NCBI GenBank assembly: GCA_029265995.1
Contig: JAJUFM010000003.1
Span: 1 to 64,000, forward strand
Origin: Rhodospirillaceae bacterium
Lineage (GTDB): Bacteria > Pseudomonadota > Alphaproteobacteria > Kiloniellales > DSM-21159
DNA length: 64,000 nt
Direction of reading: 5' to 3'
Shown here in pieces: positions 1-64,000 of this stretch (positions within the stretch are counted from its first letter, which is position 1; each line of letters opens with the position of its first letter). The notes under the pieces were generated by a model. The model saw only the letters and a list, made by a program, of their open reading frames with translations. It was not told the origin of the DNA and did no database searches. Position numbers and translations under genes: made by a program.

Positions 1-576
1 AAGAATAAAGAGATCTTTGCGCCGCACATCAGCCAGTTGATCGGCACGCCGAATCGAATTCGGCTCTACCAGGTGGACGCGCGGACGCATCTTGCGCAGG
101 TGAAACTCCAGATGTCGGGCCGCCACATCGGTGAAGTCACCACCGAGCAGATAGACATCTCTGCGCTCGTCGCTCAAAGCTTCCACGAAGCGCTGCAATT
201 CGTGTCGATCGCACATGGTCAAGGTGTCGTGGATGGTGGCCGACAAGCGGTTCCCCAGCACCGCCAGCCCTGACGAGGCCGTGTCTCTTTCAGGAGGGCG
301 TGTTAGAGGATACTGCGACTGCGCCTCGAGCTCCTCTCGCAGCGCACTCCTGAAGTCCCCATAGCCTTCAAATCCGAGCTTGGCGATAAAGCGGAGGATC
401 GTGGGACCGCTCACGCCCGCCCGTTCTGCGAAGTGGGCGACGGTTTCCATCCCAGCAGTGGGATAGCGCGCGAGCAGGGCCCGGGCGGCGCGCCGTTCCG
501 CATTGGTCAGGGACGGAAGGCTCGCCGTGATACGGTCTGCCAATGTCGGTACGCGTTCGCCAGAGCGCAGAGACAA
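1..576 (-). CDS. MurR/RpiR-family transcriptional regulator, C-terminus cut off by the window
   Basis: DNA-binding regulator of the RpiR family, whose members usually sense sugar phosphates or related metabolites through a C-terminal SIS domain. The 192 visible residues hold the N-terminal helix-turn-helix (about residues 8-80; AHFAERAGVSGPTILRFIAK is the recognition region) and the start of the SIS domain (VYLLGGDFTDVAARH near residue 135); the rest lies left of base 1. The start is a TTG at 576-574 preceded at good spacing by GGGAGGAG; no ATG fits the domain start. It is divergent from the cysteine hydrolase at 715, so local regulation of that gene is a reasonable inference. Family call is firm; the effector is unknown. 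Confidence 0.85.
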   Translation of the reverse strand, partial: MSLRSGERVPTLADRITASLPSLTNAERRAARALLARYPTAGMETVAHFAERAGVSGPTILRFIAKLGFEGYGDFRSALREELEAQSQYPLTRPPERDTASSGLAVLGNRLSATIHDTLTMCDRHELQRFVEALSDERRDVYLLGGDFTDVAARHLEFHLRKMRPRVHLVEPNSIRRADQLADVRRKDLFIL

Positions 577-636
577 GAGCTCCTCCCACGGGTTTTGCCG
601 TGTCCACGTTACGGGATTGCCCAAATAGAGCAAACC

Positions 637-646
637 TGTAATTTAC
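637..646. promoter_or_regulatory. Possible RpiR operator half-site in the divergent promoter region
   Basis: TGTAATTTAC lies between the divergent starts of the RpiR regulator (576) and the cysteine hydrolase (715). It resembles the TGTAAT-type half-sites known for some RpiR members such as HexR. Only one good copy is visible, so this is a suggestion rather than a demonstrated operator. Confidence 0.25.
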
Positions 647-714
647 GTTCCAGCTTGTTTACCCACTTTGGCGCCCTCTCTTGGGGTGCGCGCCTATTAC
701 TCTGGAGGTCTGTC

Positions 715-1398
715 ATGGCGCAGTCGCTGCCCCCGGTTGATGCAGCCGGTGGCATTTATCGTGAAAGAGAGATCGTCCCGGCGCGCACCGCCTTGCTCTC
801 CGTGGACATGCAGAACGCCGAGTACAGCGCCGAGCTGCTCGCCCGCGCACGCACTCCAGGGGAGGCCGAGGCGGAGAAGCTCTATTTCCTGGAGCGTCTG
901 GAGCGCACCGTTCTGCCGAACCAGCAGCGCCTGCAGGCAGCCGCAAGAGAAGCGGGGATCGAGGTGATCTACACCGTGATCGAGAGCCTCACCCAGGATG
1001 GGCGGGACCGTAGCCTTGACCACAAGATCTCCCGGCTTCATCACCCCAAGGGCTCGTGGGAAGCTCAGGTCATTCCGGAAGTGGCGCCCCAGGGCGATGA
1101 GATCATCATTCCCAAGACCTCATCCGGCATCTTCAACTCGACCAACGTCGATTACGTACTGCACAACCTCGGCATCGAGTTTTTGATCGTCTACGGCGTC
1201 ATGACCGATCAATGTGTGGAATCCACGATTCGCGACGCTGCCGACCGCAGCTATCTCGTGACGCAGATCGAGGACGCCTGCGCCGCAGAAACGGAAGAGG
1301 GGCACCTTCGCTCTATCGAGGCAATGAAGGGGCACTACTGCCGCACCCGCTCGACAGACGAGATGATCGCCGAAATCCTTAAGCTGAGCGGCAAGTAG
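715..1398 (+). CDS. Cysteine hydrolase of the isochorismatase-like superfamily
   Basis: Probable cytoplasmic amidohydrolase of the isochorismatase-like fold (227 aa), a group that includes N-carbamoylsarcosine amidase, nicotinamidase and ureidoacrylate hydrolase. The expected triad is visible: Asp in LLSVDMQNAEY (about residue 29), Lys in IIIPKTSSGIF (about 127) and the nucleophilic Cys in GVMTDQCVESTIRDA (about 165). The open frame runs upstream to 433, but ATG 715 with TGGAGGTC eight bases ahead matches the family N-terminus. It is divergent from the RpiR gene. The substrate cannot be told from sequence; N-carbamoylsarcosine would suit the sarcosine genes 8 kb away, but that is speculation. 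Confidence 0.88.
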   Translation: MAQSLPPVDAAGGIYREREIVPARTALLSVDMQNAEYSAELLARARTPGEAEAEKLYFLERLERTVLPNQQRLQAAAREAGIEVIYTVIESLTQDGRDRSLDHKISRLHHPKGSWEAQVIPEVAPQGDEIIIPKTSSGIFNSTNVDYVLHNLGIEFLIVYGVMTDQCVESTIRDAADRSYLVTQIEDACAAETEEGHLRSIEAMKGHYCRTRSTDEMIAEILKLSGK

Positions 1399-1421
1399 AT
1401 CCTATCAAGTCACGCGAAACC

Positions 1422-1475
1422 AGGCCCCATGCAGTGGAGTTCAGCCCTTGATGCTGCGCTCTACTGCTTTGGCCT
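1422..1475. terminator. Long hairpin between convergent genes, possible bidirectional terminator
   Basis: Outer arms AGGCC/GGCCT enclose inner arms GCAGTGGAG/CTCTACTGC, a 9-bp stem with one G-U pair. The hairpin fills most of the 80-bp gap between the convergent cysteine hydrolase and GFA-domain gene. Neither side has a T-run, so it would be a non-canonical terminator or an mRNA 3'-end stabiliser. Confidence 0.35.
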
Positions 1476-1478
1476 CCC

Positions 1479-1916
1479 CTACTCCTCCATCGTCTCGCCA
1501 GTGCCGCCGATTTCCGCCGGAAAATCCTTTAACTTGGGAAGCCCGTCCTTGATGGGTAGAACGGCTGACGCATAGTTGACGTGGAGGTCCGGCTTGAAAG
1601 GCAAGCTCGGCAGGATGGCGGCGTAGACATCCACGAAGTTTCCCGGGACGTGGTTGGTCAAGACGTGGCCGCCACAGCGGGTACAGAAGCGCCGATCACT
1701 GCTTCCGCTCTTGTCGTAGCTGCCGAGCAATTCCTCGCCGCGCGTCACCTCTACCTTCTCAGGCTCCCACAGGGTGAAGGCGTTGACCGGTCCGGCACTC
1801 CAGGCTCGGCAGTCGTGACAGTGACAGTAGCCCATGGTGAAAGGGGCTCCGCGCGCGGTAACCTCCACGGCGCCACAAAAGCAGGTGCCCCGATGGGTCG
1901 TCTCTTGATCGCTCAT
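1479..1916 (-). CDS. GFA-domain zinc-binding protein
   Basis: Small cytoplasmic protein (145 aa) of the glutathione-dependent formaldehyde-activating (GFA) fold. The zinc ligands are plain: CFCGAVE near the N-terminus, then CHCHDCR and CTRCGG. GFA proteins bind structural and catalytic-type zinc, but most members have no proven reaction, and formaldehyde activation should not be assumed. ATG 1916 is preceded by GGGGAG; the open frame extends further upstream without family similarity. It lies 41 bp downstream of the thiolase on the same strand and is probably co-transcribed with it. Confidence 0.85.
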   Translation of the reverse strand: MSDQETTHRGTCFCGAVEVTARGAPFTMGYCHCHDCRAWSAGPVNAFTLWEPEKVEVTRGEELLGSYDKSGSSDRRFCTRCGGHVLTNHVPGNFVDVYAAILPSLPFKPDLHVNYASAVLPIKDGLPKLKDFPAEIGGTGETMEE

Positions 1917-1957
1917 GACATACTCCCCGTTCAAGTGGCTGGAACACGCAAACTGGC

Positions 1958-3169
1958 CTAACGGGGCGCGCAAACCTCGAACAATCCGGCTGCGCCCATG
2001 CCGCCGCCTACGCACATCGTCACGACAACATGGCGAGCGCCGCGACGGCGCCCTTCCAGTAGAGCATGCCCCACCAGGCGCGCGCCAGTCATTCCATAAG
2101 GATGGCCGATGGCGATAGAGCCGCCATTGACATTCATCCGCTCCAGCGGAAGGCCAAGCCGCTCCTGGCAGTAAACCACCTGGCAGGCAAAGGCCTCATT
2201 CAGCTCCCAGAGGTCGATATCCTCGAGCGTCAAGCCGTGGTTCTGCAGCAGCTTTGGCACGGCGAAGACAGGGCCGATGCCCATCTCTTCCGGATCGCAG
2301 CCGGCGACTGCCATACCGCGATAGATCCCCAGCGGTTCGAGGCCTCGTCGTTCCGCTTCCCGTGCCTCCATTAGTAGAAGGGCGCTGGCGCCATCGGACA
2401 GCTGAGAGGCGTTACCCGCGGTAATGAAGCGGCCCATTCCAATCTTCTGCCCGTCGCGGAACACCGGCTTCAGCCGGGCGAGATCCTCCAGGGATGTCTC
2501 TGGCCGATTGCACTCGTCCCGCGCAAGACTGACCTCCTCTTCCCAGGTTTCCCCGCTCTCTCGATCACGACAGAGCTTCCGGGTACCGAGGGGCACGATC
2601 TCCTCATCAAAGCGACCAGCAGCCTGCGCGGCAGCGGTCCGCTGCTGCGACAGCAGCGCATAGGCATCCTGGCGCTCGCGGCTGATCTCATAGCGCTCGG
2701 CTACAATCTCCGCCGTTTCCAGCATCGACATGAAGACATCGGGACGCTGCTCGAGCAGCCAGGGATCGTGCCAGTGCGCGCGGTTCAACGTCTCGGTCTG
2801 CACCAGGGAAATCTGCTCGACCCCGCCAGCTACCGCGATGGTCATTTCCCCCAGCGCGATTTGCTTGGCCGCCGTTGCAACAGTCATCAAACCGGACGCG
2901 CACTGGCGATCGATGGTCATCGCGGCGACCGTTGTGGGGAGACCCGCCCTCAAGGCAGCCTGGCGCGCCACGTTCATGTGCGTCGTCCCTTGCTGCAAGG
3001 CCGCGCCGAGCAGCACATCCTCGACCTCTTCAGGCGCCACCTTCGCCCGCGCCACTGCGTGCGCGATGGCGTGCCCCGCCAGGCGGGGCGCCGTAGTCTG
3101 GTTGAAGGCGCCGCGATAGGACTTGGCCAGCGGCGTACGGGCGGTGGAGACGATGACGGCTTCTCGCAT
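1958..3169 (-). CDS. Thiolase-family acetyl-CoA C-acyltransferase
   Basis: Thiolase (403 aa) that either cleaves 3-ketoacyl-CoA in beta-oxidation or condenses acyl-CoAs; the sequence alone does not fix the direction. All three active-site blocks are present: the acyl-accepting Cys in [11 protein letters not shown], the His in [15 protein letters not shown] and the second Cys in [17 protein letters not shown] near the C-terminus. ATG 3169 begins the standard thiolase N-terminus [13 protein letters not shown]; the upstream extension of the frame is not family-like. With the acyl-CoA ligase 117 bp upstream and the GFA gene downstream it forms a leftward fatty-acid-type group. Confidence 0.93.
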
Positions 3170-3286
3170 CTTGAACCTGTTATTCTGACCCGAATGGCTT
3201 TTGGAGTGAAGCGGATTCAACGTTGAGCTGACACCGAAAACTCTCTTCAATATCACACGACTAGAGAAGAATATTAAGAGTTACTG

Positions 3287-4906
3287 CTAACGATTGAGAC
3301 GCAGGCCCTCGGCCTCGCGATCCCAGGTGTCTTCAGTGATGCCTTCGCTGCGCAGCACGTGCTTCTGCAACTTGCCGCTGGCAGTCTTCGGCAGCTCTAC
3401 CGTGACCCTGACATAGCGCGGCACCATGAAGCGCGGCAGCCGTTCGGCCAGGAAGAGCACCAGTTCTCGCGGGTCCACCTGCGCGCCGGCCACCGGCGTC
3501 ACCACAACCAGCACTTCATCCTCGCTGTGCTCGCTTGGCACGGCAACGGCCACGGCCTCTCGCACCGCTGGATGAGCAAGCACCTCCCCCTCCAGTTCGA
3601 AGGAAGAGATGTTTTCCCCACGCCGGCGGATCACATCCTTCAAGCGATCGACAAAGAAGAAGCGCCCGTCTTCGGCCTGCCGAAACGCATCGCCGGTGTG
3701 AAACCAGCCGTTGCGCATGGCGTCTACCGTCGCCTCCGCATTCCGGTAATAGCCCTTCATTAAGGCCCAGGGCCGATGGCTGCGCACGAGCAATTCGCCC
3801 ACTTCGCCCCGCGCCACCTCTTGATCCTGGGCATCCGCCACCCTCAGCTCGAACCAGGGTCTGGGCCGACCGGCAAGCCCTAGCACATCATCACCCGCCC
3901 GGATCGGCCCGGCGCTGATCGGGCTGGCGATCTCCGTCATGTTGTAGACGGTATAGAGTTCCACGCCGAAGCGATCTCGGAAGAGAGGCGCATCCTCTCC
4001 GAAAGGGACAATGAAGACCTTGCGCAAGGGGTGATCCCGGTCGCGCGGCGTTGGCTGCTGCTTCAGGAGAAAGCTGGCCATCACCCCAAGCAGCAGAACC
4101 AGGCTGCTCTCGGTTTCCCGCACCGCATCCCAAAAGCTGCTGGTCTTGAACTCCCGAATCATCGCGATCCGCCCGCCGATGGCCAACATGGCGTAGACGT
4201 AGAGGGTCGACCCGCAATGAAAGATCGGCCCGGCGATCATGCAGCAGTCGTCCTGGGAGATGCAGTCGAAGGCATCCGGCCCCATGGTGTAGAGCTGGAC
4301 ATAGGAAGAGACGACTCCCTTGGAAGCGCCAGTCGTACCTGAGGTGTACATGATGGCCTGGGTGTCCCACGGCTCGATCGGGCGCTGGAGTGCCAGAAGC
4401 TCCTCGGTGGGGTGGACCTCTGCGTCCCGTAGCGGCGCCACGGTCACTGTGCTCAGCGAGGCGGGGCTTTCTGCCGGGCCGGTCAGCAAGATATGCTCCA
4501 GCTTTCCCGGTGCCAGATCACGCAGCCGCTCGATCAGTTCTGGCTCGGCGATCATCAGGCGCGCGTCGGCGTTGTCGAGGATGTGCTCGAGAGGGCGACC
4601 CCGCGCCGCCGTGTTGACGGGAATGTAGACCGCGCCCAGGTAGTTGATCGCGAACCAGCTCGTCAGTAGGTCCGGGCCGTTGCCCATCCAGCAGAGCACA
4701 TGATCGCCCTGCCCTACACCGGCCTGGCGCAACGCCGCGGCTCGCCGCTGCACCCGGACGAGCGTTTCGGCATAGCTCCAGCTCTCCCCCGGCCAGAAGC
4801 GCACGAAAGGCGCCTCAGGCCGCCGCGCCGCCCAACCCTCCAGCATATAGCGAAGCACACAAAGCTCGCGTGCCGGGATATCCGACACTGCCGCTGCCTG
4901 GCTCAT
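3287..4906 (-). CDS. AMP-dependent acyl-CoA synthetase/ligase
   Basis: ANL-superfamily acid:CoA ligase (539 aa) that adenylates a carboxylic acid with ATP and transfers it to CoA. Motifs in order: the P-loop-like IMYTSGTTGASKGVV (about residues 187-201), YNMTE (about 319), the hinge and Asp motif TGDAFRQAEDGRFFFVDRLK (about 410), GENISSFELE, and the catalytic Lys region LPKTASGKLQK near residue 520. It resembles the CaiC/FadD13-type group more than classical FadD. Placed before a thiolase, it probably feeds an acyl-CoA degradation route; chain length is unknown. Confidence 0.9.
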   Translation of the reverse strand: MSQAAAVSDIPARELCVLRYMLEGWAARRPEAPFVRFWPGESWSYAETLVRVQRRAAALRQAGVGQGDHVLCWMGNGPDLLTSWFAINYLGAVYIPVNTAARGRPLEHILDNADARLMIAEPELIERLRDLAPGKLEHILLTGPAESPASLSTVTVAPLRDAEVHPTEELLALQRPIEPWDTQAIMYTSGTTGASKGVVSSYVQLYTMGPDAFDCISQDDCCMIAGPIFHCGSTLYVYAMLAIGGRIAMIREFKTSSFWDAVRETESSLVLLLGVMASFLLKQQPTPRDRDHPLRKVFIVPFGEDAPLFRDRFGVELYTVYNMTEIASPISAGPIRAGDDVLGLAGRPRPWFELRVADAQDQEVARGEVGELLVRSHRPWALMKGYYRNAEATVDAMRNGWFHTGDAFRQAEDGRFFFVDRLKDVIRRRGENISSFELEGEVLAHPAVREAVAVAVPSEHSEDEVLVVVTPVAGAQVDPRELVLFLAERLPRFMVPRYVRVTVELPKTASGKLQKHVLRSEGITEDTWDREAEGLRLNR

Positions 4907-5019
4907 AATAGGCCGCCCCTGTTCGTCTTAGTCAGGTCAGTGAGTCAGATTGATCAAGCTGACATTCAGAGCGTGGAAATGTGCCGCACGGCAAGCAGGC
5001 TGTCAAAAACCCCATAGAG

Positions 5020-5043
5020 AAAGGGCGCCCCAAGGGACGCCCT
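5020..5043 (-). terminator. Terminator-like hairpin left of ndk
   Basis: AAGGGCGCCCC AA GGGACGCCCTT forms an 11-bp stem with one mismatch and a 2-nt loop. On the minus strand it is followed by TTTCTC and, nine bases later, TTTTT. It lies 160 bp past the ndk stop with two palindromic elements in between, so it could end the ndk transcript, though not tightly. Confidence 0.4.
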
Positions 5044-5057
5044 TCACTAACGATCCT

Positions 5058-5119
5058 TAGACCGGATCGCGTTTGATCTGAACCACTTTGGGGTTCAGCA
5101 AACGCGTGAATCCGGTCTA
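5058..5119. repeat. 62-bp imperfect palindromic element, copy 1
   Basis: Starts TAGACCGGAT and ends ATCCGGTCTA, exact complements of each other. The inner arms CGCGTTTG/CAAACGCG and CTGAACC/GGTTCAG pair with small bulges around a CCACTTTGG tip. Size, TAGA/TCTA ends and the GATCGCG...CGCGTGAATC core are shared with copy 2 at 5131-5193. This is the form of the short palindromic elements scattered between genes in many alphaproteobacteria. Confidence 0.6.
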
Positions 5120-5130
5120 CATTAAATGGA

Positions 5131-5193
5131 TAGAGCAGATTCACGCGCCAAATCGGATCACTTCGTGAATCTGATTTGGCGCGATCTGCTCTA
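5131..5193. repeat. 63-bp imperfect palindromic element, copy 2, inverted relative to copy 1
   Basis: Starts TAGAGCAGAT and ends ATCTGCTCTA, exact complements. The inner arms GCGCCAAATC/GATTTGGCGC also pair, with a short asymmetric bulge and a tip around CACTTCGTG. Its reverse complement lines up with copy 1 (TAGA, GATCGCG, CGCGTGAATC, TCTA), while the arm bases differ in a compensatory way. It ends 10 bp from the ndk stop codon, so it will be present in the ndk 3' untranslated RNA. Confidence 0.6.
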
Positions 5194-5203
5194 AAGCCAA
5201 GCT

Positions 5204-5626
5204 TCAGCCGACGATTTCGCACTGGGAGAAGAAGTAGGCGATCTCGATGGCGGCGTTTTCGGCGCTGTCGGAGCCGTGCACAGAGTTAGCCTCGATCGAC
5301 TCAGCGAAATCTTTGCGGATCGTGCCGTCCGCGGCGTTCTCCGGATTGGTGGCGCCCATGACCTCACGGTTCTTCGCCACGGCGTCCTCGCCTTCCAGCA
5401 CCTGCACAACCACCGGGCCGGAGATCATGAAGCTGACCAGATCATTGAAGAACGGCCGCTCCCGGTGCACGGCGTAGAAGCCCTCCGCCTGCTCCTTCGT
5501 CAGCTGGATCCGCTTCTGCGCGACGACGCGCAGGCCGGCGGTCTCCAGACGGTCGATGATCTTGCCGGTGAGGTTACGGCGGGTGGCGTCAGGTTTGATG
5601 ATGGACAGCGTGCGTTCGCTCGCCAT
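5204..5626 (-). CDS. ndk: Nucleoside diphosphate kinase
   Basis: Cytoplasmic enzyme (140 aa, the normal length) that moves the gamma phosphate of ATP onto NDPs and dNDPs through a phosphohistidine. The N-terminus [14 protein letters not shown] and the catalytic NSVHGSDS block (His about residue 117) are diagnostic. ATG 5626 follows AGGAGAG at good distance. It is monocistronic, divergent from the ABC-F gene 155 bp away, with two palindromic repeats just after its stop. Confidence 0.97.
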
Positions 5627-5781
5627 AGCGGCTCTCCTGTTGCGGTTGATTTGCGGGCACAAAAATCGGTTGGAAGGGTTGCGGCGCCTTATAAAGGGGG
5701 TGGAGCTAGACGGCAACCATAGCTGCAACTCTTCGAAACCGGCCCTCGAATCAGCGCCGGCGCACTGCTATCACTGGCGCT

Positions 5782-7680
5782 ATGCTGCAGATCAACAATC
5801 TCCTCTATCGGGTCGAAGGGCGGGCGCTTTTTCAGCAGGCGTCGGCCACGATCAACCGCGGCTGGCGGGTTGGGCTGGTTGGACGTAACGGCACCGGGAA
5901 GTCGACCCTGCTTAAGCTGATCATGGGGCAGCTTTCCCCCGATGAAGGATCTGTCGAGATCATCGGTCGCCAGCGCATCGGGACAGTGGCCCAGGAAGCC
6001 CCAGGCGGCGAGCGGAGCCTGGTCGACACGGTACTGGCCGCAGATACAGAGCGAGCGGCGCTACTCCAGGAAGCCGAAACAGCGACCGACCCAACCCGGA
6101 TCGCCGAAATCCACGACCGGCTGGCGACCATCAGGGCGGAGACCGCCCCCGCCCGCGCCGCCCGCATCCTCGCGGGGCTTGGCTTTGATGAGGAGGCGCA
6201 GCAACGCCCCTGCGCCTCCTTCTCAGGTGGCTGGCGGATGCGCGTCGCCCTAGCCGCCCTGCTGTTTGTCGAACCCGACATCCTGCTGCTCGACGAACCG
6301 ACAAACCACCTGGATCTGGAAGCCTCCCTCTGGCTGGAAGGCCATCTGGCGAGCTATCCCGGCACGCTGCTGCTGGTCAGTCATGATCGCGACCTGCTCA
6401 ATCGCGCGGTCGACCGCATCCTTCATCTGGAGGGCCGCAAGCTCACGCTTTACGGGGGAAACTACGACACCTTCGAGCGGACGCGCCGCGAACGGCTGGA
6501 GCATGAAGCCGCTCAGAATGCGCGGATCGAGGCCCAGCGCAAACACATCCAGACCTTTGTCGATCGCTTCCGCTACAAGGCGAGCAAGGCGCGGCAAGCG
6601 CAGTCGCGCATGAAAATGCTGGAGAAACTGCAGCCGAGCGTGACCCTCGTTGAGGATGCTTCGCTCGCGCTCAATTTCCCTGCTCCAGAGCCCCTGGCCC
6701 CGCCCATCCTGCAACTTGAACAGGCGGCCGTCGGCTACGAACCTGGGCGGCCGATCCTCAGAGGCCTCAATCTCCGGCTCGACATGGACGACCGCATTGC
6801 CTTGCTGGGGGCGAACGGAAACGGCAAGTCCACGCTCGCTAGGCTGCTCGCCGGCAAGCTCGAACCACAGGAAGGGGCGTGCCGTCGCGACCGCAAGCTG
6901 CGTATCGGCTATTTCGCCCAGGATCAGGCCGAGGCCCTAGATCTTTCCCTTTCCGCGATGGACAACTTGGCGCGTCATATGCCCGAGGCTGCTGCGCATC
7001 AGCTGCGCGACCACCTGGCGCGCTTTGGCCTGGGCGGCGATCGGGCGACGACCAAAGCCGGGGACTTGTCCGGCGGGGAAAAGGCGCGCCTGCTTTTTGC
7101 GATCATAAGCCGCAACGCCCCGCACCTGCTGATCCTGGATGAGCCGACCAACCATCTCGATATAGACGCGCGCGACGCCCTGGTGCAGGCCCTGGGGGCC
7201 TATGAAGGCGCTGTGGTGCTGGTCAGCCATGACCCGCGGCTGGTGGAACTGGTCGCAGATCGCCTGTGGCTGGTTCAGGACGGGCGCGTGCGCAGTTTCG
7301 ACGGCGACATGAACGACTATCGCCAGCTGCTTCTGGAACAGCGCAGAGCGGAACGACGCGAGCTACGCAACGAGAAGCCAAAGGAAAGCGCGCCCAACCG
7401 CAAGGACCAGCGGCGGGCCGCTGCGGAAATCCGCGCAGCCACAGCCAACCTGCGCAAGGCGGCGCAGCAGGCAGAAAGGCGCCTCGAACAGCTGGCGCGC
7501 GACCGTGCCGCGGTGGAAGCGGAACTGGCCGACCCCGAACTTTACGAGAAGACCTCAGCCCGCATCCCGCAGCTGCAAAAGCGGCTGGGCGAACTCGATA
7601 AGGAGATCGCGGCCGCAGAAGCCGCCTGGCTGGAAGCCGAAGAGGCCATAGAAGCCGCTTTTGCCGAGGCGGGGGCGTAG
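5782..7680 (+). CDS. ABC-F family ATPase (YheS/Uup-like)
   Basis: Soluble double-ATPase ABC-F protein (632 aa) with no membrane domain; relatives act on the ribosome as translation factors. Domain 1: Walker A GRNGTGKST (34-42), signature SFSGGWRMR (about 150), Walker B ILLLDEPTNHLD. A charged linker at about 240-295 links it to domain 2: Walker A GANGNGKST, signature LSGGEKARLL, Walker B LLILDEPTNHLD. Residues about 530-630 form an Arg/Glu/Ala-rich coiled coil of the kind seen in Uup and YheS. ATG 5782 directly begins the first domain. No antibiotic-resistance role can be claimed. Confidence 0.92.
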   Translation: MLQINNLLYRVEGRALFQQASATINRGWRVGLVGRNGTGKSTLLKLIMGQLSPDEGSVEIIGRQRIGTVAQEAPGGERSLVDTVLAADTERAALLQEAETATDPTRIAEIHDRLATIRAETAPARAARILAGLGFDEEAQQRPCASFSGGWRMRVALAALLFVEPDILLLDEPTNHLDLEASLWLEGHLASYPGTLLLVSHDRDLLNRAVDRILHLEGRKLTLYGGNYDTFERTRRERLEHEAAQNARIEAQRKHIQTFVDRFRYKASKARQAQSRMKMLEKLQPSVTLVEDASLALNFPAPEPLAPPILQLEQAAVGYEPGRPILRGLNLRLDMDDRIALLGANGNGKSTLARLLAGKLEPQEGACRRDRKLRIGYFAQDQAEALDLSLSAMDNLARHMPEAAAHQLRDHLARFGLGGDRATTKAGDLSGGEKARLLFAIISRNAPHLLILDEPTNHLDIDARDALVQALGAYEGAVVLVSHDPRLVELVADRLWLVQDGRVRSFDGDMNDYRQLLLEQRRAERRELRNEKPKESAPNRKDQRRAAAEIRAATANLRKAAQQAERRLEQLARDRAAVEAELADPELYEKTSARIPQLQKRLGELDKEIAAAEAAWLEAEEAIEAAFAEAGA

Positions 7681-7792
7681 CACGGAACAGTGAAGCAGTC
7701 AGCGCCCTCGGCGCGGCAACTGGACCGCTACAGCCTGAACCGTTATCACAGAAGAACCCCTTCAACCGAAAAACAAGCGAGATGATCGCCCC

Positions 7793-9379
7793 ATGCGGGA
7801 TTTCCAGAAGAACGGACGCTCTGCCCTCTACGTCGGCACGGCCGCGGTCGCTACCTCCCATCCTTTAGCGTCCATGGCGGCGATCGATATGCTGCGAGCC
7901 GGCGGGAATGCCGTTGATGCCGCCATTGCAGCTTCTGCCGTTCTCTGCGTGGTTGAACCCCATATGACCGGCCTCGGCGGCGACTGCTTCGCTCTCTACG
8001 CGCCGGCCGGCGCTTCGGAACCCATAGCGATCAACGGGTCGGGACGTGCGCCTCAGGGTGCCTCGATCGAGTGGTACCGCGACCAGGGCTTCACTGCCAT
8101 GCCCGAGGAGGGCGCGCACGCTGTCGTCGTACCGGGAGCGATCGCTGCCTGGTGCAAGCTGGTCAGCGACCACGGCCGCAAGGACATCGGGGAAATCCTG
8201 GCGCCGGCGATCCGCTATGCGGAAGAAGGCTATGTGATTACCCCCCGCGTGTCCTGGGATTGGCAGAAACTGGAGCCGCGCCTGGGAGGAGACGAGGTGG
8301 CTCGAGAACTGCTGCTGGTCAACCGCAAGGCGCCCCAATTGGGCGCGCGCCATGCGCAGCCAAAGCTGGGCAATACCCTCCGCCGCATCGCGCTCGATGG
8401 TGCGCGCGCCTTCTACACCGGACCCGTGGCTGAAGACTTGGTCGCGCGGCTTCAAGCACTCGGCGGTCGCCACACGCTGGAGGATTTCGCCGCCGTCGAG
8501 GCCGACTATGTGCAACCGATATCCGCCGACTATCGCGGCTGCCGCGTCTATCAATGCCCGCCGAACGGCCAGGGCATCATCGCGCTGATGATCTTGAACA
8601 TTCTCTCGGGCTTCGAGATGGATGGTCTGGATGAGGTGACGCGAACCCACCTGATCGCTGAAGCGACCAAAGTCGCCTATGCCCATCGCGACGCCTACGT
8701 TTCCGACCCGGAAGCCATGGCGGTAGCCGTCGAAAAGCTGCTGTCGGAAGCCACCGCGCAGGAGCTGCGCCAGCGCGTCGACCCGCAGCGGGCCAAGGAA
8801 CCAGAGGTGCTGGACCTGGGGGGGGCCGAACACAAGGATACCATCTGCCTGTCTGTGGTTGATGGAGACGGCAATGCCATCTCCTTCATCAATTCCCTTT
8901 TCCATGGCTTCGGCAGCTGCGTGATTGGGCCGGAATCCGGCGTGGTTCTGAACAACCGCGCCTCTTCCTTCAGCCTCGATCCGAGCCATGTGAATGCCTT
9001 GGCGCCGGGCAAGCGACCGATGCACACGATCATTCCCGGCATGGTGATGCAGGATGGCCAGGCCGTTATGCCCTACGGCGTTATGGGCGGCCAGTATCAG
9101 GCCAGCGGCCACGCCGCCTTCCTGACCTCCGTCATCGATGACAAGATGAATCTGCAGTGCGCCATCGATCGGCCGCGCAGCTTTGCACACAAGGGCGTGC
9201 TTACGCTGGAAACGGGATTCAGCGAAACCGAGGCCGAGGCTCTGCGCCACCTGGGGCACACTGTCGAGTTCGCCCAGGCTCCGCACGGCGGCGGCCAGGC
9301 CGTCCTGATCGACCGGGAACGCGCCGTCCTAATCGCAGCCTCCGACCCGCGCAAGGATGGCTGCGCCCTCGGCTGGTAA
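7793..9379 (+). CDS. Gamma-glutamyltransferase-family Ntn hydrolase, apparently cytoplasmic
   Basis: GGT family (528 aa): enzymes that mature by autocleavage and act on gamma-glutamyl amides. N-terminal block SMAAIDMLRAGGNAVDAAIA and GLGGDCFALY are typical. The catalytic Thr is T350 in KDTICLSVVDGDGNA, which aligns with the TTHYSVVD region of E. coli GGT, and GFGSCVIGPESGVVLNN follows as expected. No signal peptide is visible at the N-terminus MRDFQKNGRS, unlike classical periplasmic GGT, so a cytosolic role or a different substrate is likely. It stands 112 bp after the ABC-F gene, and the soxB leader begins about 90 bp after it. Confidence 0.88.
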   Translation: MRDFQKNGRSALYVGTAAVATSHPLASMAAIDMLRAGGNAVDAAIAASAVLCVVEPHMTGLGGDCFALYAPAGASEPIAINGSGRAPQGASIEWYRDQGFTAMPEEGAHAVVVPGAIAAWCKLVSDHGRKDIGEILAPAIRYAEEGYVITPRVSWDWQKLEPRLGGDEVARELLLVNRKAPQLGARHAQPKLGNTLRRIALDGARAFYTGPVAEDLVARLQALGGRHTLEDFAAVEADYVQPISADYRGCRVYQCPPNGQGIIALMILNILSGFEMDGLDEVTRTHLIAEATKVAYAHRDAYVSDPEAMAVAVEKLLSEATAQELRQRVDPQRAKEPEVLDLGGAEHKDTICLSVVDGDGNAISFINSLFHGFGSCVIGPESGVVLNNRASSFSLDPSHVNALAPGKRPMHTIIPGMVMQDGQAVMPYGVMGGQYQASGHAAFLTSVIDDKMNLQCAIDRPRSFAHKGVLTLETGFSETEAEALRHLGHTVEFAQAPHGGGQAVLIDRERAVLIAASDPRKDGCALGW

Positions 9380-9471
9380 GGAAGATCTTTCCTGATGTCG
9401 CTTTAGTGACGCGCAGGCGTCGTCCCAGGATTATCGCTGCTTCTCAATAAAGCCTTAGCTTCAAAGCATCT

Positions 9472-9595
9472 TTACGGCGGTGGCAAACAAGCGAGCCACT
9501 CAACGAACGCCGCTTGTTCACCATCGCCGTAAGCTGGAGCGGCGCGTGTTACGGCTTACGCGCGCCGCCACGGCCAGCGCCAATGGTGGCGATGG
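9472..9595 (+). ncRNA. Structured 5' leader of soxBDAG, candidate cis-acting RNA switch
   Basis: Hairpin 1 (9472-9532): arms TTACGGCGGTGG/CCATCGCCGTAA (12 bp, one G-U) enclose a second stem ACAAGCG/CGCTTGT. Hairpin 2 (9533-9578): GCTGG/CCAGC around an 11-bp stem GCGGCGCGTGT/ACGCGCGCCGC with loop TACGGCTT. The 3' arm of hairpin 1 can instead pair with two other places: TTACGGC in hairpin 2 (9549-9555) and GGCGATGG (9588-9595), about 25 bases before the soxB ATG. Three alternative partners for one arm are what a switch needs. It does not match a riboswitch class I can recognise by eye. Confidence 0.45.
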
Positions 9596-9620
9596 CAAGC
9601 AAGGTAGAAGCGGCGCAAGC

Positions 9621-10874
9621 ATGAGTCATTATTCCGTCTTCAGCTTGGCGCGGAACGCCCTCCGCGGACCGGAAGCCTGGACCCCGGCCTGGCGGGACCC
9701 AGAGCCAAAGTCTTTCTACGACGTGATTATCGTTGGCGCAGGCGGTCACGGCCTCGCCACTGCCTACTACCTCGCCAAGGAACATGGCATAACCAACGTT
9801 GCCGTGTTGGAAAAGGGCTGGTTGGGCGGCGGAAACGTCGGGCGCAATACCACCATTGTGCGCTCCAACTACCTCTTGGAAGGCAACGCGCACTTCTATG
9901 AATGGTCATTGAAGCTCTGGGAAAACCTGAGCCACGACCTGAACTACAATGTGATGTTCAGCCAGCGGGGGGTGCTGAACCTGGCCCACTCCGACCCACA
10001 GATGGACGCCTTCCGTCGCCGTGGGAATGCGATGCGGCTGAACGGCATCGACGCGGTTCTGCTCGATCGTGACGGAGTTCGGGACATGGTTCCCGACCTC
10101 AACATCGATAACGCCCGTTTCCCCATCTACGGCGGCCTGCTGCAGCCGCGCGGCGGGACGGCGCGCCATGATGCCGTCGCCTGGGGCCTGGCCCGCGGAG
10201 CGGATAGTCGCGGCGTCGACATCATCCAGAACTGCGAAGTGACGGGCATTCGGCGCGAGGGCGGGCGCGTGACAGGTGTCGAGACTACCCGCGGCTTCAT
10301 CGGCGCCCGAAAGATCGGGCTGGCGGTTGCGGGGAACACCTCCCGCCTCGCCGAAATGGCAGGCCTGCGCCTGCCAATCGAAAGCCACCTTCTGCAGGCT
10401 TTCGTTTCAGAAGCACTGAAGCCGGTCATCAACACCGTTGTCACCTATGGCGCCCACCACCTCTATATCAGCCAGTCGGACAAGGGCAGCCTGGTCTTCG
10501 GCGGCGACCTGGATGGCTATAACTCCTATGCGCAGCGGGGGAATTTGCCGCTGGTGGAGGACGTGGTCACCGCCGGCCTCTCACTCTTCCCCCACCTCTC
10601 ACGGGTGAAGCTGCTCCGCCACTGGGGCGGCGTCATGGATATGTCCATGGATGGCAGCCCGATCATCGGCAAGCTGCCGATCGAGGGGCTCTACCTCAAC
10701 GCCGGCTGGTGCTATGGCGGCTTCAAGGCGACACCAGGATCCGGATGGGTCTTCGCCTACACCATCGCTAACGACCGACCCCATGCCCTAAACCAAGCGC
10801 TGTCGTTAGAACGCTTCGCGACCGGCGCGGTCCTGGACGAAAAGGGCGCCGGCCCGGTCCCCGGTTATCACTGA
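9621..10874 (+). CDS. soxB: Sarcosine oxidase beta subunit, heterotetrameric
   Basis: Large flavoprotein subunit (417 aa) of the TSOX-type enzyme that oxidises sarcosine to glycine and passes the methyl carbon to tetrahydrofolate. The FAD-binding fold VIIVGAGGHGLATAYYLAKE starts near residue 35. The RHDAVAW block contains H183, the position expected for covalent FMN attachment in this family. The C-terminal NAGWCYGGFKATPGSG is also typical. ATG 9621 gives the standard start MSHYSVFSLARNALRG; the frame stays open upstream to a GTG at 9480, but that stretch is the structured leader. First gene of soxBDAG. Confidence 0.95.
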   Translation: MSHYSVFSLARNALRGPEAWTPAWRDPEPKSFYDVIIVGAGGHGLATAYYLAKEHGITNVAVLEKGWLGGGNVGRNTTIVRSNYLLEGNAHFYEWSLKLWENLSHDLNYNVMFSQRGVLNLAHSDPQMDAFRRRGNAMRLNGIDAVLLDRDGVRDMVPDLNIDNARFPIYGGLLQPRGGTARHDAVAWGLARGADSRGVDIIQNCEVTGIRREGGRVTGVETTRGFIGARKIGLAVAGNTSRLAEMAGLRLPIESHLLQAFVSEALKPVINTVVTYGAHHLYISQSDKGSLVFGGDLDGYNSYAQRGNLPLVEDVVTAGLSLFPHLSRVKLLRHWGGVMDMSMDGSPIIGKLPIEGLYLNAGWCYGGFKATPGSGWVFAYTIANDRPHALNQALSLERFATGAVLDEKGAGPVPGYH

Positions 10875-10886
10875 GGCACAGCAAAG

Positions 10887-11189
10887 ATGCGACTACCCTG
10901 CCCCTGGTGCGGCGAACGCGACCATTCGGAATTCAACTATGGCGGAGACGCAACGCGTCGCCGTCCGGCAGATGATGCGCCGATGGAAGAGTGGATCGAC
11001 TACGTTTACTTCCGCGACAACCCGCGCGGGCGTCATCACGAACACTGGCAGCATATCCAGGGTTGCCGGGCCTGGATCGTGATCGAGCGAGACACCCTTA
11101 CCCATGAGGTCAGCGGCTGCTGGACCGCTGAGGACTATGCGCGTGGTTTCGCGGAGGCTACGGACGTGCAGAAGGGAGCACAATCATGA
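10887..11189 (+). CDS. soxD: Sarcosine oxidase delta subunit
   Basis: Small zinc-binding subunit (100 aa) of heterotetrameric sarcosine oxidase. Its N-terminus LPCPWCGERDHSEFNYGGD carries the paired Cys ligands, and HWQHIQGCRAWIVIERDT is characteristic. It begins 12 bp after soxB and its stop overlaps the soxA start in an ATGA, which implies coupled translation. Confidence 0.95.
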   Translation: MRLPCPWCGERDHSEFNYGGDATRRRPADDAPMEEWIDYVYFRDNPRGRHHEHWQHIQGCRAWIVIERDTLTHEVSGCWTAEDYARGFAEATDVQKGAQS

Positions 11190-14100
11190 GCGCCCAAGCA
11201 AACATCTCTCCGCCTGCCGGAGGGGCCATGCGGCTGGCCTCCGGCGGCCGGATCGACCGGACTCAGCCGCTGAGCTTCCGCTTCGACGGAAAGGTTTATC
11301 AGGGTGTTGCTGGCGATAGCCTGGCGTCCGCGCTGCTTGCCAATGGTGTCAAACTGTTCGGGCGAAGCTTCAAGTACCATCGTCCGCGTGGACTTCTGGC
11401 CGCCGGCGTCGAGGAGCCGAACGCTCTTGTAGAGCTGAGAAGCGGCCCACGGCATGAGCCCAACGTGAGGGCCACAGTTGCCGAGCTTTATGACGGCCTG
11501 GAAGCCAACAGCCAAAACCGCTGGCCGTCCCTTGCCTTTGACGTCAGCGGCATCAACGATGTCTTCTCGCCCTTCCTGGGTGCCGGCTTCTATTACAAGA
11601 CCTTCATGGGGCCGACCCGTGGCTCCTGGCACTTCTATGAGCGGATCATTCGCAAGGCCGCGGGCCTTGGTACCGCCCCGGCCTTGCCGGACCCGGACCG
11701 CTACGAAAAGACCAATGCCCACTGCGACCTGCTCGTGGTCGGCGCCGGCGCGGCCGGTCTGGCGGCGGCCCTGGTCGCAGCTCGCGCAGGCGTAAAGGTA
11801 ATGCTGGTCGAACAGGACAAGGACCTGGGTGGCGCCTTGCTTGGAGAAAAAAGCGAGCAGCTCGATGAGTGGGTAGCAGCCACAGTTGGCGAGCTTGCCA
11901 ACAGCCCAAACGTGCGCCTGCTCACCCGCGCCACCGCCTTCGGGTATTACGACCACAATGTTGTAGGACTGGTCGAACGAGTAGCCGACCACCTGCCCCA
12001 GCCTGCTACTCACCAGCCGCGCCAACGGCTCTGGACTGTGCGAGCCAAGCAGGTTGTGCTGACAACCGGCGCCCACGAACGTCCTCTGCTCTTTGGCAAC
12101 AATGATCTGCCAGGCGTGATGCTGGCCGGGGCCGTTCGCACCTACCTGAACCGCTGGGCGGTCCTGCCGGGACGCCAGCCCTTAGTGTTCGCCAATCATG
12201 ACGAGGCTTATCTCACGGCGATCGATCTGGCCGATGCCGGGGCGACAGTGGCCGCTGTTGTGGACCCTCGACCGATCGCGAACCCCGATCTGGTCACCGC
12301 TCTTGCACAAAGGGGCATTGAGCACCTTCCAGGCCATGTCGTCGTGAAGGCCCGGGGCGGACGCTTCATCAATGCTGCTGAAGTTGCCGCCCTCGATGCG
12401 AACGGGGAGGCGACGGAGCCGCGTCGAGTGATTATCTGTGATCTGCTGGCGATGTCGGGCGGTTGGAACCCGGCGGTGCAGCTCCATGCGCAATCGGGCG
12501 GCAAGCCGCGCTGGGATCAGCGGCTGAGCACCTTCGTACCGGGAGAGAGCAAGCAGGCGGAACGTTCAGCGGGCGCCGCCGGAGGACAGCTAACGCTGCG
12601 GGCCGCCCTGGCAAGCGGCGCAGAGGCCGGTTTCGAACTCACCAGCCTGCTTGGGGGAAATGCCACTCCCCTTTCCCTTCCAGAAGTGGAGCCGGAGCCG
12701 GAGGCAGTGCCGGCAGAGCTTTGGGAAGTTCCCGGAAGCCGTGGCAAGAGCTTCGTAGATTTTCAGCACGACGTAACTACGAAGGATCTGAAACAAGCCG
12801 TTCAGGAAGGCTATCGATCCCCCGAGCATGCCAAGCGTTACACGACCTTGGGTATGGCGACGGATCAGGGCAAGACGTCAAACGTCAACGCCCTGGATGT
12901 TCTGGCCCGCGCTCAAGGTCGCTCGCGCGCAGCCCTTGCGCAGACCGGCTTCCGTCCCCCCTTCACCCCCGTAACTCTGGGCGCCCTTGCAGGCCGAGAC
13001 GTCGGCAGAAACTACAAGCCCATCCGCCGAACCCCGCTTCACGACTGGCATGAGGCCGCGGGAGCCGTGATGGTGGAAACCGGCCCTTGGCTGCGCGCCC
13101 GCTACTATCCGCGCGACGGGGAAGGCCTATTCGAGGCAATGAACCGCGAGACGCGGCATGTGCGTGAAAAGGTTGGCATGGTCGACGTCTCGACGTTGGG
13201 AAAAATCGACGTTCAAGGGCCTGACGCCGGTGAGTTCCTCAATCGGATTTATGCCAACGGCTTCAAGAAGCTGCCCGTCGGCAGAGCTCGTTATGGCCTC
13301 ATGCTTCGCGAAGATGGTCACGCCTTTGACGACGGGACCTGCTCTCGCTTGTCTGAGAACCATTTCCTGGTGACGACTACCACGGCACAGGCTGCGGCCG
13401 TCCTGAGCCACATGGAATATTATCACCAGACCTGTTGGCCGGACCTGCGGGTGCATCTCGCCTCTGTCACGGACCAGTTCGCCTCCATGGCCATTGCCGG
13501 TCCCCGCTCCCGCGCGGTCCTTCAGAAAGCAGTGGAAGGCGCCAGTGTCACCAATGAGGACCTGCCCTTCATGGGTGTGGTTCAGGCGCGTGTCGCCGGC
13601 TGCCCCATCATTCTCTTCCGCATCTCCTTCTCCGGTGAACTGGCTTATGAAATTGCTACCGGGGCGGACCACGGAAAGGCTGTGTGGGAGGCTTTGATGG
13701 CGGCTGGCCGGGAAGAGGAGATCATCCCCTACGGTACAGAAGCCATGGCGGTGATGCGGATTGAAAAGGGCCACGCAGCTGGCCCCGAATTGAGCGGACA
13801 GACGACGGCTCAGGATCTCGGTCTGGGCAAGCTTTGCTCCACAAAGAAGCCCTACATCGGGCACCGGCTCAAGGATCGCCCGGCCACCGCTGACCCGCAT
13901 CGTCCGGCACTCGTCGGCCTCGTCTCCCTCGAGCCCGGCAAGCGGATCCCCGGCGGCGCGCAGCTTGTGGAAGACCCAAATCACAAGGCGCCGATACCCA
14001 TGCTGGGCTACGCAACGAGCCCGACCTATTCCATTACCCTCGACAAGTATATTGCCCTTGCTCTCCTAAAGGATGGCAAGGAAAGGGAAGGGACGACCCT

Positions 14101-14194
14101 CTATGCCGCTAATCCCTTAGGCAACACGACCACAAAGGTTCAGGTCGTTTCTCCGCAGTTCTTTGACCCTGAAGGAACGCGCCTCCATGCCTGA
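11186..14194 (+). CDS. soxA: Sarcosine oxidase alpha subunit
   Basis: Largest subunit (1002 aa, the usual size) of the sarcosine oxidase complex. The N-terminal region has a ferredoxin-like fold (GDSLASALLANGVKLFGRSF). A dinucleotide-binding domain follows (LLVVGAGAAGLAAALVAARA, about 182-201), which holds noncovalent NAD in characterised enzymes. The C-terminal 400 residues are aminomethyltransferase/GcvT-like (VDVSTLGKIDVQGPDA, about 667) and bind tetrahydrofolate. It overlaps soxD by 4 bp and soxG by 8 bp. Confidence 0.96.
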   Translation: MSAQANISPPAGGAMRLASGGRIDRTQPLSFRFDGKVYQGVAGDSLASALLANGVKLFGRSFKYHRPRGLLAAGVEEPNALVELRSGPRHEPNVRATVAELYDGLEANSQNRWPSLAFDVSGINDVFSPFLGAGFYYKTFMGPTRGSWHFYERIIRKAAGLGTAPALPDPDRYEKTNAHCDLLVVGAGAAGLAAALVAARAGVKVMLVEQDKDLGGALLGEKSEQLDEWVAATVGELANSPNVRLLTRATAFGYYDHNVVGLVERVADHLPQPATHQPRQRLWTVRAKQVVLTTGAHERPLLFGNNDLPGVMLAGAVRTYLNRWAVLPGRQPLVFANHDEAYLTAIDLADAGATVAAVVDPRPIANPDLVTALAQRGIEHLPGHVVVKARGGRFINAAEVAALDANGEATEPRRVIICDLLAMSGGWNPAVQLHAQSGGKPRWDQRLSTFVPGESKQAERSAGAAGGQLTLRAALASGAEAGFELTSLLGGNATPLSLPEVEPEPEAVPAELWEVPGSRGKSFVDFQHDVTTKDLKQAVQEGYRSPEHAKRYTTLGMATDQGKTSNVNALDVLARAQGRSRAALAQTGFRPPFTPVTLGALAGRDVGRNYKPIRRTPLHDWHEAAGAVMVETGPWLRARYYPRDGEGLFEAMNRETRHVREKVGMVDVSTLGKIDVQGPDAGEFLNRIYANGFKKLPVGRARYGLMLREDGHAFDDGTCSRLSENHFLVTTTTAQAAAVLSHMEYYHQTCWPDLRVHLASVTDQFASMAIAGPRSRAVLQKAVEGASVTNEDLPFMGVVQARVAGCPIILFRISFSGELAYEIATGADHGKAVWEALMAAGREEEIIPYGTEAMAVMRIEKGHAAGPELSGQTTAQDLGLGKLCSTKKPYIGHRLKDRPATADPHRPALVGLVSLEPGKRIPGGAQLVEDPNHKAPIPMLGYATSPTYSITLDKYIALALLKDGKEREGTTLYAANPLGNTTTKVQVVSPQFFDPEGTRLHA

Positions 14195-14792
14195 CCGAGT
14201 TTCCTCTCTCGTCTCTGCCTATCGTCCCGGCCCCTATGGAGCTATCGGCGCAACCGGCCCGGGGCTTACCTTGAGCGAACGACGAGGCCTCACCATGCTC
14301 CTGCTGGCTTGTTTTTCAGAAGACAGGCCAGCGCTCTCGGCTATCGTTCACGAGCGTTTCGGCCTAGAGCTACCCAATGTCGGCAAGGCCCAGGTTGCCA
14401 ACGGCGTCGAGCTGCTCTGGCAGGGCCCTTCACGCTGGCTGCTGCAGGCGCGCGAGCGACAGCACCCGGAACTCTTCGCCACGCTCACGCAAGCTGCTGC
14501 GGCCTACCCGGCTATCGCCGTCACCGACCTTAGCCACGCGCGCAGCGTTATTCGTTTAAGCGGTCCTTGTGGCCGGGCACTGCTAGCGAAAGGCTGTGGC
14601 CTGGATCTGGAAAACGGCTTCAATAGCGGGGACTGCGTGATGACTCGCTTCAGCCACTACGCCGTCACGCTTCATGCGAGTGGTGCAGACCAGATCGACC
14701 TCTACGTCACACGCAGCTTTGCCCTCGCCCTCTGGGAAGAGCTGCTGGATCTCGGGGCGGAGTACGGACTGAGGGTCGCCGAGGCCGGTTAA
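14187..14792 (+). CDS. soxG: Sarcosine oxidase gamma subunit
   Basis: Fourth subunit (201 aa) of the complex, distantly GcvT-like. The region SHARSVIRLSGPCGRALLAK followed by SGDCVMTRFSHYAVTLH is typical of SoxG. ATG 14187 overlaps the end of soxA by 8 bp, the usual arrangement; a TTG eight codons upstream is less likely. Last gene of soxBDAG; the gap to the flavoprotein downstream is about 150 bp. Confidence 0.92.
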   Translation: MPDRVSSLVSAYRPGPYGAIGATGPGLTLSERRGLTMLLLACFSEDRPALSAIVHERFGLELPNVGKAQVANGVELLWQGPSRWLLQARERQHPELFATLTQAAAAYPAIAVTDLSHARSVIRLSGPCGRALLAKGCGLDLENGFNSGDCVMTRFSHYAVTLHASGADQIDLYVTRSFALALWEELLDLGAEYGLRVAEAG

Positions 14793-14946
14793 CGGGCGGG
14801 ACGGGAAGTGGGCTGGGTCACCTGCCTCATATCCTTGTAATTGTGGTGGATTCGCGCGCCAGATGCGGGAGCTGGGAGTTCCCCATCAGGCGCAATCCGC
14901 TATAGTCCCGGAAAAATGGCACAACAGAGGCATCAGCTACGTGAAG

Positions 14947-16989
14947 ATGAACGGTGATCCACTGCTTCAGCCCTACACTTTGAAGCACCTCACGCTCCGC
15001 AACCGGATCATGTCGACGGCCCATGAGCCAGCCTACTCTGAAGAGGGGCTACCCAAGGACCGCTACCGCCTCTATCACGTGGAGAAGGCCCGCGGCGGCA
15101 TTGCGCTGACCATGACTGCGGGCTCAGCCGTGGTTTCTCCCGATTCCCCCGAAGCTTTCGGCAACCTGCACGCCTATCGGGATGAGATCGTGCCGTGGCT
15201 GCGCCGCCTCACTGACGAGTGCCACGAGTTGGGCGCGGCGGTGATGATTCAGATCACCCACCTGGGGCGCCGCACCACCTGGAGCCAGGGCGAGTGGTTG
15301 CCGATCCTGGCACCCTCCCCAATTCGGGAGCCCGCCCATCGCGCCTTTCCCAAGGAAGCGGAAGACTGGGACATCGAGCGGATCATCAAGGATTATGCCG
15401 CCGCCGCGCAGCGGATGCAGGAAGCAGGCCTCGACGGCATTGAGATCGAAGCCTATGGCCATCTCCTTGACGGCTTCTGGTCGCCCGCTACCAACAAGCG
15501 GACAGACGACTATGGCGGTAGCCTGGAAAACCGCCTGCGTTTCACTTACCGGGTGCTCGAGGCCATCCGAACCGCAGTAGGGCCGGACTTCATCGTCGGC
15601 CTGCGGATGGTTGCGGACGAAGATTGGAAGCAAGGGCTGACGCGAGAGGAAGGCGTCGAGATCGCCCGGCGGATGGTGGCGACCGGCCAGGTCGACTTTC
15701 TCAACATCATCCGCGGCCATATCGATACCGACCCGGCGCTGACCCGGGTCATTCCGATCCACGGCATGCGCTCGGCGCCACATCTCGACTTTGCTGGTGA
15801 GGTGCGGGCGGAAACGAAATTTCCGGTCTTTCATGCGGCGCGCATAAACGACGTCGCCACCGCCCGCCATGCCATCGCCGAGGGCAAGCTGGACATGGTG
15901 GGCATGACCCGTGCCCACATCGCCGACCCACACATCGCCCTTAAGGTAATGGAGGGCCGCGAAGAGGAAATCCGCCCCTGCGTCGGGGCCACCTACTGTC
16001 TCGATCGTATTTACGAAGGCGGCGGCGCGCTCTGCATCCACAATCCGGCAACCGGCCGGGAAGCCACCATGCCCCATGTCATCCGGCCAGCTGAAGGTCC
16101 GGCGCGCAAGGTTGTAGTCGTCGGCGCGGGCCCGGCGGGACTGGAGGCAGCGCGGGTGGCGGCGGAGCGCGGTCACAACGTCGTGGTTTTCGAAGCTGCC
16201 GCCGAAGCCGGCGGTCAGGTTCGCCTGGCGGCACGCAGCCGGCGCCGCAGCGAGCTCATCGGCATCATAGATTGGCGCCTGGAGCGTTGCGCGGCAGCGG
16301 GCGTCGAGTTCCGCTACAACCTCCTGGCCGAAGCGCAGGATGTTCTGGCCGAGGATCCCGACATCGTCCTGGTCGCCACCGGCGGACTTCCGAATACCGA
16401 GGTTCTGGAGGACGGCAACGACTTCGTCGTCTCGACCTGGGACATCCTGTCCGGCGACGTAAAGCCGGCAGCCGACGTACTGCTGTTCGACGACAATGGG
16501 AGCCATCCCGGCCTGCAGGCAGCGGAGGCCATGGGAGAAACTGGCTCCAGCGTGGAGCTTGTCACGCCCGAGCGCTTCTTCGCGCCGGAGGTAGGCGGCC
16601 TCAACCACGCTGCCTACGCCGAAAGTTTCCAGCGCCATGGCGTGCGCATCACCATCGCCCGCCGCTTGCTGGGCGTAAAGCGGGCAGGCAATCGACTGAT
16701 CGCGCGCATTGGCAGCGACTATGCAGAGGGGGTCGAGGAACTTCGCGAAGTCGATCAGGTAGTGGTCGAACACGGCACCCTCCCCCTGGACGAGCTCTAC
16801 TTCGCGCTGAAGGAGGGCTCGCAGAACCGGGGCGAGGTCGACTATCCGGCGCTGATCGCGGGAAAGCCTCAGGCAATCCAGACAAATCCGGAAGGGAGCT
16901 ATCAGCTCTTCCGCATCGGCGACGCCGTCACCTCCCGCAACATCCACGCCGCCATCTACGATGGCCTCAGGTTCGCCAAGGATTTCTAG
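14947..16989 (+). CDS. NADH:flavin oxidoreductase of the DgcA/StcD type (N-methyl amino acid demethylase)
   Basis: Two-part flavoprotein (about 680 aa): an Old Yellow Enzyme TIM barrel (residues about 1-350; LRNRIMSTAHEPAY, MIQITHLGRR, NKRTDDYGGSLENR) followed by a pyridine-nucleotide/FAD domain (KVVVVGAGPAGLEAARVAAE, about 390). It most resembles the dimethylglycine (DgcA) and N-methylproline (StcD/HpbD) demethylases, which suits its place behind soxBDAG. The iron-sulfur motif reads RPCVGATYCL...LCIHN: three of the four Cys of trimethylamine dehydrogenase, with Ala at the second. From memory DgcA shares this. GTG 14941 has better SD spacing (AGAGG) and is an alternative start. Confidence 0.85.
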   Translation: MNGDPLLQPYTLKHLTLRNRIMSTAHEPAYSEEGLPKDRYRLYHVEKARGGIALTMTAGSAVVSPDSPEAFGNLHAYRDEIVPWLRRLTDECHELGAAVMIQITHLGRRTTWSQGEWLPILAPSPIREPAHRAFPKEAEDWDIERIIKDYAAAAQRMQEAGLDGIEIEAYGHLLDGFWSPATNKRTDDYGGSLENRLRFTYRVLEAIRTAVGPDFIVGLRMVADEDWKQGLTREEGVEIARRMVATGQVDFLNIIRGHIDTDPALTRVIPIHGMRSAPHLDFAGEVRAETKFPVFHAARINDVATARHAIAEGKLDMVGMTRAHIADPHIALKVMEGREEEIRPCVGATYCLDRIYEGGGALCIHNPATGREATMPHVIRPAEGPARKVVVVGAGPAGLEAARVAAERGHNVVVFEAAAEAGGQVRLAARSRRRSELIGIIDWRLERCAAAGVEFRYNLLAEAQDVLAEDPDIVLVATGGLPNTEVLEDGNDFVVSTWDILSGDVKPAADVLLFDDNGSHPGLQAAEAMGETGSSVELVTPERFFAPEVGGLNHAAYAESFQRHGVRITIARRLLGVKRAGNRLIARIGSDYAEGVEELREVDQVVVEHGTLPLDELYFALKEGSQNRGEVDYPALIAGKPQAIQTNPEGSYQLFRIGDAVTSRNIHAAIYDGLRFAKDF

Positions 16990-17016
16990 CCGGGCTCCCC
17001 TGCCCCGTCTTCCTGA

Positions 17017-17035
17017 ACGAAGTGGGAAACTTCGT
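17017..17035. terminator. Short hairpin between convergent genes
   Basis: ACGAAGT GGGAA ACTTCGT is a perfect 7-bp stem with a 5-nt loop. It lies in the 83-bp gap between the DgcA-like gene and the convergent GntR gene. There is no T-run on either side, so termination is only a possibility. Confidence 0.25.
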
Positions 17036-17072
17036 CGGCCGGAGTACTGGGGTCCGGGTTCTTTGCTGGCGC

Positions 17073-17888
17073 TCAGAGTGACGGGGGTGAGTGGTGGCGC
17101 TCGCCCGCGCGCCCCTGCTCATGCTGCCGGATGGCCGCGCGTTCGAGCATGTAACGCTCGGCTTCCTCCATGTGCTGGCGCATGAGCTCCCGCGCGCGCT
17201 GAGCGTCCCCGGCTTTCAACACGCGGATGAGCTGGACCTGGTAGTTCAGCGCGGTTTCCCGAAGCGCCGGATTGGGCGTCATGTAGATCGCGCGGCAGAC
17301 CGCCATGTCGCGCAGGAGCCTCTGAAGGAAAACGCAGACGAAGGCCAGCAACCGATTCTCGGAGAAGCTGGCCAAGACGGAGTGGAAATCCAGCTCCGAG
17401 AGGCGCTGCTGAAACTCCTCCTCGACAGTCTCCGGCTCCCTCTCGTAAAGGCGTATGGTCGCCCGCAGCTCTTCGAGGGCCGCCTCGTCCAGGCGGCCCG
17501 CGAGTCCGGCCGCCAGTTCCGGCTCCAGCTGCTTCCGCAGCGCGTAGATGTCCGCGATGCTCGGCCGCTCGAAGAGAAACAGGTTGCTCAGCAGGTCGAT
17601 CGCCTGCTCGCCCGAAAGTGCTGTCACGAAGGCACCGCCACCCGGTCCAGTGCGAGTCCGGATGAGGCCTTGGGTCTGCAGCGCCTTCATCGCTTCGCGC
17701 ACTGTCCCCTTGGACGCCTGCAGGAACTCCTCAGAGAGCCATTCTGGCGGTAGGCGATCACCGGGCTTCAACCCATGCAGGGAGATCAGATCACGAATTT
17801 GGGCCGTGATCGCATCAGCGCGATTGCGCGGGCGCGGGCGGGCCACGATCGCGCGTCCTGCCAGGGAACTCGCCTCGGCCTCACTCAT
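17073..17888 (-). CDS. GntR-family regulator, FadR/FCD type
   Basis: Transcription factor (271 aa). Winged helix at residues about 25-90 (GDRLPPEWLSEEFL, SKGTVREAMKALQTQGLI, GPGGGAFV), then an all-helical FCD effector domain (LDFHSVLASFSENRLL). The ATG at 17888 overlaps the stop of the upstream ABC ATPase gene by 8 bp, so it is translated as the last gene of the transporter operon. That makes it the likely regulator of this operon and of the divergent M20 hydrolase. Effector unknown. The frame is open far upstream, but only this start fits the family. Confidence 0.9.
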   Translation of the reverse strand: MSEAEASSLAGRAIVARPRPRNRADAITAQIRDLISLHGLKPGDRLPPEWLSEEFLQASKGTVREAMKALQTQGLIRTRTGPGGGAFVTALSGEQAIDLLSNLFLFERPSIADIYALRKQLEPELAAGLAGRLDEAALEELRATIRLYEREPETVEEEFQQRLSELDFHSVLASFSENRLLAFVCVFLQRLLRDMAVCRAIYMTPNPALRETALNYQVQLIRVLKAGDAQRARELMRQHMEEAERYMLERAAIRQHEQGRAGERHHSPPSL

Positions 17889-18879
17889 GCGCTGTAGACC
17901 CGACCGGAGGGTGATAGCAGGCAGCCAGGTGCTTGGGCGCGCCCGCCGGTTCCAGTGCCGGGTGGCGCGTGCGACACAACTCATCAGCGGCGGGACAGCG
18001 CGCCGCAAAGGCGCAGCCGACAGGCGGATTATAGGGGTCGGGCAACTCACCACTCTCCGATTCCGGCACCATGATCGCTTTGCCCGGCGCTGGTGCGGAG
18101 TCAAGCAGGAGGCGGGTGTAGTGGTGCCGAGGCTGTGTGAAGATTCGTTGCGCCGGCCCGATCTCCGCCAGACGGCCGAAATACATCACCGCCACGCGAT
18201 CGCTGATCGTTTCCACGACAGCCAGATCGTGACTGATGAAGAGGTAGGTCAGGCCAAAACGCGCTTTGAGGTCATCCAGCAGGTTGAGAACCTGCGCCTG
18301 GACTGAGACGTCCAGCGCCGAAACCGGCTCATCAAGGACGATCAGCTTCGGTTCGGCGGCAAGCGCTCGAGCGATGGCGATCCGCTGGGCTTGCCCGCCG
18401 GAGAACTCGTGAGGATAGCGATCCAGATGCTCCGGTCGCAGATTGACCGCATCGATCACCTTTTGAAGGCGTCTTTCACGCTCTTCCCGACCCAGCCCCA
18501 GCAGGCGGCGCAAGGGCGTTTCCAGTATCGCCCGCACCGTCTTGCGCGGGTTCAGGGACGAAAGGGGATCCTGGAAGACATACTGGATCTGGCGCGCCAC
18601 CGCCTTGAAGTCACGCCGTACCGCCGCAGCCAGATCCTGCCCCTGAAACAGCACCTTGCCGGCGCTAGCCTGGTCCAGACCTGCCAGAATCCGGGCCAGA
18701 GTCGACTTGCCGCAGCCGGATTCGCCAACGATCCCAAGGATTTCGCCCTTGCGAACCGCGAAACTAACCCCCTGCACCGCATGCACGGCGGGCTTGGGAC
18801 GGCCCAGCAGGGTTCGTCCGGCGCCGAACAGGCGTTCGACATCCTGTGCCTGCAGCATGGGCTCAGTCTGCTCATGCAT
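17881..18879 (-). CDS. Peptide-type ABC transporter ATPase (DppF/OppF-like)
   Basis: ATP-binding subunit (332 aa) of a peptide/opine/nickel-type importer. Walker A GIVGESGCGKST (about 49), signature HEFSGGQAQRIAIARAL, Walker B LIVLDEPVSALD, and the C-terminal Cys-containing tail found in this family (VGCAFAARCPAADELC), which in some members binds an iron-sulfur cluster. Its start overlaps the preceding permease-ATPase fusion by 8 bp, and its stop overlaps the GntR gene. Confidence 0.93.
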   Translation of the reverse strand: MHEQTEPMLQAQDVERLFGAGRTLLGRPKPAVHAVQGVSFAVRKGEILGIVGESGCGKSTLARILAGLDQASAGKVLFQGQDLAAAVRRDFKAVARQIQYVFQDPLSSLNPRKTVRAILETPLRRLLGLGREERERRLQKVIDAVNLRPEHLDRYPHEFSGGQAQRIAIARALAAEPKLIVLDEPVSALDVSVQAQVLNLLDDLKARFGLTYLFISHDLAVVETISDRVAVMYFGRLAEIGPAQRIFTQPRHHYTRLLLDSAPAPGKAIMVPESESGELPDPYNPPVGCAFAARCPAADELCRTRHPALEPAGAPKHLAACYHPPVGSTAHE

Positions 18880-20797
18880 GGACCAGCGCCTCGCGCTTCA
18901 CGTCGAGGGGAAAGAGGCAGCGAACCTCCCGCTCTGCATCCAGAGGCTGCAGCGCAATTTCCCCGCGTTTGCATGCGTCCCGCGCAAAGGCGCAGCGGGG
19001 CGCAAAGGCGCAGCCGGGCGGGCGCTCGCCGGTGGCGGGGGGGCCTCCCTCGATCGCGTCGAGCTGGCGATCGCCTTGCCCCAACACGGGCACACAGTCG
19101 ATCAGCTTGCGCGTATAGGGATGGGCGGGGGACTCCAGCACCTCCTTCGTCGGCCCGCTTTCCACAATCTGCCCGGCGTACATCACGGCAACGCGGTCGG
19201 AGAGGGCGGAGATAACGCCAAAATCGTGGGTAATGAAGAGGATGGAGGTCTCCTTCTCATGGCGCAGCTTGTTCATCAGCATTAGAATTTGAGCCTGCAC
19301 CGTGACGTCCAGCGCGGTGGTCGGCTCGTCGGCAATGATCAGCTCCGCATCATTGGCCAACGCCATGGCGATGCAGACCCTCTGGCGCATACCGCCGGAC
19401 AGTTCATGCGGATAGGCCTGCAAGCGCCGCCGCGGATTAGGGATGCGCACCAGCTCGAGTAGTTCTTCAGCCTTCTTCTCGGCCTGTGGGCGGCGTAGCG
19501 GCTGATGCGCCCGGATTGCCTCTACAAGCTGATCACCCACGGTGAAGAGCGGATGCAAGGTGGTCAGCGGATCCTGGAAGACATGGCTGACGGGACCACC
19601 ACGCAGTTCGCGAATTCGCCGATCGTTGGCCTCCAGAAGATCCTCGCCCTGGAAGTAGATCGATCCGCCGACAATGCGCCCAGGCGGCGTGGGCACCAGC
19701 CCCATGATCGACATGGCCGTTATCGACTTTCCGGAACCGGACTCTCCCACCAGTCCCAGGCACTCCTGGCGACCGATGTGCAGATCGATTCCCGAAATCG
19801 CCTCGATCTGCCGCTGCCCAAGGCCGAATGCAGTGCGTAACCCGGAGAGTGAAAGAACAGCATCCTTGGCCGTCGCAGGTTTCTCCGGCACCGACTCACG
19901 TTCGACCGCCGTGCGTGCCATGGGGCGCGCCAGCGCGCCCGATTTGAGGCGAGGATCCAGAACATCGCGAATGCCGTCGCCCAGGAGGTTGATGCTCATC
20001 ACCAACAGGAAGATGAGGACGCCCGGGATGATCGCCACATGCGGCGCATTGAAGAGAACGCTACGCCCGTCACCGAGCATCGACCCCAGATCCGCTTGCG
20101 GCGGCTGAGCACCCAATCCAAGGAAGCTCAGCCCCGCGGTTTCCAGGATCATCCAGCCAATGGTGGTGGACATGGTGATGACGATGATCGGCAGCACGTT
20201 GGGCAGGATCTCAGTGAAGAGAATGGCAGCGCGCGATTTGCCCGAGAGGCGGGCTGCATCAATGAACTCGCGCCGTGCCAGGCCCAGGGTGACGCCACGG
20301 ATATTGCGCGCGAAGAAGGGAATGTTGATCAGGGCGATTGCATAGAGCGCGTTGATGAGCCCCGGCCCTAGAACCGCCACGATAGCCAGGGCCAACAGGA
20401 TATAGGGGAAGGCCATCAGCATGTCGATGCCGCGCATCATCAGGCTGTCCGCCCACCCCCGCGCGTAACCCGACAACAGGCCGATCAGCGAACCAAAGAA
20501 AGCGGCGATCAGGGTGGCCGAAACGCCGACTGCAATGCTAACCCGCGCGCCGTGAAGCAGCCGCGACAGCAGATCCCGACCCAGGGCATCGGTACCTAGC
20601 AAGTGCCCGTCGGAGAGTGGTGGGAGCAGCCGATTGGCCGGCGAGGTTGCATTGGGATCCAGCAGAGGTAGCAGCGGCGCAATGAGCGCAAGGAGCAGGA
20701 TGGTCACCAGCACAACCAGGCCCGCGGTCGCCAGGCGATTGTTCAGGAGAAGTCCGAGAGCGGAGACACGTCCTTGGGAGGCGGCAGAACTGCTCAT
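18872..20797 (-). CDS. Fused ABC transporter permease (DppC-like) and ATPase (DppD-like)
   Basis: A single 641-aa chain combining two normally separate subunits. Residues 1 to about 285 are a DppC-type permease: N-terminal membrane segment ([20 protein letters not shown]), [20 protein letters not shown], and the EAA-type loop [20 protein letters not shown]. After a linker of about 25 residues comes a full DppD-type ATPase: Walker [13 protein letters not shown], signature [17 protein letters not shown], Walker [13 protein letters not shown], and a Cys-rich tail [16 protein letters not shown]. No stop or frame change interrupts it. It overlaps the neighbouring genes by 4 bp (upstream) and 8 bp (downstream). 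Confidence 0.93.
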
Positions 20798-21741
20798 CGG
20801 CGCAGCCTTGGATCAAGGCTCGATTGCGCGACGTCAGCGGCAAGGTTGAAGAGCACGTAGCTAGCCGCCACCACCAGCACACCGCCTTGCACAAGGAGGA
20901 TATCCCGGGTCGAGATTGCCTTCACCAGCATCGCGCCGATGCCCGGCCACTGGAAAACGGTCTCGATATAGACGGCACCGCCGAGGACAAATCCCGCCTG
21001 AATGCCGATGACCGGCACTACCGCGACCAGCGCTGCCTTGGCCGCATGAAGATAGACAACGCGCCGTTCGGACAGACCCTTTGCCCTCGCGGTGCGGATG
21101 TAGTCCTGGCGCAACACCTCGAGCATGGCTGTTCGTGTCAAGCGCGCGATGACGCCGGTGGCCACGACCGCGAGCGTTACCGCCGGCAGCAGCAGATGTC
21201 GCAGCAGGTCCGGAAGGTCTCCGCCGCCGTAGATGGCGTACATGCCGCTGGCTGGTAGCAACCCGAGGTTCACCGCGAAAACGAGAATTAGCAGAAGACC
21301 GAGAAAGAAGGAGGGCGTGGAGAGGCCGATCAACACGAAGAAGGTCACGATGCGGTCGGTCCAGCCGAATTGCCGGACGGCAGAGACGATGCCCGCGAGC
21401 AACCCGAAGATCGATGCCAGGATCAGTGCGCTGCCCGCCAGGATCAAGGTCGCCGAAAAGCGCTCGAGGACCTCGTCCAGAACGGGACGATTCAACGAGT
21501 AGGAGCGCCCGAAGTCGCCCTCCAGCAGATTGCCGAGCCAGAGCAGATACTGTTCCGGCAAGGGCCTATTCAGTCCGAGCTGCTGATTGAGCCGCTCCAC
21601 ATTTTCGGGCGTGGCATAGGAGCCAAGAATCGCCGTGGCAGGGTCGCCTGGAATTGCCGCCATGATCAGGAAGACGATCAGGGTCAGCCCCAGCAATACC
21701 GGCACCAGGGCTAAGAGGCGCTTCAGGATATAGGCTGCCAC
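20794..21741 (-). CDS. Peptide-type ABC transporter permease (DppB-like)
   Basis: Inner-membrane subunit (315 aa) with the expected six membrane segments, starting with YILKRLLALVPVLLGLTLIV. The EAA-type cytoplasmic loop is DYIRTARAKGLSERRVVYLH (about residue 215). It begins 30 bp after the binding-protein gene and overlaps the fused gene by 4 bp. Confidence 0.94.
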   Translation of the reverse strand: MAAYILKRLLALVPVLLGLTLIVFLIMAAIPGDPATAILGSYATPENVERLNQQLGLNRPLPEQYLLWLGNLLEGDFGRSYSLNRPVLDEVLERFSATLILAGSALILASIFGLLAGIVSAVRQFGWTDRIVTFFVLIGLSTPSFFLGLLLILVFAVNLGLLPASGMYAIYGGGDLPDLLRHLLLPAVTLAVVATGVIARLTRTAMLEVLRQDYIRTARAKGLSERRVVYLHAAKAALVAVVPVIGIQAGFVLGGAVYIETVFQWPGIGAMLVKAISTRDILLVQGGVLVVAASYVLFNLAADVAQSSLDPRLRR

Positions 21742-21771
21742 GGGATCTCCACCGGCCGCTGATAGTGCCTG

Positions 21772-23340
21772 CTACTGCTTCGTTACGTCGTGAAGCATGA
21801 GAAAGAAGGACGGCTGAAGCCCGAAGTTCTGAACCGCAGCGGTGGTTACGGCTCCCTGCTTCCAGTTGGCGATGAATGCCCAGGGCGCGTCTTCGTAAAC
21901 GATTTCCTGCATCTGACGGTAAAGCTCCGCCCGCTCCTCCGGGTCGGTCGAGGCCCGGGCCTGGTTGAGGAGCTCGTCCACCTCCTCATTGGAATAGTAG
22001 CCGGAATTGAAGCCGCCGGATTCGGGAAAAGCTTCGGTCCTTAGGGTCAGGAACGGCAGGGTATCCGGATCGTTGGTCATCCAGGCCATCTCGGCCATGT
22101 CGGCCTTGCCCTCCAGCCCCGGGTTCACGCGGTCCAGGAAGGTATTCCACTCATAGGTCTCAATTTCGACGTTCATGCCGACTTCGGCCAGATCCGCCTG
22201 GATTGCGGTTCCCATGGCGACCGGGTCAAGCATGCCTGAGCCCCCTTCGGTGACGTAGAAGGTCACCGTGTCCCCTTCGTAGCCGGCCTCTTCCAGCAGT
22301 TGCCGCGCGCGCTCCGGATCATAGGGATAGGGCTCCAGCTCCTCGTTATAAGCCCAGGCGAAGGCCGGTGCGATCGGTCCGCTGGCGACGTCTGCCGTAC
22401 CCTGCAGCACATCCTCAACGAGCGTCTGCTTGTCGATCGCATAGTTCACCGCCTGGCGTGCTGCCTTCTCCGTGAAGGGCCCTTCGCGCATGTTGAGGAT
22501 CAGGAACCAGAGGTGAGGCCCAGCCTGCTCGTAAACCTGAAAATCGTCTGCCTGGCGAAAATCGTTCATGGCATCCGGCGGCACTTCGACCATGAGATCC
22601 AGCCCGCCAGAAAGCATTTCCGCCACTCGTGTGTTCGCATCGGTGATCGGCCGGAAGACGACAGCTTCCAGTTCCGGCGCGCCGCCCCAATAGTCCTCAT
22701 TGCGCGTGACAACGACACGCTGATTGCTCGCCCATTCCTCGAAACGGTAGGCACCCGTACCTGAAGGATTGCGGCCGAAGTCCTCGCCATGCTGCTCGAC
22801 GGCGGCTGGCGAAACGATCAAGCCGGTCGGGTAGGCCAGGTTCGACAGGAAGGGTGCGTAGGGCTCGCTGAGGGTGAATTCCACCGTGAGTTCATCCACC
22901 GCCTCGACGTTCTCGATAGCGGAGAAGAAGAAGGATAGCGGAAACGGCCCGGTGTCGTGATAGGGATGCTCTTCGTCGAGCATGCGGTCAAAGTTGAACT
23001 TAACTGCTTCCGCATTCAGGGGCGCCCCGTCATGGAAAGTGACCCCGTCACGCAACTCGAAGCGATAGGTCAGGCCGTCTTCTGAGACCTCCCAGGATTC
23101 GGCCAGCGCTGGCTCTACCTCCAGGGTCCCGTCCGCGTAGCGCACCAGCCCGTCATAGACGTTCATCAAGATGCGAAAGTCGTTTACCGCGGTCACTGCG
23201 TGGGGATCCAGCGATTGCGGTTCCGCGATCTGTCCGACGATCAACACGTTGGGCGGCGTTTGCGCCGCACTCTCCGATGGATAGGCCAGGACCATCATCG
23301 CAGCCGCAGCCATGGGGAACAGGTGCTTGGCACAGCGCAT
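21772..23340 (-). CDS. Periplasmic solute-binding protein, family 5 (peptide-type ABC transporter)
   Basis: Extracytoplasmic binding protein (522 aa) of the DppA/OppA family. A Sec signal peptide is visible (MRCAKHLFPMAAAAMMVLAY, cleavage likely after ESAAQ). Family marks include SLDPHAVTAVNDFRILMNVY, YRFELRDGVTFHDGAPLNAE and PYDPERARQLLEEAGY. First gene of the leftward operon and divergent from the M20 hydrolase by 112 bp. The ligand could be a peptide, an opine, a hydantoin-like or an N-carbamoyl compound; the hydrolase next door argues for an amide-type ligand. Confidence 0.93.
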   Translation of the reverse strand: MRCAKHLFPMAAAAMMVLAYPSESAAQTPPNVLIVGQIAEPQSLDPHAVTAVNDFRILMNVYDGLVRYADGTLEVEPALAESWEVSEDGLTYRFELRDGVTFHDGAPLNAEAVKFNFDRMLDEEHPYHDTGPFPLSFFFSAIENVEAVDELTVEFTLSEPYAPFLSNLAYPTGLIVSPAAVEQHGEDFGRNPSGTGAYRFEEWASNQRVVVTRNEDYWGGAPELEAVVFRPITDANTRVAEMLSGGLDLMVEVPPDAMNDFRQADDFQVYEQAGPHLWFLILNMREGPFTEKAARQAVNYAIDKQTLVEDVLQGTADVASGPIAPAFAWAYNEELEPYPYDPERARQLLEEAGYEGDTVTFYVTEGGSGMLDPVAMGTAIQADLAEVGMNVEIETYEWNTFLDRVNPGLEGKADMAEMAWMTNDPDTLPFLTLRTEAFPESGGFNSGYYSNEEVDELLNQARASTDPEERAELYRQMQEIVYEDAPWAFIANWKQGAVTTAAVQNFGLQPSFFLMLHDVTKQ

Positions 23341-23384
23341 TTGAGCCTCCCTTCATTCTTTATGCGGCTATTTAATCCCGAACA

Positions 23385-23416
23385 TTGCCTGACATGCAAG
23401 CATTGATCATTATAAA
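23385..23416 (+). promoter_or_regulatory. Candidate promoter and operator between divergent transporter and hydrolase genes
   Basis: In the 112-bp divergent gap, TTGCCT (23385-23390) could be a -35 box with CATTAT (23408-23413) 17 bp on, and TATAAA at 23411. Between them lies the inverted repeat ATGCAAGCAT (23394-23403), where a repressor such as the GntR protein at 17.1 kb could block both directions. This is read by eye and untested. Confidence 0.3.
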
Positions 23417-23452
23417 TAGGCAGAAGCAACCGCAGACAGACAGGAGACGGCA

Positions 23453-24709
23453 ATGATCGAGGCGCCACGGGTCCGGATTAAGGAAGAGCGCCTGAAGCAA
23501 CTCCTGGAAGGCATCAACCAGTTCGGTCGCAATCCCTCGACCGGGGGATTCAACCGCATGGGCTTCTCAAAAGCTGACATGGCGGCCCGAGACTGGCTGG
23601 CCGAAGTTATGGCGGTCGAGGGGCTGTCGGTTCATCGGGATGCGGCGACCAACGTCTTCGGCCGCTATGGCCCCCCCGCAGGCTCCTGCGTCATGGTCGG
23701 GTCGCATCTGGATACGGTGCCAGAAGGTGGTGCCCTCGACGGCGCTCTCGGTGTGGCGGCAGGTCTGGAGTGTGTTCTGGCTTTACGTGACGCGGGAATC
23801 TCTCTCGATCATCCGGTGGAGGTCGTTGCCACTAGTGAGGAAGAGGGCCGCTTTGGCGGGATGCTCGGTTCCCAGGCGATCGTGGGCGATCTCGACCCTC
23901 AATGGCTGCAACAGGCGACCGCCGCCGACGGGCTGCGGCTCGCGGATGCGATGCGGGCCCAGGGGCTGGATCCTTCCCTTCTGCCCACGGCACAGCGCGC
24001 CAAGGGAAGTATAAAGGCCTTCCTGGAACTACACATTGAACAGGGCCCTATACTGGAAGCCTCGGGTCTTTCAATCGGTGTGGCCGACAGGATTTCCGGC
24101 GTGGTCAATTGGTCTGTAAAGCTCCGCGGCGCGGCCAACCACTCGGGCACCACCCCGATGAACCTCCGCGCGGACGCCTTCGCCGGTCTGGCAGAGGTGT
24201 CCGTGGCCATACCCAAAATCATTCGCCGGGTCGGCACCGAGTATTCGCGCGTTACCATCGGCAAGGTAGACGTCGAGCCGAACTTTCCTCACACAATTCC
24301 CGGCACAGCCAACTTCTCTCTGGTGATTCGAGACAATCATGCCTCCGCGATGGATGCGCTGTGTGTGGCCTTACGGGATCAGATACACGCGACCTGCCAC
24401 GCGCATGGTCTCACCTACACCTTGATCGAGCACAGTCGCCTGCCCCCGGTCGAGCTCGATCCCGCTCTCGCGCAACTCCTTCTGGAGGAAGCTCGTGCCC
24501 TGGGCGTGCCCCATCAAGTCATGCCTTCGGGAGCAGGACATGATGCCCAGACCATGCAGGCACTCTGCCCGGCAGGGCTCATCTTCGTACCCAGCCGCGG
24601 CGGCATCAGCCACGCGCCGGAAGAGTGGACCGATTGGTCCGATATCTACGCCGGCGCGCAGCTGCTGCTCAACTCGGTTCTGCGCCTCGCTATCCCCTCC
24701 CGGCAGTAG
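23453..24709 (+). CDS. M20-family amidohydrolase (hydantoinase/carbamoylase, HyuC/AllC type)
   Basis: Zinc- or manganese-dependent amidase (418 aa) of the group holding N-carbamoyl-L-amino-acid hydrolase and allantoate amidohydrolase. Metal ligands and catalytic residues appear in order: VGSHLDTVPEGGALDGALG (His and Asp), TSEEEGRFGG (catalytic and metal Glu), HIEQGP (His), and GAGHDAQTM near the C-terminus. ATG 23453 follows AGGAGACGG. Divergence from a peptide-type transporter with its own GntR regulator suggests it hydrolyses the imported compound. The exact substrate is open. Confidence 0.9.
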   Translation: MIEAPRVRIKEERLKQLLEGINQFGRNPSTGGFNRMGFSKADMAARDWLAEVMAVEGLSVHRDAATNVFGRYGPPAGSCVMVGSHLDTVPEGGALDGALGVAAGLECVLALRDAGISLDHPVEVVATSEEEGRFGGMLGSQAIVGDLDPQWLQQATAADGLRLADAMRAQGLDPSLLPTAQRAKGSIKAFLELHIEQGPILEASGLSIGVADRISGVVNWSVKLRGAANHSGTTPMNLRADAFAGLAEVSVAIPKIIRRVGTEYSRVTIGKVDVEPNFPHTIPGTANFSLVIRDNHASAMDALCVALRDQIHATCHAHGLTYTLIEHSRLPPVELDPALAQLLLEEARALGVPHQVMPSGAGHDAQTMQALCPAGLIFVPSRGGISHAPEEWTDWSDIYAGAQLLLNSVLRLAIPSRQ

Positions 24710-24727
24710 GAGTCAGCCGGACGCTGC

Positions 24728-25819
24728 TCAGCTTTCGACTTTGACGGAGATGAACCAGACGTTCATCGGATCGTGAGTCAACCGATGGTGCTGGATATTG
24801 GAGAAGCCGGCTGCCTCCAGCATGGAGCACGCCGTCTCCCAGCCCCACATGGTTCCGAGACCTGCCCCGCCCTGCCCCAACGAAACAGGCATGCAATGGA
24901 AGCAGGATACGGCATAGAGCAGCGTCGCCAGCGGGAAGTCCCTGTTGTTCTCCAGACGAGCGGACGCTCCAATATCCTGCATCAGGTAGGTGCCGCCGGG
25001 CTTCAACGCCCGATAGAGCGATCGCAGAAGCGACTGCGGGTTCTTCTGATCGTGAACGGCGTCAAAGGTGGTGATGAAGTCATAGCGTTGGTCCTCGTCG
25101 AAGTGGCTCAGATCTCTCTGTTCGAAACGGATATTCGCTAGCCCCGCCTCAGCCACGCGTACTTGTGCGAACGCGATGGCGTCGTGCCCGAGGTCGTAGC
25201 CGGTAAAGGAACTCCGAGGATAACGCCGCGCCATCTCGAGCAGAGCCACCCCCCTTCCACAACCGGCATCCAGCACGTCGATCCCCGCCTCTAGCTGCTC
25301 CATGACGCCTGGAGCCAAGGGCAGGATGACGTCGAAAAGCTGAGCCACCACCGTCTGCCCGCTATCCTCCGCCATGATCTGGTGAAAGCAGGGATAGTCC
25401 TCATAGGCGGTCCCCCCGCCGGTCTTGAAGCAGTCGAGCACCCGATCCTGGACCTGCCCGAGCAGCGCGATGTGCTGTCCCAGGAAAGCCATGTTCCCCA
25501 AAGGGGCGTCGGCCGTGAGGCAGGCTGCGTGCTCGGCGGGGAGATGATAGCTGCTGTTGGCGGGGTAGAAGCGGACAATATCCGCCATTACGAGAGCGGC
25601 CAACCACTCCCGTACATAGCGTTCCGCCAGCCCGGCACGATCAGCGATCTCCTTGCTGCTCGCGGGGGGCTTCCCGGCCATGGCTTCGAACAGGCCGGTG
25701 CGGTGGCCAATCGATAGCATGATCGCTGCCGCACCACCCTCGAGCATTCCGCAGACCCGCTCGACAAAGGCCTCGCCTGCTGCGGCATCGAACGCAGCTT
25801 GCTTGGTAACCGTAGACAT
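24728..25819 (-). CDS. SAM-dependent methyltransferase with N-terminal winged-helix region
   Basis: Class I methyltransferase (363 aa). The N-terminal third looks like the winged-helix dimerisation domain of O-/small-molecule methyltransferases (SKEIADRAGLAERYVREWLA, about 55-74). The SAM-binding domain begins at VLDAGCGRGVALLEMARRY (about 185), followed by GYDLGHDAIAFAQVRVAEAG and the post-II block LKPGGTYLMQDIGAS. The acceptor is unknown. It is divergent from the GlxA-type AraC regulator, which is therefore a candidate controller. It converges on the M20 gene with an 18-bp gap. Confidence 0.85.
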   Translation of the reverse strand: MSTVTKQAAFDAAAGEAFVERVCGMLEGGAAAIMLSIGHRTGLFEAMAGKPPASSKEIADRAGLAERYVREWLAALVMADIVRFYPANSSYHLPAEHAACLTADAPLGNMAFLGQHIALLGQVQDRVLDCFKTGGGTAYEDYPCFHQIMAEDSGQTVVAQLFDVILPLAPGVMEQLEAGIDVLDAGCGRGVALLEMARRYPRSSFTGYDLGHDAIAFAQVRVAEAGLANIRFEQRDLSHFDEDQRYDFITTFDAVHDQKNPQSLLRSLYRALKPGGTYLMQDIGASARLENNRDFPLATLLYAVSCFHCMPVSLGQGGAGLGTMWGWETACSMLEAAGFSNIQHHRLTHDPMNVWFISVKVES

Positions 25820-25911
25820 GAAGCTGTCCTCCAGGTTTTGTCACTTCTGCACCTGCCTCCGAAGGCGCCAAGCAGCACTACTCCTTGATTTGCTGCGACG
25901 TGAGTGCGGAA

Positions 25912-27021
25912 ATGGACAACAACAGGCCGCTTGGGACACTCTTGCCCATGGCTCACACCTCACCCCTTTCAGTCAGCCTTCTGGCGCTCCCGGAATCGAC
26001 GGTTGGGACGCTTTACAGCCTTTATGAAGTTTTCGCGGCCGCCGGCGTGGCCTGGAGGGAAGCTACTGGCGAAGGTGCGGGAGAACCCTTCATGGAGCCG
26101 CGCATCCTGTCTTACGACGGCCGGAGCTATGTCTCTCCTTGCGGTCCCGTAATCGCGCCCCAGGCTCGCCTGGGCGACTTCTCGCATAGCGACATCGTCG
26201 TCATCGGTGACCTGCAGTTTGCTCCGCATGAAGATGTACGCGGCCGCTGGCCCGAAGAAGCTGCCTGGTGTCGCGAACAGTACGAAAAGGGTGCGCTTCT
26301 CTGCTCCGTCTGCACTGGTTCCGTCTTTCTCGCAGACACCGGTGTACTAAACGGGAGCGAAGCGACCTCACACTGGGCCGCCGCCGACCTCTTCACGCAA
26401 CTTTATCCAGAGGTAACGCTTCTACCAGATCGCGTACTCGTCCTCTCGGGAGAAGATCAGCGGATCATCACGAGCGGCGGTGCTTCCTCCTGGCAGGATC
26501 TTGCTCTTTACCTCATCGGGCGATTCTGCGGCGCGTCAGAGGCCATTCACATAGCCAAGTTATTTCTGCTGAGTAATCACGGCGAAGGCCAGCTCCCTTA
26601 TGCGGCCATGACGAAACGGCCTCTGCGGGATGATCCCGTGATCGCGCAGTGTCAGACCTGGCTGGCCGACCATTACCATCAAGCGCACCCGGTAAAGCAG
26701 ATGATCGGTCTCTCAGGTTTCAAGGAGCGAACCTTCAAGCGTCGCTTCCAGGCGGCGACCGGCTATAGCCCGATGGGCTACGTCCAGGCCCTGCGCATCG
26801 AGGAGGCAAAGCAACTTCTGGAGACGACCGACGAAGCGATCGACGAGATCGCCGCCCAGATCGGCTATGAGGACAGTGCCTTCTTCCGCAGGCTCTTCAA
26901 GCGCTCCACCGGTATCACGCCCGGGCGCTATCGCCAGCGCTTCCAGTCCATCGGCAGGCAACTTTCACATCCCTTGCCTGAAGCGGGGCAAGCAGGCATC
27001 AAGCGACCGAGTGGACTTTGA
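25912..27021 (+). CDS. GlxA-type AraC-family transcriptional regulator (DJ-1/PfpI domain plus AraC HTH)
   Basis: Regulator (369 aa) with an N-terminal class I glutamine-amidotransferase-like sensor domain and a C-terminal AraC DNA-binding domain. The nucleophile-elbow region is LLCSVCTGSVFLADTGVLNG (about 127-146) followed by ATSHW. Two HTH motifs lie at about 275-360 (GFKERTFKRRFQAATGYSP; IAAQIGYEDSAFFRRLFKRS). The architecture is that of GbdR, CdhR and ArgR-like regulators of quaternary-amine and amino-acid catabolism, but the sensor part does not closely match GbdR as I remember it. ATG 25912 was chosen; ATG 25948 and TTG 25885 are alternatives. Confidence 0.87.
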   Translation: MDNNRPLGTLLPMAHTSPLSVSLLALPESTVGTLYSLYEVFAAAGVAWREATGEGAGEPFMEPRILSYDGRSYVSPCGPVIAPQARLGDFSHSDIVVIGDLQFAPHEDVRGRWPEEAAWCREQYEKGALLCSVCTGSVFLADTGVLNGSEATSHWAAADLFTQLYPEVTLLPDRVLVLSGEDQRIITSGGASSWQDLALYLIGRFCGASEAIHIAKLFLLSNHGEGQLPYAAMTKRPLRDDPVIAQCQTWLADHYHQAHPVKQMIGLSGFKERTFKRRFQAATGYSPMGYVQALRIEEAKQLLETTDEAIDEIAAQIGYEDSAFFRRLFKRSTGITPGRYRQRFQSIGRQLSHPLPEAGQAGIKRPSGL

Positions 27022-27099
27022 CGCTCTGCAAGTGCTCGCCTATAGCAGAAGAGCCGAGAGACACATTTCAGCGAAGAAGCCGGGAAGCGAAAGCGCCGC

Positions 27100-27498
27100 A
27101 TGATCGACTACTACCTGGAACTGCGCCATCTCCACATCACCGCGGTTGCGCTCAGCGGAAGCCTCTTTTTTCTGCGAGGCCTCGGCATATTTGCCGGCGC
27201 AGATTGGCCCAAACTCGCCCCCGTTCGCTACGCGAGCTATGTCATCGACACGCTGCTCCTGGTCGCGGCGCTGCTCCTGACCGTGGCCGTTCACCAGTAT
27301 CCCTTCGTACACGGCTGGCTAACGGTGAAGGTGCTGCTGCTCGTCGTCTACATCGCGCTCGGCATCCTGGCGTTTCGCGAGGGTCGCCCCCTGCCCTTGC
27401 GCATCGGCTTTTGGCTCCTGGCCCTTACGACATTCCTCTTCATTATTTCGGTCGCGATCACGCATCATCCGCTTGGCATCTTCAGCGGCCTGATGTGA
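27100..27498 (+). CDS. SirB2-family membrane protein
   Basis: Small inner-membrane protein (132 aa) with four predicted membrane helices (about 12-30, 45-65, 75-90 and 103-122). The N-terminus YYLELRHLHITAVALSGSLF with paired His residues and the C-terminal HHPLG match the SirB2 family. The family was named from a Salmonella invasion locus, but its biochemical role is not established. It lies 78 bp after the GlxA-type regulator and may be co-transcribed with it. Confidence 0.8.
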   Translation: MIDYYLELRHLHITAVALSGSLFFLRGLGIFAGADWPKLAPVRYASYVIDTLLLVAALLLTVAVHQYPFVHGWLTVKVLLLVVYIALGILAFREGRPLPLRIGFWLLALTTFLFIISVAITHHPLGIFSGLM

Positions 27499-27576
27499 GT
27501 CGGCGGATCAGACAGCCCTAACCACAGCGTCCGCCCCCTGCTCACCTCCTTATCCCCTTGGAGTTAATCTATCGCC

Positions 27577-28905
27577 ATGGGTCCCATCGTAGATCCTGTC
27601 ACTTCAGATCGAGAACTTCCGCATAAGGTAGATGTGGTTGTGATCGGTGCAGGCATCGTCGGCGTCTGCACCAGCCTCTATCTTGCCGAGCGCGGCCTCA
27701 GCGTGGCGCTTTGCGAAAAGGGCGAGGTGGCCGGAGAGCAGTCGAGCCGGAATTGGGGTTGGGTCCGCACGACTGGCCGCGACAGCCGGGAAATGCCCCT
27801 GATCCTGGAGGCGCAGCGGCTGTGGGACGAGTTGCGCGAGCGAACGGGAGTCGATCTCGGCCTGCGACGCCAGGGGGTAGCCTATCTCGCCGAAACCGAG
27901 GAGAAGGTGGCAGGCTTCGAACGCTGGCTGGCGATGGCGCAACCCTACCAGACCGGCTCGAGATTGCTGATCGGTTCGGAGCTTGCAGCCCTCACGCCCG
28001 GCGCGTCGACCTCCTTCAAGGGAGCTCTCTTTACGCCAAACGACGGGCGCGCAGAGCCGCAGAAGGCTGCTCCGGCCATCGCCGAGGAGGCCCGGCGCCA
28101 CGGGGTCAAGCTGTTTACCCACTGTGCTGTGCGCGGTCTCGAAACGGCAGCTGGAAGAGTCTCCGAGGTCGTCACCGAACGTGGTCCGATCGCCTGCGAA
28201 GCGGTAGTGCTCGCTGGAGGCGCCTGGTCGCGCCTGTTCTGCCGTCGCCATCGCATCACCCTCCCACAGCTGAAAGTCCGGGCCTCGGTATTCCGAACCT
28301 CTCCCGTAGAGGACGGCCCCACGGCGAACCTCTGGTCCTCTAAGGTCGCGCTGCGCAAGCGCCTGGACGGCGGCTACACCATCGCCAACGGCCATGACAA
28401 CGTGGTGGATCTCGTGCCTGACCACGCGGCCTTCTTCTTCGACTTCCTGCCGGCCCTTCGAATGGAATGGGACAGTCTGCGCCTGCGCCTGAACCGCCGA
28501 TTCATCGAGGAATGGCGCCAACCGCGGAATTGGGCATTGGATGCGCCCACTCCTTTCGAGCTGGATCGGGTGCTGGATCCCTCACCGGAGGCATCAGTCA
28601 ACAACGAAGCCTGGCGGGAGCTACAGCGTCTCTTCCCGGTCTTCCAGAGCGCGCGTATCGAACAGGCGTGGGCGGGTATGATCGATGTGACGCCTGATGC
28701 CGTTCCGGTCATCTCCAGCGTCGACAGCCTGCCCGGCTTCTTCATTGCGACTGGCTTTTCAGGCCACGGCTTCGGAATCGGCCCGGGTGCCGGCCAGCTG
28801 ATGGCCGATCTTGTAACCGGCAGCCGGAGCCTCGTCGACCCTACCCCCTTCCGTTTCAGCCGCTTTTCCGATGGCTCACGTCCGCTACCTGAGAGCGGCT
28901 ACTAA
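27577..28905 (+). CDS. FAD-dependent amino acid oxidoreductase (DAO/DadA-like)
   Basis: Flavoprotein (442 aa) of the D-amino-acid dehydrogenase/glycine oxidase superfamily. The dinucleotide-binding motif VVVIGAGIVGVCTSLYLAER spans about residues 20-39. EQSSRNWGWVRTTGRDSREM and the C-terminal block GFFIATGFSGHGFGIGPGAG are typical of the gamma-glutamylputrescine oxidase/DadA-like subgroup. Substrate not identifiable. The FAD family assignment is secure. Confidence 0.88.
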   Translation: MGPIVDPVTSDRELPHKVDVVVIGAGIVGVCTSLYLAERGLSVALCEKGEVAGEQSSRNWGWVRTTGRDSREMPLILEAQRLWDELRERTGVDLGLRRQGVAYLAETEEKVAGFERWLAMAQPYQTGSRLLIGSELAALTPGASTSFKGALFTPNDGRAEPQKAAPAIAEEARRHGVKLFTHCAVRGLETAAGRVSEVVTERGPIACEAVVLAGGAWSRLFCRRHRITLPQLKVRASVFRTSPVEDGPTANLWSSKVALRKRLDGGYTIANGHDNVVDLVPDHAAFFFDFLPALRMEWDSLRLRLNRRFIEEWRQPRNWALDAPTPFELDRVLDPSPEASVNNEAWRELQRLFPVFQSARIEQAWAGMIDVTPDAVPVISSVDSLPGFFIATGFSGHGFGIGPGAGQLMADLVTGSRSLVDPTPFRFSRFSDGSRPLPESGY

Positions 28906-28912
28906 CCCGGCC

Positions 28913-28963
28913 TCCCGGGACTTGTAAGTGCCGGGAAGGAACAACAGTGCGTGTTTGTTGTTC
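28913..28963. other. Two consecutive hairpins downstream of the FAD oxidoreductase gene
   Basis: Hairpin A (28913-28936) pairs TCCCGG/CCGGGA and ACTT/AAGT around one G-G mismatch with a 2-nt loop. Hairpin B (28939-28963) pairs GAACAACA with TGTTGTTC across a 9-nt loop. They fill the start of the gap between the oxidoreductase stop (28905) and the sugar-dehydrogenase start (29050). No T-run follows, so they may stabilise or process RNA rather than terminate it. Confidence 0.35.
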
Positions 28964-29049
28964 AGCTTGCGAGAGCATCTAGCCGGTTCACCTGCTCTGC
29001 TCTGGCTGATGGGTGCCGTCTGCCAACCACAGAACTTGCAGGGGTTGAA

Positions 29050-30348
29050 ATGAAGCGTCTGACACTTCTTCTCGCCGGGAGCGCCCTTACGGCCGCTCTT
29101 GCGGCAACTTCCGCTTACGCCCAGACCGACGAGACTACCCCGGAGGAGGAGGTGAGCGCGGGAGAAGCTCCGGCGAGCGGCGCCGAGGGTCCCGGTCCCG
29201 GCGAGCCCGTGGAAACCCAGCCGACGACCGCTCCGAACAAGGAGCCTGCTTTCGAGGGCCAAACCAGAGCGCCGCAGCCCGAAGAAATGCCGGAGGTGGC
29301 GCACGAGGTCATAGCTGAGGACTTGCCGCAGCTTTGGGCGATGGAGTTTCTGCCCGAGGGCGACATGCTCGTCACGGCCAAGGAAGGCACGATGCACATC
29401 GTGTCGGCGGATGGCGAGATCGGTCCGGCGCTTGAAGGGGTTCCGGAGGTCGACGCTCGGGGCCAGGGTGGTCTCCTGGACGTTGCCCTCGCTCCGGATT
29501 TCGATAGCTCCAACCAGATCTACTTTACCTTCGCCGAACCACGGGAAGGCGGAAACGGCACGTCGCTTGCTCGAGCCACCCTTGGCCGAGATGAGTCGGG
29601 CGGCGGAACGCTGGAGGACGTCAGCGTGATCTTTCAGCAGATGCCGACTTACGACGGCGATAAACACTTCGGCTCGCGCATCGTCTTTGGTCCCGATGGT
29701 GAGCTCTACCTCGGTGTGGGTGAGCGCTCCGATGCGGAGGTGCGCGAGCAGTCGCAGGATCTTGCGAGCGGCCTCGGCAAGGTGTTCCGCCTTGACAGCG
29801 ATGGCCAGCCGCTGGACGACAATCCCTTTGTCGGAGACGACAACGCCCAGCCGGAAATCTGGAGCTATGGCCACCGCAACATCCAGGCGGCCGCCCTGGA
29901 TGGTGAGGGCCGGCTATGGACTGTGGAGCATGGACCAGCCGGCGGCGATGAACTCAACAAGCCCGAGCCCGGCCTCAACTACGGGTGGCCCATCATCACC
30001 TACGGGGTGGAATACACCGGCGAGGAGATCGGAGAGGGTATTACCCAGCAGGAAGGGCTGGAGCAGCCCGTCTACTATTGGGATCCAGTCATCGGCCCCT
30101 CCGGCATGGCCCTTTACAGCGGTGATGAGTTTCCGGAATGGGAGGGTGCCTTCCTGATCGGTGGTCTGGTCTCCACCGGCATCGTAATCCTTCACCTCGA
30201 AGCCGACCGCGTCGCCTACGAGGAGCGAGTGTCCCTGGAAGCTCGGATCCGCGACGTGAAGGTGGCATCAGACGGCTCGGTCTATGCGGTCACCGAGGAT
30301 CCCGGTGCGCAAGCCTCCGCCATCCTGCGTCTGACCAGCGGCAACTAG
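29050..30348 (+). CDS. Exported PQQ-dependent sugar dehydrogenase-like beta-propeller protein
   Basis: Secreted protein (432 aa) of the glucose/sorbosone dehydrogenase propeller family (Asd/YliI type). Signal peptide KRLTLLLAGSALTAALAATS with cleavage likely after AYA. A low-complexity Glu/Pro/Thr-rich segment (residues about 25-85) precedes the propeller. Family marks: LPQLWAMEFLPEGDMLVTAK, GGLLDVALAPDF, DKHFGSRIVFGPDG, EIWSYGHRNIQAAAL, EHGPAGGDELN and GLNYGWP. ATG 29050 follows AGGGG. Such proteins oxidise soluble sugars in the periplasm with PQQ; the substrate here is unknown. Confidence 0.88.
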   Translation: MKRLTLLLAGSALTAALAATSAYAQTDETTPEEEVSAGEAPASGAEGPGPGEPVETQPTTAPNKEPAFEGQTRAPQPEEMPEVAHEVIAEDLPQLWAMEFLPEGDMLVTAKEGTMHIVSADGEIGPALEGVPEVDARGQGGLLDVALAPDFDSSNQIYFTFAEPREGGNGTSLARATLGRDESGGGTLEDVSVIFQQMPTYDGDKHFGSRIVFGPDGELYLGVGERSDAEVREQSQDLASGLGKVFRLDSDGQPLDDNPFVGDDNAQPEIWSYGHRNIQAAALDGEGRLWTVEHGPAGGDELNKPEPGLNYGWPIITYGVEYTGEEIGEGITQQEGLEQPVYYWDPVIGPSGMALYSGDEFPEWEGAFLIGGLVSTGIVILHLEADRVAYEERVSLEARIRDVKVASDGSVYAVTEDPGAQASAILRLTSGN

Positions 30349-30366
30349 TTGAGAGCAGTTAAGGCG

Positions 30367-30975
30367 TCACCCGTATAGCCAGGGCTGGCTCGCTCGCTGC
30401 CGCTCTTCGAAGGTTTCGATTTGGGGTGCGCGCTGCAGCGTCTGGCCGATATCGTCAAGACCGTTCAGCAGACAGTGCTTCTTCCACTGGTCGACCTCGA
30501 AGTGGAAGACCTCGCCGTCGGGCCCCTCTACCGTCTGCTCTTCCAGATCCACGCTGATTGTGGCGTTGGCGCCCCGGCTCGCGGCTTCCATGAGCTTGTC
30601 GATCTGTTCCTGCGGCAGGACGACCGGCAGGATTCCGTTCTTGAAGCAGTTGTTGTGGAAGATGTCAGCGAAGGATGGGCCGATGACGCAGCGGATGCCG
30701 GCATCAAGGAGTGCCCAGGGCGCGTGCTCGCGGGAGGAGCCGCAGCCAAAGTTCTCTCCCACTACAAGGATCTTGGCGTCCTTGTAGGCCGGCCGATCGA
30801 GGACGAAATCCTTCTTGCTGCCATCCTGGTTGTGGCGAAGGGCGTAGAAGAGCCCCTCGGCCAGGCCCGTGCGCTTGATCGTCTTCAGAAAGCGAGCTGG
30901 GATGATCATGTCGGTGTCGACATTGACCATCGGCAGCGGCGCGGCGACAGCAGTCAGCTTGGTGAACTTTTCCAT
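30367..30975 (-). CDS. leuD: 3-Isopropylmalate dehydratase small subunit
   Basis: Small subunit (202 aa) of isopropylmalate isomerase, which converts 2- to 3-isopropylmalate in leucine synthesis. The block [19 protein letters not shown] and the N-terminal [15 protein letters not shown] are diagnostic. It lies 21 bp downstream of leuC in the same operon and converges on the sugar-dehydrogenase-like gene. leuB is not adjacent. Confidence 0.97.
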
Positions 30976-30996
30976 CTTTATCTCCCCTGTCGCCCT

Positions 30997-32406
30997 TTAG
31001 CAGGCCAGTTCGCGCACATCGGCCAGACGACCGTAGATCGCGGCCGCGGCAGCCATCGCTGGGCTCATCAAGTGCGTGCGGCCTCCCGGCCCCTGGCGTC
31101 CCTCGAAGTTACGGTTCGAGGTGGAGGCACAACGCTCGCCTGGCTTCAACTTGTCGGCGTTCATCGCCAAACACATGGAGCAGCCCGGCTCGCGCCAGTC
31201 GAAGCCGGCTTCTCGGAAGATGCGATCCAGTCCTTCGGACTCGGCCTGCTCCTTTACCAGGCCAGAGCCCGGAACGATCATCGCATAGACGTTCTCTGCC
31301 ACCCTGCGGCCCTCGACGACCTGTGCAACCTCTCGCAGGTCCTCGATCCGCCCATTGGTGCAGGAGCCGATGAACACCTTGTCGATGGCGACGTCCGTCA
31401 GGTTCATCCCCGCCTGCAAGCCCATGTATTCCAGCGAACGCTCGATCGCTTTCGCCTTGTTCTCGTCTCGCGCGCTTTCTGGCCCCGGCACCTTCGCAGT
31501 GATCGGCAGCACATCCTCCGGCGAGGTCCCCCAGGTCACCAGCGGCTCGATCTCCGAGGCGTTCAGTGTGACTTCCTGGTCGTAGCGCGCTCCTTCATCC
31601 GACGGCAGGCTGCGCCACATGGCAACCGCCTGCTCCCAGGCGGCACCCTTGGGCGAGAAAACCCGGCCCTTCAGATACTCAAACGTCGTCTCGTCGGGAG
31701 CGATCAGCCCTGCGCGGGCACCGGCCTCGATCGACATGTTGCAGATAGTCATCCGGCCTTCCATGGAAAGCGCACGAATGGCCTCGCCCGCATACTCGAT
31801 CACATGACCTGTGCCGCCGGCGGTGCCGAGCCGACCGATGATCGCCAGGATCAAGTCCTTCGCGGTAATACCGACGGGCAACGGTCCATCCACAGTGACT
31901 CGCATGTTCTTGGCCGGCCGCTGGTATAGGGTCTGGGTCGCGAGGACGTGCTCCACCTCGCTGGTGCCGATACCGAATGCCAGCGCGCCAAAGGCACCGT
32001 GGGTTGAGGTATGGCTGTCGCCGCAGACGATAGTCATGCCCGGCTGCGTCAGCCCCTGTTCCGGGCCGATAATGTGGACGATCCCCTGCCGGACGTCGTT
32101 CATCGGGATAAAGGGCACATCGAAGTCGGAGCAGTTCTTCGCGAGCGTCTCCACCTGCAGGCGGCTTTCCGGATCTTCGATCCCCTGCTCGCGATCGCTC
32201 GTCGGCACATTGTGATCGGGTACGGCGAGTGTTGCTTCCGGGCGCCGCACCTTCCGACCTGCGAGGCGAAGCCCCTCGAACGCCTGGGGCGACGTCACTT
32301 CGTGCACTAGGTGGCGATCGATATAGAGCAGGCAAGTTCCGTCTTCCTGCCGCTCTACCAGATGCGCATCCCAGATCTTGTCGAACAGCGTTCGCGGCGC
32401 AGCCAT
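30997..32406 (-). CDS. leuC: 3-Isopropylmalate dehydratase large subunit
   Basis: Large subunit (469 aa) carrying the 4Fe-4S cluster of isopropylmalate isomerase. The cluster ligands are seen in [13 protein letters not shown] and in the pair [14 protein letters not shown]. Other marks: VPDHNVPT and [23 protein letters not shown] 32406 is preceded by GGAGAG; an in-frame start eight codons upstream is less likely. First gene of the leuCD unit. Confidence 0.97.
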
Positions 32407-32788
32407 CTTTCTCTCCAACTGGGCTCTCATATTCTATCTTGGCCCAACCTGCTCGCTCAGAAGCGAATAGACGATAAGGGTTCTTCACCCCGTGAGCGCA
32501 AGCCACGCGGCGCTTCACTTCAGAGCGGTTCGGACGTTGCAGGCTGGTCCTGCGGTGGCGGAGAATAGCCTTTGCCCCGGCGGGTCGCAATTCTCAAGAG
32601 CTATGCAGCCACCTCATGGGAAATGCGACGCGAACAGCCTCGAGCAACATGATCTGGAGGCAACATGATTTGGGGGCAACATGATTGGGCGGATCCGGAT
32701 TTGACGAAGCGGGCCGCATCCACAATGTTCTGGTCGGCTTCGGGAAAGTCCCGCAGCAGGAGACACGGCGCGCGGAGGAATGACAGCA
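32407..32788. other. 382-bp gap between leuC and the ankyrin gene
   Basis: No convincing gene. It must hold the leftward leuC promoter and the rightward ankyrin promoter. A seven-codon open frame on the minus strand has no run of leucine codons, so a classical leucine attenuator is not supported. The only clear structure is the 16-bp tandem repeat at 32644-32690. Confidence 0.5.
32644..32690. repeat. Three tandem copies of a 16-bp unit
   Basis: CAACATGAT recurs at 32645, 32661 and 32677, an exact 16-bp period. The full unit is close to GCAACATGATYTGGRG, with the third copy diverging after CAACATGATT. It lies about 100 bp upstream of the ankyrin gene. Short direct repeats like this can be slippage products or stacked regulator sites. 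Confidence 0.6.
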
Positions 32789-33175
32789 ATGACGGCGCAG
32801 AAGGCAAACATTTTCCAGCTCGTGGAACGCGGCGACCGCCAGGCCGTCTCAGCCATGCTGGCTGAAGGGACTGACATAAACCTGCGCGATCGCTTCGGCG
32901 TTGGGTTACTGCACCGAGCGGCTGCCGGGGGTGATACCGAAATGCTCCGGTTATTGATGGAGAATGGTGCCTCCCCCAACGCAACAAGCGAAGTCGGCAA
33001 CACCCCGCTCATGCTGGCGTCCGCCAATGGTCATCTGGCCGCAGTAGAACTTCTACTGTCTCAAGGCGCTGACCCCGAAATGAAGAATCGTTGGGGCTAT
33101 TCCGCCGCAGCTTGGGCCGACTGGGCTCCGGCGGGAGCAGACATCAAAGCTGTCCTACAGGCGGCTCACGCTTAG
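32789..33175 (+). CDS. Small ankyrin-repeat protein
   Basis: Protein of 128 aa made of about three ankyrin repeats (VGLLHRAAAGGDTEMLRLLM, GNTPLMLASANGHLAAVELL, WGYSAAAWADWA). These are helical protein-protein interaction modules; no enzyme domain and no signal peptide are present. ATG 32789 has GGAGG ten bases upstream; an in-frame ATG at 32780 sits directly against that SD and is unlikely. Partner and function unknown. Confidence 0.8.
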   Translation: MTAQKANIFQLVERGDRQAVSAMLAEGTDINLRDRFGVGLLHRAAAGGDTEMLRLLMENGASPNATSEVGNTPLMLASANGHLAAVELLLSQGADPEMKNRWGYSAAAWADWAPAGADIKAVLQAAHA

Positions 33176-33356
33176 CAGGCGCCTGCGGCTTTCCGAAGCT
33201 TGAATATGGCGGAACACGCGCCATCTGATCATTTCGATTCACGGTCTCCGGCGCCCGCCGCCGGTTTGCTGCAATGCAGCATCGCACATAATCCGCACAA
33301 GCTCTTCATATACCACCTGATTTGCAGAAATTTCATGGCGACAGCCAATTTTTCTG

Positions 33357-33385
33357 TTGCAGTGCGGCGCAGCCTCTGTCATATA
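33357..33385 (+). promoter_or_regulatory. Promoter of the candidate small RNA
   Basis: TTGCAG (33357-33362) and CATATA (33380-33385) are separated by 17 bp, a good sigma-70-type match for an alphaproteobacterium. Transcription would start near 33392, just before the first hairpin of the small RNA. Confidence 0.5.
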
Positions 33386-33391
33386 TTGCAA

Positions 33392-33486
33392 CGCGGCATC
33401 GAGCGACCCACGTTGCTCTGCCGTACGTCTCTAAGGGCGTTTCCTCCCTAGACTTGGGCCGTGCCGTTGGCACGGCCTTTTTTTTT
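33392..33486 (+). ncRNA. Small RNA with anti-Shine-Dalgarno motif (alpha-r14-like candidate)
   Basis: Predicted transcript of about 95 nt. The 5' hairpin (33394-33423) pairs CGGCA/TGCCG and GAGCGAC/GTTGCTC around a CCAC loop. A single-stranded linker then carries TTTCCTCCCT (33440-33449), complementary to Shine-Dalgarno sequences. A textbook terminator ends it. Hairpin, exposed CCUCC motif, terminator is the layout of the alphaproteobacterial alpha-r14/CCUCC small RNAs, which base-pair with mRNA leaders. No protein gene upstream needs this terminator: the ankyrin stop is 280 bp away and a separate promoter intervenes. Homology was not tested. Confidence 0.6.
33457..33486 (+). terminator. Rho-independent terminator of the small RNA
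   Basis: GGCCGTGCC GTT GGCACGGCC is a perfect 9-bp stem with a 3-nt loop, followed by nine consecutive T (33478-33486). This is the strongest intrinsic terminator seen in the window. Confidence 0.93.
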
Positions 33487-33508
33487 AACTGTGCCGCCGA
33501 CGCACCTT

Positions 33509-33991
33509 CTATTCCTTGAGCTTGAGCGCCTTCTTCTCCAGCTTCCCGAGAACGATCATTACGAGAAGGCCAAGGACGACGGCGATAGCCGCAATCATCC
33601 ACAGGCCGAGGCCGCAGGCGACCCCCGTCGCGCCGGATAGCCACAGGCCGGCCCCCGTCGTTACGCCGGTCACACTGCCACGCGATTGTATGATGGTGCC
33701 GGCGGCGAGGAAGGCTACACCCGACGTTACAGCCTCAATCATGCGGATGGGATCGGCGCGGATGCTATCGCCCTGCACGATGTCGGCGTGGACGATTTCC
33801 AAGGTCAGGATCGAGAAAAGAGCGCTTGCTACCGCTACCAGTATATTGGTTCGCAGGCCTGCGGGACGCTGGCGCCACTCGCGCTCGACTCCGATGGCCG
33901 CGCCCATTACCGCGGCCAGGAGCAAACGCGCTATGATCGTGCCTATGGGAAGCACGGGCCACGAGGTTACATCGAGCACAGCGCTTTCCAT
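33509..33991 (-). CDS. MgtC/SapB-family membrane protein
   Basis: Inner-membrane protein (160 aa) with about four hydrophobic segments. The family block LLLAAVMGAAIGVEREWRQR with AGLRTNILVAVASALFS and SGVAFLAAGTIIQ is characteristic. MgtC relatives are linked to growth in low magnesium and, in pathogens, survival in macrophages; many, like this short one, lack the C-terminal ACT-like domain. ATG 33991 has GGAGG five bases upstream; ATG 34018 upstream has no such site. Confidence 0.85.
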   Translation of the reverse strand: MESAVLDVTSWPVLPIGTIIARLLLAAVMGAAIGVEREWRQRPAGLRTNILVAVASALFSILTLEIVHADIVQGDSIRADPIRMIEAVTSGVAFLAAGTIIQSRGSVTGVTTGAGLWLSGATGVACGLGLWMIAAIAVVLGLLVMIVLGKLEKKALKLKE

Positions 33992-34127
33992 ATGCACCTC
34001 CATAGATAGAACAGTCATTACGGACAGATAACGGAGTCCGGGTCGATCACTCCCGCCCCTAGATGAGCCGAGCTGGTCTTGAAGATGACAATCGCGGGCG
34101 GGCTCTGCCGTTCCCGGCTCTGCTCAG

Positions 34128-34673
34128 TTACTCGCGTTGACGGGGCTCTGATTGCTCAATGAGAGGCCGTTGCATCAGGAGGGTGTCTAGCCAACAGTCA
34201 AACTTGAAGCCAACCTCTGCTAGAGTCCCCACGTGCCGAAATCCCAGCTTTTCGTGAAGTGCGACAGAACCACTGTTCGCGCTTCGCGTGATTACCGCCA
34301 ACATCTGGCGTTTCCCGGCGGCAGTGGCAGCTTTGATGACAGCTTTTAGCAGCTCGCTACCGATGCCCCGGCGTTGCGCCGAGGGATCTACATAAACCGA
34401 ATCTTCGACCGTGAAGCGATAGGCAGGGCGCGGTCGATAGGTTGACGCATAGGCATAACCCTTTACCTCACCCTCCGCCTCGGCAACGATCCAAGGCAGG
34501 CCGGCGTCGCGCACCGCCTGAATGCGGCGGGAGAATTCTTCCAAATCCGGTGGCGTAAGTTCGAAAGAAGCCGCACTGCAGAGCACGTGGTGCGCGTAGA
34601 TCCGATGCATGGCCTCCAGGTCGGCCGCCGTTGCGTCGCGCAGGCGGACCGAAGCGGGCAAATTTGCGCTCAT
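34128..34673 (-). CDS. GNAT-family N-acetyltransferase (phosphinothricin acetyltransferase-like)
   Basis: Acetyl-CoA-dependent N-acetyltransferase (181 aa). The acetyl-CoA pyrophosphate loop is QRRGIGSELL (about residue 100), preceded by VEDSVYVDPSAQ and followed by RSANSGSVALHEKLGFRHVG, as in Pat/Bar-type and methionine-sulfoximine acetyltransferases. Natural substrate unknown. Its ATGA start overlaps the stop of the N-formylglutamate amidohydrolase-like gene, so the two are coupled. Confidence 0.87.
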   Translation of the reverse strand: MSANLPASVRLRDATAADLEAMHRIYAHHVLCSAASFELTPPDLEEFSRRIQAVRDAGLPWIVAEAEGEVKGYAYASTYRPRPAYRFTVEDSVYVDPSAQRRGIGSELLKAVIKAATAAGKRQMLAVITRSANSGSVALHEKLGFRHVGTLAEVGFKFDCWLDTLLMQRPLIEQSEPRQRE

Positions 34674-35566
34674 CGCGGTAGGAGCTCCTCTTCTGGAACT
34701 CCAGAAAGAGCTTCCAGCAGTCGTGGTGCGAAGGCTGCCAGCTTGCGCAGTCCCGGCCGACGCCGGATCCGAGCTTCGTCCATGTATAGCGCCCGATTTA
34801 TTTCGATCTGCAGGGCGTGTACGCCTTTATCCGGCCGCCCATAGTGACGCGTTACAAAGCCACCCGAATAGGGGCGATTGCGGCTGACCCTGAAGCCCGC
34901 TTGCGACAAGGTATCGCTCGCCCGCTCGAGAACAATCTGGGCACAGGCGGTGCCGTGACAGTCACCCAGAACGAAATCTACTCGATGTTTCGCCGACCCT
35001 GCATCGTGACCGCTGGCGCTAGAGGGCATGGAGTGGCAATCAAGCAGAATGCAGTAGCCAAAGCGCCGGCGGGTTTCCGCCACCAGGTCGCTCAGGCTGC
35101 GATGGTAGGGGTAGTAATGAATGCGAATGCGCTCGAGCGCCTCGCTCAGGGGCAACTTCTGTCGGTAGATCTCGGCACCATTTGCAACGACCCTTGCGAT
35201 CGTACCCAAGCCTGCCGCGACGCGTGGAGACTTCGTGTTGGCGAAGTGCGGCAAAGGCCCGTCGAACATCGTCGGGTCCAGCTCATAAGGCTCCCGGTTA
35301 GGATCCACATAGGCGCGAGGAAAAAGGGCGCGCAGCAGGGGAGCGCCAAGGTCAGGAGCGCACGCGAAGATCTCGTCGACAAAGCTGTCTTCCGAGCGCC
35401 GTAACATCAGCGGATCGAGTCTGGAGGCCGCCAGAAAATGCGGTGGATAATCCGAACCGCTGTGTGGCGAGGAAATCACCAGCGGCAGGCTTTGGCGAAG
35501 TGGCTGGAGCACCTCGTGGGAAGGCGTGCTTGCCTGGGCAGAGGCAATGGAGACGTCCATTGGCAT
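34670..35566 (-). CDS. N-formylglutamate amidohydrolase-family protein
   Basis: Zinc amidohydrolase (298 aa) of the HutG-like N-formylglutamate deformylase family. Marks: LVISSPHSGSDYPPHFL, FPRAYVDPNREPYELDP, RIHYYPYHRSL, CILLDCHSMPS and HALQIEINRALYMDE. The usual role is release of formate from N-formylglutamate at the end of histidine degradation, but no hut gene is next to it, so another formyl-amino acid is possible. It overlaps the downstream acetyltransferase by 4 bp. Start is ATG 35566 or ATG 35560; neither has a strong SD. Confidence 0.87.
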   Translation of the reverse strand: MPMDVSIASAQASTPSHEVLQPLRQSLPLVISSPHSGSDYPPHFLAASRLDPLMLRRSEDSFVDEIFACAPDLGAPLLRALFPRAYVDPNREPYELDPTMFDGPLPHFANTKSPRVAAGLGTIARVVANGAEIYRQKLPLSEALERIRIHYYPYHRSLSDLVAETRRRFGYCILLDCHSMPSSASGHDAGSAKHRVDFVLGDCHGTACAQIVLERASDTLSQAGFRVSRNRPYSGGFVTRHYGRPDKGVHALQIEINRALYMDEARIRRRPGLRKLAAFAPRLLEALSGVPEEELLPR

Positions 35567-35803
35567 CCGATACTAAAAAAGCTTCTGGCACAAGGTTTAC
35601 GGCAATGAGGTTCTGAAGTCACTCGTCCTGAGACACTGCAGCCGCCACGGCTTGCCGAACCAAGGGCAGGTGATTAGACCCCCACTCACTTGGCCTCTAT
35701 CATGGCTACCCCGTAACTCTACCGCGCCTGCAGAGGAAACAGCAGAGTAGATCCTCTTTCGAATGTCGATCGTTTCCATTCCGCCTGAGAACCCACCACA
35801 GTC

Positions 35804-36544
35804 ATGAAAATTCCATCGCCGCTTTTTCGCGGGCGACTTATCCGGCGTTACAAACGCTTCTTGGTGGACGTCCGACTGGACGATGGCTTGGAAGTGACGG
35901 CCCACTGTCCCAATCCCGGCTCAATGCTTGGGCTGCTCGAAGATGAGGCAGAGGTGTGGCTCTCGAAGAGCAATAATCCTCGCCGCAAGCTCCAGTGGTC
36001 ATGGGAACTGATCCACAGTGCTGGAACCCTCGTTCCGGTCAACACCAGCAATCCCAATCGCATTGTCGCGGAAGCCCTCGCCAATGAGGCGATTGCAGAA
36101 CTGTGCGGCTACCAAGATATCCGCCCAGAGGTTCGCTATGGAAAAGGCAGTCGGATCGATTTTCTGCTGACCTCTCCAGAACGCTCCCCCTGCTATGTCG
36201 AAATAAAGAACGTGCATCTGCGCCGGGATCGACGCGCAGAATTTCCCGACTGCGTTACAGCGCGAGGTGCGCGTCACCTGCGAGAACTTTCCCTGATGCG
36301 CAGAGCAGGTGCACGAGCGGTCATTCTGTTTGTGGTGCAACGAGAAGATTGCACTGCTTTTGCACCGGCCGCCGATCTCGATCCCACTTATGCTCAGGAA
36401 CTCTTGCGAGCGCGGGACGCGGGAGTCGAAGTTCTCTGCTATGACTGCGCTGTCACCTTTGAGCAAGTGCACCTGCGTCGCCCGCTGCCCCTTGAGTTGC
36501 CTAAAACGCCGCTCGTACACGCCGACCAGTTGCCCTCTGCCTAA
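35804..36544 (+). CDS. sfsA: SfsA-family DNA-binding/nuclease-like protein
   Basis: SfsA homologue (246 aa, standard size). The first SfsA protein was described as a stimulator of sugar fermentation genes; the fold joins an N-terminal OB-like part to a PD-(D/E)XK nuclease-like domain. Marks: RRYKRFLVDV, HCPNPGSMLGLL, SRIDFLL, CYVEIKNVHL and FPDCVTARGARHLREL. It converges with the vWA gene, overlapping it by 4 bp. The molecular role remains poorly defined in the family. Confidence 0.92.
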   Translation: MKIPSPLFRGRLIRRYKRFLVDVRLDDGLEVTAHCPNPGSMLGLLEDEAEVWLSKSNNPRRKLQWSWELIHSAGTLVPVNTSNPNRIVAEALANEAIAELCGYQDIRPEVRYGKGSRIDFLLTSPERSPCYVEIKNVHLRRDRRAEFPDCVTARGARHLRELSLMRRAGARAVILFVVQREDCTAFAPAADLDPTYAQELLRARDAGVEVLCYDCAVTFEQVHLRRPLPLELPKTPLVHADQLPSA

Positions 36545-37287
36545 CGAGGTTGGGGGCGCCAATTCCTCGCGTATCGAGGATGACTCACAGGCACCTGTGC
36601 CAAGGGGGGACCGCCCATTTCCCGGATCAATTTCATGCGTATCGCGCGAGCGAAGTCTTCATAGTCCACAGCGGTGATTATGAAGGCACCTGGCCCTCCG
36701 ATCACCTGATTGCGGTAATGGAGATCCAAACCGGGATCCTCGTTCAGGATCGCAAGGGCGTTAATCGTCATTCCCGCCGCCAAGGCGACGTCACGACCAC
36801 TGCTCGATGTTTGACCCTGATTGCTGCGTCCATCGCCGGATAGGTCTATCAGCTGGCGACTTCCCCTGTAGGGGCTGCTCATCAGCAGTCGCGTGGCGAA
36901 AACCAGAGCGTTGCCGATCGCCGTGCTACCGCCTTCTATGTATCGCGGCGTCTGATCGACCGCTGCAGCAAAGCGTTCAGCAGTCCCGGCGTCGAACACC
37001 AGCATCCAGTCGACGGCCACAACTTGATGAGTCTGACTAGCCCACTGCACAAGGCTGACCGCCACCCCCAGATCACCAACGCTCCTGATTGCCCCCTGCA
37101 CTTCCTCGTCTCGAAAGGCTGCCGAGATGCCGCTCATCTGCAAGTTGAACTCGTTCGGATTGACCGAGGAGGAGGCGTCCACCAGCAACACCAGTTCGAG
37201 ATCTACCGGAACCTGCGCCCGCGCCCCCTGGCTTCCAGACGCGCACGTCAGGAACAGGATCGAGAAGAAGAGAAGGAGCGCTTTCAT
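36541..37287 (-). CDS. Exported von Willebrand factor A-like protein (DUF1194)
   Basis: Secreted or periplasmic protein (248 aa) with signal peptide MKALLLFFSILFLTCASGSQ and cleavage near ARA-QV. A vWA fold follows, with the metal-ion-dependent adhesion site DASSSV (about residues 37-42), STAIGNAL and LIDLSGDGRSN. This is the DUF1194 family, common in alphaproteobacteria and without a known role. Lies 55 bp downstream of recJ on the same strand. Confidence 0.88.
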   Translation of the reverse strand: MKALLLFFSILFLTCASGSQGARAQVPVDLELVLLVDASSSVNPNEFNLQMSGISAAFRDEEVQGAIRSVGDLGVAVSLVQWASQTHQVVAVDWMLVFDAGTAERFAAAVDQTPRYIEGGSTAIGNALVFATRLLMSSPYRGSRQLIDLSGDGRSNQGQTSSSGRDVALAAGMTINALAILNEDPGLDLHYRNQVIGGPGAFIITAVDYEDFARAIRMKLIREMGGPPLAQVPVSHPRYARNWRPQPR

Positions 37288-37342
37288 CGCCTGAGTATAG
37301 CCGCAGCCTTCGCTCCCGCAGAAGACCGCGTGCTACCCGAAA

Positions 37343-39157
37343 TTACGGGGCAAAAGCGGCATCGTCTACGAGAAGCTGTGTCGCCTCAGCTCCCGACCAG
37401 GCATCGGCGCGCAGTTTTCCAGCAAGGTGAACCAGCCTTCCCTGACCACAGCTCTGCAGAGCCTCCCCCAGCGGACTCTCAAAGGCACGGAATGCGATGG
37501 CTTTGAGCCGGTGCCCGTCTTCTCCACAAGCGATCATCCGCAGGTGAGCGCCGTCGCGGCCCACCGGGTCAGCACGCACAAGCCGAACGTGAGATAACGC
37601 CCATCGTGGTTCAGGATTGGCAGTACCAAAGGGGCCCAAGCGTTCCAGACTTTCCAGCAGCCTGTTGTGGGCGCCGCGTGGCGCCAAGGCGCCATCCAGC
37701 CCTAGAGCTGGTCGCCAGGCAAGTTGTTCAAGTTCTGCCGCAAGCCGCGGCTGTAAAAACAACTGGAGCGCCGTCACCTGATCTCTGCGCACCGTAAGCC
37801 CGGCCGCCATGGGATGCCCGCCGCCGTTCACGAGCAGCCCCGCCTGGCGAGCGGCCAGGACGGCCGCCCCCAGGTCGAGCCCGCGGACCGACCGGCCCGA
37901 TCCCTTCGCGAGCCCATCTTCCTGGAGTGCGAGCACCAGGGCCGGCAAGCCATAGCGCTCCTTCAGGCGGCTGGCGACGATGCCGATCACCCCCGGGTGC
38001 CACCCCTCGCCCGCCACGAAGATCAGACCTTCTGGCGGGGGCCCCGCCTCCACCTGCTCGATCGCCTGCTCGAGCACCTGAGCCTCGGTTGCCCGTCGCT
38101 CCTCGTTCCAGGCTTCGAGCTTTGCAGCGATCGCCACCGCTTCAGCTGGGTCATCGATACTGAGCAGGCGCGCTCCAAGCCCGGCCTCGCCGACACGCCC
38201 GCCAGCGTTCACCCGCGGCCCAAGCAGGAACCCCAGGTGGTAAGCCGACGGCTTTTCGTCGAGACGCGCCACGTCAGCAAGCGCTCTGAGTCCAGCACTC
38301 CGGCGACTTGCCATTACCTTAAGGCCCTGGGCGACCAGCGCGCGATTAAGCCCGGTCAAAGGCACCACGTCGCAGACGGTGCCGAGAGCAACCAGATCCA
38401 GCCAGTGCAGGAGGTTCGGTTCGCGCCGTCGCTCGTTGTACCAGCCCGACCGGCGCAAAGCCCGATTCACGGCGACCACCAGGAGGAATGCAACCCCCAC
38501 AGCGGCCAAGTTGCCCAGGCCGCTATCGTCATCCAGGCGGTTAGGATTGACCACGGCAACCGCCGGGGGCAGTCGGGGTTCAGCCGCGTGATGATCCACC
38601 ACAATAACTTCCAAACCGGCGTCCCGAGCTGCTTCCAAGGGTTCGAACGCCGTGATGCCACAGTCGACGGTAACGACCAGTGCCACACCCTGACGCTTCA
38701 GATTCAGAAGCGCCTCGGTGTTCGGGCCATAGCCCTCCCGCAGGCGGTCCGGCACGTAAATTTGCACCGGCAGCCCCACGTTCGAGAAAAAGCGGCTCAA
38801 CAGGGCGGCAGAGGTGGCGCCGTCTACGTCGTAGTCGCCGAAGACGGCCACCCTTTCCCCGCGCCGCACAGCCGCAGCCAGGCGATCAGCCGCTTCATCC
38901 ATCCCCTTCAGGCAAGAAGGATTGGGAAGTTGTTCTCGAAGGCTGGGATTCAGGAAGCGCTCTGCGCTCTCCTCGTCAACCCCACGAGCCTCCAGCGCCC
39001 GCGCTACCGGCTCTGGAAGCCCCAGCCGCTGCGCAAGGCCGAGCGCCCGCCGGTCATCCCGGCATCGCCATTCCCACCTCTTTCCAGTGAGGGATCGCTC
39101 TACTGACAGCACACAGGCCCTCGCCGCGGGCGAAGAGGCTTCGAGAACAAGGCTCAC
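37343..39157 (-). CDS. recJ: Single-stranded-DNA exonuclease RecJ
   Basis: 5'-3' exonuclease on single-stranded DNA (604 aa) in recombination and mismatch repair. The DHH phosphoesterase motifs are present: VFGDYDVDGATSAALL (about 103), VTVDCGITAFEPL, and the namesake VVDHHAAEP (about 185). The DHHA1 domain shows NGGGHPMAAGLTVR (about 447), followed by an OB-like C-terminal domain. It lies 9 bp after glpX in the hom-glpX-recJ order seen in many alphaproteobacteria. Confidence 0.96.
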   Translation of the reverse strand: MSLVLEASSPAARACVLSVERSLTGKRWEWRCRDDRRALGLAQRLGLPEPVARALEARGVDEESAERFLNPSLREQLPNPSCLKGMDEAADRLAAAVRRGERVAVFGDYDVDGATSAALLSRFFSNVGLPVQIYVPDRLREGYGPNTEALLNLKRQGVALVVTVDCGITAFEPLEAARDAGLEVIVVDHHAAEPRLPPAVAVVNPNRLDDDSGLGNLAAVGVAFLLVVAVNRALRRSGWYNERRREPNLLHWLDLVALGTVCDVVPLTGLNRALVAQGLKVMASRRSAGLRALADVARLDEKPSAYHLGFLLGPRVNAGGRVGEAGLGARLLSIDDPAEAVAIAAKLEAWNEERRATEAQVLEQAIEQVEAGPPPEGLIFVAGEGWHPGVIGIVASRLKERYGLPALVLALQEDGLAKGSGRSVRGLDLGAAVLAARQAGLLVNGGGHPMAAGLTVRRDQVTALQLFLQPRLAAELEQLAWRPALGLDGALAPRGAHNRLLESLERLGPFGTANPEPRWALSHVRLVRADPVGRDGAHLRMIACGEDGHRLKAIAFRAFESPLGEALQSCGQGRLVHLAGKLRADAWSGAEATQLLVDDAAFAP

Positions 39158-39166
39158 GCCGGCTGC

Positions 39167-40150
39167 TCACAAAGTCGGGATGTGGTCGTACCAGGTCTTG
39201 CGCGTGAAATTATGTTCCGTCTCCACCCGGCGCACTGTGCCCGAACGAGAGCGCATGACCAGCGAATGGGTGCTCGCCCCACCTGCGAAGCGACGGACGC
39301 CGCGCAGCATCGAACCGTCGGTAACCCCCGTACAGGCGAACATCACGTCGTCGCCGCGCGCCAGGTCCTCCAACTTGTACTTACGGTTTAGGTCCGTGAT
39401 ACCCGCCTTCGCCGCGCGTGCGCGCTCGTCGTCGTTGCGGAACAGCAAGCGGCCCTGGAACTGGCCGCCAATGGCGCAGAAAGCGGCTGCTGCGAGCACA
39501 CCTTCCGGCGCCCCTCCACTGCCCATATAGATGTCCACGCCGCTGTCCGGAAGCGACGTCGCAATGGCTGCCGAGACATCTCCATCGCCGATGAGCATGA
39601 TGCGAGCGCCCGCCGCACGTACCCTCGCGATCAGTTCTTCATGGCGCGGCCGGTCCAGGATGCAGACGACCAGGTCCTCGACGTCCATCTTCTTGGCCTT
39701 GGCCAACTCGCGCAGGTTTTCCTCGGGCGCGGCATCGAGATCCACAATGTCTTCCGGCAGATCCCCGCCGATGGCGATCTTGTCCATATAGACATCCGGA
39801 GCGTGAAGGAATCCGCCCTCTCCCGCCAACGCAATGACCGCCATGGCATTCGGGCCGCCCTTGGCCGTGATGGTCGTGCCTTCCAGCGGATCCAGTGCAA
39901 TGTCGACCTTCGGACCGCCACTGCCTACCCTTTCACCGATGTAAAGCATCGGCGCCTCGTCGCGCTCGCCTTCCCCGATCACTACGGTGCCGTCGATCGT
40001 CAGGCTGTTAAGGCCAGCGCGCATGGCGGTGACAGCAGCCTGATCCGCGGCTTTCTCGTCGCCCCGGCCCATCAAGCGCGCCGCCGCCAAGGCCGCGAGT
40101 TCAGTTACACGAACGACCTCCAGAGCAAGGTTGCGGTCCAGAGTGCTCAC
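39167..40150 (-). CDS. glpX: Class II fructose-1,6-bisphosphatase
   Basis: Manganese-dependent phosphatase (327 aa) of gluconeogenesis, converting fructose 1,6-bisphosphate to fructose 6-phosphate. Marks: IGEGERDEAPMLYIGE, DIALDPLEGTTITAKGGPNA, and YMGSGGAPEGVLAAAAF. ATG 40150 follows a GGAGGA-rich stretch. It sits between hom and recJ and is probably co-transcribed with both. Confidence 0.96.
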   Translation of the reverse strand: MSTLDRNLALEVVRVTELAALAAARLMGRGDEKAADQAAVTAMRAGLNSLTIDGTVVIGEGERDEAPMLYIGERVGSGGPKVDIALDPLEGTTITAKGGPNAMAVIALAGEGGFLHAPDVYMDKIAIGGDLPEDIVDLDAAPEENLRELAKAKKMDVEDLVVCILDRPRHEELIARVRAAGARIMLIGDGDVSAAIATSLPDSGVDIYMGSGGAPEGVLAAAAFCAIGGQFQGRLLFRNDDERARAAKAGITDLNRKYKLEDLARGDDVMFACTGVTDGSMLRGVRRFAGGASTHSLVMRSRSGTVRRVETEHNFTRKTWYDHIPTL

Positions 40151-40183
40151 AATATTTTCCTCCTTGTTCTTTCGCCCGGCACG

Positions 40184-41476
40184 TCAGGGCTGCTCGATGC
40201 GAATCATGCGCGGCGGCTCCAGGCAGCTTTCCAGTGCCTCGATACGAGCAAGAGAACGCCGCATCTGCGCTTCGCTGGTTTCATGGGTAACGATCACCAC
40301 GGGAACGGCTTCTCCTGGCGCGCGTCCTCGCTGCACCATGGCCTCGACGGAGATTCCCTCATCTCGCAAGGCCGCGGCCACATCGGCGATGACGCCCGGC
40401 TTGTCGACCACGAGCAGCCGTAGATAGTAGGCACCCCGGTGCTCCTCCATCGGCAGCGTCGGCAACTTCTCCAGTTCGCTTGCCGGTACCCCGAAGGTCG
40501 CGATCGAGGTCCCGCGCGCCAGATCAAGGAGATCTGCCACCACCGCTGATGCGGTAGGGCGCTCGCCAGCCCCTGGCCCTTCAATCATGATCCGACCGAC
40601 AAAATCGGCTTCGGCATGAACGGCGTTGAAGACGCCCTCGACCCCGGCGATGGGCGCCTGTTTAGGTACCATGCAGGGGTGAACCCGCTGCTCGACTGCG
40701 TCGCCTCGCCGCTGCGCGATCCCCAGCAACTTGATCCGAAAACCCAGTTCCTCGGCATAGGCGATGTCGATTGCGCTGATCCGCCGAATTCCCTCTACAT
40801 GGATGGCATCGAAATCAACCGCACAGCCAAAGGCCAGCGCCGTGATAATTGCCAACTTGTGGGCAGCATCGATCCCATCCACATCAAAGCTTGGGTCCGC
40901 TTCCGCGTAGCCAAGTTTTTGCGCTTCCTCGAGCACCTCGCCGAATTCACGGCCGCTCTCTCGCATGGTCGAGAGGATATAGTTGCAGGTGCCGTTCAGG
41001 ATCCCGTGCACCCGTTGGATCCGGTTGCCCGCCAGGCCCTCCCGCAGCGTCTTGATCGCCGGAATGCCGCCCGCCACCGATGCCTCGTAGGAGAGAGTCA
41101 CGCCCTGTTTCTCGGCCAGGCGTGCGAGCGCTGTGCCATGCTGAGCCAGCAGCGCCTTGTTGGCCGTCACCACGTGCTTACCCGCAGCCAGGGCGGCCTC
41201 GACAGTTGCCCGGGCAACCCCCTCCGCTCCCCCGATCACCTCGACCACCACATCGAGTTCCGGGTCTTTCGCCATGGCGACAGGATCTTCGAACCAGCGC
41301 GCGCCTTCGAGGTTCAAGCCACGCTGCTTGCGCCGATCCCGGGCCGATACGGCCGATACCACCAGCGGGCGACCACAGCGTTGCGCCAGCAAGGGCCCGT
41401 TGGCTTCGATCAGACGACAGACACCGCCGCCTACCGTTCCCAGGCCGGCCACCCCGATCTTCATTGAACCCGTCAC
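40184..41476 (-). CDS. hom: Homoserine dehydrogenase
   Basis: NAD(P)H-dependent reductase (430 aa) making homoserine from aspartate semialdehyde for threonine and methionine. N-terminal nucleotide fold IGVAGLGTVGGGVCRLI, catalytic region GILNGTCNYILSTM and KLGYAEADPSFDVDG. A C-terminal ACT domain (about 345-430; YYLRLLVVDKPGVIADVAAA) implies feedback control, typically by threonine. GTG 41476 follows GAGGAAGG; ATG 41464 is an alternative. First gene of the hom-glpX-recJ unit. Confidence 0.96.
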   Translation of the reverse strand: MTGSMKIGVAGLGTVGGGVCRLIEANGPLLAQRCGRPLVVSAVSARDRRKQRGLNLEGARWFEDPVAMAKDPELDVVVEVIGGAEGVARATVEAALAAGKHVVTANKALLAQHGTALARLAEKQGVTLSYEASVAGGIPAIKTLREGLAGNRIQRVHGILNGTCNYILSTMRESGREFGEVLEEAQKLGYAEADPSFDVDGIDAAHKLAIITALAFGCAVDFDAIHVEGIRRISAIDIAYAEELGFRIKLLGIAQRRGDAVEQRVHPCMVPKQAPIAGVEGVFNAVHAEADFVGRIMIEGPGAGERPTASAVVADLLDLARGTSIATFGVPASELEKLPTLPMEEHRGAYYLRLLVVDKPGVIADVAAALRDEGISVEAMVQRGRAPGEAVPVVIVTHETSEAQMRRSLARIEALESCLEPPRMIRIEQP

Positions 41477-41645
41477 TCGACCTTCCTCATTGCACTTCGG
41501 CTCCGCGGACAGGCATAGCGCGTCTGGCCCCGCCGGAAAAGCGACCGGCTCCTGCTCGCTGAAACTTCGCGCTGCCCGCCGTACATTCGATCAGAACACG
41601 GCAATCTACATCGGCAGTGGATCCGCTCTAGCGCCCTCCTCCGAG

Positions 41646-41668
41646 TCTCGCCCAACTTCCTGGCGAGA
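41646..41668. terminator. Hairpin downstream of the OmpA-like lipoprotein gene
   Basis: TCTCGCC/GGCGAGA is a perfect 7-bp stem with a 9-nt loop. Outer complementary stretches (CTCC/GGAG and GAG/CTC) allow a longer interrupted stem. It lies about 20 bp past the stop of the leftward lipoprotein gene and has no T-run, so termination is only suggested. Confidence 0.3.
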
Positions 41669-41686
41669 GCGCTCGAGGAGAGGCAG

Positions 41687-42361
41687 CTACATCAGGAAGA
41701 TCTCCACGCGCCGGTTTCCAGCTTCCCCGGTCGGGCTCGTTTCCTGGTACTGCAGGTCACGGTCGCCAAGCGCCTGGATTTGCAAGTCTTCCGGCGCCAC
41801 CCCTGCCCTGCGCAATCCATCAGCCACCGCATTGGCGCGCCGCTCCGACATCTTCAGGTTCGCTTCAGCCTGTTCCGGGCCTTCGTCGCTGCCCACCGAA
41901 GAGTGTCCAACCACCAGCACAGGCGTTCCTCGCTCTTGCTGTAGATGCGCAACCTCCACAAGAATCTCCTGGTCCCGCTCGTCGAGCGAGGCCGACCCGA
42001 AGGCAAACTGAATAACGGCGGCCAGTTCCCTCTGCGCTCCGTCCTGGGGCGACGCCTCGCGGGCGCCCATCGCAGCCTGAGCGCTTGCACGATCCGCACG
42101 AAGCTGCTGTTGCAGCGCCAGTCGCTCCTCCAGCGGCGTCACGCTGGGGGCCTGCGCAGGAACCGAGGTTAGTTCCGGCGCCTCCTCTTCCTCCAGGGCC
42201 TGCCCGTCGATCGGGATCCGCTCTGGGCGTGCTTCATTCTCCGCAAAGGGCCCGCTGGTGCAGCTTGCCAGCAGCAGACCCGCAGCCAAGGTAAAAAGAG
42301 ATGCCCGCATTCTCCGGTGAAAGGGGCGGATCGGGCGGAACGAACGACTGAGCATCGTCAT
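41687..42361 (-). CDS. OmpA-like outer-membrane lipoprotein
   Basis: Cell-envelope protein (about 224 aa). A basic N-terminus and hydrophobic stretch LFTLAAGLLLASC end in a lipobox, so Cys is the likely acylated residue. A Glu/Ala/Gln-rich linker leads to an OmpA/peptidoglycan-associating domain (about 125-224): IQFAFGSASLDERDQEIL, VVGHSSVGSDEG, SERRANAVADGLRRAGV and NRRVEIFLM. It probably tethers the outer membrane to peptidoglycan. Start ATG 42361; ATG 42355 and 42310 are possible. Confidence 0.85.
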   Translation of the reverse strand: MTMLSRSFRPIRPFHRRMRASLFTLAAGLLLASCTSGPFAENEARPERIPIDGQALEEEEAPELTSVPAQAPSVTPLEERLALQQQLRADRASAQAAMGAREASPQDGAQRELAAVIQFAFGSASLDERDQEILVEVAHLQQERGTPVLVVGHSSVGSDEGPEQAEANLKMSERRANAVADGLRRAGVAPEDLQIQALGDRDLQYQETSPTGEAGNRRVEIFLM

Positions 42362-42604
42362 CACCTTGATTCCCTTTTTAGAGGTTGAACTTTGTATTGA
42401 TGCTAGAATGCAAAGGTGAGCTAACAAGCATAGCACCTGAAGCACCAGCTAACTGTTACCAAAATCGGAAGCGTCCCATCCCTGCAGCCCCGGTTGCAGA
42501 GGCTTTGCCAGCAGATCATATGTCCAGGTGACTAGAAGGCGGTAAGGCATAGGGCCCTGGTTGGCGGCAGAAGCAACTGGCACCCGGACCAGCAGGAGAA
42601 AACT

Positions 42605-44437
42605 ATGACCGATCAGCAGGGCAAGAAAAGTAGCGACGTTCATGTGCCGGATCCGGTGGCGGTCAGCAAAAGCATGGCTGACATCATGGAACGCAGCCAA
42701 CGCGTGGTTGGCGAGTTCCTGCGGCGCCAGGCCAGCACTCCAAGTGATCCCCCCTCACCCGACCCGCTGAACATCGGCAGCGCCTTCATGGAGATGACTG
42801 CGAGACTGATGGCCGATCCCGTCCGCCTGATGCAGGCGCAGGCGGAGCTCTGGCAGGACTACGTGCGCCTTTGGCAGGCAACCAGTTTGCGGATGATGGG
42901 CCAGCCGACAGAGCCTGTTGTGGAGCCTGAACGAGGCGACCGCCGCTTCCGCGATCCAGCATGGGAGGAAAGCCACCTTTTTGACTACATCAAGCAGTCC
43001 TATCTCTTGAGCGCGCGATGGCTTCAGGCGCAGGTTCGAGAGGTCGAGGGCCTGGATCCACAGACAGCCCGGAAGCTCGATTTCTACACGCGCCAATTCA
43101 CCGACGCTTTGTCGCCCAGCAATTTTCTAATGACGAATCCGGAGGTGCTGCGGGCGACTCTGGAAAGTGGCGGAGAGAACCTGATCAAGGGGTTGCAAAA
43201 CCTCCTAGATGACTTAGAGCGTGGAAAGGGGCAGCTTCAGATATCGATGACCGATCCAAAAGCCTTCGAAGTCGGAGGCAACCTGGCACTGACACCCGGC
43301 AAGGTCATTTACCAGAACGATCTGATCCAGCTGCTCCAGTACAACCCGCGCACCGAGAAGGTCTACAAACGCCCGCTTCTCATCATTCCGCCCTGGATTA
43401 ACAAGTTCTACATCCTCGATCTTCGCGAAAAGAACTCCTTCGTGAAGTGGGCGGCCGATCAGGGCCACACCGTGTTTGTCGTCTCGTGGGTCAATCCGGA
43501 CGAGGAGCTCGCCCAAAAGTCCTTTGAAGACTACATGGTCGAGGGCCTCTTCGCCACGATCGACGCGGTGGAAGAGGCAACCGGTGAAAAGGAGCTCAAC
43601 CTGATCGGTTACTGCCTCGGCGGAACGCTTTTAGCGGCTGCCCTCGCCTATCTTCATGCAAAGCCGCCGAAAAAGCCGGGCCCAGATCCGAAACGCATCA
43701 AGAGCGCCACCTTCTTCACCACAATGACGGATTTCGAGGAGGCAGGGGAACTTTCGGTCTTCATCGATGAGGAGCAGCTCAAGGCCCTTGAACGGCGGAT
43801 GGAAGACAAGGGGTATCTCGAGGGCGCTGCCATGGCGACCACCTTCAACATGCTCCGCGCCAACGATCTGATCTGGTCCTTCGTTGTCAACAATTACCTG
43901 CTCGGCAAGGACCCTTTCCCCTTCGACCTCCTCTACTGGAACAGTGACTCCACGCGCATGCCTGCGGCGATGCATTCCTTCTATCTCCGCGAAATGTATC
44001 AGGAAAACCTGCTCGTGCAGCCAGGGGGCATTGAGCTCCTGGGGGTGCCCATCGACCTTGGCACCATCAAGACGCCGATCTTCATGGTGTCAGCGCGAGA
44101 GGATCATATCGCGCCCTGGCGATCGACCTACGCCCTTACTCAACAAGTTGCGGGGCCTAAACGCTTCGTGTTGGCGGCTTCAGGACATATTGCAGGGGTG
44201 ATCAATCCTCCCGAGGCCAATAAATACAGCCATTGGACCAACGAAAAGTGCCCTCGCACGCCCGAGGAATGGCTGGCTGGTGCAGAAGAGCAACCGGGCT
44301 CCTGGTGGCCCACCTGGGGCCGTTGGATGAACAGCAAGGGCGGCGCTCGGGTCCCTGCGCGGCAGCCTGGCGATGGTAAGCTGCAGCCACTGGAGGATGC
44401 GCCGGGCTCCTACGTCAAGGTGAGGGCGATCGATTGA
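42605..44437 (+). CDS. phaC: Class I poly(3-hydroxyalkanoate) synthase
   Basis: Polymerises 3-hydroxyacyl-CoA into storage polyester (610 aa, class I size). The modified lipase box is GYCLGG with catalytic Cys337. The Asp is in VSAREDHIAPW and the His in LAASGHIAGVINPP. The N-terminal region and FYILDLREKNSFVKWAADQG are typical of PhaC. No phaA, phaB or phasin gene is adjacent. It is divergent from the OmpA-like lipoprotein and followed two bases after its stop by the EF-hand gene. Confidence 0.96.
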   Translation: MTDQQGKKSSDVHVPDPVAVSKSMADIMERSQRVVGEFLRRQASTPSDPPSPDPLNIGSAFMEMTARLMADPVRLMQAQAELWQDYVRLWQATSLRMMGQPTEPVVEPERGDRRFRDPAWEESHLFDYIKQSYLLSARWLQAQVREVEGLDPQTARKLDFYTRQFTDALSPSNFLMTNPEVLRATLESGGENLIKGLQNLLDDLERGKGQLQISMTDPKAFEVGGNLALTPGKVIYQNDLIQLLQYNPRTEKVYKRPLLIIPPWINKFYILDLREKNSFVKWAADQGHTVFVVSWVNPDEELAQKSFEDYMVEGLFATIDAVEEATGEKELNLIGYCLGGTLLAAALAYLHAKPPKKPGPDPKRIKSATFFTTMTDFEEAGELSVFIDEEQLKALERRMEDKGYLEGAAMATTFNMLRANDLIWSFVVNNYLLGKDPFPFDLLYWNSDSTRMPAAMHSFYLREMYQENLLVQPGGIELLGVPIDLGTIKTPIFMVSAREDHIAPWRSTYALTQQVAGPKRFVLAASGHIAGVINPPEANKYSHWTNEKCPRTPEEWLAGAEEQPGSWWPTWGRWMNSKGGARVPARQPGDGKLQPLEDAPGSYVKVRAID

Positions 44438-44439
44438 TA

Positions 44440-44997
44440 ATGCTCTGGACCAAGTGGAGCGCAAGCCGATGGTTGCGCCTGGGGCCCGTGTTCGCGGCCG
44501 CCTTTCTGGCGTTAGCGCCCTCTACTGGCGCCGCGACCACGCCACTCATTCCCAGCAGCAATCAGTTCAACCAGTTGGTAGCGATCGGCAGCCTTCTCTG
44601 CACGGAAGCTCCGGCGCAAGACTGCGTTGAGCACGGTTGGCGCTTCACGGATGCCAATCGAAACGGCAGCCTGGATGTCGAGGAATTGACAGCGGTGCGG
44701 GCCGGTTTTCTTGAGTGGGCAGCTGAGGTTCAGGAAAGCCTCTCCGGCCGCGACCGGCTGATACTGAATCTTGGGCGCAACCTGCTAAGGATCGTTCCGC
44801 TGACACCTCTTTTTGCGCTTTATGACGAGAATGAAGACGGCGAACTGAGCCAGGAGGAGCTGCTGGTAGACATTCAGATGGACCAGCGTCCAATGTCCGT
44901 CATCCTCGCCGACCGCAACGCCACAGACTGGAATGCCATCCGGGGCCGCCTTGGACGAGGCGCGGCGCTCTTGCAAATGCTGGGTCTGCCGCAGTAG
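44440..44997 (+). CDS. Exported EF-hand protein
   Basis: Small protein (185 aa) with a hydrophobic signal sequence (LRLGPVFAAAFLALAPST, cleavage likely near GAA). It has two EF-hand calcium loops: DANRNGSLDVEEL (about 69-81) and DENEDGELSQEEL (about 128-140), each with acidic or polar residues at positions 1, 3, 5 and 12. The ATG lies 2 bp after the phaC stop, so translation may be coupled. An ECF sigma operon begins 87 bp downstream. Calcium binding is well supported by the loops; the role is unknown. Confidence 0.82.
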   Translation: MLWTKWSASRWLRLGPVFAAAFLALAPSTGAATTPLIPSSNQFNQLVAIGSLLCTEAPAQDCVEHGWRFTDANRNGSLDVEELTAVRAGFLEWAAEVQESLSGRDRLILNLGRNLLRIVPLTPLFALYDENEDGELSQEELLVDIQMDQRPMSVILADRNATDWNAIRGRLGRGAALLQMLGLPQ

Positions 44998-45084
44998 AGC
45001 CAGCGGACAGGAAGCTTCCTCTCGCGCAGGTCCTCTGCCACGGGCGCTGCATCCACATGGCTCAAGGCCACGATTCCAAGTCTG

Positions 45085-45699
45085 ATGCCTCTCAATCACA
45101 TTGATATTGCGGCACTCGTCGCCGGAAAACGGGAAGCCTGGGAAGGTTTTATCCGCGCTGCCGCGCCGCTCGTCTTGGCCGCAGTGCGAAGAGCTCTGGC
45201 GCGAGCGGGTCGGAACGACGAGGCAGAAGATGTCGTTCAACAGGTATTCGAGCGTCTTTGCCGAGAAGACTTCCGATTATTGAGAACCTATGATCCTGGA
45301 CGCGCCAAGCTTTCAACCTGGCTTTCCGTGGTGGCCAACTCAACAGCTCTCGATCATCTCCGCCGTCTGCAGCGCGTACCGGAGCCCCGCGAGATACTGC
45401 CGGAAGCGGAAAACCCCGAACCGCCTAGTCAGCGAGACCCCCTACCGATCCCGCGCAATCTATTGACAGCACGCCAAGCGTCGATCATGGCGCTTCTCTA
45501 TGAGCAGGAACTGGATGTCAGCGATGTGGCCGAACTGCTGGGCATCACAGAGCAGACGGTACGCTCGGCTCACCACAAGGCTATCACCCGGCTACGCGGA
45601 TATTTTGCGGAAGAGTTTCCAGAATTGAGCAGGGATGAATCGCCGCCGCGAGGCGTACCATCAAGGAGCGAGAGGAAGGATAAGGATGTCCAGCTATAG
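45085..45699 (+). CDS. ECF-type RNA polymerase sigma factor
   Basis: Two-domain sigma-70-family factor (204 aa). Region 2: AEDVVQQVFERLCRED and STWLSVVANSTALDHLRR (about 47-95). Region 4: LTARQASIMALLYEQELDVS and AELLGITEQTVRSAHHKAIT (about 127-165). The C-terminal 30 residues are charged. Its last 14 bp overlap the next gene, which looks like its anti-sigma factor. Such factors usually act on their own operon. No obvious GGAAC-type -35 was found upstream. Confidence 0.9.
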   Translation: MPLNHIDIAALVAGKREAWEGFIRAAAPLVLAAVRRALARAGRNDEAEDVVQQVFERLCREDFRLLRTYDPGRAKLSTWLSVVANSTALDHLRRLQRVPEPREILPEAENPEPPSQRDPLPIPRNLLTARQASIMALLYEQELDVSDVAELLGITEQTVRSAHHKAITRLRGYFAEEFPELSRDESPPRGVPSRSERKDKDVQL

Positions 45700-46198
45700 C
45701 CAGTTCAGTGGCGCTAAGAGTGAAAAGGCCGCCTGGCTCGCCGTCGCTGATGCCTTGCGCCGAAGCGATGAGCAGAGCGAGCCGGATGCCCTGCTCCTAG
45801 CCGAATGGCTGGAGGGGCGCCTTGATGAGGCGGAGGCAGCGCCGATTGAGAAGTGGATCGCCCGGGATCCGAAGGCAGCGCACGCGCGGATAGTCGACTT
45901 GCGCGCGAGCTTGGCTGAGGAAGCGCCGACGGTTCCGGCTCGGTTGCTGCTACGTCTGCGCGCGATAGCGCCACGGCGCGCCTCTTCCGGTTCATCCAAC
46001 GTGGTTCGTCTGTGGCGGCGACTGCCCGAAGTGGCTGCACTGGCGGCCGCAATCGCGCTCGGCACCTTTGGCGCCTATGGCGGCTACGAGATGGGAATGA
46101 AGGCAGCCCTCGCCCATGAGCAGTCGCAATCGGCATCGCTTCAGGTAGACCCGGCCGACGACTTCATCCTGCCGCAGGAAGACTTCTTCTTTGATTAA
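45686..46198 (+). CDS. Single-pass membrane protein, probable anti-sigma factor
   Basis: Protein of 170 aa. Its N-terminal half (ALLLAEWLEGRLDEAEAAPI, WIARDPKAAH) resembles the helical cytoplasmic sigma-binding domain of anti-sigma factors. One membrane segment lies at about 115-135 (VAALAAAIALGTFGAYGGYE), and a short acidic tail is left outside. No zinc-binding His/Cys motif is visible, so it is not a ZAS-type protein. ATG 45686 follows AGGAAGG and overlaps the sigma gene by 14 bp. Assignment rests on context and topology. Confidence 0.7.
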   Translation: MSSYSQFSGAKSEKAAWLAVADALRRSDEQSEPDALLLAEWLEGRLDEAEAAPIEKWIARDPKAAHARIVDLRASLAEEAPTVPARLLLRLRAIAPRRASSGSSNVVRLWRRLPEVAALAAAIALGTFGAYGGYEMGMKAALAHEQSQSASLQVDPADDFILPQEDFFFD

Positions 46199-46226
46199 AT
46201 CGACTATTTGAAGAAACCACGATTTC

Positions 46227-46712
46227 ATGAAGCGCAGCCTCCCCTGGATCCTTTTGGTCATATCCCTCTTCGTGAATGTCGGCTTTGTCTACGGCGCCTG
46301 GCAGGCGCAGCAGCGCGCCGACAGGCTGGCCCACGCGGCAGACGTGCAGGCGCAGGAAGTTGTGGAGCGCCTAGAACTGGACAGCGCCCAGCAACAAGCG
46401 TTGGAACGAACGCGAGATGCGCTTCAGAAGCGCCGTCAAGCTGATCGCGACGATGGAGCGCGCCAGGAGCGGCAGCGAGCCGTCCTCGAGGCGCTGCTGG
46501 AGCCCGACTTCGACCGCGCTCAGCTAAAGGACATGCTGGAGGTGGATAGCGCGCAGCGGCTCGAGCGCTGGCTCGATATGAGCGAGACCGTACATGCCTT
46601 TTTGCAGCAACTCGATCCCGACCAACAGCAGGCGTTCCTGGAGTTGACAGAAAGTGACCGCGGCTGGCTAAGGGCGCTGTTCTTTCCGCGGCCGGACCAG
46701 GCAGGTGATTGA
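46227..46712 (+). CDS. Membrane-anchored periplasmic helical protein (CnrX/Spy-like sensor candidate)
   Basis: Protein of 161 aa with an N-terminal membrane anchor (WILLVISLFVNVGFVYGAWQ) and a long charged alpha-helical periplasmic part rich in Gln, Arg and Glu. This is the form of CnrX/ZraP/Spy proteins and of the families annotated as periplasmic heavy-metal sensors. It contains only two His and no Cys, so metal sensing is doubtful. Third gene of the sigma / anti-sigma-like / sensor unit, 28 bp after the second. Confidence 0.65.
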   Translation: MKRSLPWILLVISLFVNVGFVYGAWQAQQRADRLAHAADVQAQEVVERLELDSAQQQALERTRDALQKRRQADRDDGARQERQRAVLEALLEPDFDRAQLKDMLEVDSAQRLERWLDMSETVHAFLQQLDPDQQQAFLELTESDRGWLRALFFPRPDQAGD

Positions 46713-46821
46713 TCTTTCTTTGAGAACGCGCATAACCTTCCCCTCCCTGGAGTAGACCGGAGCCAGCCCCCGGAACCTCGGTCCGCTTGACTTGCTCGGC
46801 TACTCCATTCGGTACAGGTCT

Positions 46822-46868
46822 GCGGATGTTGCTGCTCGGCCCTGCCGGCTTAGAGCAGCAACATCCGC
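46822..46868. promoter_or_regulatory. Perfect 16-bp hairpin upstream of lysK
   Basis: GCGGATGTTGCTGCTC and GAGCAGCAACATCCGC are exact complements separated by 15 nt. The 3' arm ends 24 bp before the lysK ATG and 9 bp before an in-frame GTG. There is no T-run, so it is not an ordinary terminator for the sigma operon. It may be a leader structure controlling lysK, a transcript-end stem, or a protein-binding site. Confidence 0.5.
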
Positions 46869-46892
46869 TTAAGCGCTGTGGAGCGGTTGATC

Positions 46893-48461
46893 ATGACGAG
46901 CGAGAGAGAGTTGGCATTGAACGCGAAGGCCTGGCCCTTCGAGGAAGCACGAAAGCTTCTCGCTCGCCTTGATGGCAAAGTCCCTGAGAAGGGCTACGTC
47001 CTCTTCGAGACGGGCTATGGCCCCTCGGGTCTGCCTCATATCGGAACCTTTGGCGAGGTCGTGCGGACGACCATGGTGCGCCATGCCTTCGAAACGATGT
47101 CGGATATCCCGACCCGCCTCTTTTGCTTCTCCGACGATATGGACGGTCTGCGCAAGGTGCCGGACAACGTTCCCAATCAGGAGATGCTGCGCGAGCACTT
47201 AGGCAAGCCGCTGACGGCGGTGCCTGATCCCTTCGGCGAATATGAGTCCTTTGGACATCACAACAACGCTCGCTTGCGGCAATTCCTGGACTCCTTTGGC
47301 TTCGAGTACCAATTCCACTCTTCGACAGAATGGTACCGTTCCGGCGGCTTCGATCAAATGTTGCTGAGGGTGCTTCGCAACTACGACGCCGTGATGGACG
47401 TTATGTTGCCGACCCTGAGGGAGGAGCGTCAGCAGACCTACAGTCCCTTCCTGCCCGTTTCTCCGCAAACAGGTCAGGTGCTCCAGGTTCCGATTCTGGC
47501 GCACGATCCCGAAGCCGGAACGATTGTTTTCGAGGATGTCGATGGCAGCCGCACCGAGCTCCCGGTGACGGGCGGCAACTGTAAGCTTCAGTGGAAACCC
47601 GATTGGGGCATGCGCTGGGCGGCGCTTGGCGTCGACTACGAAATGAGCGGCAAGGATCTCATTCCGTCGGTACAGCTCGCCTCGAAGATCTGCCGCATTC
47701 TTGGGGCACGACCACCAGAGGGATTCAACTATGAGCTATTCCTGGACGAGAAGGGGCAAAAGATCTCGAAGTCCAAGGGGAACGGCCTTTCGGTAGAGGA
47801 ATGGCTGGCCTATGCACCGCCGGAAAGCCTCTCCCTCTTCATGTTTCAGAAGCCGCGCACCGCAAAGCGCCTCTACTTCGACGTCATCCCTCGCACAGTG
47901 GATGACTACCTGACCTTCCTCTCGAAGTTTCCTGAGGAAGAGGCGGCGAAGAAGCTCGAAAATCCTGCGTGGCACATTCACGAAGGCAAGCCGCCAGCTC
48001 AGGTTCCCCCGATTACCTTCTCGCTTCTGCTCAACCTTGTCGGCACGGTGAATGCTGACGAGCCATCTGTCATCTGGGGCTACATCAGCAGCTATGCACC
48101 TGGGGCATCGGCGGAAAGCGATCCGCTCCTGGACCGCATGGTGTCGCACGCGATTGCCTACTATCGCGATTTTGTGAAGCCCACCAAGCGGTACCGCGCG
48201 CCAGAGGAGATGGAACGTCGCGCCCTGGAAGAACTGCTGCAGGAACTGGGGAAATTGCCCGCCGACAGCGACGCGGAGACGATCCAAAACCAGGTCTACG
48301 AGGTCGGCAAACGTCACCCCTTCCCGAGCCTGCGCGACTGGTTCAAGGCGTGCTACGAGATCCTGCTCGGCCAGGAGCAGGGCCCGCGCCTCGGCTCCTT
48401 CTTCGCTCTCTACGGGCTGGAAAACTCCAAAGCCCTTATCAAAGAGGCACTGGCCCGATAA
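46893..48461 (+). CDS. lysK: Class I lysyl-tRNA synthetase
   Basis: Charges tRNA-Lys with lysine (522 aa). It is the archaeal-type class I enzyme that alphaproteobacteria commonly use in place of class II LysS. The HIGH-type signature is [13 protein letters not shown] (about 45-57) and the KMSKS-type signature is KISKSKGNG (about 290). ATG 46893 has GGAG nine bases upstream; GTG 46878 is an alternative. A perfect hairpin precedes the gene. It converges on the flavoprotein gene with an 18-bp gap. Confidence 0.96.
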
Positions 48462-48479
48462 ACGACAGTAAACTGTGCC

Positions 48480-49862
48480 TCAGCGAAACCGGAAGTCCTC
48501 GGCAATGATCCTGTCGCGGGAAAGGCCGAGGCTCTGGAACTGGCGCCGCATGTCTTCAACGAATGCGGGCGTTCCACACAGCATGACCGCGTAGTCGTCC
48601 AGGGGCGCGACCGCTTCCATGACCTGGGCAGCCGTCAGGCGGCCGCGAGAGGAACTGTCCCAGAGCTCATAATCGACATAGGAATCAGCCTCCTCCACGC
48701 TCTGCCGCAACTCCGCATCGTAGGGGGCAGCCCCTTCGTTACGCACCACGTACCAGAGCCATATTCGGCGGAAGTCGTTGTTCGTCGCTTCGAAGCGGAG
48801 CATGGCCAGGAAGGGCGTGATGCCGATGCCCGCACCAATGCACACGAGGCGTCGATAGCCTGCATAGCGATGCGGGGTAAAACCGCCGAAGGGTCCGAAA
48901 ACCTCGACGGGTTCGCCTGGCTCAAGGTTCGTGAGGCGTCGGGTGAAATCTCCAGCCATCCGAACCGAAAGCCGCAGGTCACGCTCTGTCGGAGAGGAGG
49001 AGATTGAAAAGGGATGCAGTTCCCACCCTTTTCGATCCTGACCCGGTCGATTGACGAACACGAAGGTGCCCGGCTCGTGAAGTACGCGCCGGTCCACCGG
49101 CCGCAGACTGATATCCAGTGTATCGTCCTCCAGTTGGGTCAAGGACTGAAGGCTGTAGTTGAAGCGTGGTGCGACCCAACGATAGAGCAGCGCCCGGTAG
49201 ATCCAGGCTCCTAGCCCAACCAGCAGCAGAAACCACATCCAAAAGCGAAGTGGCTCATAGGCTGCGATGGTCGTGCCCTCCTCCAAAAAGCTGAGACCTG
49301 CGCCAATAAGGAAAATCGGCCCGATCAGAGTGTGGAGGGAAAGCCAGCCTTCGTAGCTCAACCATTTGGCATAGGCGAGGCCGGTCCAGATCAAGAGGGC
49401 GATCAAGGCCAGAGATTCAGCGGTTGCCGCATCCGCCGACCAGAAGGGAATGAGGAGGTCACCGACGGAGCCGCCCGCCTCCATCACCACCGGTACCAGC
49501 AGAATGACATGAACGACGACGGCACCTACCGCCAGCGGCGCAAGCTGACGATGCAAACGAATGGCGCGATCCAGACCCCCGAAAAGCGGCTCGATCATCC
49601 GACTGCGGGCGGTGGCAAGCAGGATGATGGCCATGAGCGCGACGCCCCACACGGACAGCAGCAAACTTGGCCCCATCCAAGGCCAGAAGGCGTGAGCATG
49701 CGCCACCTCCTCGCGACCCAAGAACCATAGCAGGGTCGTGATGCCCAGCACGGCCAAAACCAGCCGCCATCCCGGAGAGACTGAAGCTAATCCAAAACCC
49801 TTGCCTCTTGCCGGAGCCACCGGCATCGGAAAGGTCGGCGGCGACTTTTCGGTCGTGGCCAC
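48480..49862 (-). CDS. Ferric reductase-like transmembrane flavoprotein
   Basis: Inner-membrane oxidoreductase (460 aa). The N-terminal half (about 30-235) has about six membrane segments with His residues placed as in ferric-reductase/NADPH-oxidase haem domains (RLHRQLAPLAVGAVVVHVIL; WLSLHTLIGPIFLIG). The C-terminal half is a ferredoxin-reductase module: FAD site LHPFSISSSPTERDLRL, NAD site VCIGAGIGITPFLAML, and the terminal block LCGTPAFVEDMR. It probably moves electrons from NAD(P)H across the membrane; the acceptor is unknown. Confidence 0.87.
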   Translation of the reverse strand: MATTEKSPPTFPMPVAPARGKGFGLASVSPGWRLVLAVLGITTLLWFLGREEVAHAHAFWPWMGPSLLLSVWGVALMAIILLATARSRMIEPLFGGLDRAIRLHRQLAPLAVGAVVVHVILLVPVVMEAGGSVGDLLIPFWSADAATAESLALIALLIWTGLAYAKWLSYEGWLSLHTLIGPIFLIGAGLSFLEEGTTIAAYEPLRFWMWFLLLVGLGAWIYRALLYRWVAPRFNYSLQSLTQLEDDTLDISLRPVDRRVLHEPGTFVFVNRPGQDRKGWELHPFSISSSPTERDLRLSVRMAGDFTRRLTNLEPGEPVEVFGPFGGFTPHRYAGYRRLVCIGAGIGITPFLAMLRFEATNNDFRRIWLWYVVRNEGAAPYDAELRQSVEEADSYVDYELWDSSSRGRLTAAQVMEAVAPLDDYAVMLCGTPAFVEDMRRQFQSLGLSRDRIIAEDFRFR

Positions 49863-50146
49863 AGGGCGATCCTCCCATCCAAATTTCTTCTTCGGCTACA
49901 GCCTCGCAGTTTCGAAATCGTCCATTCGCTGCGTAAGCTGACTTGTGCCGGCAGGGCATTGAAAGACTCGTGACCACCGCCGCCGATTCTCGCTTAGATT
50001 GAATTCTATTACGGCGAGCTACGGGCTCTCACAAGCCAATTCGCTTCTGGCATTCGATGCGATTCGATCTGCCCCGACCTCCGGCCAGATCAACTTCAAT
50101 TAAACTCGATCGAGCCAGGAGACCAGGCTTGCCGGTCGGTAGAGGA

Positions 50147-51532
50147 TCAGCCGGGTAGTTCTTCTGGAAGACCAACCTTTTGCAAGGCCTGCCGTTGGCG
50201 CTCCGCCAAGCGCGCGGTGTCGAAGTCGGCAATGAGATCATGGAAAAGCTGGTACCAGTTGATCTCAGCCTTCAGATGCATAAAGACTGCGCCCAATCCG
50301 ATCGCAGCGCGATCCATCAGCACGAATTCCCGGGGCGGTTTGATGCCGCCCAGGCGACGCAATTCCTTGTGAACCCGACTGATCGCTTCCGCCCCAGCGG
50401 CGCCGCCAGATCCCTCGAGGATGGGTTGTTCTCGATCTTCCAGCAGAGGACCGTAGACGAAGCGTGCCCAGATGTTGAGGGCATCCACCAGCTCCGGATT
50501 GGAAGCCGCCAGCTCGAAGCCCCAGATCCGATAAGCGTGAATGGCAAGATCACGATCATCGTCGCGAATAGCCCGATAGAGCTCGATCACCCCCTGCACG
50601 AAATCCGGCCGGAAGACGCGGATACAACCGAAATCCAGCAGATTGATCGAAGCGTCATCATTTACCGTGTAGTTGCCGAGATGCGGATCTCCATGGATGA
50701 CGCCGTAGTAGTAGAAGGGTGTGTACCAGGCGCGAAACATGTTGTAGGCGACCTGATTGCGGAGCTGCTGGTCGGGGTGCTTCGCGATGTAGTCCAGCAG
50801 CCGCTGCCCCTCCAACCACGTCATGGTCAGAAGCCGAGGTGTTGTCAGCTCGAGAAGCGGCTCGGGTACGTGAACCGCCGGCTCCTCCGCCAGCATGTGG
50901 CGGTAAAGGAGCATGTGACGAGCCTCGCGCTCGTAATCGAGCTCTTCCGTCAGGCGCTCGGTCAGCTCCTTGTAAATATCGGATGTATCGATGGCTGGAT
51001 CGTAGCGACGATAAGCGGCAAAGGCCCAGCGAAGTTGCTGGACATCCGCCGCCACGGCGGAAGCCATATCCGGATACTGCAGCTTGACGGCGAGCTGGCG
51101 CCCATCCAGTTCCGCACGATGAACCTGCCCTAATGAGGCCGCCGCCGCGGCCTCTCGTTCGAAGCGGTCAAAGCGCTTCTCCCAGCCTGGCCCCAATTCC
51201 GTGCGCATCCGTCGCCTCACGAAAGGCCACCCCATGGGAGGCGCATTCGACTGCAATTGGCGTAGCTCCTCGGCGTATTCGCGCGGCAGCGCGTCGGGGA
51301 TCGAAGCGAGGATCTGCGCCGCCTTCATGAGCGGCCCCTTCAGCCCTCCGAGGGCGGCCTTGAGATCGGCCGAGTGTCTTCCCCGGTCGAGCTTCCGGCC
51401 GAGAACCCTTGCGCTGGCCAGCTGCGCCGCCAGAACCCCTACTTCACTTCCTACTTTAGCATAGCGACGCAACCGCCCGCCAAAACGAGCACCTTCGTCG
51501 TGAAAGACCTTCTCATCATCTTGATTTGCCAT
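50147..51532 (-). CDS. ABC1/UbiB-family atypical kinase
   Basis: ADCK/UbiB-family protein-kinase-like protein (461 aa). Marks: LMKAAQILASIPDALPREY (the position of the family KxGQ motif, here KAAQ), AAAASLGQVHRAEL, AVKLQYP (lysine), the catalytic loop VIHGDPHLGNY and metal-binding LLDFGCI. UbiB members support ubiquinone synthesis or lipid handling, but no ubi gene is adjacent, so this may be one of the non-Ubi paralogues. ATG 51532 was chosen over a start ten codons upstream. Confidence 0.9.
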   Translation of the reverse strand: MANQDDEKVFHDEGARFGGRLRRYAKVGSEVGVLAAQLASARVLGRKLDRGRHSADLKAALGGLKGPLMKAAQILASIPDALPREYAEELRQLQSNAPPMGWPFVRRRMRTELGPGWEKRFDRFEREAAAAASLGQVHRAELDGRQLAVKLQYPDMASAVAADVQQLRWAFAAYRRYDPAIDTSDIYKELTERLTEELDYEREARHMLLYRHMLAEEPAVHVPEPLLELTTPRLLTMTWLEGQRLLDYIAKHPDQQLRNQVAYNMFRAWYTPFYYYGVIHGDPHLGNYTVNDDASINLLDFGCIRVFRPDFVQGVIELYRAIRDDDRDLAIHAYRIWGFELAASNPELVDALNIWARFVYGPLLEDREQPILEGSGGAAGAEAISRVHKELRRLGGIKPPREFVLMDRAAIGLGAVFMHLKAEINWYQLFHDLIADFDTARLAERQRQALQKVGLPEELPG

Positions 51533-51634
51533 GGCAAACAGATTGGCCCTCGGAAGGCGCAAGTCCAGCGCTACTCCTTGGCGCTCCGGACTCGCGCAGG
51601 CGCTCTGACACTTGGCGGTGCGGAATTCCGACGA

Positions 51635-53452
51635 TTACGCTCTGGAATCAAGTTCCTCCAGCTCATCGATCATGCCTTCCACAACCGCAAGCCCCCGGCG
51701 CCAGAAGGCCGGATCAGATGCGTCCAGTCCGAAAGGCGCCAGGAGTTCCTTGTGTCGCTTGCTGCCTCCTGCCCTCAGCAAATCAAGATAGCGATCCGCA
51801 AAACCCTCATGCGCCTGTTCGTAGACAGCGTAGAGGGAATTGACCAGGCAATCGCCGAAGGCATAGGCGTAGACGTAAAAGGGCACGTGGATGAAATGCG
51901 GCACATAAGACCAATAGATCGCATAGTCGGGATCAAGATCGAACGCCGGGCCCAGTGCTTCTCGTTGCGTCTCCATCCAGTGGTGGCCTAGCTGCTCTGG
52001 CAGCAGTTCTCCCTCGCGGCGCTCCGCATGAACCCGTGTTTCGAACCGGTGGAAGGCGATTTGGCGAACCACGGTGTTCAGCATGTCTTCGACCTTCCCG
52101 GCAAGCATGACCCGACGCCGTACAGGATCAGTCGTCTGAGCCAGGACGGCCCTGAAGGTCAGCATCTCGCCAAAGACACTCGCCGTCTCGGCCAAAGTGA
52201 GCGGCGTACTTGCCAGCAGCAGTCCTTGTTGCTGGCCGGCCAGAACCTGGTGCACGCCATGCCCCAGCTCATGGGCCAGTGTCATGACATCACGAACGCG
52301 GCCTTGATAGTTCAGCAGCAGATAAGGGTGCGCCGATGGCACCGTGGGGTGCGCAAAGGCGCCGGAAGTCTTCCCCGGACGCACCGGCGCGTCGATCCAC
52401 GGCTTCTCGAAGAAGCGCCGCCCAACGCTCGCCAGTTCGGGCGAGAAGGCAGCATAGGCTTGCAGAACCGTGTCCCGGGCCTCCTCCCAAGGGATGCGGC
52501 GATCATCGCTTTCCGGGAGTGGTGCATTGCGATCCCAGTGGGCAAGCTTATCCAGCCCCAGCCATCTGGCCTTTAGCCGGTAGTAGCGGTGGGAGAGCTG
52601 TGGGTAAGCATCCACCACGGCCTCGACCAGAGCATCCACCACCTCGTCCTCAACAAGGTTGGCGAGGTTTCGGGAGGATACGGGGCGCTCGAAGCCCCGC
52701 CACCCATCCTCCAAGGCCTTATCTCGCGCCAGGGTATTGGTGATGAGAGCAAAAAGGCGCTCATGTTGCTTGAGCCCCGCGCCAAAGCTACGCGCTGCGC
52801 TTTCCCGCAAGCTGCGATCAGGCTCGGTCAGCTTGTCCAGTATCTCGGTCTCAGACAGCTTCTCGCCGTCCAAGTCGAAGCGCAGGCTGCTCATGGTCTC
52901 GTCAAACAAGCGGGTCCAGGCAGCGCGCCCAGTCACCTGCTTCTCGTGGAGCACGCGCTCGACCGAATCCTCCAGCTGATAAGGACGCCAGGCGCGCTGA
53001 TCGCGCAACCACGGCTCCCAACGTAAAAGCGCCGGTTCCGCCAGCTTATCCTTCAGGACAGACTCATCGATCCGATTTATCTCGAGGGTGAAGAACAGCA
53101 GCAGGCTGGAGATGCCTGTCACCTTCTCTTGCATGGCTTGATAGAATCGACCGATGTTCGCGTCGCTCATGTCGGCAGAGTAGAGCAGCTGAGCGTAGGA
53201 TATGACGCGCCCCAAACACTCTTGCAGCCGCTCGTAGTCAGTTATTGCCTGCGCCAAGGCAGCTCCATCGCTAGAGGCGAGCCTGCCTTGCCACTGCTCG
53301 GCGAAGCGTCGCGCTTCCGCTTCCACGTCGCCCAGGTCGCGCTTCAACTCGGGCGCATCCGGTGACGTGTAGAGGTCGGAAAGATCCCACTCCGGAAGCT
53401 TTCCCAAATTGGTCGCGACGTCTGACGAGTGGATAGCGGCAGGGTTTGTCAT
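51635..53452 (-). CDS. pepF: Oligoendopeptidase F, M3 family
   Basis: Cytoplasmic zinc endopeptidase (605 aa) degrading short peptides. The zinc motif is HELGHGVHQ (about 389-397), with the distal Glu region ETASVFGEMLTF. The N-terminal LPEWDLSDLYTSPDAPELK is typical of PepF. ATG 53452 starts the family-like region; the frame extends 59 codons upstream across the divergent promoter region. It is divergent from the acyl-CoA ligase gene by 108 bp. Confidence 0.94.
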   Translation of the reverse strand: MTNPAAIHSSDVATNLGKLPEWDLSDLYTSPDAPELKRDLGDVEAEARRFAEQWQGRLASSDGAALAQAITDYERLQECLGRVISYAQLLYSADMSDANIGRFYQAMQEKVTGISSLLLFFTLEINRIDESVLKDKLAEPALLRWEPWLRDQRAWRPYQLEDSVERVLHEKQVTGRAAWTRLFDETMSSLRFDLDGEKLSETEILDKLTEPDRSLRESAARSFGAGLKQHERLFALITNTLARDKALEDGWRGFERPVSSRNLANLVEDEVVDALVEAVVDAYPQLSHRYYRLKARWLGLDKLAHWDRNAPLPESDDRRIPWEEARDTVLQAYAAFSPELASVGRRFFEKPWIDAPVRPGKTSGAFAHPTVPSAHPYLLLNYQGRVRDVMTLAHELGHGVHQVLAGQQQGLLLASTPLTLAETASVFGEMLTFRAVLAQTTDPVRRRVMLAGKVEDMLNTVVRQIAFHRFETRVHAERREGELLPEQLGHHWMETQREALGPAFDLDPDYAIYWSYVPHFIHVPFYVYAYAFGDCLVNSLYAVYEQAHEGFADRYLDLLRAGGSKRHKELLAPFGLDASDPAFWRRGLAVVEGMIDELEELDSRA

Positions 53453-53560
53453 GTTGCTCCGGTCGGCTTGGCGTTCACAAAAGGTCTCTGGCATATAGGC
53501 CAGAGGCGTTTCAGCGCCAAGGCTAGCCAGTTCAGCGGACAGCCCGTGAAAGGGGAGCAG

Positions 53561-55354
53561 ATGGATTATCAACGAGCGACGAGCCTGCCGCAGATCTTGT
53601 TCAAGCAAGCTCAAAAGCTCGGCGACCAACCCTTTCTCTGGGCGAAGGATGAAGGTGAGTATCGCCCCTGGTCCTGGTCAAAGATTAAGCGCCATGTGAT
53701 CTGCCTGGCGAACGCGCTGATCCGGCTCGGTGTTAGCCCCGGAGATCGGGTTCTTCTGGTATCGGAGAACCGGCCTGAGTGGTTCATTGCGGACTTTGCC
53801 ATCATGACGCTGGGTGCCATTACGGTACCGGCCTACACCACGAACCGCGCCCGCGACCATCTGCACCTGCTGGAAGATTCAGGAGCTTGCGCGGCGATCG
53901 TTTCCAATCAGCAACTCGCGAAGCCCCTCTGTGAAGCGCTGCAACAAGCGCCCGATTGCCGACACCTCATCACGATTGAAGAGTTCGAAGAGGTAGGCGC
54001 AGGACCTTCGGCCGAGGTGCACGCTTGGCAAAAGCTGACGGAAGAAGGCGATGAGGACGCTACCGAGATCGAACGACGTGTAACCTCGATCCGCCGCGAA
54101 GATGTGGCGTGCCTGATCTACACCTCGGGGACGGGCGGCGCCCCAAAGGGCGTCATGTTAAGCCACGGCAACATCCTGGCCAACTGCCTCTCCGCCTATG
54201 ATCTGCTGGAAGAGTATGGTCTTGGCCATGAAATCTTCCTGTCCTTCCTACCGCTGTCTCACTCCTACGAACACACCGCCGGCCACGTCTTCCCCATGAC
54301 GATCGGGGCGGAAATCTACTACGCTGAGGGGGTGGAGGCATTGCTGCCCAACCTTGCAGAAGTGCGCCCGACGATCATGACGGCCGTACCACGGCTCTAT
54401 GAGGCCATGTATCAGCGCATCAAGCGAGGCCTTAGGAAGGAACCGAGCTACAAGCAGAAGATTTTTGCCGACGCAGAGCGGCTTGGGCGAAAACGCTATG
54501 CGGATCCCAAGGGTCTTTCCCTTTGGGAAAGGCTATACGACCCGATTCTCGAGAGACTGGTCCGGGACAAGGTGCGCGCACGCTTTGGCGGCCGCCTCAA
54601 GGCCATGATCTCTGGCGGCGCTGCGCTCAATCCGGAAGTGGGCCTCTTCTTCCACGCCTTGGGCTTGCGCATCCTCCAAGGCTACGGTCAGACGGAATCA
54701 TCTCCGGTGATCAGTGCCAACCGTCCTCACAAGATCAAGATTCACACCGTCGGCCCGCCCTTGAAGGGAGTAGAGGTCAAGCTAGCGGATGACGGTGAGC
54801 TGCTGGTTCGCGGCGAGCTCGTGATGCGCGGCTATTGGAACAACCCGGAAGCCACAGAGGCTGCCATTCGGAATGGCTGGCTGCACACCGGCGATATCGC
54901 CTCTATCGATGAGGATGGCTACATCACCATATCCGATCGCAAGAAGGACATCATCGTCCTGTCCGGCGGAGATAACGTTTCCCCTGCGCGGGTTGAAGCC
55001 TTCCTGACCTTGCAACCGGAAATCGCGCAAGCAATCGTCCTCGGCGATTCTCATCCACACCTCGTGGCTCTTCTGGTACCGGATGAAGCGTGGCTGCGCG
55101 ACTGGGCGCGGGTTGCCGGAAAGCCCACGGACATCGGGAGATTGAGCGAAGACGCGGGCCTGCGCGCGGCGATCGGTGAAGCCGTCGAACGGGTCAATCG
55201 CAGCCTCTCCACGATCGAGCGGGTTCGCCGTTTCCTTCTATTGCCAGAGCCCTTTTCCGTGGCCAACGGCATGATGACTCCGACTTTGAAAGTGCGTCGT
55301 CATGCGGTTAAGGCCACCTACGGACCCGAAGTGGAGGCCCTCTTCCGCAGGTAG
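53561..55354 (+). CDS. Long-chain acyl-CoA synthetase (FadD15/AMP-forming type)
   Basis: AMP-forming fatty acid:CoA ligase (597 aa). Motifs: CLIYTSGTGGAPKGVMLSHG (about 184-203), SFLPLSHSYEHTAG, YGQTESSPVIS (about 375), GWLHTGDIASIDEDGYITIS (about 440), DRKKDIIVLSGGDNVSPARV. It belongs to the larger FAA1/FadD15 group with the long gate region, which differs from the shorter ligase at 3.3 kb. ATG 53561 follows AGGGGAG. Likely role: activation of long-chain fatty acids. Confidence 0.92.
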   Translation: MDYQRATSLPQILFKQAQKLGDQPFLWAKDEGEYRPWSWSKIKRHVICLANALIRLGVSPGDRVLLVSENRPEWFIADFAIMTLGAITVPAYTTNRARDHLHLLEDSGACAAIVSNQQLAKPLCEALQQAPDCRHLITIEEFEEVGAGPSAEVHAWQKLTEEGDEDATEIERRVTSIRREDVACLIYTSGTGGAPKGVMLSHGNILANCLSAYDLLEEYGLGHEIFLSFLPLSHSYEHTAGHVFPMTIGAEIYYAEGVEALLPNLAEVRPTIMTAVPRLYEAMYQRIKRGLRKEPSYKQKIFADAERLGRKRYADPKGLSLWERLYDPILERLVRDKVRARFGGRLKAMISGGAALNPEVGLFFHALGLRILQGYGQTESSPVISANRPHKIKIHTVGPPLKGVEVKLADDGELLVRGELVMRGYWNNPEATEAAIRNGWLHTGDIASIDEDGYITISDRKKDIIVLSGGDNVSPARVEAFLTLQPEIAQAIVLGDSHPHLVALLVPDEAWLRDWARVAGKPTDIGRLSEDAGLRAAIGEAVERVNRSLSTIERVRRFLLLPEPFSVANGMMTPTLKVRRHAVKATYGPEVEALFRR

Positions 55355-55528
55355 TCCAGCGCCCAGCACATCTAATTTTACGTGCTGCCCCCTTCTCCTC
55401 CGGATGGGGACCAACAACGGCTTCCCACTTTCGACAAGCTTCCTGTATTGTTTCTACATAAGCTGCCGCTAAGGCCTCAATAGGGGGTTTGGGCACGCGC
55501 TGCACGAAAGAACGAAAGGGGAGACTTC

Positions 55529-56560
55529 ATGGTAAACTCGCTGCGGAGCGGCCTTGTCCGCTCCTCTCTTTTAGGTGGTTTTGTCGCCGCCTTCGCTACC
55601 GCATCAGTAGCACATGCCGATTCCATCACCGTCTACACCTCTTATGAAGAGGATGAGCTGTCGGCGTTTCTGGAGCGTATGGAAGATACCCTTCCGGACC
55701 TGGAGGTGAACGTGCTCCGTCTCTCCACCGGAGACCTCCACGCGCGCATGCTGGCGGAGGCTGACAATCCACAGCATGACGTCATCTGGGGGTGGGCGCT
55801 TACCTCAATGGTCGACCCACGTATTCTCGACATGCTGGAGCCTTACGCGCCGAAAAACATCGACCGCGTGCCGGAACGCTTCAGAGACCCTGAGGAACGC
55901 TGGTTCGCCGTGACAGGCTACATGGGTGCATTCTGCGTCAACAATGACGTTCTTGAAGGCAAAGGGCTTCCCATGCCCAGCTCCTGGGAGGATTTGCTGG
56001 ATCCCGTCTATGAAGGCGAGATCGTCATGCCGAACCCGGCGAGTTCCGGCACAGGTTACTTGCAGATCGCATCACTTCTTCAGATGAAGGGTGAAGAGGA
56101 AGGCTGGGAGTTCCTGCGCGCCCTCGACAAGAACATGGCGCAGTACATCAAGAGCGGGTCGCGCCCGTGTAACGTCGCCAGCCAGGGCGAGTACGCGATC
56201 GGTTCGTCCTTTGCCTTGCGCGCCATCAAAAACATCAACGAGGGCTATCCCATCACCATGGTGATTCCGGCTGAAGGCGCGGGTAATGAGCTGGAAGCCA
56301 ATGCCCTGATGGCGAGCTCTGAGAACAAGGAAGCGGCCAAGCGCTTTCTCGATTGGACGCTCAGCGACGCGGCCGTAGAGGAATACTACACCTGGAAGGA
56401 GATCGTAACCGTCTCCGGTGGCCAGATTCCCCAAAGCTTCCTCGACGCGGGCCTTCCAGAGGACATCAGCTCGGTCATGTATGACATGGACTTTTCCTGG
56501 TCTGCCGAGAACCGCGACCGCATCCTCGAACAGTGGCAGAGCGAGTTCGAGACCGAGTAA
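55529..56560 (+). CDS. ABC transporter periplasmic binding protein (2-aminoethylphosphonate or Fe3+ type)
   Basis: Binding protein (343 aa) of the bacterial extracellular solute-binding family 1/6 that includes FbpA and the AEP binders PhnS2/AepX. Signal peptide at about 1-30 ending AHA-DS. Mature part starts ITVYTSYEEDELSAFL; further marks are RFRDPEERWFAVTGYMGAF, PNPASSGTGYLQIASLLQM and KSGSRPCNVASQGEYAIG. Overall similarity and the operon layout favour 2-aminoethylphosphonate, but iron or polyamine cannot be excluded. First gene of a three-gene operon. Confidence 0.85.
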   Translation: MVNSLRSGLVRSSLLGGFVAAFATASVAHADSITVYTSYEEDELSAFLERMEDTLPDLEVNVLRLSTGDLHARMLAEADNPQHDVIWGWALTSMVDPRILDMLEPYAPKNIDRVPERFRDPEERWFAVTGYMGAFCVNNDVLEGKGLPMPSSWEDLLDPVYEGEIVMPNPASSGTGYLQIASLLQMKGEEEGWEFLRALDKNMAQYIKSGSRPCNVASQGEYAIGSSFALRAIKNINEGYPITMVIPAEGAGNELEANALMASSENKEAAKRFLDWTLSDAAVEEYYTWKEIVTVSGGQIPQSFLDAGLPEDISSVMYDMDFSWSAENRDRILEQWQSEFETE

Positions 56561-56586
56561 CAGCGCCGGCTAACCGGTCGCTTAAA

Positions 56587-56638
56587 GTGGCGGACGGACT
56601 CGCTGAAGCGGCGTTGCCTGGTCGGCGTCGTCCGCCAC
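56587..56638 (+). other. Intercistronic hairpin between binding-protein and ATPase genes
   Basis: GTGGCGGACG (56587-56596) is the exact complement of CGTCCGCCAC (56629-56638); the 32 bases between can fold further. It lies 27 bp after the binding-protein stop and about 25 bp before the ATPase start. Stems at this position in transporter operons often protect the upstream binding-protein message or attenuate the downstream genes. Confidence 0.55.
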
Positions 56639-56662
56639 CTTCCAGATAAAGCGGAGCGTTAT

Positions 56663-57718
56663 ATGTCCCTGCGCATTCGCAGCGTGGTGAAGCAATTCGG
56701 TAATGTAACCGCCCTCAACCAGGTATCGCTCGACGTCGACGCGGGGGAATTCGTCTGCTTCCTCGGACCTTCAGGATGCGGCAAGACCACACTTCTGCGG
56801 GTGATTGCCGGCCTGGAACAGGCAGACGCCGGGGATGTGCTTCTCGACGACAGAAACTTGATCGATGTGCCGGCGCGTCTGCGGAATTTCGGCGTGGTGT
56901 TCCAATCCTACTCCCTCTTTCCCAACATGAGCGCCGCGCGCAACATCGCCTATGGCCTGGAATGTCGGCGCTGGGCGAAACAGCGCACGCAAGCGCGGGT
57001 TAAGGAAATGCTCGACCTGGTCGCGCTAAGGGATCAAGCGGAAAAGCTGCCCAGCCAGATGTCCGGCGGGCAGCAGCAGCGCATTGCGCTTGGGCGCGCC
57101 CTGGCCCCTGATCCTGAGGTCCTTCTGCTGGATGAACCTCTTTCCGCGCTGGATGCGAAGGTTCGAGAGGATCTCCGTCTAGAAATCCGCGCCCTCCAGC
57201 AGCGCCTCGGCATTACGACGATCATGGTTACTCATGATCAAGAAGAAGCCCTTACCATGGCGGATCGTATCGTCGTGATGAACGCCGGCCGAATTGAACA
57301 GGTAGGAACCGCTCAAGAGCTTTATCACGCTCCAACAAGCAGGTTCGTCGCCGAGTTCATTGGAAGGATGAACGTCATACCTGTGGAAGGCAGTGCCGAC
57401 GCGCTGCGATTTGCGGGTCGCCCAATCGAGCTCCCAGCTAAGGAACGCGAGGGAACCCCCGCGGTCCTTGGGCTGCGTCCCGAAGACGTGCTGGTACGCC
57501 ACGGAGATGAGTTTGTGGGCCAGTCGAACCTGCTGAAAGCGCGGGTGAGACAATCCCTATTCCTGGGGAATATCACCCAGCTGCTACTGGAAGTTTCGGA
57601 CAACGCGCCACCGCTTCTCGCCGAAGTTCATGCTGCCCACGCTTTCGCCCTTCAGAATGGTGCAACGTTGCAAATCGAGCTGCCACCGCACGCCCTGAAG
57701 GTGCTGGAATGGCGCTGA
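56663..57718 (+). CDS. ABC transporter ATPase, AEP/spermidine/Fe3+ type
   Basis: ATP-binding subunit (351 aa). Walker A GPSGCGKTTLLR (about 36-47), Q-loop FQSYSLFPNM, signature QMSGGQQQRIALGRAL (about 132), Walker B LLLDEPLSALD, switch His MVTHDQEEAL. A C-terminal TOBE-type regulatory domain (about 235-351) is present. It overlaps the permease gene by 10 bp. Substrate is inferred from its partners. Confidence 0.92.
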   Translation: MSLRIRSVVKQFGNVTALNQVSLDVDAGEFVCFLGPSGCGKTTLLRVIAGLEQADAGDVLLDDRNLIDVPARLRNFGVVFQSYSLFPNMSAARNIAYGLECRRWAKQRTQARVKEMLDLVALRDQAEKLPSQMSGGQQQRIALGRALAPDPEVLLLDEPLSALDAKVREDLRLEIRALQQRLGITTIMVTHDQEEALTMADRIVVMNAGRIEQVGTAQELYHAPTSRFVAEFIGRMNVIPVEGSADALRFAGRPIELPAKEREGTPAVLGLRPEDVLVRHGDEFVGQSNLLKARVRQSLFLGNITQLLLEVSDNAPPLLAEVHAAHAFALQNGATLQIELPPHALKVLEWR

Positions 57719-59397
57719 GTCAAAGTTTGGGACAAGCCGTGTCCCGTACGAGCCGCCGAACCCCTCAGGACCGGCTGCCCATGGTCATTGCCAGCCTGTT
57801 GGTTGGCGCGCCGCTGCTGCTATTCATCGTTTATCCGCTCTCCTTCATTCTGGGCCGCAGCTTTTCCACCGGAGAGGGCTTCGGCTTCGACAACTATGTG
57901 TCGATGCTGACCACCGCGCGTTTCCTGCGCATCGTTTATAATTCATTCGAAGTGACGCTAGTCTCCACGCTCCTCGCGGTGGGCATTGCCTACGCCTTTG
58001 CCTACGGAATCCAGCGAACGCGCATGCCTGGGCAGAACGTCATGCGCATCGTTGCGCTTGTACCGCTCTTCGCACCTTCGCTCGTTCAGGCTCAGGGACT
58101 GGTGCTGCTGTTTGGCCGGAACGGCCTGATCAACCGTACCTTTGGCACGCAAATCGACATCTATGGCTACTGGGGAATCGTCATCGCGATGGTTCTCTAC
58201 GTCTTCCCATACGCCTTTCTAATTCTCTCGGCGGCCTTGGCCGTCGCGGACGCGCGGCTCTACGAATCGGCAAGAATGCTCGGCGCCGGAGCATGGCGAA
58301 GCTTCCGGACGGTAACCCTTCCCTCCACCAAGTACGGCCTGGCCGCCTCCATCTTCGTGTGCTTCACCCTGGTGATCACCGACTTCGGCAACCCAATGGT
58401 CATCGGCGCCAACTACAACGTACTGGCAACCGAGGTCTACAATCAGGTCATCGGACAGGCGAACTTCGAGCGTGGAACGGTGATCGGAATGGTTCTTCTG
58501 ATTCCGGCCGCCGTCGCTGCGATCCTGGAAAAGTACATCAGCCGACGGCAGTACAGCCTGGTTTCGGACCAGTCGCGCCCTCTGGAGCTCCATCGCGAAC
58601 GCCGGCGCGATCTTGTTTTTGCAGCCTTCTGCTCGTTCATTTGCCTGGCGATCCTGTCGATCGTCGCCGTCGTGATCTTTGCCAGCTTCGTCCATCTCTG
58701 GCCCTATCGCATGACCTTTTCCACGCGCCATTACCAGTTCGATGTCCAGAACGGGATCCAGCCCCTGTGGAACTCGATCTACATCTCGCTGATGGCCGCC
58801 GGCCTGGGGGTCGTGGTCGTGATGGCTGCCGCCTACGTGGTCGAGAAGTTCAAGTCGCCCGCCAGCCGGACGATCTATTTCCTGTCCATTCTTCCGGCGG
58901 CAGTACCTGGCATGGTGCTCGGCCTCGGCTACATCCTTGCCTTCAACAATCCGTCTAACCCGGTGTACCTGATCTACGGCACCCTGGTGATCATCGCCAT
59001 TGCCAACGTCTATTACTACCATGCTCAGGGATTTCTGATCGCCTCCACATCGCTGAAGCAGATCAGCAGTACCTTTGATGAGGCCTCCGCAACACTTGGT
59101 GGGACCCGGCTGCAGACTCTGCGGAAGGTCACTTTGCCCTTGATGGCACCGACCCTCATTGGCGTGGCGGTCTTCTTTTTCATGCGCTCGATGGTAACGC
59201 TGTCAGCCGTAATCTTTCTGATCACGCCGCAAACTCAGGTGGCCGCGGTTTCAGTACTCCTTCTGGAAGATCGCGGCGCCACCAACCAGGCAGCGGCCTT
59301 CTCGGTCTGCATCATGGTGACGGTCGTAAGCGCACTGCTGCTGGTGCGCCTTCTCCTGCGTCTTACGGGAATTCGGGGGCTCCGCTTAATCCGTTAG
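57709..59397 (+). CDS. ABC transporter permease, two permease domains in one chain
   Basis: Inner-membrane protein (562 aa) with about 12 membrane segments in two tandem permease halves, each with an EAA-type loop (YESARMLGAGAWRSFRTVTL at about 184; FDEASATLGGTRLQTLRKVT at about 455). Double-length permeases occur in the FbpB, PotB/C-fused and AEP PhnU2/AepW groups. The stretch TDFGNPMVIGANYNVLATEV recalls the AEP group. Last gene of the operon. Confidence 0.9.
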   Translation: MALSQSLGQAVSRTSRRTPQDRLPMVIASLLVGAPLLLFIVYPLSFILGRSFSTGEGFGFDNYVSMLTTARFLRIVYNSFEVTLVSTLLAVGIAYAFAYGIQRTRMPGQNVMRIVALVPLFAPSLVQAQGLVLLFGRNGLINRTFGTQIDIYGYWGIVIAMVLYVFPYAFLILSAALAVADARLYESARMLGAGAWRSFRTVTLPSTKYGLAASIFVCFTLVITDFGNPMVIGANYNVLATEVYNQVIGQANFERGTVIGMVLLIPAAVAAILEKYISRRQYSLVSDQSRPLELHRERRRDLVFAAFCSFICLAILSIVAVVIFASFVHLWPYRMTFSTRHYQFDVQNGIQPLWNSIYISLMAAGLGVVVVMAAAYVVEKFKSPASRTIYFLSILPAAVPGMVLGLGYILAFNNPSNPVYLIYGTLVIIAIANVYYYHAQGFLIASTSLKQISSTFDEASATLGGTRLQTLRKVTLPLMAPTLIGVAVFFFMRSMVTLSAVIFLITPQTQVAAVSVLLLEDRGATNQAAAFSVCIMVTVVSALLLVRLLLRLTGIRGLRLIR

Positions 59398-59493
59398 GGT
59401 CGAGCGTGTCACGGCAAAGACGCTTGTGTGTTCGCCGTGCCCACCCCTAACTTCCAATCTGGAAACATTGAGACGGATTCAGGAGGCGGGAGA

Positions 59494-60351
59494 GTGGCAC
59501 AAGGCGCATTTCTATCAACGGCCTCTCTCGCTGCCTTCTGCCTGATTCTACTTGGAGCCTGTTCCACCGATGAAGAGTTGCCCCCTCCTGTGGTGGCAAC
59601 ACCTGTTCAGCAAGCCCGTCCGCTGCCGCCTCCCGCGGAAGCCCCAAAATCCCGCCTGCTGATCGCAGCCGCCTCCCCGGAAGCCGACGAGGCGGAGGAA
59701 TCCACTGAAGCGCCAGAGAGTGCCCCGGAGAGTGAACCTGCGACACCAAGCGCTCCTATCCCGCGCCCTCCGGCTCCCTCGCCGCCTGCTGCGGAAGTAG
59801 CAGTACCTCCCGCCCCTCCTCAGAAACCCCAGGCCAGCGCTCCCACTTCCCCGGTAGAGGAAGCGACACCTCCGGAAGCAGAAGAGGTGTCGCAGATGGC
59901 GGAGGAAGCAAGCACTGCTCCAGAGCCCTCCTCAGAACAGGCTGATCCGCCCCAGGAAGATGATGGCGGCGAGCAAAGCACGGAACTGGAAGAGATAGAA
60001 ATCGAAGACCAGCAAGCGGTCCTGCCCCCAGGAGACGCGCCGGAGAGGCTGCGTCTTCAGTTTCAGGCGGGCGAGGTCGAGCTGACGGAGGCCATGCAGG
60101 ACCAACTGCTGCAGGTTGCGCAACAACTGAGGACGCACGAGGAGGAGCGTATACAGCTTCTCGCCTACGCTTCCGGTTATGAGGAGGACATCAGCCGGGC
60201 GCGGCGGCTCTCCCTGGCTCGAGCTCTTGCTGTACGGGCCTTTTTGCTGGACCAGGGTATCCGCTCAACGCGGATGGACGTGCGCGCCCTCGCGCGCAGT
60301 GAGGGGAACGCGCCAGCGGACCGGGTAGACGTCGTACCTCAGGGTGAATAG
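59494..60351 (+). CDS. Pro/Glu-rich lipoprotein with OmpA-like C-terminal domain
   Basis: Envelope lipoprotein (285 aa). GTG 59494 has AGGAGG seven bases ahead; hydrophobic stretch and lipobox LILLGAC end at about residue 23. A Pro/Ala/Glu low-complexity linker runs to about residue 185, then a compact OmpA-like region (LRLQFQAGEVELTEAMQDQL, RARRLSLARALAVRAFLLDQ). The long linker could span the periplasm. It lies 143 bp upstream of the MotA/ExbB-like gene and may belong functionally with the two genes that follow. Confidence 0.8.
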   Translation: MAQGAFLSTASLAAFCLILLGACSTDEELPPPVVATPVQQARPLPPPAEAPKSRLLIAAASPEADEAEESTEAPESAPESEPATPSAPIPRPPAPSPPAAEVAVPPAPPQKPQASAPTSPVEEATPPEAEEVSQMAEEASTAPEPSSEQADPPQEDDGGEQSTELEEIEIEDQQAVLPPGDAPERLRLQFQAGEVELTEAMQDQLLQVAQQLRTHEEERIQLLAYASGYEEDISRARRLSLARALAVRAFLLDQGIRSTRMDVRALARSEGNAPADRVDVVPQGE

Positions 60352-60494
60352 CAGCGCGATTGAGCTGGCCGATCTCACTGCGTGTGGTTGGCGCACACGG
60401 CACCCGTGGGATCCCGCGGAAACTTCTTGTTTTAGATTAATCACGATCCGGTCTAGGCTGCGGCGCCGGTTATGAACAAGAGCAGCTTGGGGCA

Positions 60495-61652
60495 ATGACG
60501 CGTCCGCAGACCTACCTGATCCGCATGGGCATTTTTCTTGCCCTCGTGCTTGCTGCAGCGGCAGCGCTTTATCCGCAGCTATCGGATGCCTTCTTTGCCA
60601 ATGCCGTGCTGAACGGCATGATTCTGGCCGTCCTTCTGCTGGGCATCATCTATTCCTTTCGCCAGGTACTGCTCCTGCGCAACGAGATCGCCTTTATGGC
60701 GCAACTGAAGCGGGAAAGCAGCGGAGGCCTGATCTTCCCCGGACAGATGACGCAGTTGGAGGCGCCGCGGCTGCTGGGGCCGATGGCGCGGATGCTGCGT
60801 GAGCGCAAGGGACGGATCACGCTCTCCACCCTTTCAATGCGCACGCTCCAGGATGGGATTCGCCTGCGCATCGACGAAAGCCACGACATCTCGCGCTATC
60901 TCGTAGGTCTGCTTATCTTCCTCGGCCTGCTCGGTACCTTCTGGGGGTTGGTCGAAACCGTGAACTCAGTGGGACAAACAATCGGATCCCTCTCCCTCGC
61001 AGGAAGCGACCCAGGCACACTTTTCGGCGAACTGCAGGAAGGCCTCCAGCGACCGCTCGGCGGCATGGGCACGGCCTTCTCCTCCTCTCTCTTCGGCCTG
61101 GCCGGCTCGCTGGTGCTGGGCTTCCTCGAACTACAATCCGGCCAGGCGCACAACCGCTTCATGAACGAGATGGAAGAATGGCTCTCGGGCATGACGCGAA
61201 TCAGCGGCGGCGGCTTTGCGGGTGGCGATGGAGAGGCATCGGTGCCAGCCTATCTGCAGGCGCTGCTGGAACAGACCGCCGACAGTCTCGCCAGCTTGCA
61301 GCAAACCATCCAGGCAGGCGAGGAAGACCGACAGGTCGCCAACCGCAATCTCGTTACGCTGACGGAACGCCTGACCTTACTTACCGACCAGATGCGCACG
61401 GAGCAGGAAGTGCTACGCCGCCTGGCGGAAACCCATGCCGCCATCCGCCCCTTGCTCGCCCAGATCAGCGACAGCAAGTTCTCCTCTGGTGAGCTGGATG
61501 AGGTAACCCGCGATCATATCCGCAGCATCAATCTGAACCTGGGCCGCGTGGCCGACGAACTGCGCGGAGGCCGCGAACAGACCGTAGAACAGATTCGCAG
61601 CGAAATCCGCCTTCTGGCGAGAACCATTGCAGCGCTGGCGGAAGAGGGTTGA
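60495..61652 (+). CDS. MotA/TolQ/ExbB-family proton-channel protein
   Basis: Inner-membrane protein (385 aa). Two membrane segments near the N-terminus (about 9-28 and 35-55) are followed by a cytoplasmic region. Two more carry the family signature: LVGLLIFLGLLGTFWGLVET (about 136-155) and GGMGTAFSSSLFGLAGSLVL (about 190-209). The C-terminal 170 residues are cytoplasmic and helical. No flagellar, tol or ton genes are nearby. The partner 15 bp downstream carries the proton-site Asp. Probably forms an ion-driven stator-like complex of unknown purpose. Confidence 0.82.
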   Translation: MTRPQTYLIRMGIFLALVLAAAAALYPQLSDAFFANAVLNGMILAVLLLGIIYSFRQVLLLRNEIAFMAQLKRESSGGLIFPGQMTQLEAPRLLGPMARMLRERKGRITLSTLSMRTLQDGIRLRIDESHDISRYLVGLLIFLGLLGTFWGLVETVNSVGQTIGSLSLAGSDPGTLFGELQEGLQRPLGGMGTAFSSSLFGLAGSLVLGFLELQSGQAHNRFMNEMEEWLSGMTRISGGGFAGGDGEASVPAYLQALLEQTADSLASLQQTIQAGEEDRQVANRNLVTLTERLTLLTDQMRTEQEVLRRLAETHAAIRPLLAQISDSKFSSGELDEVTRDHIRSINLNLGRVADELRGGREQTVEQIRSEIRLLARTIAALAEEG

Positions 61653-61667
61653 GCGGGACGAGACTAG

Positions 61668-63434
61668 ATGTATTCGCTTAACCGCAGCGGCAGAACGCGT
61701 TCGACCAACATTTGGCCGGGCTTTGTCGATGGCCTGGCGACCCTGCTGCTCGTCGTCATTTTCGTGCTTATGGTCTTCGTCATCGCGCAGTACTACCTCT
61801 CGGTAGCTCTCTCGGGGCGCGACGAACAACTGGCACGGCTCGACCGACAGATCAGCGAACTGAGCGAACTACTCGCCCTAGAACGCACGACCAGCAGCAA
61901 CCTGCGCGACACGCTGGACAGCCTAACGATGGAATTCCAGGCCTCCGTCGAAGTGCGGGACGCACTCGTCCAGGAGTTGGCGCGCCTCGAGGAGCAGCGT
62001 GATAGCCTGTCGGATCAGCTCGCGGGGCTGATGCAGGAACAGGAAGAGACGGAAGGGGAACTCCTCGCCCTGGCGGAGAACCGCGACGCCCTCCGCCAAC
62101 GCTTGACCGAAGCGGAGCAGCGCGGGGATACGCTGGCGATCGATCTTGCTGAGGCGGAGCAAACGATCGAAGCGGATAAGGAAACGATCGAGACCCAGCT
62201 GGCCGAAATGGCGCTGCTCCGTGACATCAGAGAAGAGCTTGAGCAGCAGGTCGCAGAGCGGGAGCGTGATCTGCGGGCTACTGAGGCACTGCTCGAGGCG
62301 AGCCGTGCTACGCTGAATGATTTGGAGCAAGAGGTTGCTCGACAGGCCGCGCGCCTCGCCCAGCAGGACGAAGAACTTACGCAGACACGCGAAACGCTAT
62401 CCGAGACCCAGATTGCGCTTAGCGAAGCGGAAGCAACGGTAGCTCGGCAGGCTGAAGAGATTGCCTCCCAAGCTGACGAGATCCAGCTTTCTAGCGTGAC
62501 GCTTGAACGCCTGGAAGCGATGTTGGCCGCCAGGGAAGCGACCCTGGCCGAGCGAGAGGAATCTCTCCAGGCCCGAGCTCAAGAACTTGCGCTCAGCGAA
62601 CAAACTTTGGAACGCGTGCGAGAGCAACTGGCCGAGCGTGATCGCCGGATCGACGAGTTGGAAGCACAGCTTGCAGCCCTCGACGAAAGCAATGAGCAGC
62701 GTGCAAGCGAGCTGGAGACGATCCGTGCAGCGCGCGACGCGCTGATGCAGCGGCTGCAGGAGCGCGCGGCACAGCTCACCCAGCAAGAGCAGGTGTCAGA
62801 AGAAGCGCAGCAGCGGGTCGACTTGCTGAACAGCCAGATCGCGGCCCTTCGTCGGCAGCTGACCAGCCTTCAGGCGGCCTTGGAAGCCTCGGAAGAGCGT
62901 GAGCGCGAACAGGAGGTCCAGATCGCCGATCTCGGCAGGCGCCTGAACATGGCCTTGGCAAGCCGGGTTCAAGAGCTTGCTCGCTATCGCTCAGAGTTTT
63001 TCGGCCGGCTACGGGAAATTCTGGGGGATGACAATCCGGATATAGAAATCGTCGGCGACCGCTTCGTGTTTCAGGCAGAAGTTCTCTTTCCCAGCGGTTC
63101 CGATGCCCTGCAACCCGAGGGCCGCCAGCAAATCCGCCAGTTGGCAGTCTTGTTGCGCGATCTAGCCGACCGGATACCCGATGATATCGATTGGGTGCTC
63201 CGAGTGGATGGTCACACAGACCGTCGCCCTATCGCGACACCCGACTTCCCATCGAACTGGGAGCTCTCCAGCGCTCGCGCAATATCGGTCGTCAGGCTAT
63301 TGCTGAACGAAGGCATCCCGGCCAACCGTCTGGTCGCAGCCGGCTTTGGGGAGCACCAACCGCTCGACCCACGCAACACCCTCGACGCCTACGACCGCAA
63401 CCGCCGCATCGAGCTCAAGCTGACGGAGAGATAG
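61668..63434 (+). CDS. MotB/OmpA-like stator partner with very long coiled coil
   Basis: Protein of 588 aa: one membrane segment (about 18-40, GFVDGLATLLLVVIFVLMVF) with Asp21 where MotB has its proton-binding Asp. A nearly unbroken coiled coil follows (about 45-430), rich in Leu, Glu, Gln, Arg and Ala. It ends in an OmpA-like peptidoglycan-binding domain (about 455-588; VLFPSGSDALQPEGRQQIRQ, WELSSARAISVVRLLLNEGI, YDRNRRIEL). It lies 15 bp after its ExbB-like partner. The coil could span the periplasm. Its last 20 bp overlap the convergent phosphotransferase gene. Confidence 0.85.
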   Translation: MYSLNRSGRTRSTNIWPGFVDGLATLLLVVIFVLMVFVIAQYYLSVALSGRDEQLARLDRQISELSELLALERTTSSNLRDTLDSLTMEFQASVEVRDALVQELARLEEQRDSLSDQLAGLMQEQEETEGELLALAENRDALRQRLTEAEQRGDTLAIDLAEAEQTIEADKETIETQLAEMALLRDIREELEQQVAERERDLRATEALLEASRATLNDLEQEVARQAARLAQQDEELTQTRETLSETQIALSEAEATVARQAEEIASQADEIQLSSVTLERLEAMLAAREATLAEREESLQARAQELALSEQTLERVREQLAERDRRIDELEAQLAALDESNEQRASELETIRAARDALMQRLQERAAQLTQQEQVSEEAQQRVDLLNSQIAALRRQLTSLQAALEASEEREREQEVQIADLGRRLNMALASRVQELARYRSEFFGRLREILGDDNPDIEIVGDRFVFQAEVLFPSGSDALQPEGRQQIRQLAVLLRDLADRIPDDIDWVLRVDGHTDRRPIATPDFPSNWELSSARAISVVRLLLNEGIPANRLVAAGFGEHQPLDPRNTLDAYDRNRRIELKLTER

Positions 63435-64000
63435 GAGCAGTGCGATCAAGGATGCTTAGCGCTTGTTCGCCTTGAGAAATCAGAAAACGAGCAAGCTCTT
63501 TCCGGTTCTTCTCTAGCTTCAATCGATGTTTTTTTGACGGTGCCGATTGATAGCGCTTGATGATAAGGGGCAGGATACGAACAACTTCGACAAACGAGCG
63601 AAGGTAATAGTACCTTTCAATGACAGAGCGCTCCACTTCCGGCAGAAAAGAGCAGATCCCATCCAAGTATTCAGAAAGCAAAAAGCTTTCTAGCTCAGTA
63701 TATTCAGCGAACTTGCCTCCCCTTCCCAGGATGTGCGTCCATGGCGCTGCTACCTTCACCAAATCGTATCCCAGGCGGGAGCTAGATGCTTTCCCCCAGT
63801 CGATAAGGTAAAGTCGCCGATCCTTCTCGGAAATCAAGATGTTCCCGGCATGCGTGTCGCCATGGGCTAAGGTGGGTGGCGTAACAGCTTCAATCTGGCC
63901 AAGCTTATTGGCCCCTTGCGCCACATTCCGTACTATCCCTAGCAAGCGCTCTCGATCTTCATGCTCCGCAAAGAAGGCCTGAATGGCATTGTTCAATGCA
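63415..64000 (-). CDS. APH-like phosphotransferase, N-terminus cut off by the window
   Basis: C-terminal part (about 195 aa) of an aminoglycoside-phosphotransferase/choline-kinase-fold protein. The catalytic loop LAHGDTHAGNIL and metal-binding YLIDWGKASS are clear. The following helices contain DLVKVAAPWTHILGRGGKFA. The frame is still open at base 64000, so the start lies beyond the window. The DNA is visibly AT-richer than the rest of the window, which suggests recent acquisition. Acceptor unknown: a sugar, choline or lipopolysaccharide component is possible. Confidence 0.8.
   Translation of the reverse strand, partial: ALNNAIQAFFAEHEDRERLLGIVRNVAQGANKLGQIEAVTPPTLAHGDTHAGNILISEKDRRLYLIDWGKASSSRLGYDLVKVAAPWTHILGRGGKFAEYTELESFLLSEYLDGICSFLPEVERSVIERYYYLRSFVEVVRILPLIIKRYQSAPSKKHRLKLEKNRKELARFLISQGEQALSILDRTAPISPSA

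Follow-up and report, generated by a model that had tools for sequence, protein, structure and literature searches.

A three-gene locus, X-A-B, on balance probably encodes an ion-driven envelope motor that Alphaproteobacteria have in addition to those of Tol and Ton, and that most likely couples membrane energy mechanically to cell wall growth or cell separation. The locus lies in the window, the whole 64,000-nucleotide stretch of DNA that was analysed. The open reading frames of A and B are located where an earlier note on this DNA had placed them, both on the forward strand and separated by 15 base pairs. The note considered a force-transmitting envelope machine plausible for the pair, and a wall-anchored, ion-driven machine is still the best reading. 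The family name of B and the 5:2 kind of motor are already known; the frequent partner gene X and a coiled coil of quantised length in B are added here. The features of the locus are:

59494–60351, forward strand: X, secreted Pro/Ala-rich protein with an OmpA-like domain at its end that lacks the wall-binding Asp
60495–61652, forward strand: A, motor channel subunit of 385 aa with four transmembrane segments, a predicted cytoplasmic tail at about residues 252–384, and the invariant Thr148
61668–63434, forward strand: B, 588 aa with an N-terminal transmembrane segment with Asp21, a coiled coil (residues 45–452), and an OmpA/MotB-type wall-binding domain (residues 459–587)
61800–63023, forward strand: coiled-coil region of B (residues 45–452), the length of which changes from species to species in heptad steps

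Subunit A has four hydrophobic segments comprising residues 7–25, 34–52, 135–153, and 193–211. The AF2 model of A has a pLDDT of 85, and the top 50 matches from a fold search of the PDB with this model are all ExbB, TolQ, ZorA, or MotA (50/50), with a best E-value of 3e-3, probabilities of 0.82–1.00, and TM-scores to the target of up to 0.58, the highest being those to ZorA. The model thus predicts the MotA/ExbB/TolQ/ZorA fold for A, in agreement with the channel type that had been proposed for it. The Pfam scan of A from the window alone matched no motor-type model; PF01618 is matched by 50 of the 69 members of the A alignment at E < 0.01. Searching the PDB by sequence with the A family profile returned coiled-coil noise and no motor chain. 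A threonine in the channel of A and an aspartate in the membrane segment of B are hallmarks of 5:2 motors, and both are present and invariant: Thr148 of A, within the motif GLLGTFWG, is shared by all 69 A sequences, as are F195, S198, G201, and L202 of the fourth transmembrane segment. The last approximately 150 residues of A form a conserved C-terminal tail, modelled by AF2 as helices 252–326 and 336–384, which the predicted topology places in the cytoplasm.

In a maximum-likelihood tree built on the channel regions of A subunits, the A proteins form one clade (support 99/94) separate from MotA and TolQ/ExbB, so the placement inside the flagellar or Tol families that would have spoken against the earlier note was not found for A. 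The clade persists when MotA or ZorA is left out (support of 95 and 100, respectively). Two ZorA proteins of Zorya systems join the clade of A (99/98, with a long-branch warning). The motor is thus kin to those of the flagellum, Tol, and Ton without belonging to any of them, and A has its own clade, to which ZorA is nearest.

It is very improbable that A-B serves in anti-phage defence of the Zorya type, even though the channel region of A is nearest to ZorA in both tree and fold, and PADLOC reports ZorA1 with an E-value of 2e-12 and ZorB3 with 8e-24. ZorAB shares with A-B the channel fold, the membrane Asp in B, the OmpA-type wall-binding domain, and the cytoplasmic tail of A (PMC11890865). 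By contrast, X-A-B has no effector genes: no ZorC/D, ZorE, or Zorya III effectors adjoin A-B, the neighbours of which are X, suhB, efp, thiE, or unrelated genes, and the earlier statement that the locus holds no nuclease or helicase partner of the Zorya type was borne out. The NCBIfam model ZorA_4 scores 15.4 bits with A from the window, against a cut-off of 500, and full-strength matches to ZorA1 occur in 2 of 249 genomes. Furthermore, X-A-B differs from ZorAB in the very long coil of B and the extra gene X, and A-B is a core locus syntenic with thiE-efp-suhB across the class. Zorya membership was rejected on the grounds of effectors, ZorA cut-offs, and this distribution. The earlier note had set the pair apart from Zorya by the elongation of B, which holds, and by assigning the long tail to the ZorA side only, which does not, because A also carries its tail of about 150 residues.

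Subunit B has a single transmembrane segment (residues 22–40). Residues W16 and D21 are invariant in 60 relatives, as are D518, N530, and R537 of the wall-binding motif, and the OmpA domain has a score of 61.5 bits. Together with the coil, these features uphold the description of a MotB-like partner that keeps the membrane Asp and the wall-binding end and contains a coil of nearly 400 residues. The 408 residues of the coil include no proline, and their hydrophobicity has a period of 3.50 with a power of 6.87, compared with 0.79 ± 0.25 in shuffled sequences, none of 1000 of which reached 6.87; this periodicity rules out a chance coil. B is a member of the PRK09039 "peptidoglycan -binding protein" family, which is named with no function assigned. 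The NCBIfam model NF006543 gives B 466.8 bits, above the cut-off of 305, and the long form NF006542 (627 aa) aligns with residues 4–588 at 341, below the cut-off of 388. The family record fits B; however, it contains neither the partners A and X nor the register-locked coil. Unlike the B subunits in a survey of non-flagellar stators, which are reported to lack an OmpA-like domain (PMC12505986), those of the widespread A-B family carry one.

The host genome is a 3.17 Mb alphaproteobacterial draft with a completeness of 96.8%, and its named relatives put it close to Rhodovibrionaceae/Kiloniellales. Its only PF01618 matches are on other contigs, within a complete tolQRAB-pal cluster and an exbB/tonB cluster, both away from X-A-B, which confirms that no flagellar, Tol, or Ton genes are nearby. 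FlhA is absent from the genome, and the host appears to lack a flagellum. Since the full Tol and Ton systems are located elsewhere and FlhA is missing, X-A-B would therefore be a third, separate motor. The four transmembrane segments of A, together with the N-terminal membrane Asp and OmpA-type end of B, are shared with flagellar MotAB, and a pair in Komagataeibacter hansenii has been named motA/motB. Nevertheless, the tree and the lack of the flagellar export gene have already largely refuted a second MotAB set acting as a flagellar or gliding stator, which is extremely unlikely: the A proteins form a clade separate from MotA, B has the long coil, and the genome lacks FlhA. Membership in flagellar MotAB was rejected for the first and last of these reasons.

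The pair had been called an orphan; however, X is directly upstream in most loci, and A-B is a syntenic core locus that belongs to the core equipment of many Alphaproteobacteria. A is present in 56 of 60 relatives and in 124 of the 190 sampled genomes of the class, and B exceeds the NF006543 cut-off in 111 of these 190. The order fba/gapA - thiE - efp - suhB - (X) - A - B, with genes named from family clustering and by eye, recurs across distant families. In the window, an aminoethylphosphonate-type ABC transporter set upstream of X (55529–59397) replaces the usual efp-suhB; it is closest to phnS2, phnT2, and phnU2, each scoring slightly below its cut-off. B is followed by a gene in convergent orientation, the product of which has an APH-kinase domain. 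Reduced genomes of 0.7–0.9 Mb (L152, L153, L154, and L155) keep A, and some of them retain A-B, the A being short and without a tail. This retention suggests that the motor is hard to lose; a third envelope motor driven by ions seems to have been retained by many Alphaproteobacteria, including some whose genomes are reduced. No relatives were found in the viral contigs searched, the Rfam search gave no match, and the promoter and terminator scans returned no more than expected by chance.

The length of the coil of B was measured as the distance from W16 to S442, which is independent of alignment, in 151 dereplicated B proteins; the measurement failed for 40 of the 218 B frames. The distance ranges from 143 to 755 residues, and 117 of the 151 proteins fall into one class modulo 7 (chi-square p = 6e-105, ignoring shared ancestry). 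Moduli 3–6 and 8–12 show nothing, modulus 13 gives an uncorrected value of 0.011, and the result for 14 is a consequence of that for 7. As common ancestry links these proteins, a fairer test compares nearest relatives of unequal length, grouped into 67 disjoint pairs. The difference is a multiple of seven in 44 of the 67 pairs (1/7 expected, p = 1e-21) and a half-heptad (3 or 4 modulo 7) in a further 19. In the folded end of B, the distance from S442 to the HTD motif is 73 in 176 of 178 proteins, and the linker of X, a small control, has no modulo-7 preference (n = 23, p = 0.51). The possibility that the register lock is an artefact of gap placement was rejected, as the distance measure is alignment-free. 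No published description of a quantised-length coil in the B family was found. Among the longest coils seen is that of the approximately 996-residue B of Falsiroseomonas stagni (L139:10984–14127).

Insertions and deletions in coiled coils in general respect heptads. Tandem DNA arrays are present in 27 B genes, with periods that are multiples of 21 base pairs in 20 of them, and a 147-base-pair tandem block in the B gene of locus L143 equals its 49-residue length difference from that of locus L141. Therefore, the coils of B lengthen and shorten at least partly by the duplication and loss of whole heptads. In the B gene of the window, no heptad-size DNA repeats were found, and simple DNA repeats were rejected as the cause of the register lock there, although some relatives do carry duplications of heptad blocks.

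Free loops would violate the heptad rule, so the rod of B most likely has no interruption, and the coil probably forms a single continuous rod that is locked in register. The AF2 monomer model of B is broken at about residues 178–183 and 313–316; these low-confidence breaks would leave room for a rod that folds back over loops of constant length. The length of the rod from the window, calculated with 0.15 nm per residue, is about 60 nm. The depth of the periplasm is roughly 20–25 nm, and the rod is probably longer than this. A tentative proposal, which may well not hold, is that the motor has an uninterrupted drive rod that evolves in heptad steps to lengths of up to several periplasm depths and lies along the wall, pulling or sensing peptidoglycan laterally. 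If this were true, the motor would act tens of nanometres from its own position, a way of transmitting force for which Tol, Ton, Mot, and Zorya offer no known example.

In the favoured reading as an envelope motor, and by homology to 5:2 motors, a pentamer of A would surround a dimer of B, and the passage of ions at Asp21 would turn A against B. The B dimer would form a continuous two-stranded coiled coil, locked in register and free in length, which ends in a domain that grips peptidoglycan. The rod could carry the relative motion of the subunits to the wall, the tail of A could hand it on to a cytoplasmic partner, or both. X, as a secreted OmpA-like operon partner, would probably act at the wall or outer-membrane end of B, where it may contact B. 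Asp21 and Thr148, both invariant, lend themselves to direct tests, as do the partner X and the register rule.

Alternatively, A-B could be a strain sensor instead of a working motor, in which the wall-bound rod gates ion flow and the tail of A signals inside the cell. The tail of A is conserved, the free length of the rod suits a flexible tether, and ion flux through ZorAB has been proposed to bring a threat signal into the cell (PMC11890865). However, the locus has no conserved gene for a cytoplasmic partner, and the pore residues are as invariant as those of a working motor would be, which makes the sensor quite unlikely.

An experimental hint at the cellular role of an envelope motor of this kind comes from non-flagellate K. 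hansenii, in which motA and motB are an adjacent pair of MotA/ExbB-like and OmpA/MotB-like genes, and the products (348 and 321 aa) are sized like short members of the A-B family. From size and setting, the pair is likely to be orthologous to A-B. Overexpression of "motA" or "motB" resulted in longer, chained cells (PMC6570709), and that of the pair in faster colony spreading (PMC6570709, PMC6315621). These phenotypes are consistent with A-B having a role in cell wall growth or division; however, effects of overexpression can be unspecific. No knockout, essentiality, or other loss-of-function report for the A-B pair was found in the open literature. The Rgs proteins of S. meliloti (PMC7327166) were dropped as a lead, as that paper does not mention MotA/MotB. 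The earlier note had missed this probable homologous pair of Komagataeibacter, together with gene X, the NCBIfam family of B, and the class-wide core status of the locus.

The survey of gene neighbourhoods that the note had suggested identified X as the third gene: the X-domain profile recognises it as the gene immediately preceding A in 74 of the 80 named loci. X is adjacent to A-B in all nine same-family relatives and, elsewhere in the class, in 53 of 80 loci; A-B lacks an adjacent X in 27 of 89 loci. The likely start of X is the GTG at 59494 behind an AGGAGG site, as read from the sequence, and the longest open reading frame begins at the GTG at 59428. X matches PF00691 with 38.1 bits and its family profile with an E-value of 9e-36. 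In the alignment of 33 members, compared with the OmpA motif, the GHTD stretch with the wall-binding Asp reads roughly AYA-x, whereas the LSxxRA helix is kept. The X proteins of the window and of a sister species have a lipobox-like LLGAC signal, and most others look like ordinary secreted proteins.

The secretion of X, its OmpA-like domain, the lipobox-like signal in this genus, and the long Pro/Ala-rich linker would suit an energiser in which A-B drives X at the outer membrane for transport or stabilisation, as TolQR drives TolA-Pal. The elongation of K. hansenii cells upon overexpression also resembles Tol imbalance (PMC6570709). A-B shares the superfamily of its A subunit and the envelope setting with TolQR-TolA/Pal and ExbBD-TonB; however, A is in a separate clade, and B, unlike TolR or ExbD, has its own full-length coil and a MotB-like wall-binding end. 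Moreover, X lacks a transmembrane anchor that could reach A, A-B is frequently found where X is missing, complete Tol and Ton systems are already present in the genome, and no tolA, tolB, pal, or tonB adjoins A-B. The energiser is a doubtful alternative.

Many genomes also have X but no A-B (19 of the 20 such loci checked), with X sometimes still behind efp-suhB, and because X persists there, it probably has a function of its own in these genomes (loci L297–L316). X was rejected as an obligate subunit, since it occurs alone and A-B is also found without an adjacent X; it is a frequent partner of A-B. In one locus (L307:4704–9948), with neighbours read by eye, a gene of the X family directly follows ftsQ, ftsA, and ftsZ, a possible sign of a connection with division.
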